Positions 1 to 21,526 of a stretch of DNA of 21,526 nt are shown here, one piece after another. The DNA is taken from positions 1-21,526 of the IMG/VR virus record IMGVR_UViG_3300029448_000519, one strand, 5' to 3'. The notes under the pieces are model-generated. The model saw only the letters and a program-made list of their open reading frames with translations. It was not told the DNA's origin and did not search any database. Position numbers and translations under genes: made by a program. Position 1 is the stretch's first letter. Each line of letters opens with the position of its first letter. Origin of the DNA: a virus.

Positions 1-11
1 ATAAACCTGCT

Positions 12-2738
12 ATGCCTACAAAAGATACAACACCTCCTGAGACTGGCGGTATTAAGCCTATGCGAGATGTTAAAGGCGACAGCACTCCTTCTGAAATGAC
101 GTTTACGTTTGTTGAAGGACGTGAAAAAGGAGACGCACAGCTTGACTATTTATATGGTCAAACCGGTGAAGTACAAAAGTTAACTGTAGATGAGTTGCGT
201 GATTACTTTGAAGGTAATGACGTAAACAGACTACAAGAAATGTTTGGTTCTTTTAATAACTACCTTGCCTACATGACTGAGCGTGAACAGTTAATTCAGT
301 CTGGTGATTACGACACAGGAAACTGGGCAGAAGCTGATACTGGCTTTACAGAAGACCAACAAATGATTCTTGAGGGGGACGCTGATCTTACTATAGACGC
401 TAGCGATCCCGGACAAAACATAGAAAATCTTCGTAGACAGCAAACAAGCACTCAACAAGGCGCTTATAATAACTGGATTAACTCTGACGCTAACCAAGCA
501 CTGTTAGAGAAGTACGGTGTTAGTCCTATTGCTTATAGCGAGTCAGGTGATAAATTTCGATGGAATGGTTCTGCTTACGTTAAAACTGAAGAGGTAAGCA
601 GTCCCGGACCTACACAGTTTGCCGAAGCTGGTATTATGGCGGCAATGACTTACTATTTAGGAGTAGGGCTTTCAGATACTTTCATGTTGCCTAAAGTAGC
701 AGCAACACCCGGCGGTGCAACTGGTCTAGGTATGTCTGCTACGCAAGCTGCTGGTGCTTCAGCAGGTATTGTTAACGCTCTTACGCAAGCAATGACTACA
801 GGCTCTTTAGATTTAGAAGAAGCTTTTGAGTCTGTTTTAAGAGCAGGTTTGACAACAGAAGCATTTAATACAATTGCAGAGTCAGATACTTTTCAGAATT
901 TAAAAAACGAGTTTGATAATTTTACAGGCTCTTTAACTCAAGACACTATTGTACTAGCAGACGGTACTGAGTTACCTCTTGATACTTATGGTAACAATAC
1001 TTTTGTTACACTTCCCGACGGAAGCGAAGTTCTTTACAGTGATTTTATTACTCAAACAGCAGAGGCTGGTAACGCTGTAGTTCAAGAAATTGATAGGTCT
1101 TTAAACTCTGCTTTAGAAGGTATTGCAGATGCGTTTGAGTCTAGCGGAACAGCTCAAGGCGTAGTTAATTTTATTGAAGGAGCAGCTTCCGCAGATGGTA
1201 CTGAAGGTGGCACAGCAGTTGTTCCTTTTCCCGGTGTATCAGGTGTTGATAACAGGAGAGTAGAAGACGCAGAAGATATTTTTACAGATACTGTTGAACA
1301 AGAACAAGAAGAAGTAGAAGAAGAAATAAAAGAAGAGGAAGTAAAAACAGAAGACCTAATAAATAATGCAGAAGTAGTACCTGAAGTAGTCCCTGAAGTA
1401 GTACCTGAAGTAGTCCCTGAAGTAGTACCTGAAGTAGTCCCTGAAGTAGTCCCTGAAGTAGTCCCTGAAGTAGTACCTGAAGTAGTCCCTGAAGTAGTCC
1501 CTGAAGTAGTACCTGAAGTAGTCCCTGAAGTAGTACCTGAAGTAGTCCCTGAAGTAGTACCTGAAGTAGTCCCTGAAGTAGTCCCTGAAGTAGTCCCTGA
1601 AGTAGTACCTGAAGTAGTCCCTGAAGTAAAAATAGTTGATATTACTTCAGACGATTCTATAGAAGCTGCTGATTCAGAATTACAAGATACCACATCTATA
1701 ACAAATGAAATTTTTGGAGATGTTATAGAAGCAGGGGAAAGCGACGCAGCAGTAGTTGACTACACTACAGCAGAGCAAGTAGCTGAAATGATTAGTACCG
1801 TTCTTGCTAATCAACCTAATGTTAAAAACATGACTTCTGAAGAAGTTACTGAAATTGTAAATCAAACAATAGCTAACATACCTGAAGCAGAAACTTTAAC
1901 TTCTGAACAACTTGAAGCCGTTATAGAATCTTCTACTTCTGGTTTTTTAACAAACTTAGAAGCTCTTGAAGAAGGTCAAACACTTGCTTCAGATGAAAGG
2001 CAAGAACTACAAGAAGCTATTGTTGCTGTTAATGGAGACATTACAAAACTTGATGAAGCAAATCAAGAGCGTTTTGAAACATTCGGTGAAACTATTGATG
2101 AATTGTTTGGCAATGTTAATATCGATCTTGAAGCACTACAAGCAGGACAGCTTAGTCAAGCTGAAATACAAGAAGCTTTTGAGTCTAGTGTAGCAGAAGA
2201 GTTTGAGCAAGCAGAAGAAGAGCGAGCAGTTCTTGGAGGGAGTTTAGGAACATTAAGCGAGGAAGTTGCTGATATTGCTTCTGATTTAATTAAAGTAGAC
2301 GGTAACATAGAATCATTAGATGAAAACACTCAAGATAGGTTAAACGAGTTAGGTTTAGATGTAGAACAGCTTGGTTTGCTAGTGAATGTTAACTTTGAAT
2401 CGTTACAAGAAGGTTTGTTGAGTCAAGAATCGGCCATGCAAGAGTTAATTGAGGAAACAGTTAGCCAATCAGAAGAAGAGGTAAGGTCAGACATTACCGG
2501 ACTAGGCCAACAAATCGGCGGTGTTGAGGCAGGTCTTGAAGGTCTTGGTGAAGGAATTGCAGGACTAGGAGAAGGCTTAGGTGCTGGTTTGTTAGGGTTG
2601 CTTACACAACAACAACAACTTCCGCAACAAATAGCTGCTGCTATGCCACGACAACCTGTAAAATACGATAAGTTTCTTGAAAAATTAACACCTAGAAAAA
2701 TGCCTAAGCCATTAAAGGTACAAGGAATGTTAGTATGA
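12..2738 (+). CDS. Large repeat-bearing putative virion protein (908 aa as read)
   Basis: I do not recognise a family. Its place just before a head-tail adaptor-like gene suggests a virion protein; this is inference. Visible parts: a polar N-terminus; a small-residue, weakly hydrophobic stretch near residues 205-265 (Gly/Ala/Thr rich, as in phage internal or tape-measure-like proteins); a highly acidic Glu-rich stretch just before residue 455; a perfect four-residue Val-Val-Pro-Glu repeat at about 455-538; a long helical, probably coiled-coil region at about 600-835 that holds two related copies about 89 residues apart (from 675 and from 764); a Gly/Leu-rich segment near 835-868; and a basic, Pro-rich C-terminus. 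The reading frame is open from base 3, and no Shine-Dalgarno is seen in the 11 bases before the ATG, so the true start may lie before the window. It overlaps the next gene by ATGA. Confidence 0.75.
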   Translation: MPTKDTTPPETGGIKPMRDVKGDSTPSEMTFTFVEGREKGDAQLDYLYGQTGEVQKLTVDELRDYFEGNDVNRLQEMFGSFNNYLAYMTEREQLIQSGDYDTGNWAEADTGFTEDQQMILEGDADLTIDASDPGQNIENLRRQQTSTQQGAYNNWINSDANQALLEKYGVSPIAYSESGDKFRWNGSAYVKTEEVSSPGPTQFAEAGIMAAMTYYLGVGLSDTFMLPKVAATPGGATGLGMSATQAAGASAGIVNALTQAMTTGSLDLEEAFESVLRAGLTTEAFNTIAESDTFQNLKNEFDNFTGSLTQDTIVLADGTELPLDTYGNNTFVTLPDGSEVLYSDFITQTAEAGNAVVQEIDRSLNSALEGIADAFESSGTAQGVVNFIEGAASADGTEGGTAVVPFPGVSGVDNRRVEDAEDIFTDTVEQEQEEVEEEIKEEEVKTEDLINNAEVVPEVVPEVVPEVVPEVVPEVVPEVVPEVVPEVVPEVVPEVVPEVVPEVVPEVVPEVVPEVVPEVVPEVVPEVVPEVVPEVVPEVKIVDITSDDSIEAADSELQDTTSITNEIFGDVIEAGESDAAVVDYTTAEQVAEMISTVLANQPNVKNMTSEEVTEIVNQTIANIPEAETLTSEQLEAVIESSTSGFLTNLEALEEGQTLASDERQELQEAIVAVNGDITKLDEANQERFETFGETIDELFGNVNIDLEALQAGQLSQAEIQEAFESSVAEEFEQAEEERAVLGGSLGTLSEEVADIASDLIKVDGNIESLDENTQDRLNELGLDVEQLGLLVNVNFESLQEGLLSQESAMQELIEETVSQSEEEVRSDITGLGQQIGGVEAGLEGLGEGIAGLGEGLGAGLLGLLTQQQQLPQQIAAAMPRQPVKYDKFLEKLTPRKMPKPLKVQGMLV
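1374..1625 (+). repeat. 12-bp x 21 tandem repeat encoding (VVPE)21
   Basis: Twenty-one perfect-length copies of GTAGTNCCTGAA, in frame, encode Val-Val-Pro-Glu. N is only A or C, always giving Val. Reading N through the array gives ACACACCCAC, then C, then ACACACCCAC again, so the array is itself about two copies of an 11-unit (132-bp) block. The peptide would be an extended, acidic, Pro-spaced rod or linker. Confidence 0.97.
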
Positions 2739-3391
2739 CATATAAAGATTTAGTAAACAATGTTTTAAGGCGTTTGCGCGAAACGGAAGTTAGTGCTGAC
2801 GGTTCTATTCAAGATAGTGCGTACAGCAAGTTAGTTGGTGATATTGTTAATGATGCTAAAAACACAGTAGAAAATGCTTGGGACTGGTCTGCTCTTAGAA
2901 CAACTCTAACAGTTACAACAACCGCAAATATTTTTAACTATGCTCTTACGGGAAGCGGTAACAGTATTAAAGAGCTTAATGTTTTAAACGATACGAGCAA
3001 TTTTGTAATGGTGTATCAGACAGCCAAGTGGTTTGATTCTCAATTTTTGTTGACTGCACCAGAAACAGGATCACCCAAGTACTTTACATTTAACGGTGTA
3101 AATACAGCAGGTGACACTTTAATTGATATTTATCCTAAGCCAGACGGTGTTTATTCTTTACGGTTTAACTGCGTATTGCGTAACGTCCCTTTAAGTGCTG
3201 ATGATGATCTCTTAAGAATACCTTCAATGCCAGTAATTCATTTGGCTGTTGCTTTAGCCGCTAGAGAAAGGGGTGAAACAGGAGGAACATCAACACCAGA
3301 GTATTTTAAAATGGCAAATACTTACTTGTCTGACGCAATTGCACAAGATGCGGGTAGACACCCAGAAGAAGTTATTTTTTATACCCCTTGA
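2735..3391 (+). CDS. Head-tail connector/adaptor-like protein (T7 gp11-like position)
   Basis: A 218-residue protein that looks like the podovirus adaptor or tail-tube protein A class, which joins the portal ring to the tail nozzle. Support: the N-terminus MTYKDLVNNVLRRLRE followed by an amphipathic helix, then 'VENAWDWSALR' at residues 47-57, is the usual opening of these adaptors. A beta-rich middle includes a 'DIYPKPDGVYSLRFNCV' strand pair at about 129-147. The C-terminal helix region at about 165-205 has an Ala-rich segment followed by RERGE. Length fits T7 gp11 (about 200). It starts inside the stop of the preceding gene (ATGA), with AAGGA about 9 bases upstream, and is followed at once by the nozzle-like gene, the expected order. 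The family is assigned from pattern and synteny only. Confidence 0.65.
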   Translation: MTYKDLVNNVLRRLRETEVSADGSIQDSAYSKLVGDIVNDAKNTVENAWDWSALRTTLTVTTTANIFNYALTGSGNSIKELNVLNDTSNFVMVYQTAKWFDSQFLLTAPETGSPKYFTFNGVNTAGDTLIDIYPKPDGVYSLRFNCVLRNVPLSADDDLLRIPSMPVIHLAVALAARERGETGGTSTPEYFKMANTYLSDAIAQDAGRHPEEVIFYTP

Positions 3392-3398
3392 GGTTGTT

Positions 3399-4922
3399 AT
3401 GGCACAAGAACTTAAAAGCATAAACCTTGTAGCTCCCGGCTTTAAAGGGATTAACACGGAGGACTCTCCGTTAGCTCAAGATCCTTCGTTTGCTGAAGTA
3501 GCAGATAACGCTATAATTGATAAGCGTGGGCGAATCGCGGCCAGAAAAGGTTTGAATGTCACTACTACAAATAAAACTGTATTAGGATCAGCAAACATTC
3601 AAGCCATAAAAGAATTTAAAGATGATGGAGGAAACTCTGTTATATTTTCTGTAGGCAACAACAAGATTATGACTGGCACTACTACTTTAGTAGATGCTAC
3701 TCCAAGCGGATACTCAATTAATGCTAATAATTGGAAAATAGTTAACTTTAATGACCATATATATTTTTTTCAAAAAGGTCTTGAGCCCCTTGTTTATGAT
3801 AATGCAAGTAACGCAGTAGCTACTTTAAGCTCTGTATCTGGCGCTGGCGGAATGACTAGCGCAAAGTATGGCAATGAAGTTTTAGCCGCATATGGAAGGC
3901 TTTGGACAGCAGACTTTAGTACAGACAAATCTACTATTTACTGGTCTGATTTATTGCAAGGTCATGTATGGACTGGAGGTAGCAGTGGCTCTATTGATAT
4001 AACAAAAGTATGGCCTGACGGCTATGATGAAATTGTTGCTTTAGCCGCACATAACAATCTTTTGCTTATATTTGGAAAGCACAGCATTATTGTTTATTCA
4101 GGAGCAGAGGTTCCTGCAAGTATGGCTCTATCAGATACAATTGCCGGAGTTGGTTGTGTTGATAGGGACACTGTTCAGTACACAGGAACCGATGTTTTAT
4201 TCCTATCCCATACTGGGTTGCGTAGCTTTGGAAGAACTATTCAAGAAAAATCAATGCCAATTAGTAGCCTGTCAGCAAACATATCTAAAGACATTATCTC
4301 CTTACTAACCGAACCCAACGAATCCTTTACCTCAACTTATCACCCCGAAGAAAATTTTTATCTTCTTGTCTTTAGAAATCAAGATATTACATTGTGTTTT
4401 GATGTTCGAGGTTTATTAGAAAACGGATCTTACAGAGTTACAAGATGGCCGGGAACAGGATTTAAATGCTTTACCGGTCAAGATAACGGAACGCTATTAG
4501 TAGGCGGAAGCCATGGGGTTGGTACGTACTCAGGAAACACAGACAACTCTAGTTCATATCGCTTTAAATACTTTAGCCCTGAGTTAACGTTTGGTGACGC
4601 TTCAAAGCTTAAGTTTCTTAAAAAACTACGCCCAACAATTATCGGTGGTAGTGGTGCAAACTTATTTATTAAGTGGGCCTATGACTTTGGCACTGCATAC
4701 AACTCAGAGTCTATATCCTTAACAACTCAAGGGTTGGCTGAATACAACACAGCAGAATTTAATGTGGGTGAATTTGCAGTAGGTGAAAACACATCAAGAA
4801 CGTCAATAAACGCTAACGGTAGTGGCGGAACTTTGACAATTGGGGTTGAATCAGACATCAATGGATTTGAATTGTCTGTCCAAGAAATAAACGTATTAGC
4901 ATTAGCAGGTAGAACATTATGA
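3399..4922 (+). CDS. Tail nozzle/stabilisation protein (beta-propeller-like; T7 gp12 / P22 gp10-like)
   Basis: A 507-residue, beta-rich protein, probably the tail nozzle that sits below the adaptor and carries DNA out of the head. Repeated blade-like strands end in short hydrophobic runs such as 'LLLIFGKHSIIVYSG' and 'DVLFLSHTGLRSFGRT'. The opening 'PGFKGINTEDSPLAQDPSFAEVADNAIIDKRG', seen in two parts, is typical of podovirus tail proteins that begin by listing default values and then read as a propeller. The start at 3399 is chosen over a longer upstream start because GAGG lies about 7 bases before it and the previous gene ends at 3391. It overlaps the next gene by ATGA. T7 gp12 is longer (about 790), so P22 gp10-type length (about 470) is the closer match. 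Function is inferred from pattern and order. Confidence 0.6.
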   Translation: MAQELKSINLVAPGFKGINTEDSPLAQDPSFAEVADNAIIDKRGRIAARKGLNVTTTNKTVLGSANIQAIKEFKDDGGNSVIFSVGNNKIMTGTTTLVDATPSGYSINANNWKIVNFNDHIYFFQKGLEPLVYDNASNAVATLSSVSGAGGMTSAKYGNEVLAAYGRLWTADFSTDKSTIYWSDLLQGHVWTGGSSGSIDITKVWPDGYDEIVALAAHNNLLLIFGKHSIIVYSGAEVPASMALSDTIAGVGCVDRDTVQYTGTDVLFLSHTGLRSFGRTIQEKSMPISSLSANISKDIISLLTEPNESFTSTYHPEENFYLLVFRNQDITLCFDVRGLLENGSYRVTRWPGTGFKCFTGQDNGTLLVGGSHGVGTYSGNTDNSSSYRFKYFSPELTFGDASKLKFLKKLRPTIIGGSGANLFIKWAYDFGTAYNSESISLTTQGLAEYNTAEFNVGEFAVGENTSRTSINANGSGGTLTIGVESDINGFELSVQEINVLALAGRTL

Positions 4923-5152
4923 GTAATTATACAAAAGCTACTGACTTTGCCGCAAAAGATAGCTTGCCTTCAGGCGATGCTGGCAAGATTATTAAAGGAA
5001 CAGAGTTTGATAATGAGTTTGTTGCTATTGCTTCGGCAGTAATAACAAAGGCAAATCTCGCTTCTCCGACATTCACAGGCACAGTAACAATTCCTGCACT
5101 GACTTTTAGTGGAACTTTGTCAACGGGAACAATTGATGGAGGTACATACTAA
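4919..5152 (+). CDS. Short tail-fibre-anchor-like protein (77 aa)
   Basis: This small protein opens with 'KATDFAAKDSLPSGD' and continues with a Lys-Ile-Ile-Lys-Gly-Thr-Glu-Phe motif, a combination I know from the N-terminus of many podovirus tail fibre or tail-associated proteins. It then shows 'ASPTFTGT' and similar Thr-Phe-Ser-Gly-Thr beta repeats and stops at once. It may be a stand-alone collar or fibre-attachment piece, or what is left of a longer fibre. The stop codon overlaps the next start as TAATG, so the reading is coupled on both sides. The SD before it is weak (AGGT). Role is inferred. Confidence 0.55.
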   Translation: MSNYTKATDFAAKDSLPSGDAGKIIKGTEFDNEFVAIASAVITKANLASPTFTGTVTIPALTFSGTLSTGTIDGGTY

Positions 5153-6516
5153 TGTCTTTACAAGCTATTTTAGATTATTTTGGAAGCAGCGGCGGAAACT
5201 CGTTATTAAGCGGAGTGGCTGGGGGCTTGCTAACTAAAGAAGCATACGACAGACTCAGCAACGTAGGTGACACAGCTTACCAACGCTCTATGGATCTTGC
5301 AGAAAGGGGTCAACAAGAGTCACAGTTCAGGCCGTTTACTGTAACAACCCCAACAGGCTCTATGTTTACTTCCCGTATGGGTGGGCAACCTAGAAACACA
5401 AATGCATTTATTGGTGAAGGCGATGATATGATGACTGTCCCGCCTGAAATGATTGAAGCTTTAAAACGGCTTAGATCACAGCAAGGATCAGGCTCACAAC
5501 AAACGCTTCCGCCTCCTTCGGAACTGCCTTTGGTGAGTAATGACTCAGAAAGGTTTAATCGCAGAATGCCGCTACAGCCAGTAACTGGTGGACCTTTTCC
5601 GCCTCCTCCTATGATGACTGGTGGGCCTGTAGCGCCTGGCTTCACACCCGTCCTTAGATCAGGGGTAATGCCCGGTACTGTAATGGACGGCGGCGGTGCA
5701 TTCGAAAGTATTACCCCAGTTACTAATGGGCAGGAATTTAATAGAAGAATGGAAGAAGAGATTAGGCGTCTAAATCGGGGGATGTTTGGACAGACTGATC
5801 CTGAGCAAACTCTAATGCAACAGCCAACGCCTCAACCTCAAGATGGTCTTGAGATAGGGATGTCTCTGTCTCCTGCGGAGCAAGCTATGTACCAAGGCTT
5901 GTTTGGTGGTGCTGGAAACTTTTTTGGTCAGGCTCAACAGCCTACAGCAGGACGTGAGCAGGAAATCTTTAACCGTATAAGAGCGGCACAGATGCCTGAA
6001 GAGCAACGTCAGCGTCTTGCGTTAGAAGAGCGTTTAGCGGCTCAAGGTAGACTAGGAACATCTTCTGCTGCTTACGGTGGTGCTACTCCTGAAATGCTGG
6101 CTATGGCTACAGCGCAGGAAGAAGGACGTAACAGAGCTATGCTAGGCGCTATGCAACAGGCTCAAGCAGAACAAATGCAACAAGCAGCATTAGGTCAACA
6201 GTTCCTTGGTTCTAGTTATCTGCCACAACAGCAGTTACTAGCTGCTTTACAACCCGGACTTACACAGCAACAGATGGCACAACAGGCTCAACAGTTTGGT
6301 ACAGGACTTTTTGGTGAAACCGCAATGTCTGGAATAGAATCTAAGTTAATTGCAGAACAAGCAAGGGCTAATTTGCTAGGAGGAATTGGCAGTAACATCC
6401 TGTCAGGGCTTATGTCTCCTCAGTTTAATAAAGACGGAGATCTTACAAGCCCCGGAGGTTTTGGAAGTTCAATTGAAGGTTTTGCTGATTTACTTACAAA
6501 ACTTTTTGGAAAATAA
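5152..6516 (+). CDS. Gln/Pro/Gly-rich putative internal virion protein (454 aa)
   Basis: No catalytic motif is visible. The N-terminus has a Gly/Ser/Leu-rich segment (about 10-32) that could contact membrane. A Pro-rich, disordered middle spans about 100-175. The C-terminal half is helical and very rich in Gln, Met and Ala: an 'RLGTSSAAYGG' loop lies near 296-306, then long Gln-Ala runs to about residue 395. This composition resembles podovirus internal core proteins that leave the head with the DNA, but the family is not recognised. GGAGG lies about 10 bases before the start, and the ATG overlaps the previous stop. It is followed by three more long genes of similar style, which look like one ejection-protein set. 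Confidence 0.6.
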   Translation: MSLQAILDYFGSSGGNSLLSGVAGGLLTKEAYDRLSNVGDTAYQRSMDLAERGQQESQFRPFTVTTPTGSMFTSRMGGQPRNTNAFIGEGDDMMTVPPEMIEALKRLRSQQGSGSQQTLPPPSELPLVSNDSERFNRRMPLQPVTGGPFPPPPMMTGGPVAPGFTPVLRSGVMPGTVMDGGGAFESITPVTNGQEFNRRMEEEIRRLNRGMFGQTDPEQTLMQQPTPQPQDGLEIGMSLSPAEQAMYQGLFGGAGNFFGQAQQPTAGREQEIFNRIRAAQMPEEQRQRLALEERLAAQGRLGTSSAAYGGATPEMLAMATAQEEGRNRAMLGAMQQAQAEQMQQAALGQQFLGSSYLPQQQLLAALQPGLTQQQMAQQAQQFGTGLFGETAMSGIESKLIAEQARANLLGGIGSNILSGLMSPQFNKDGDLTSPGGFGSSIEGFADLLTKLFGK

Positions 6517-6533
6517 TAGAGTAGGAGAATAAC

Positions 6534-7793
6534 ATGGCTAAGTTTTCACAAACATTTTTACAAGGTCTGTTACAACCCTCTTATCAAGAAGGTTTGTTTA
6601 CTGCTGCTCGTGGTATTGGACAGGCTCCCGGACTTAGACAAATGCAACAAGTTCAACAAGATCGACGAGACACACTATCTAAAATAGATACTAATTCTCC
6701 TGAAGGTCTTCTTAAACTAGCTGACTTTTATCGTAGTCAAGGAGACATTGAGAATGCTGTAAAGTATGAACAAGCAGCACGTCAGTTAGGAGCGCAGGTT
6801 GCTGCCCAGACAGAACTAAGTGCTTTCCAAGAGAGGGTAGCAGTTGCGGCAGAAAGCGCTGGCCTTACGGAACAAGCAGCAACAGCACGGGCTACTACGG
6901 ACATGGACGAGCTTAGGGGTATTAGTAAAGACATTCGAGAGTTTCAGATTGACCAACTGCCTTTAGACAATCCTCAAGTTATTAAAGCACGACTAAAGAT
7001 GGCTGGGTTTACTCCTGCTCAAATTACTGCTATGGGTACTCTTTCTAAAGAAGAAGCGGACGCTTTACTTAAAGGCCGCACAGGTAAACTAGAGGCTTGG
7101 CAAGACGCAAAAGGCAACATCAAAGCTGTCAACATTAATGATTTTGGTTTAGTTTATAACGACCAGACCAATACCTACGTTAAAGCCGGTGAACTTGGGT
7201 TGGTACGTAAGGCTCCACAGGTTCAAGAAGTTATTGACGCAGGGCAGTCTGTTGGCACAAAAGCAATGGCAGAAGCCAATGTTACTAACTTTGTTGAGCT
7301 TAATACTAAAGCACAAGACGCTCGTAACATGATTGAATTAATTGACAGACAAGTAGGAAAGTTAGAGGGTGGTATGCCTACGGGTCTTGCGGCTAACGTA
7401 GAATTAAACTTAAGACGTTTTGGTGAGCTTATTGGGCTACCTTACGATCCCGCAGTTACAAACGCTGAAACTTTTATTTCTGAAGCAGGTAAGATTGTTG
7501 CTGACCAAATTAAAGACTTTGGTTCAGGCACGGGCTTGTCAGACGCAGATAGAGAGTACGCTAAGTTGATTGCTGCTGCGGACATCACAACACAGCAAGA
7601 GGCTTTGTTTAGTTTGTTAAACATTCGACGAAACGCTATGGTCAGAACTGTAGAAAACTTTAACAAGGTTAGGACCGCCACTGCAAAGCGTGTAGGTGAA
7701 CAAAACATGACCAGCTTCCCAAGCATAACTATGCCAGAAAAAAGAGAAGAAGCAGAAGCAGTACTTCCCGAAGGTTTTGAATTGGATCTATAA
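6534..7793 (+). CDS. Putative internal virion / DNA-ejection protein (419 aa)
   Basis: A mostly helical protein that I do not place in a named family. A TPR-like helical hairpin is visible at residues 57-88 ('LLKLADFYRSQGDIENAVKY'), followed by long Ala/Gln/Glu helices to about 150. Near 200-215 a short beta strand pair includes 'VNINDFGLVYNDQTNTYVKA'. The C-terminal third holds further helices with Arg and Lys and ends in an acidic tail. The start is well supported by TAGGAG eight or so bases upstream. It sits 17 bases after the previous gene and two bases before the next, consistent with co-translation of a structural cluster. Function is inferred from position and composition only. Confidence 0.6.
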   Translation: MAKFSQTFLQGLLQPSYQEGLFTAARGIGQAPGLRQMQQVQQDRRDTLSKIDTNSPEGLLKLADFYRSQGDIENAVKYEQAARQLGAQVAAQTELSAFQERVAVAAESAGLTEQAATARATTDMDELRGISKDIREFQIDQLPLDNPQVIKARLKMAGFTPAQITAMGTLSKEEADALLKGRTGKLEAWQDAKGNIKAVNINDFGLVYNDQTNTYVKAGELGLVRKAPQVQEVIDAGQSVGTKAMAEANVTNFVELNTKAQDARNMIELIDRQVGKLEGGMPTGLAANVELNLRRFGELIGLPYDPAVTNAETFISEAGKIVADQIKDFGSGTGLSDADREYAKLIAAADITTQQEALFSLLNIRRNAMVRTVENFNKVRTATAKRVGEQNMTSFPSITMPEKREEAEAVLPEGFELDL

Positions 7794-7795
7794 TC

Positions 7796-9406
7796 ATGCA
7801 GACAGCAACTAATCCACAAACAGGCAAAAAAGTATACTGGGACGGTGAACAATGGTTGCCTCTCAAGACTGCAACTAATCAAGAAACAGGAGAAGTCATA
7901 GGCATAGTTGGAGAAGAAACTTTTACTGTAACACCTCCTCGCCCTCGTGAACCTGAGAGTATGCGAGAGATGATTGCGGAAACACCTGAGCGTTTTGAGG
8001 AGACCCGTGAGCGTTACAGAACTACTATTGCTGGGGATGTCGAAAGACTGCCCGGTAAGTTCAGAGTAGGCACTACGCTTGCTGCTGGTGTTGGGGCTGC
8101 TGGAGAGACGTTAGGAGAAGTAGCAGGAGAAGCTTACCGTAGATATACTCCTGAGCCTGTACAACGCGGTATATCTGAAGCGTACGAAGGCTCTATGTTG
8201 CAAAGCGGCATGGAAAAGGTAGGTCAATTAGCGCAACAGTACCCAGAAGCGGCTACTACTGCTGAAGCCCTCCTCAATATTGCCGGTGCTGGACCCAAGA
8301 TGGCACTACCTAAAGTTCCGGGAGTACCTAGAGCAGCGACGGTTGAAGCTACTAAAAGGGCCACGGAATCTCGTTTATCAGAAGAGCGTAAAGCCATAGC
8401 AGACAGCCTACTACCGGAAGACTATGTTAAAGCTCCGGGTACTATAGAGCCTGTAGGGGCTTTGAATCGCAACGTGTACATGCACTCTCCTTCTGAAGAA
8501 ATAGTTATTGACTACTTAGATACACTTCCGGACTACAAAGGTGATCGTAACCCCGCTGTAAATTCAAGGGTTGTGGATAGTCAGTTGGCTAGGCACGAGG
8601 CTGATCTTCAGAGTTATATTAAAAGGTCTAAGAACCCTAAGACTCAAGTACAAACTTTAGCTACTTCTCTAGAAGACCTAAAAGCTGGTTTCCATGATCT
8701 TGATGACTACGTTGAGTTAATGCCGGACGCACAAAAGAAAGTAGACCTGTTTATTGACACGGCTGTTAAACGCCTTGAAGAAAGGGCCGCTAAGAATGGC
8801 ACAATTACAGCTAGGGACATCCTAGAGGTTCGTCGTGCGTTAGACAAACAGATCTTCCGTAAAAAAGCTTCAGCAGGTCTTGAGAACCCTGACTTAGCAG
8901 GAGCAAAAGAAGTAGCAGGTAAGTACGTAAGGGACGAGCTAAACCAAGCATTTCTTAAGTTGATGCCTGACGACGAAGCCTACCGTCTTATTAACGGCAT
9001 GTCTATGTTGTTTAGAGCTAAAGGTTTACTAGACGTAAAAGCAGGTAAAGCCATTAATCAGACCGTGCTAGGACGTACGGTAAAAGGCATTGAGGACTTT
9101 TCTGGTCTTCGCTTTCCGACTACTCCCCTAGCCCTTGGTGCTACTGCTGCTGCTGGTGGTGCTGCATTAGGCGGTATGCCGGTATTAGGTGCGGCTATTG
9201 GCGGAGGAGCAGCGGCAATGGGCTTGGCTCGCATGACTCGTAAAAGACGAAGACAAGCAGTTGTCAGAGAGTTAATAGGAGCTACTGACAAAATGATTGA
9301 AGGCGCTAACGTAACAGCAGAAACAATGGCTACACTACGTGCTGATAAAGTTATGCTGGCTCAGATGCTTGCGAACATCAACGAGGAGCCTGAGAATGAG
9401 CAGTGA
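7796..9406 (+). CDS. Putative internal virion / ejection protein with Gly-Ala membrane-like segment (536 aa)
   Basis: The N-terminus carries two similar beta motifs, 'TNPQTGKKVYWDGEQW' and 'TNQETGEVIGIVGEETF' (residues 4-40), a short repeat that I have seen as a start of phage structural proteins. A helical, acidic middle with many Arg-Glu pairs follows. At about 441-480 lies a long Gly/Ala-rich, uncharged segment, immediately followed by a strongly basic cluster (TRKRRRQ). That arrangement suits a segment that inserts in, or passes, the host membrane during DNA delivery, which is inference. The SD before the ATG is weak, and only two bases separate it from the previous stop, so translation is probably coupled. 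Its last 11 bases overlap the next gene. Confidence 0.6.
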   Translation: MQTATNPQTGKKVYWDGEQWLPLKTATNQETGEVIGIVGEETFTVTPPRPREPESMREMIAETPERFEETRERYRTTIAGDVERLPGKFRVGTTLAAGVGAAGETLGEVAGEAYRRYTPEPVQRGISEAYEGSMLQSGMEKVGQLAQQYPEAATTAEALLNIAGAGPKMALPKVPGVPRAATVEATKRATESRLSEERKAIADSLLPEDYVKAPGTIEPVGALNRNVYMHSPSEEIVIDYLDTLPDYKGDRNPAVNSRVVDSQLARHEADLQSYIKRSKNPKTQVQTLATSLEDLKAGFHDLDDYVELMPDAQKKVDLFIDTAVKRLEERAAKNGTITARDILEVRRALDKQIFRKKASAGLENPDLAGAKEVAGKYVRDELNQAFLKLMPDDEAYRLINGMSMLFRAKGLLDVKAGKAINQTVLGRTVKGIEDFSGLRFPTTPLALGATAAAGGAALGGMPVLGAAIGGGAAAMGLARMTRKRRRQAVVRELIGATDKMIEGANVTAETMATLRADKVMLAQMLANINEEPENEQ

Positions 9407-11045
9407 TTACTTAGAGCTACGCAAAGCAGCCTCTAGAACTACCCCTTTTGCACGAAAACAAGCTAGGGGTCAGGCCTCTGCTGTCGCTGATGTTTTTTTT
9501 AACTCACCTCTTGACAACCCCTTTGGTTCTTTACCTATGACGGCTTATGCGGGTTCAGAAGGTATTCCAATGTCTCCTCCTCGTAAGACGCAAGTAGATG
9601 CTATGGCTCCTCTTAACTTTGCTGCTGAAGAGTTAACTACTCCTGCTAACGCTCCTTTTGTTGCTGCTCCTCGTATGCTAGCAAGGGCTGGTAATGCTTT
9701 TGTTGAAAACATCCCTACAGAACTCAAGGGTTTTTATTCAGGTAGTCCGGTTGAAAAATACAAGGGAATATCTGAAGGGATGCTACAGAGTGCTAAAGGC
9801 ACTGCCAGAGAACTTGTAGACCCTACTGAGATGGCTACTCGACGCGAGTTTGGTACAGGATCAGTTAGACGCGCAGAAATGCAACAGACGGCAGACAGAG
9901 GAATAACAGAGGGTAATCCAAAAGCTTCAGCTTTCTTACGCGCTCAATCCACAGGCAAAGCAGTAGGCGAAGGCGACACGATTATTGAAGCGTATCCTGT
10001 GTTAAAAAGAGATGCGGTGCAGGTAGGCCGTCTGGAAAATACTCAAGATGTTCAACGGGCGTTGACTAAAGACAATCCAGACATAGACCAAGATATTGTA
10101 GACAGGGCAACAAACCATTTATATGCTCAACAAGGTAAACAAGGGCAGTTAGTAACAAGAAACAGATCAACCTCCAGCACAAATTTAGGCCCTGAAGCCA
10201 TAGGTCAAGCCACGACTTCTCCTGTCGCCCTTAGAACACTGTACTCCCCGAAGAGTATGGAAAGTTGGTACGACGTGGTAGGAGACAACCCTAGTACAGA
10301 ACAATGGAAAGGGATGTTAGGCTTGTTTAGCGCCCTTGATAGAGACTTTTTGCTACAAAACAAGAAGGTATTTGGTGAAAAACCTTCTGCTGCTGTTGTG
10401 TGGAGTGCTTATTGGAAAGGCAAGAAGAGAATAAAAGAAGGTAAAAAACTAGGCTCCGACCAGAAAAAGTATATAGACGCTATTGACAATCAAATGAAGA
10501 CCCAAACAGGTCTTAAGAAGTACCTCTCTAAGTTTGTTCCTAACGCTCTTGTCAAGCCCAAAGGCCCGACTAAAGTCAACGAGATGAACGGTAAGCTTGT
10601 GTTGCAACAGTCGTTTAACTCTTCAGCTAAAGACTTAGGCGGTATGAATGCGTTTATCGTAGTAGATCCTAAGAAGGGTGAGTTTTACTCTATGTTGTCT
10701 GACGGTCATGACTTGCTTGGACAAACACCTCCGGGTTTTGAAAACCTTGTAAACGTAGTTCCAATACAGAAGTACAAGATAGGAGCAGGTAAAGAGGCGG
10801 GAGGAGCGAGACCTAAGAAAGAACTAGAGGCTGCTTCGGAAGTTTATGGGGACACTGTGGAACTAGAGAGACGCTCTGGTATTCCTAGACTCAAAAACGA
10901 AAGTGTTTCTGCGTACCAGAAGAGGGTAGCCAGAGACTTCAAAGGAACTGCTACTACTGGAGAGCGTCTCGAGGCGGCTGCTACTGCGGCTATGCCTCTG
11001 TCTGCTGTGGGTATGATGTCGAGGGATGAAGAAAAGGGGCGCTAA
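9396..11045 (+). CDS. Unknown late protein, last of the structural block (549 aa)
   Basis: I do not recognise a family. The start at 9396 is chosen over one at 9339 because GAGGAG lies seven bases before it and the overlap with the preceding gene is only 11 bases. The N-terminal 150 residues are rich in Ala, Pro and Arg and look disordered. A basic central region around residues 260-390 has several Trp and Tyr residues and Lys-rich helices ('WKGKKRIKEGKKLGSDQKKY'). A compact beta region near 400-460 contains 'AFIVVDPKKGEFYSML'. The C-terminus is basic, then Ala-rich. Its position at the end of the late operon, after three ejection-like genes, suggests a virion or packaging-linked protein. The final codons overlap the terminator hairpin of the opposing operon. 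Confidence 0.6.
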   Translation: MSSDYLELRKAASRTTPFARKQARGQASAVADVFFNSPLDNPFGSLPMTAYAGSEGIPMSPPRKTQVDAMAPLNFAAEELTTPANAPFVAAPRMLARAGNAFVENIPTELKGFYSGSPVEKYKGISEGMLQSAKGTARELVDPTEMATRREFGTGSVRRAEMQQTADRGITEGNPKASAFLRAQSTGKAVGEGDTIIEAYPVLKRDAVQVGRLENTQDVQRALTKDNPDIDQDIVDRATNHLYAQQGKQGQLVTRNRSTSSTNLGPEAIGQATTSPVALRTLYSPKSMESWYDVVGDNPSTEQWKGMLGLFSALDRDFLLQNKKVFGEKPSAAVVWSAYWKGKKRIKEGKKLGSDQKKYIDAIDNQMKTQTGLKKYLSKFVPNALVKPKGPTKVNEMNGKLVLQQSFNSSAKDLGGMNAFIVVDPKKGEFYSMLSDGHDLLGQTPPGFENLVNVVPIQKYKIGAGKEAGGARPKKELEAASEVYGDTVELERRSGIPRLKNESVSAYQKRVARDFKGTATTGERLEAAATAAMPLSAVGMMSRDEEKGR

Positions 11046-11052
11046 GGCCCCT
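11028..11052 (-). terminator. Rho-independent terminator for the leftward operon
   Basis: Read leftward, just after the ribonucleotide reductase stop, AGGGGC, loop CTTAGC and GCCCCT form a perfect 6-bp GC-rich stem, followed by TTTTCTTC. The T-run is on the leftward side only, so the direction is clear. The hairpin overlaps the end and stop codon of the rightward gene that finishes at 11045. Confidence 0.6.
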
Positions 11053-11057
11053 GTAGT

Positions 11058-12929
11058 TTACAACTCGCAGTTGTTGCCCGTACAAGCTAACTGCTGAGAC
11101 CCTTCTGTCATATCAGAGTTCTCAGAGATGTTCCAGTCAATCGTCTCTGGGAATTCCTCCTTAAGCTTCTTATAGGTCTCTAAGTCTATGGGTTCATAAG
11201 GAGCCTGTTGGTACGTATGTTCGGAATAAGGGAGGAACGACACCCCACTAATCTTGTCGAACTTGTTGTACAACCACTGGCCTACCTCAAGAAATTCATC
11301 ATCACGGTAGTAGCATGTCATGGACGGCTTATGCTCACACCAAAAGTCCTGATAAATCTCCCATAGCTCAAGTTGTTCCATTGCACCCATCTCAGAGGCC
11401 ACCACAGCCCCGTCAGGGGATTTTATAGGGAAGCTGAATACCTTAGTAGTGGGTGACATTACGTCGTCCTCTACGGGGATTCCAGCCTCTTCAAGGACGG
11501 AGCAGAGTGGGTCTCTTGCATCTGCTCTGACTCGTCTAATGTATTGATCTGAGTATCTAGGGTGGATGCCACTAGCAGAGTCAACCAACTGACTAACAGT
11601 ACCGGAAGGCTTAACAGCAGTAATGGCAGTGCTAACATTGATATTAAGACGACCAGCCCAAACTGCGTTAGTCTCAACAGCTTCCTTTTTAAGCTCCGTA
11701 AGCCACGTTTTGAGAACACCTTTATCTCTCCTTCCTGATAGGGTTGGATGATCCATTATACCCGTTAGGCTGACACCCAACAAAGCCTCTTCCTCAGTGT
11801 TCTTCTGCCATACCTTACGAAGATAGCGGAAGTCAGTTAAGGTAGCCTGTAGAGTTCCAAGGATAGACGCAACACGTACTTTTCGTTTGAGGTCTGAGAG
11901 CGTATCGGTTGCCCTGACAACAACTTCTGATAGATTGCAGAATTGGTAAGGCCGTAAGATGATCTCGCTACATGGATTAGTTCCAAAATCATAGGTAGCA
12001 TCTCGTCGCTCGTTCCTTGCAGCTTGCTTTTGACTTGCGACTCTAGAGAACATACCTCGCTCTCCTGAACGGGACTCGTATAAACTTTTCCACTCATTTA
12101 AAAATGCCTCGAAGTCTGGCTTCTCTGTATAACATGCGCTGTTGTTTGCTAGGCCACGTTGTGGATTATCTTGCCACCATTGTCCTGACTTGGCTCGTCG
12201 GAGTCTATCGTCAGTGAGGTTAGACAAACTGATGAGAGCACTTCTTCGGACCCCGCCGACAACGACGATCTGTGCAATCTTACAGCAGACATCGTGACAT
12301 TCGATGGAAGACAGTCTACGTCCAGCAGCTTCCCGAAAGATGTCAACGGTGAACTTAAACAAATCAACAAGAGGTTCTGGACCAGACGCTCTACCACCGA
12401 AGGTCTTAAGGGCTGCCCCTGCAAGTCGTACTCCAGATACGTCCCACTTTGGAAGCTGACCCGAATAGAGCAAGCTGATAAGTTCTCTGTATGCTTTGGC
12501 CCAGCCAATTTTAGAGTCGGCGACGTGTATAACGGTATCGGTGTCATGGAATTCCTCTGCTACTTCAGGTAGTTTAGATACGTACTGACGCTCAACAGAG
12601 TAGCCTACGCCTGTACCGCACATCAGGACGTACATCATTTCGTCAAACGCTTTAGGATGGTCGATAGGTAGGTAGCTACAGTTAAATCCAGCTACGTTGT
12701 CACGGTCAAGAGCGTCACCAGCAGTCATCAGTGCTCGCATAGACGGCATTACGTTCATGTCGTGGATGTCTGCAAAGATGCCGTTGGCTTCTTCAAGTGT
12801 TAACTTACCCTTCTCAATCCAGAAGTTTAAGTACCTGTCAATTGTTTCTTCCCAAGTCTCACGTCGCTGTTCCTCTGGTAGGTAACGAGCGTAGCGTGAC
12901 TTGTGTATGTACTGTTGATATGCGTCCAT
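11058..12929 (-). CDS. nrdJ: Class II (adenosylcobalamin-dependent) ribonucleotide reductase
   Basis: This enzyme reduces ribonucleotides to deoxyribonucleotides for phage DNA synthesis, using coenzyme B12 to make the thiyl radical. Expected residues are present: Cys84 ('GFNCSYLP') and Cys331 as the active-site disulfide pair, and Asn318-Pro-Cys320-Ser-Glu322, where Cys320 would be the radical Cys and Glu322 the acid. The Cys320 to Cys331 distance of 11 equals that in the Lactobacillus leichmannii monomeric enzyme (Cys408 to Cys419). A C-terminal Cys616-x4-Cys621 pair ends the protein as the swinging redox pair. 'KPSGTVSQLVDSASGIHPRY' (440-459) is the conserved barrel loop. At 623 residues it is shorter than the Lactobacillus enzyme (739). 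It needs no NrdB partner, and none is seen. The start overlaps the stop of the DUF3310 gene (TAATG), with AAGGA upstream. Confidence 0.93.
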   Translation of the reverse strand: MDAYQQYIHKSRYARYLPEEQRRETWEETIDRYLNFWIEKGKLTLEEANGIFADIHDMNVMPSMRALMTAGDALDRDNVAGFNCSYLPIDHPKAFDEMMYVLMCGTGVGYSVERQYVSKLPEVAEEFHDTDTVIHVADSKIGWAKAYRELISLLYSGQLPKWDVSGVRLAGAALKTFGGRASGPEPLVDLFKFTVDIFREAAGRRLSSIECHDVCCKIAQIVVVGGVRRSALISLSNLTDDRLRRAKSGQWWQDNPQRGLANNSACYTEKPDFEAFLNEWKSLYESRSGERGMFSRVASQKQAARNERRDATYDFGTNPCSEIILRPYQFCNLSEVVVRATDTLSDLKRKVRVASILGTLQATLTDFRYLRKVWQKNTEEEALLGVSLTGIMDHPTLSGRRDKGVLKTWLTELKKEAVETNAVWAGRLNINVSTAITAVKPSGTVSQLVDSASGIHPRYSDQYIRRVRADARDPLCSVLEEAGIPVEDDVMSPTTKVFSFPIKSPDGAVVASEMGAMEQLELWEIYQDFWCEHKPSMTCYYRDDEFLEVGQWLYNKFDKISGVSFLPYSEHTYQQAPYEPIDLETYKKLKEEFPETIDWNISENSDMTEGSQQLACTGNNCEL

Positions 12930-13216
12930 TAATTCATTTCCTTGATTAGTCGTTCAATGTACCAGCGGCACTTGCGTAAGTCCTCTACTGGTTTACCTTT
13001 GTAGTCGTAACGCCAGAGGTACTTCAGTGCGTTGCCTTTGAGATAGCCGTTGAACTCTCCTTGCGGCATTGACGCTTTGATAGCTTCGATTGCTTCGATT
13101 GCTCCGTTGTTGTAGTGGTCAGGCTTCTCTACAGGGTCTGGTGTTTTCCTGATTGAGAGGTTATTAAGTGCCGCCAAGGTGTCCCACTCTTGTGGAGTCG
13201 CTTCATCAATACTCAT
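12929..13216 (-). CDS. DUF3310 (SaV-like) protein
   Basis: The C-terminal two thirds match the DUF3310 pattern: 'KPDHYNNGAIEAIEAIKA' at about residues 30-47, then 'GYLKGNALKYLWRYDYKGK' at about 58-76, then 'DLRKCRWYIERLI' near the end. The family is common in phages. The nucleotide kinase gp1.7 of T7 is, as I recall, assigned to the same family, which would fit the neighbouring ribonucleotide reductase, but that link is from memory. A kinase P-loop is not visible here, and the protein (95 residues) is about half the length of T7 gp1.7. A strong AGGAGG lies six or seven bases before the start. It overlaps the gene upstream by 11 bases, and its stop shares one base with the reductase start. Confidence 0.8.
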   Translation of the reverse strand: MSIDEATPQEWDTLAALNNLSIRKTPDPVEKPDHYNNGAIEAIEAIKASMPQGEFNGYLKGNALKYLWRYDYKGKPVEDLRKCRWYIERLIKEMN

Positions 13217-13382
13217 TTTCTTCCTCCTCTAGCTCTTCTTCAAACACGTCTAGTCTATTGATTAGTTTGTCCTCAAACCTGTCCAGAATCTGTTCTGAGG
13301 TTATCTGTAGGGCCTCTAGTAGGTCATCTGGATCAAAGGTTTTCAAGAGGCGTTCCTTAACTTCCTCTAGCGTTAGCGACAT
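13206..13382 (-). CDS. Small acidic protein of unknown function (58 aa)
   Basis: A 58-residue reading frame between the resolvase and DUF3310 genes. The protein is helical and very acidic, ending in a Glu-rich tail ('VFEEELEEEENEY'), with no Cys and no membrane segment. Support for a real gene is context: AGGAG stands about 10 bases before its ATG, it fills the only gap in a compact operon, it overlaps the resolvase gene by 26 bases upstream, and the downstream gene begins inside its last codons. Without it the DUF3310 gene would be separated from the resolvase by 140 bases. Acidic tails of this kind occur in DNA-mimic or protein-binding phage factors, but no role can be claimed. Confidence 0.6.
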   Translation of the reverse strand: MSLTLEEVKERLLKTFDPDDLLEALQITSEQILDRFEDKLINRLDVFEEELEEEENEY

Positions 13383-13746
13383 AACTAATCAACTCCTGTA
13401 GTGTCTCTATATTATACCATAGTATTCCCTCTTTGTCACACCATTGTGCCATAGTCATTTTGGCACCTTTTCGTATTTTCTTGTTAGGCTGCATCAGAAC
13501 AAATATTAACTCTTGTCCTTCTGGGAGGCTGTCTCTGATGCTTGTGTATTTCTTGGTGTCTCCATCTCTGAAATATCCTTTGCATTCAATAAGATATAAA
13601 CCGCTAGCATCAACGAAGTCAGGACGGTAGTTCCTAGCAATAGTGTAAGGAATAGTGAAAGGCTCATAATTAAACTCCTGTAGTATTTTGGCGACATCTT
13701 CTTCAAACGTGCTTCTAAATGGTGATTTCTTGGACCTTCGGCTCAT
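13357..13746 (-). CDS. T7 endonuclease I-type Holliday junction resolvase
   Basis: This nuclease would cut branched DNA formed during phage replication and recombination. The 129-residue protein follows T7 gp3 closely in layout: 'FRSTFEEDVAKIL' at 10-22 matches T7 'FRSGLEDKV', with Glu15 in the place of catalytic Glu20. 'YRPDF' gives Asp43 for Asp55, and 'LIECKGYF' gives Glu54 and Lys56 for Glu65 and Lys67. So the PD-(D/E)xK site is complete, with one extra residue between the Asp and Glu. Later, 'MTMAQWCDKEGI' matches the T7 'TSYGEFCEKHGI' helix. A GAGGT start signal precedes the ATG. It overlaps the RecB-like nuclease gene by 32 bases. A second ORF in another frame lies wholly inside it (13506-13667). 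Confidence 0.88.
   Translation of the reverse strand: MSRRSKKSPFRSTFEEDVAKILQEFNYEPFTIPYTIARNYRPDFVDASGLYLIECKGYFRDGDTKKYTSIRDSLPEGQELIFVLMQPNKKIRKGAKMTMAQWCDKEGILWYNIETLQELISYVANARGS
13506..13667 (-). CDS. Possible nested small membrane protein (53 aa), overlapping the resolvase gene
   Basis: In another frame of the resolvase gene, an ATG with AGGAG seven bases upstream opens a 53-codon frame. The protein begins 'MSLSLFLTLLLGTTVLTSLM', continues hydrophobic to about residue 27 and then has a polar, charged tail rich in Ser, Thr, Lys and Glu. This is the layout of a single-pass membrane protein with an N-terminal anchor. The 12-base start region AACTCCTGTAGT (read rightward) is found exactly again before the 58-residue gene at 13382. 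Against it: the whole frame is buried in a conserved gene, so hydrophobicity could be a by-product. It is offered as a candidate only. Confidence 0.3.
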   Translation of the reverse strand: MSLSLFLTLLLGTTVLTSLMLAVYILLNAKDISEMETPRNTQASETASQKDKS

Positions 13747-14578
13747 TGTGTACCTCTATTAGATAACGTGGACCGGTAGAGTAGGCGAAGGCGCGAACGG
13801 ACGGCCAGCATTCCTTTTTGTATGCACAGTATGAGCAACCTACGGCGAGTTTCCGGTTTCCACTCTTTCCATCGGCGATAGGCTCGTAGCATACGTCGGG
13901 TGGGGTTGGTTGCTCCACTAACTTTTTTACGTGGTCAATGCGCTCCTTGATGTCATAGCTAATGAGATCATGGACAGGAGCCTGAGTGTCCTCAGAGTCA
14001 TACAGGAGGTACGTTAGATGTCCGTTCTGTTTGTCCATCGCGAGCCAGCCGAATTTAGTAGCGCCCTCCGCATACGCATATCCCTTAATTTGACCGATGT
14101 ATCCAAACGGGTCGTCATAAGCCAGAGAGCCGTCCTTGAATTTCTTAAACCCATACGTTGACACAGACTTAACGTCCGTGACAACACCGTCGATTTTGCA
14201 GTCCATAGAACCTGTAATACCATTGACTTCACACTTCTTCTGTTCATCTGTAACCTCGTGTCCTGCCGCTTTGGTTAGAAACAGCAGCATCTCTTCGATC
14301 AAATGACCGTAAAGGAACTTAACGTAAGTGTGGCCCTGTATGTCGTCAGACTTTTCTACGTCGTTGTAGACGTTCCAAAGGTAACGGTCCTCACGCCCTA
14401 TGTTAGACATACGTAGTTTACGTCCGTCCCTCTTCTTGCCTCCAAACTCGTTACGCATGAGTTCCTTGACGTTCTCTCCGAACTTCTCAACGCAAGCGTC
14501 AAAGTCCACGCCCTCTGCTACTTCTTTTGTCTCCATCAGTTGATAGATGTCAGAGACTAAGTTGTATGTGTTTTTCAT
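13715..14578 (-). CDS. RecB/Cas4-like PD-(D/E)xK nuclease with Cys cluster
   Basis: A 287-residue nuclease likely to act on DNA ends during replication, recombination or breakdown of host DNA, perhaps in the place of the T7 gp6 exonuclease (inference). Visible motifs in order: 'YGHLIEE' with His92; 'ITGSMDCKIDG' with Asp126; 'VVTDVKSVS' with Asp135 and Lys137; and 'YIGQIKGYAYA' with Gln163-x3-Tyr167. These are the RecB-family active-site set. Near the end, Cys248-x2-Cys251-x5-Cys257 is the spacing of the three C-terminal cluster Cys of Cas4 and AddB. A fourth ligand could be Cys29 or Cys230. The start at 14578 makes an ATGA overlap with the gene upstream; a start at 14632 would give a 58-base overlap. 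Confidence 0.8.
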   Translation of the reverse strand: MKNTYNLVSDIYQLMETKEVAEGVDFDACVEKFGENVKELMRNEFGGKKRDGRKLRMSNIGREDRYLWNVYNDVEKSDDIQGHTYVKFLYGHLIEEMLLFLTKAAGHEVTDEQKKCEVNGITGSMDCKIDGVVTDVKSVSTYGFKKFKDGSLAYDDPFGYIGQIKGYAYAEGATKFGWLAMDKQNGHLTYLLYDSEDTQAPVHDLISYDIKERIDHVKKLVEQPTPPDVCYEPIADGKSGNRKLAVGCSYCAYKKECWPSVRAFAYSTGPRYLIEVHNEPKVQEITI

Positions 14579-15042
14579 TGGTAGTTTCCTACTATACCTG
14601 AGACAACCTCTTGGGCTTGCTCTGGTGTGCATTTAAACCACTCACTACGTCTTTCGTACATCTTCTGTAGCTCAGTGTGGGCTTTTGACTCTGCAGCCCT
14701 GCGGTCGCTTACGTTCCAACTATAGTTTAACACATAATCCCTAAAAGGTGAAGAGGTTTGGTAGTTATTAAGCCGGTCCTCTGAGTCAATAGCCATGCCT
14801 ACTTTGACCCACTCAGGGAAGCTAGGATTGACAATGACGTAGACTTGGCCTTCTACACTGGACTCGTACTTCGCTAGGCTACTAAATGCTGCGGCTTCAA
14901 AGCTCTTGTACTTTCCGGGTTTATGCAAAGGGTGAGCCTTTGGTATGTACTTACCGTTTACAAACATTTTAGTTTGGTCACGTTTCCACACAGACTCTGG
15001 ATTGTCCTTGTAATATTTGCTTTCGCCTCTTTTATAGTTCAT
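14575..15042 (-). CDS. T5orf172 / GIY-YIG-like domain protein (155 aa)
   Basis: The N-terminal half is basic and aromatic. The middle and C-terminal half fit the T5orf172 (MUG113) branch of the GIY-YIG superfamily: a 'VYVIVNP' strand, then 'WVKVGMAIDSEDRLNNYQT' with the Arg that follows the second strand, then 'AAESKAHTELQ', whose Glu is in the place of the catalytic acid, and 'SEWFKCTPEQA', the usual closing motif. Members occur in phages as free-standing, possibly nicking or homing-type nucleases, and their role is mostly unknown. AAGGAG lies before the ATG at 15042, overlapping the polymerase stop, so the 10-residue longer start at 15072 is rejected. It is wedged between the polymerase and RecB-like nuclease genes in an unbroken operon. 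Confidence 0.75.
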   Translation of the reverse strand: MNYKRGESKYYKDNPESVWKRDQTKMFVNGKYIPKAHPLHKPGKYKSFEAAAFSSLAKYESSVEGQVYVIVNPSFPEWVKVGMAIDSEDRLNNYQTSSPFRDYVLNYSWNVSDRRAAESKAHTELQKMYERRSEWFKCTPEQAQEVVSGIVGNYQ

Positions 15043-15053
15043 GGTCACTCTCC

Positions 15054-16685
15054 TTAGTGGGTTTCTGCCCATGTTGTTCCGACTTGGTACTCTCCGTCAA
15101 GGGGGCATCTGAGGTTGTAATGAACCCCTGCCGCCTTGAGGCACTCGACTGCAAGCCAGCCGAATTTCTCTGCTTGGTCTGTAGCCACCTCCGACTGTAC
15201 TTCGTCATGTATGTTCCCTATGAATTTGTAGTCTAGTTTCCACTGCGGTGCGTAGTCGTCCAGTATGACTAGGGCCTTCTTCATCACGATGGCTCCTGCC
15301 GCCTGTAACAACGTATTCAATGCAGCATGTTCAGATCGAACTCTAAGTCTTCGTCCATCAAGTCCTGTGAGATAGCCTCGCCCAGATGCTCGACCAACGC
15401 GTTCTCGTAGACTTTCAAGAGCAGGTGTATTTGATAGAAATCGTCGTTTAAGATGTGCGCCGTCTTTTGCGCTTCCACCAACGATGGTTCCAATTTTTGC
15501 GTCTCCTGCTCCGTAGAGGAAAGCGTAGATGAAAGTCTTAGCTTGAGGTCTTGTTTCAAGCCCTGCAGCCAGTTGATTTCTTGTGTGTATATCTTCGGTG
15601 AGGAGGACATTGGTAAACTCCTTGTCGTCCATGTAGTGTGCCAACATACGTAGCTCAAGGCCACTAGCGTCGAAACCTACTAGCTTCTTACCCTCTGGTA
15701 CAGTCCAGCATGAACGACACTCTTTACCGTATAGGCTGTGTCCTGCTGGTACTTGTGCCATGTTGGGACTCTGGTGGGTCATACGTCCAGTGACAGCACC
15801 GTTACTAATCACACGCCCATGAACCCTACCGTCTTCCTGTACATGTTCCATCCATGAGTGTACCTGCGCGTATCTCTTTTGTAGCATCAAGTACTCACTG
15901 ACGGACTTAGCTTCTGGTAAGTCAATGGTGGCTAGTACAGCCTCGTCAACGATGGCATTCCCTTTTTCTGTAACCTTTTCAAAGACCACACCAAGCCCCG
16001 ACAGTCTCTTCGCAATCTGTTGACGCGAGCCGACATTGAAAACTTCAACTTTGTCCTTAAGGCGTTTGCCCGTCTTATCAGACCACCTCTCGTGTATAAT
16101 AGGAGGAAACTTCTCCTGTAGTTCTTCTTCAATTGCATTCATTCTCTCCTTAAATGTTGCTAGTAAGTCCATACATAAGTACTGATCTAGGAGCCACCCG
16201 TTTTGTTCCTGTTGATGCACTACGTACTGAACCTTGTGTTCCAAGTCGATGGACTGCTGGTCAAAGTCTGCCATGTCCCTGGTTAACCGCTGGTGTACTG
16301 CTTCGGTGACTGCTACGTCCTGTATACAGTAGTCAATCATTTCCTGTGAGAGTCTTGACCAGTCGTTGTGGTCGCCTTTTGGAAAGCCTAGTTCGTTACC
16401 CCAGTTGCGCAAAGAGTGTCCACCGGACTTGCTTGGGTCAAACAAACGTGACAATACCAAAGTATCGACTATACGCTCAGGGGCCACAGAAAGCCCCCAG
16501 AGACGTTTTAGCACTGGGAGGTCATAACCTATCAGATTATGTCCACAGACGCTTACAGAGCCTTCTAGAGCCTTACAGAGGGTGTCACGGGTAGTGTGTA
16601 CAGTACTAACACCGTTTTCCCGTGTTACGACGCACCAGATAGTGTCTGGAGTCAAACCGTTGGCCTCAAGGTCAAGGTAGATCAA
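15054..16685 (-). CDS. Family A DNA polymerase with 3'-5' exonuclease domain
   Basis: The replicative polymerase, T7 gp5-like. Exonuclease domain (1-150): 'YLDLEANG' with Asp5 and Glu7, Asp55 in 'NLIGYDLP', and Tyr119-x3-Asp123. Polymerase domain: motif A 'GFDASGLELRMLAHYM' with Asp339 and Glu344; motif B Arg379, Lys383 and Tyr387 in 'KTFIYAFLYGAG'; motif C 'NIHDEVQ' with His493, Asp494 and Glu495. The match to T7 around motifs A and B is close to word for word. Length is 543 against 704, and the T7 thioredoxin-binding insert (about 75 residues, before the 'FNPSSR' segment) is missing: only about 25 residues stand there, before 'FNVGSRQQI'. Tyr387 aligns with T7 Tyr526 and E. coli Phe762. It overlaps the primase-helicase gene by ATGA. 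Confidence 0.95.
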   Translation of the reverse strand: MIYLDLEANGLTPDTIWCVVTRENGVSTVHTTRDTLCKALEGSVSVCGHNLIGYDLPVLKRLWGLSVAPERIVDTLVLSRLFDPSKSGGHSLRNWGNELGFPKGDHNDWSRLSQEMIDYCIQDVAVTEAVHQRLTRDMADFDQQSIDLEHKVQYVVHQQEQNGWLLDQYLCMDLLATFKERMNAIEEELQEKFPPIIHERWSDKTGKRLKDKVEVFNVGSRQQIAKRLSGLGVVFEKVTEKGNAIVDEAVLATIDLPEAKSVSEYLMLQKRYAQVHSWMEHVQEDGRVHGRVISNGAVTGRMTHQSPNMAQVPAGHSLYGKECRSCWTVPEGKKLVGFDASGLELRMLAHYMDDKEFTNVLLTEDIHTRNQLAAGLETRPQAKTFIYAFLYGAGDAKIGTIVGGSAKDGAHLKRRFLSNTPALESLRERVGRASGRGYLTGLDGRRLRVRSEHAALNTLLQAAGAIVMKKALVILDDYAPQWKLDYKFIGNIHDEVQSEVATDQAEKFGWLAVECLKAAGVHYNLRCPLDGEYQVGTTWAETH

Positions 16686-18301
16686 AAGTCTGCTCCTATC
16701 TCAGGGTTAGCTACTTCCTGCATTCTACCCGTGCCTCTGTCGTACTGTAGGTAACAAGCGGGTCCAGTGTCGCCAGTGTAACGATTCTTCAGGACACGAA
16801 CAGTAGTCGTATTCCGTATGTCTTCGTTAGTGTTCTGCTGGTCACGTTCCATGCCTATTACTATGTCTGACAGTTGTGCAATAGCCTGTGAGCCTCTCAG
16901 TTCACCCAAGGATATCTGAGCACCGTCCTCGTGTGCCTTACCTTGGGACCGCTTGAGGTGAGACACTAGGAATAAGCTAATGCCTGTTTCAGCAACTAAG
17001 GTCCTCAGCTTAGTCATTATTTCATCAATGGCCTTTCGTTCGTCTCCGGACTCTTGGGAAGACACGACGATGGACAGGTGGTCCAGTACGACATACCGGC
17101 AGTCCAAGGCTTTTGCCATGTAGCGAACACGGGCGAGCAGGTTATCTGTTGAAGTTGACCCCCAATGGTCGAATAGGTAGTAACGTCCTGTTCCCAGTGT
17201 GGCTTCCCAGAAGGGCCGAAGCTCGTCCACAGGCGTGTCCTCTTCCAAGTGTAGGGGCCTGTTTGCCGCCACCGACATGATGCCAAGACTTGTTCGGGCC
17301 ACGTCTTCTTCGAGGGCCAGCACCCCAATATTTCCTTCACATCGCTGTAAAAGGTCATACTCAATTTCTCTGATGAACTGTGACTTGCCCATACCACTAC
17401 CGCTGGTGATCGTAACGAGTTCATACGGCCTATGTCCTCTGGTTATATGATTGAGGCCGTCCCACGGGTAAGGTATGGACTTGACCTGTCGTTTCTCAAC
17501 GAGTTTGTCCCACGTCTCCGTACCTGCAATGATGCCGTCAGGTCGGTACACCTTGGCGTTCCACCATGCCTGAGTAAAGTCCTTGACACGGTTAGCCATG
17601 AGCATGTCACTGGCGTCCTTCAGCGGTAGCTTGCAGACCTTCAGTTTGTTAGGACTAAAGAGGTCCTTCACTGCGTCCACTGCTACGTCACCCGCCTTGT
17701 CGTTATCAAAGCATAGGACTACGTTTTCGTACCCTTCGAGCCACTCAAGCTGTTCCTTTATCTCCTTGGAGGCGTTGTTAGCACCGGAGCGTAGCGACAC
17801 TACGTCGTACTGCTTATTAAACATCTCGTACACTGCTAGGGCGTCAAGTTCCCCTTCGGTGATCGTGAGGTACTTGTTGTTGGTGCATTGTTGTTGACCG
17901 AAGAAGCCAACACCGGACACGTCTCCAGAAGAACAGAAGCCCTTGGTTTTAACGTCACGGGCCTTAGCAGCACTGACCTCCCCTGTGTCTAACTTGTAGT
18001 AAGGGTAGTAGTGCTTGATGATTTCGCCCGTCTTAGAGTACTCCACTGTGACACCGAAGCGAGCGCAGGTTTCCTGTGAAAGTCTCCTCTGTGGTATTGC
18101 CGCTACTGTACCGCCCATGCTCAGGGGTTTAGCCTTTGGCAGTTCTTGTGTTGTCATTGGTTTCTCGTTGTCCCCGAATAGATGATAGTCACAACCAGAG
18201 GCGAAACAATGTGCGCCTCCGTTGTCATAGATAGCGAGAGCGTCCGAAGAACCACACTCCGGACAACTCTCGTGACGTAGGAACTTAGAAGTCTGCGGCA
18301 T
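16682..18301 (-). CDS. Fused DNA primase-helicase (T7 gp4-like)
   Basis: It unwinds DNA as a hexamer and lays down primers at the fork. N-terminal zinc module: Cys13, Cys16, Cys32 and Cys37 ('CPEC' and 'HCFASGC'). TOPRIM primase: 'ITEGELDALAVYE' with Glu149, and 'CFDNDKAG' with Asp199 and Asp201. Helicase: Walker A 'GSGMGKS' (301-307), a following 'LALEED' with Glu331-Glu332, Walker B 'YVVLDHLS' with Asp407, and the 'VSHLKR' motif (447-451). Length is 539, close to T7 gp4 (566). It ends in 'NPEIGADF', a terminal Phe after acidic residues, as in the T7 polymerase-contact tail. The start at 18301 (ATG) is chosen over a TTG at 18328; it overlaps the SSB gene by 17 bases. Confidence 0.95.
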   Translation of the reverse strand: MPQTSKFLRHESCPECGSSDALAIYDNGGAHCFASGCDYHLFGDNEKPMTTQELPKAKPLSMGGTVAAIPQRRLSQETCARFGVTVEYSKTGEIIKHYYPYYKLDTGEVSAAKARDVKTKGFCSSGDVSGVGFFGQQQCTNNKYLTITEGELDALAVYEMFNKQYDVVSLRSGANNASKEIKEQLEWLEGYENVVLCFDNDKAGDVAVDAVKDLFSPNKLKVCKLPLKDASDMLMANRVKDFTQAWWNAKVYRPDGIIAGTETWDKLVEKRQVKSIPYPWDGLNHITRGHRPYELVTITSGSGMGKSQFIREIEYDLLQRCEGNIGVLALEEDVARTSLGIMSVAANRPLHLEEDTPVDELRPFWEATLGTGRYYLFDHWGSTSTDNLLARVRYMAKALDCRYVVLDHLSIVVSSQESGDERKAIDEIMTKLRTLVAETGISLFLVSHLKRSQGKAHEDGAQISLGELRGSQAIAQLSDIVIGMERDQQNTNEDIRNTTTVRVLKNRYTGDTGPACYLQYDRGTGRMQEVANPEIGADF

Positions 18302-18662
18302 CGCCCATAGCCATCTCAGCTTCCTCAAGGACTTTCACTGCTTCAAGGTAGGTGGACACACCATGTACTGGGTGCGCTGGCCCCATCTTGTACTTCAGGC
18401 GTACTGTGGAGTTATAGGGTACTTCTCCGTTGTACGGGTTGCCGTCGGCATCAAAGACCTTGATGTCGTACTTGGACTTGAACTTGCGTTGCTTGTTGCC
18501 TTGGTAGTCCTTGATTTTGACACCGTTGGCCGCAAGTGTTGACGCGTCGTCCTCTGACATGGTGATTGTCATGGAATAGGCTCCGGTGTCCTGACCGTTG
18601 TACACGTCGTGCTCAGTCAGTTTACTAAAGTTAACTACGCCTTCTACTATTGTTGCTGTCAT
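18285..18662 (-). CDS. Single-stranded DNA-binding protein (T7 gp2.5-like role)
   Basis: A 125-residue beta-rich protein with the look of an OB-fold SSB: alternating hydrophobic strands ('AYSMTITMS', 'SKYDIKVFD', 'STVRLKYKMG') with basic and aromatic residues between ('NKQRKFKSKY'). The C-terminus is acidic and ends in Phe (EEAEMAMGDAADF), the signature of SSBs that bind the polymerase and helicase through the tail. It is shorter than T7 gp2.5 (232). It is the first gene after a good promoter, with GGAG before the ATG, and overlaps the primase-helicase by 17 bases. Identity rests on the fold pattern, tail and neighbours. Confidence 0.75.
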   Translation of the reverse strand: MTATIVEGVVNFSKLTEHDVYNGQDTGAYSMTITMSEDDASTLAANGVKIKDYQGNKQRKFKSKYDIKVFDADGNPYNGEVPYNSTVRLKYKMGPAHPVHGVSTYLEAVKVLEEAEMAMGDAADF

Positions 18663-18721
18663 GGAATAATCTCCGTTGGTTGCTTTGGGTTACGTCCTGC
18701 TTTTTCTCAGAACATACTTAT

Positions 18722-18750
18722 AGTATACACTACTTACGCCTCTCAATCAA
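18722..18750 (-). promoter_or_regulatory. Sigma70-type promoter of the replication operon
   Basis: Read leftward: -35 TTGATT (18750-18745), a 17-base spacer and -10 TATACT (18727-18722), in the short gap before the SSB gene. Four of six -35 bases and five of six -10 bases match consensus, and the spacer is ideal. It overlaps the stop codon of the last early gene (18747), so the replication genes can be read separately from the early genes by host RNA polymerase. Confidence 0.7.
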
Positions 18751-19025
18751 ACCATATTCACGTATTCGTCGTTAATAAGTGTTTGAACGTGGACGTACCC
18801 TTCGGGCCAGTACGTGTAGGACTCCTTGAGTGCCTTGGCTGTTCTGTGTACTGACGCCTCAAAGTGCTCAAACATCCCTAGTTCCTCTTTGTAGTACCAA
18901 AAGGGGATACGTAGGACAGGCTCCGCTGGCCCATGTTGCTCGTAGTACACAATGATCTCTGCGTCGTTACTAATGGGTCCGTCGTTACCGAAGTGCTTCG
19001 TGTGGCTATTCTCTGGTTGCTTCAT
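18747..19025 (-). CDS. Hypothetical early protein (92 aa)
   Basis: Not recognised. It is a soluble-looking, His- and aromatic-rich small protein with a polar start and a mixed alpha/beta pattern ('AEIIVYYEQHG', 'VLRIPFWYYKEELGMFEHFE'). Two nearby Tyr-Trp clusters and 'TYWPEGYVHVQ' near the end suggest a compact beta fold. GGAGGG stands about seven bases before the ATG, and the start overlaps the preceding stop (ATGA), so it is translated with its neighbour. It is the last gene before the replication promoter, which lies across its stop codon. No function can be given. Confidence 0.75.
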   Translation of the reverse strand: MKQPENSHTKHFGNDGPISNDAEIIVYYEQHGPAEPVLRIPFWYYKEELGMFEHFEASVHRTAKALKESYTYWPEGYVHVQTLINDEYVNMV

Positions 19026-19273
19026 GCGTCACCCTCCGGTAGTTCGTCACTAGCTAAAAACAGAATCTTGTCCAGTGTGGACTTAGACATCACTACGTTC
19101 CCACGGTCGTCCAGAGACAACTCTAGGTCCTTACGTAGCACAAAGGGTATACCACCCCAAGGGTCGGCCCTCATGATGTCATTGGTCACTGCACGGGCTT
19201 GTGTGTAGCCTAGGCAGTAGATGGAGTAGTCACCGCCATCGACTACGTATATGCTCTTTTCGTCAATTGCCAT
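19022..19273 (-). CDS. Hypothetical early protein (83 aa)
   Basis: Not recognised. A small acidic protein with strands near the N-terminus ('SIYVVDGGDYSIYCLGYT'), a helix with Arg and Asp, and a C-terminal helix ('STLDKILFLASDELPEG'). AAGGAG lies 10 bases before the ATG. The gene follows a 76-base AT-rich gap, the first real gap in the leftward early block, so it may start its own transcript (see the element at 19295-19356). It ends in an ATGA overlap with the next gene. Confidence 0.75.
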   Translation of the reverse strand: MAIDEKSIYVVDGGDYSIYCLGYTQARAVTNDIMRADPWGGIPFVLRKDLELSLDDRGNVVMSKSTLDKILFLASDELPEGDA

Positions 19274-19294
19274 ACTTAAGTTGCTCCTTTAGTT

Positions 19295-19356
19295 TACCTT
19301 AGTAGTAACTACTACTGATTACTCTTTAGTATATATACTTATGTATACCTTAGTAG
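19295..19356 (-). promoter_or_regulatory. AT-rich control region: 11-bp direct repeats, hairpin and -10-like element
   Basis: Between two early genes, TACCTTAGTAG (read rightward) occurs exactly twice, at 19295-19305 and 19346-19356, 51 bases apart. Between them are a 6-bp perfect stem (AGTAGT, loop AACT, ACTACT; 19301-19316) and, leftward, TATACT at 19333-19328 followed by AAAG, like the -10 region before the SSB gene. No convincing -35 was found. A promoter or operator is possible but unproven. Confidence 0.35.
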
Positions 19357-19544
19357 AGGGTATCAGAATCATCGTCAAAAGTCAATGACCCATTTGGGTA
19401 ATAGTCCAGTGTTTCCTGTGTATCTACTCCTGCGCCAGCAGAAGCAGAGAGACAAGTACCGCAGAGATCAAGAAAATCACCATGTGCGTCTTTCCGTGTT
19501 AGTTCTGAGTCTTCTAGTATCTTATTGCAAGCTCTACAGCGCAT
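19350..19544 (-). CDS. Small zinc-ribbon protein (64 aa)
   Basis: Two Cys pairs, Cys3-x2-Cys6 and Cys28-x2-Cys31, 21 residues apart, form a typical zinc ribbon. The rest is acidic, ending 'LTFDDDSDTLY'. Such small ribbons in phage early regions often bind host proteins or nucleic acid, but no specific role can be shown. GGAGGACTGGAAGG precedes the ATG. The gene overlaps the 74-residue gene upstream by 11 bases. One of the 11-base direct repeats covers its stop codon. Confidence 0.72.
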   Translation of the reverse strand: MRCRACNKILEDSELTRKDAHGDFLDLCGTCLSASAGAGVDTQETLDYYPNGSLTFDDDSDTLY

Positions 19545-19758
19545 CCTTCCAGTCCTCCCCGTGTAAGTTAATTAGTAAACCCTTAAGCTGTTTGTACGTA
19601 CAGCCAGAGAGTCGCCTTTTGCAGTTCAAGCGGTACATCTCAGTCTCAAACTCTACGAGGTGCTCAAGCATAGCCTGTGTCTCTGGGTCCTCTGGAGGCC
19701 CTGAGTAGTCCTCAGAGTCCCCCATGTAGTAACCTAGCTCGTACTCTGCGTACGTCAT
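19534..19758 (-). CDS. Hypothetical early protein (74 aa)
   Basis: Not recognised. The N-terminus is acidic and Tyr-rich ('MTYAEYELGYYMGDSEDY'), then Pro/Glu, then a helix with Glu and Met, and a basic region with two Cys ('LNCKRRLSGCTYKQLKGLL') that looks like a helix-turn-helix-sized segment but has no clear motif. The start overlaps the preceding stop as ATGA; its own SD is weak (AGGGG), so translation probably depends on coupling. It overlaps the zinc-ribbon gene by 11 bases. Confidence 0.7.
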   Translation of the reverse strand: MTYAEYELGYYMGDSEDYSGPPEDPETQAMLEHLVEFETEMYRLNCKRRLSGCTYKQLKGLLINLHGEDWKDAL

Positions 19759-19910
19759 GATGACAGCCCCTGTATGGCTCGTATCACCTCGTCGATCACC
19801 TTCTGCTCCTCCTTCTTGAACTCCTCCAAGTCGTCAGGGTATACAGGAGTCTCGTCCTCGTAGTACTCCTGATACTCATCTGCCCACATCTCCCATGTCT
19901 CTCTAGTCAT
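19755..19910 (-). CDS. Small acidic protein (51 aa)
   Basis: A short frame that fills what would otherwise be a 145-base gap. The protein is acidic and helical with many Glu, Asp, Tyr and Trp ('TWEMWADEYQEYYEDE') and a Lys/Glu helix after it. AGGAG is nine or so bases before the ATG, the start lies inside the end of the preceding gene (8-base overlap) and the stop overlaps the next start as ATGA. This double coupling is good evidence for a real gene. Function is unknown; strongly acidic small phage proteins can mimic DNA, but nothing here proves that. Confidence 0.65.
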   Translation of the reverse strand: MTRETWEMWADEYQEYYEDETPVYPDDLEEFKKEEQKVIDEVIRAIQGLSS

Positions 19911-20046
19911 CGTCTGTGTCTCCTGAAAAATCATCGTGATAGGGGTCGTCCTCGTAAACCGTAGGACTTAATCCAAAAGTATACTCGTATATAAGCCACA
20001 GCGGAACCCACAGCGGCGAAGTTATTGCCCATATAAAAAGTTTCAC
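19903..20046 (-). CDS. Tiny membrane protein with GTG start (47 aa)
   Basis: The frame is open further upstream (an ATG at 20133), but the better start is GTG at 20046: GGGGAG stands nine bases before it, and it overlaps the stop of the previous tiny gene (GTGA). From GTG the protein begins 'KLFIWAITSPLWVPLWLIYEY', one membrane span with three Trp, and ends in an acidic, Asp-rich tail. The 29 extra residues from 20133 would read antisense-like basic sequence in the frame of another gene. It is the last of four consecutive tiny ORFs with a membrane segment. Confidence 0.6.
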   Translation of the reverse strand: MKLFIWAITSPLWVPLWLIYEYTFGLSPTVYEDDPYHDDFSGDTDDD

Positions 20047-20144
20047 TCGTCCGGCTCCCCTTTGATGTATAGCCACAACGTCAGTAAACCACCTGTTGAC
20101 AGTAAAAACACCACGTCCCACCACGGCTGCCATTGTTCAAACAT
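20043..20144 (-). CDS. Tiny membrane protein (33 aa)
   Basis: A frame of 33 codons: 'MFEQWQPWWDVVFLLSTGGL', then 'LTLWLYIKGEPDE'. One hydrophobic span lies between a Trp-rich N-terminus and a charged C-terminus. GAGGAGGAC lies about seven bases before the ATG, among the strongest start signals in the window, and the previous gene stops two bases upstream. Its stop overlaps the GTG of the next gene. It is too short for usual gene calling. A role in the membrane (for example holin- or superinfection-type proteins) is conceivable but not shown. Confidence 0.6.
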   Translation of the reverse strand: MFEQWQPWWDVVFLLSTGGLLTLWLYIKGEPDE

Positions 20145-20146
20145 CT

Positions 20147-20290
20147 CTAGTCCTCCTCTCCCGATTTCCTGTATTCTTCAAACCTCCTATTGAAGTCCTC
20201 GTCGTCTATGGTGAGCCACGCCGTGATTATGACACTAGAAAACAACATGAACACCATAAAACCTAGGCTAACGTCTGTTATCGCGGCCAT
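20147..20290 (-). CDS. Tiny membrane protein (47 aa)
   Basis: From the ATG at 20290 the protein reads 'MAAITDVSLGFMVFMLFSSV', continues hydrophobic to about residue 27 and then has a charged tail ('DDEDFNRRFEEYRKSGEED'). That is one N-terminal membrane span and a soluble C-terminal helix. AAGGGG lies about nine bases before this ATG. A longer start at 20401 would add 37 basic residues in the space used by the neighbouring 35-residue gene, so it is rejected. Its last codons carry the GAGGAG start signal of the next gene. Confidence 0.6.
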   Translation of the reverse strand: MAAITDVSLGFMVFMLFSSVIITAWLTIDDEDFNRRFEEYRKSGEED

Positions 20291-20385
20291 TCGTCTCGCC
20301 CCTTCTCGTATCCTACGGTGTGACCCACTATCCAGCCAAAGCCGAAGCAGATCACGCCCAATGTTAATAGCACAAGTATTTCCAT
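20278..20385 (-). CDS. Tiny membrane protein (35 aa)
   Basis: The protein 'MEILVLLTLGVICFGFGWIV' followed by 'GHTVGYEKGRDEWPR' is one clear membrane span with a short basic/acidic tail. GGGAGGAG stands six bases before the ATG and lies inside the end of the preceding gene, whose stop is two bases away. It overlaps the next tiny gene by 13 bases. The layout (span, then GYEKGRDE-like tail) is common among small phage membrane proteins, but no function can be assigned. Confidence 0.6.
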   Translation of the reverse strand: MEILVLLTLGVICFGFGWIVGHTVGYEKGRDEWPR

Positions 20386-20387
20386 GT

Positions 20388-20612
20388 CTAGCTCCTCCCA
20401 TGTCGTAGCTTGTCCCACCAGCGCATCACACGCCAAAACCTCCGGTGGTTCTTGTCAGTGTCTAGGAATCCAAAGCGGTCCCGTAGACCGCAGAGCAGAC
20501 GCGAGTAGTTGTTAATGGTGTACTCTGGGTGTCTGAACCCCTTACGTCCGTCGTAGATGTCCCAGACGTGGTCCTCGTGGTTATACCAGATTGTGTAGTG
20601 TCCAAAGTTCAT
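20388..20612 (-). CDS. Hypothetical basic, aromatic early protein (74 aa)
   Basis: Not recognised. It is rich in Trp, Tyr, His and Arg: 'YTIWYNHEDHVWDIYDGRKG' opens with a beta hairpin, followed by a helical region with 'NNYSRLLCGLRDRFGFLDTD' and a very basic C-terminus ('HRRFWRVMRWWDKLRHGRS'). A nucleic-acid-binding or inhibitory role is possible but unproven. GAGGTG lies seven or so bases before the ATG, and the start overlaps the previous stop (ATGA). The start signal of the downstream 35-residue gene is in its last codons. Confidence 0.72.
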   Translation of the reverse strand: MNFGHYTIWYNHEDHVWDIYDGRKGFRHPEYTINNYSRLLCGLRDRFGFLDTDKNHRRFWRVMRWWDKLRHGRS

Positions 20613-20848
20613 GCTGTCACCTCTTGTGTGTGGTAGTGGAAGTTTGTCATTGCTTGGATTGCATCATAAGCCTCACGCCTAGTGCTAGTATTAGCCAATG
20701 TTCTAATGCCTCCGCTTTCGTTTACTAATTGCACAACGCTGTGATTGTACGTCCTAATGCACCCAATGTCACCGTCCTGTTTACCTATGCGGCTGTTAAG
20801 GTATTCTAATGCGCTCTCAATGTGTTTGTTCGTTACTCTGTAGCTCAT
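20609..20848 (-). CDS. Hypothetical early protein (79 aa)
   Basis: Not recognised. The start at 20848 is chosen because GGAGG lies seven bases before it. A longer start at 20953 would run through the hairpin at 20883-20930 and overlap the upstream gene. The protein opens 'MSYRVTNKHIESALEYLNSR', a helical segment, then has strands ('SVVQLVNESGGIRTLA') and a C-terminal helix ('TRREAYDAIQAMTNFHYHT'). This helix-strand-helix layout resembles small phage proteins of unknown role. It ends with an ATGA overlap. Confidence 0.72.
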   Translation of the reverse strand: MSYRVTNKHIESALEYLNSRIGKQDGDIGCIRTYNHSVVQLVNESGGIRTLANTSTRREAYDAIQAMTNFHYHTQEVTA

Positions 20849-20882
20849 GTCAGTGCCTCCAGTGGCTCGTGTGTTGACGTGT

Positions 20883-20930
20883 GTTAACTCACTGCTGGAC
20901 ACTCTAGCGAATGCCCAGCGATTAGTTAAC
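20883..20930. promoter_or_regulatory. Long imperfect hairpin between early genes
   Basis: The arms at 20883-20898 and 20915-20930 are inverted copies matching at 13 of 16 positions, around a 16-base loop. Each arm has GTTAACT at the outer end and CTGG at the inner end (in inverted sense). It occupies most of the 85-base gap between two early genes. There is no T-run on either side, so it is more likely an RNA processing or regulatory site, or a protein site, than a simple terminator. Confidence 0.5.
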
Positions 20931-20933
20931 TCT

Positions 20934-21164
20934 CTATTTTGTGAGGTAGTCAAAGCCTGTAACGTCTATGCCCAATGCCTTGAGCGCTTCCAGCTCTTCG
21001 CTTATCCATCGAGCGTAGAGATCTCGTTGATATCTAACGTCGTCCTTTGCCGACTCCTCTACTTCAAAAACTCTGTCTGTTTCGCAACTGTAACCAGCGT
21101 AAAATGTCATTAGGCAAGAGATGCGATCTGCGATTGTTTTGTCTGTCATAAGAATCATTCTCAT
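20934..21164 (-). CDS. First gene of the leftward early block, unknown (76 aa)
   Basis: Not recognised. A mostly helical, acidic protein ('ADRISCLMTFYAGYSCETDR', then Glu/Asp-rich helices and 'WISEELEALKALGIDVTGF'). Three in-frame ATGs are close together (21164, 21158 and 21149), none with a clear SD. The first directly follows the TAA of a 9-codon leader ORF, so re-initiation could serve it; the start at 21149 gives the more natural N-terminus 'MTDKTIADRI'. Being first after the long non-coding region, it would be among the earliest genes expressed. Confidence 0.65.
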   Translation of the reverse strand: MRMILMTDKTIADRISCLMTFYAGYSCETDRVFEVEESAKDDVRYQRDLYARWISEELEALKALGIDVTGFDYLTK

Positions 21165-21194
21165 TTAGGGGTGGCTTCTGTCCCCCGTCGCCAT
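21165..21194 (-). CDS. Possible 9-codon leader peptide
   Basis: An ATG at 21194 with TAGGAG nine bases upstream opens the frame MATGDRSHP, then TAA, which touches the ATG of the next gene and is in the same frame. It has the better start signal of the two, so it may load ribosomes for the first early gene. It could also be an old N-terminus cut off by a stop, or chance. Confidence 0.35.
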   Translation of the reverse strand: MATGDRSHP

Positions 21195-21235
21195 GTGTAT
21201 ATACTCCTACATCTGACCCAAGATGTACATAGTAA

Positions 21236-21244
21236 ATAATACCA
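21236..21244 (-). promoter_or_regulatory. Extended -10 element before the early block
   Basis: Read leftward, TGGTATTAT fits the extended -10 pattern TGnTATAAT with one mismatch. It lies about 40 bases before the leader ORF start and 72 before the first gene. No good -35 is present at 16-18 bases (TGCGGT at 17). It is the best promoter candidate for the early genes. Confidence 0.4.
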
Positions 21245-21324
21245 CAAATAAACTATTGACCGCATTGGTTGACGTGTGCTATTCGCGTGTGCGCGTGTAA
21301 TAGAAGGTAGGCCCAAAGGGACCA

Positions 21325-21526
21325 ACATAAGTCCCCACACTTGTCAACCCATGCAAAACCCATGCCAACTCTGCTCGCTACTACATAAGTCCGCCCATGT
21401 CAACCCATGCAAGACTCGTGCCAACTCTGGCGGCTACCATAGGCCGCGCCCTGTGTCAACTTTTGTTGAAACCCGCGTAAACTAAGGGGTCGGGGGAGGG
21501 GTTGACTTGTGTTTAACTTTTGTAGT
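21325..21526. repeat. Degenerate ~56-bp tandem repeats, at least four units
   Basis: GTCAAC (or its variant TTTAAC in unit four) recurs with its AAC at 21346, 21402, 21458 and 21515, steps of 56, 56 and 57. Units one and two share most of their length: ACATAAGTCC, then GTCAACCCATGCAA, then TGCCAACTCTG. Unit three keeps CATAGGCCG and TGTGTCAACTTTTGT; unit four repeats TGTGTTTAACTTTTGTAG and runs off the window. No spacer-like unrelated sequence lies between units. Confidence 0.75.

Follow-up and report, generated by a model that had tools for sequence, protein, structure and literature searches.

The tandem repeats at the right edge of the window (the whole stretch of DNA analysed here, a virus record of 21526 bases) almost certainly lie in the terminal repeat of a marine phage genome, and each full repeat unit carries, on the minus strand, a perfect sigma-54 -24/-12 element that reads leftward to the early genes. 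We propose, with a probability of about one half, that this array may serve as a set of host-factor-dependent early promoters driven by sigma-54.

The window represents the right part of a phage genome of ~35 kb, and its edge is probably the physical right end of that genome. Positions 21322-21526 almost certainly belong to the right copy of a short direct terminal repeat (DTR), which most likely measures 205 bp with nothing further in the linear molecule; genome-end repeats, one of the candidates put forward in the earlier note, thus proved right for the stretch as a whole. The repeat and its boundaries are as follows.

21322-21526, no strand: DTR, right-end copy, 205 bp, with 21526 as the probable right genome end (from the contig ends of relatives)
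21322-21348, no strand: conserved left DTR boundary, CCAACAYARGYYCMCACACTTGTCAAC, kept in both array types
21492-21526, no strand: conserved right DTR boundary, GGGGGAGGGGTTGAC...TTTTGTAGT (end), near-invariant in 35 loci

Two near-complete relatives carry a repeat at both contig ends, one (G001, 35152 bases) an exact direct repeat of 190 bp and the other (G002, 35799 bases) a repeat of 198/203 bp with a few differences. The right ends of the window, G002 and G001 coincide at TTTTGTAG(T), G001 being one base short, and G002, L283 and L377 all begin at the identical base, CCAACAYARG; with three contigs ending and three starting at the same bases, the genome ends are fixed and not permuted. Some contigs terminate near, and not exactly at, the boundary bases, as expected from assembly, and most read through the DTR because assembly collapses the repeat. 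A cohesive-end (cos) site was considered for the shared end base and dropped, since both ends of two contigs repeat, and an assembly overlap of k-mer size is unlikely given a length of 190-203 bp and the same bases across separate samples. Together, the two boundary motifs mark out 106 distinct predicted DTRs, 149-496 bp long, and the frequent lengths are spaced by 56 (149, 205 and 261; 174-175 and 230-231), a pattern that would be consistent with the gain or loss of whole units. The distance from the right boundary to the start of terS is nearly constant at ~181 bp in the 35 loci, which are those where the boundary continues into AGC(C/T). In G002 (L289/L290), the two repeat copies within one contig are not identical, with several base differences and a 2-base indel, reflecting either population variants joined by assembly or true divergence of the ends. 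At its start, contig L125 carries what seems to be the terS start and promoter in inverted form, which is probably a chimeric contig end.

Within the DTR, the repeats are arranged as follows.

21335-21390, no strand: 56-bp unit 1, full
21391-21446, no strand: 56-bp unit 2, full
21447-21460, no strand: third unit, partial, terminating in the third GTCAAC

The earlier note had described a four-unit array with a 56-bp step; the repeats are real, but they comprise two full units and a partial third, and what had been taken for a fourth unit (about 21512, GTTTAACTTTTG) amounts to a degenerate echo only. GTCAAC starts at 21343, 21399 and 21455 (steps of 56 and 56), CATAAG occurs at 21326 and 21384 and CATAGG at 21438, and Tandem Repeats Finder reported a period of 56 bp, 2.0-2.1 copies and 80-82% matches over 21325-21460. 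The shared blocks named in the note, GTCAAC and CATAAG/CATAGG, are present; it had overlooked GCCAAC (21364 and 21420), which is the repeated element kept most strictly of all. The note had counted a lack of further units beyond the window, together with unconserved GTCAAC spacing in relatives, against its own reading; the units do stop there, in all probability because the genome ends at the window edge, but 56-bp steps recur in relatives.

Read on the minus strand, GCCAAC is the beginning of an element TTGGCAYG-N4-TTGCA, of which each full unit contains one copy.

21408-21424, minus strand: sigma-54-type element 1, TTGGCACGAGTCTTGCA, perfect match; predicted start about 21397, leftward
21352-21368, minus strand: sigma-54-type element 2, TTGGCATGGGTTTTGCA, perfect match, 56 bp from element 1; predicted start about 21341, leftward

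The predicted starts were placed from the -12 spacing, and the chance expectation of the element is 0.003 per shuffled window. The bacterial sigma-54 (RpoN) consensus is YTGGCACG-N4-TTGCW; the sigma-54 identity of the motif was judged against this generally known consensus, and its spacing, variability and direction were measured. The presence of the consensus in the units, its fixed GG and GC included, is a fact of the sequence. When sites in relatives were seeded with TTGGCA alone, TTGCW followed at +12 in 124 of 144 distinct sites, and the logo of these sites showed Y at +6, G at +7 and a variable intervening N4. The sites are confined to the DTR region (it holds 45 of the 46 that 16 family genomes yielded when up to one mismatch was allowed, and a reversed control pattern gave 0 sites), and they face the early arm in 203 of 233 cases within DTRs, their steps in relatives being about 26, 36, 47 and 56 bp. 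Both copies in the window point leftward to the ORF that starts at 21164. These features extend to distant relatives: when the viral collection was scanned for the bare pattern, independently of homology, 21 distant members were recovered (terS 56-79% identical), in which the sites lie 0.4-1.1 kb upstream of the terS motif and 47 of 53 point away from terS. Stretches of DNA common to these members and the window are mostly of 20-27 bp and fall on the two sites, and the direction toward the early arm is kept in the distant members, including some with one detected site. The protein-binding array, another candidate of the earlier note, is a well-supported reading for the units within the DTR. 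Lambda CII sites (TTGC-N6-TTGC) were rejected as the identity of the elements, as their spacing does not fit.

The anatomy of the genome places these elements at the head of the early arm. The structural arm runs rightward to 11045 of the window and the second arm leftward from ~21164 down to 11058, the latter encoding ribonucleotide reductase, nuclease, family A DNA polymerase, primase/helicase and single-strand binding protein.

11035-11052, minus strand: terminator-like hairpin at the meeting point of the two arms, 0.0 expected in shuffles
20937-21164, minus strand: first leftward early ORF, 76 aa, presumed promoter target (ORF map); no PHROG match

The ORF map also bore out the placement of the array in a non-coding stretch ahead of leftward early genes. 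In relatives, the sequence beyond the window edge continues with a terS-like gene, which reads rightward and has an AT-hook motif, and then with an M15 peptidase, terL and portal. Among named phages, Pelagibacter phage HTVC103P has the nearest polymerase (49% identical) and the reductase is 64% identical to that of Roseobacter phage CRP-403; the close relatives are therefore uncultured. We found no terS homologue in named phages, no tRNAs in relatives and no match in a host search with the polymerase against bacterial genomes. Elsewhere in the structural arm, a 12-bp repeat of 21.5 copies (1371-1628 of the window) encodes VVPE within a 908-aa ORF. The early arm contains a 48-nt hairpin (20883-20930 of the window, minus strand; also at 1916 and 2344 of L009 and in L091 and L176), which is present in two copies in some genomes and is kept in about 90 fetched loci despite differing neighbour early genes. 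It shows double-sided compensatory changes (CG/TA, TA/AT, CG/GC and TA/CG), a fold z-score of -4.1 and no Rfam match, and may represent a leader RNA or a signal for processing ahead of an early gene.

The two arms differ in their promoters. On the terS arm, a near-perfect sigma-70 promoter, TTGACT-17-TATACT nearly everywhere, sits ~120 bp inside the left repeat. On the early side, the absence of ordinary leftward promoters, as the earlier note had it, held up: no leftward sigma-70 promoter above chance was found in the stretch or in most relatives, and sigma-70 promoters driving the early arm were rejected. An exception is the clade of L327, L354, L310, L227 and L365, in which a leftward TTGACA-16-TATAAT, perfect or nearly so, stands 70-80 bp beyond the DTR; most of its members have many bidirectional sigma-54-type sites. 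Phage-polymerase promoters, also suggested in the earlier note, were not supported, as a search for single-subunit RNA polymerase that was positive in the T7-like CRP-403 control found none in the 16 family genomes (0/16). A phage-encoded sigma-54 activator (enhancer-binding protein) was likewise found in 0 of these 16 genomes, so that a host activator must be assumed. With neither a sigma-70 promoter nor a phage polymerase nor a phage activator for the early arm, the simplest reading assigns the role of early promoters to the sigma-54-type elements.

Our proposal is a model whereby, in a linear two-armed genome of ~35 kb, the structural arm (terS, M15 peptidase, terL, portal and so on) would start just inside the left repeat and the early/replication arm just inside the right repeat, the two arms converging. 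The 56-bp units would be tandem sigma-54-type promoters, at which host RNA polymerase with sigma-54 would bind the -24/-12 elements, a host enhancer-binding ATPase would open the complex and leftward transcription would enter the early arm; sigma-54 binding, the drive of early transcription and the use of a host activator are inferred. In the linear molecule, the right-end DTR copy alone would be productive, because the left copy, judging from the anatomy, points off the genome end, and the late arm would be driven instead by the strong sigma-70 promoter just inside the left repeat. Several observations count against these early promoters, among them the lack of a phage-encoded activator. Tandem steps of 26-28 bp in relatives are too tight for simultaneous polymerases, facing pairs of sites in unrelated phages suit binding better, and the 21 of 107 DTRs that have DnaA boxes and no sigma-54-type site are also without a clear leftward sigma-70 promoter; the non-identity of the G002 repeat copies was counted on the same side.

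The main rival, which takes up the origin iterons listed in the earlier note and which we regard as somewhat unlikely, holds that the DTR contains the replication origin, with some members using host DnaA boxes and the window-type units being iterons for another initiator whose site resembles that of sigma-54. Among 107 DTRs, sigma-54-type sites occur without any DnaA box in 66, DnaA boxes (TTWTCCACA, 3-11 each) without any sigma-54-type site in 21 and few of both in 19, and one has neither; DnaA boxes thus occur in the same interval in 40 DTRs and are nearly absent elsewhere in the family genomes. Up to 11 perfect boxes were seen within the DTR interval of L117, L125, L108, L044, L104 and others. 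The spacing of the boxes (11-12 and 22 bp), like the steps of the sigma-54-type sites, suggests ordered complexes, a conserved AT-rich stretch lies directly outside the repeat and both arrays could build a protein-DNA complex at the junction of joined ends. Nevertheless, a free N4 between two strict halves is the pattern of sigma-54, the early-arm direction is kept in distant members even with a single detected site and no phage initiator was identified. The first early gene is different in 7 of 8 DnaA-type members, a count confounded by descent.

It is quite unlikely that the arrays are a host-factor sponge, present twice in each genome and amplified as the genome replicates, that titrates sigma-54 (or DnaA) in the course of infection. 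The substitution of one array kind for the other and the phage's lack of an activator gene would agree with such a role, as would the clusters in unrelated phages, but the window holds two sites only, and both spacing and direction are kept, which a sponge would not require. A packaging signal, in which the terminase small subunit would bind the units and the DTR cuts would be defined by them, would explain why they lie inside the DTR and beside terS; we consider it highly improbable, as the array type switches many times on the terS tree (at least several times, the tree being poorly resolved), within groups of near-identical terS. Because near-identical terS stands beside either array type, the array is not what the terminase recognises; its recognition site more likely lies within the conserved boundaries, whose two flanking motifs are kept in both array types. 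The copy number of the units varies among relatives, as a functionless tandem duplication by slippage would predict, but this explanation is hardly credible in view of the strict core with a free spacer, the single direction, the confinement to the DTR and the conservation in distant members.

Clusters of sigma-54-type sites were also observed in unrelated phages (L394, L399, L400, L403, L453, L465, L476 and L493-L495), with up to 22 sites, often in facing pairs 19-22 bp apart and with tandem steps near 26-28, 36, 46 and 55 bp. Simple promoters do not explain the facing pairs, and a phage-encoded sigma-54 DNA-binding domain was not found in the phages that bear them. None of seven named phages examined had such clusters, and a match that suggested CW02 as a carrier was spurious. 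We tentatively suggest, as a possibility rather than an expectation, that arrays of sigma-54 sites are a widespread, undescribed control feature of phages, which would recruit or trap the host's sigma-54 polymerase at ordered arrays, located in this family in the DTR and interchangeable with DnaA arrays. Terminal repeats are usually seen as by-products of packaging; here, the repeat would carry a modular host-factor control array, in which sigma-54-type sites and DnaA boxes replace one another with no change of ends or terminase. Were sigma-54 to drive the early genes, infection would be coupled to a host regulator dependent on an activated ATPase, an unusual arrangement for an early promoter of a phage, and rpoN-bearing hosts would be hinted at. 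The clusters in unrelated phages suggest a wider phenomenon that is directly testable.

Our search of the literature, made without preprints and most subscription journals and hence not proof of absence, found no published report of sigma-54 promoters or arrays in phages. The general plan of the genome has parallels. Cobaviruses have a linear genome of ~40 kb with a short DTR and two convergent arms with a terminator between them (PMC6775973), and one of these Zobellviridae, Lentibacter phage vB_LenP_ICBM2, resembles the window phage in its short DTR (159 bp), in its convergent arms and terminator and in a class II ribonucleotide reductase (63% identical); in contrast, its DTR has neither a sigma-54-type nor a DnaA array, and its terminase genes do not adjoin the DTR. 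Pseudomonas phage tf has a 186-bp DTR and two converging transcription units, with sigma-70 promoters predicted on both sides (PMC3517423). The phages of the LUZ24/PaP3/tf type share the short DTR and the packaging genes at the head of the structural arm, but host sigma-70 promoters are predicted on both of their arms, whereas the window phage has them on the structural arm only. Origins with DnaA boxes are matched by the relatives with 3-11 boxes in the same interval, and not by the window, which has none. Compared with bacterial sigma-54 promoters, the window phage differs in its fixed-step tandem arrays within a terminal repeat and in having no activator gene, and it is alike in all strict positions, in the N4 spacer and in the 12-bp step between the halves.
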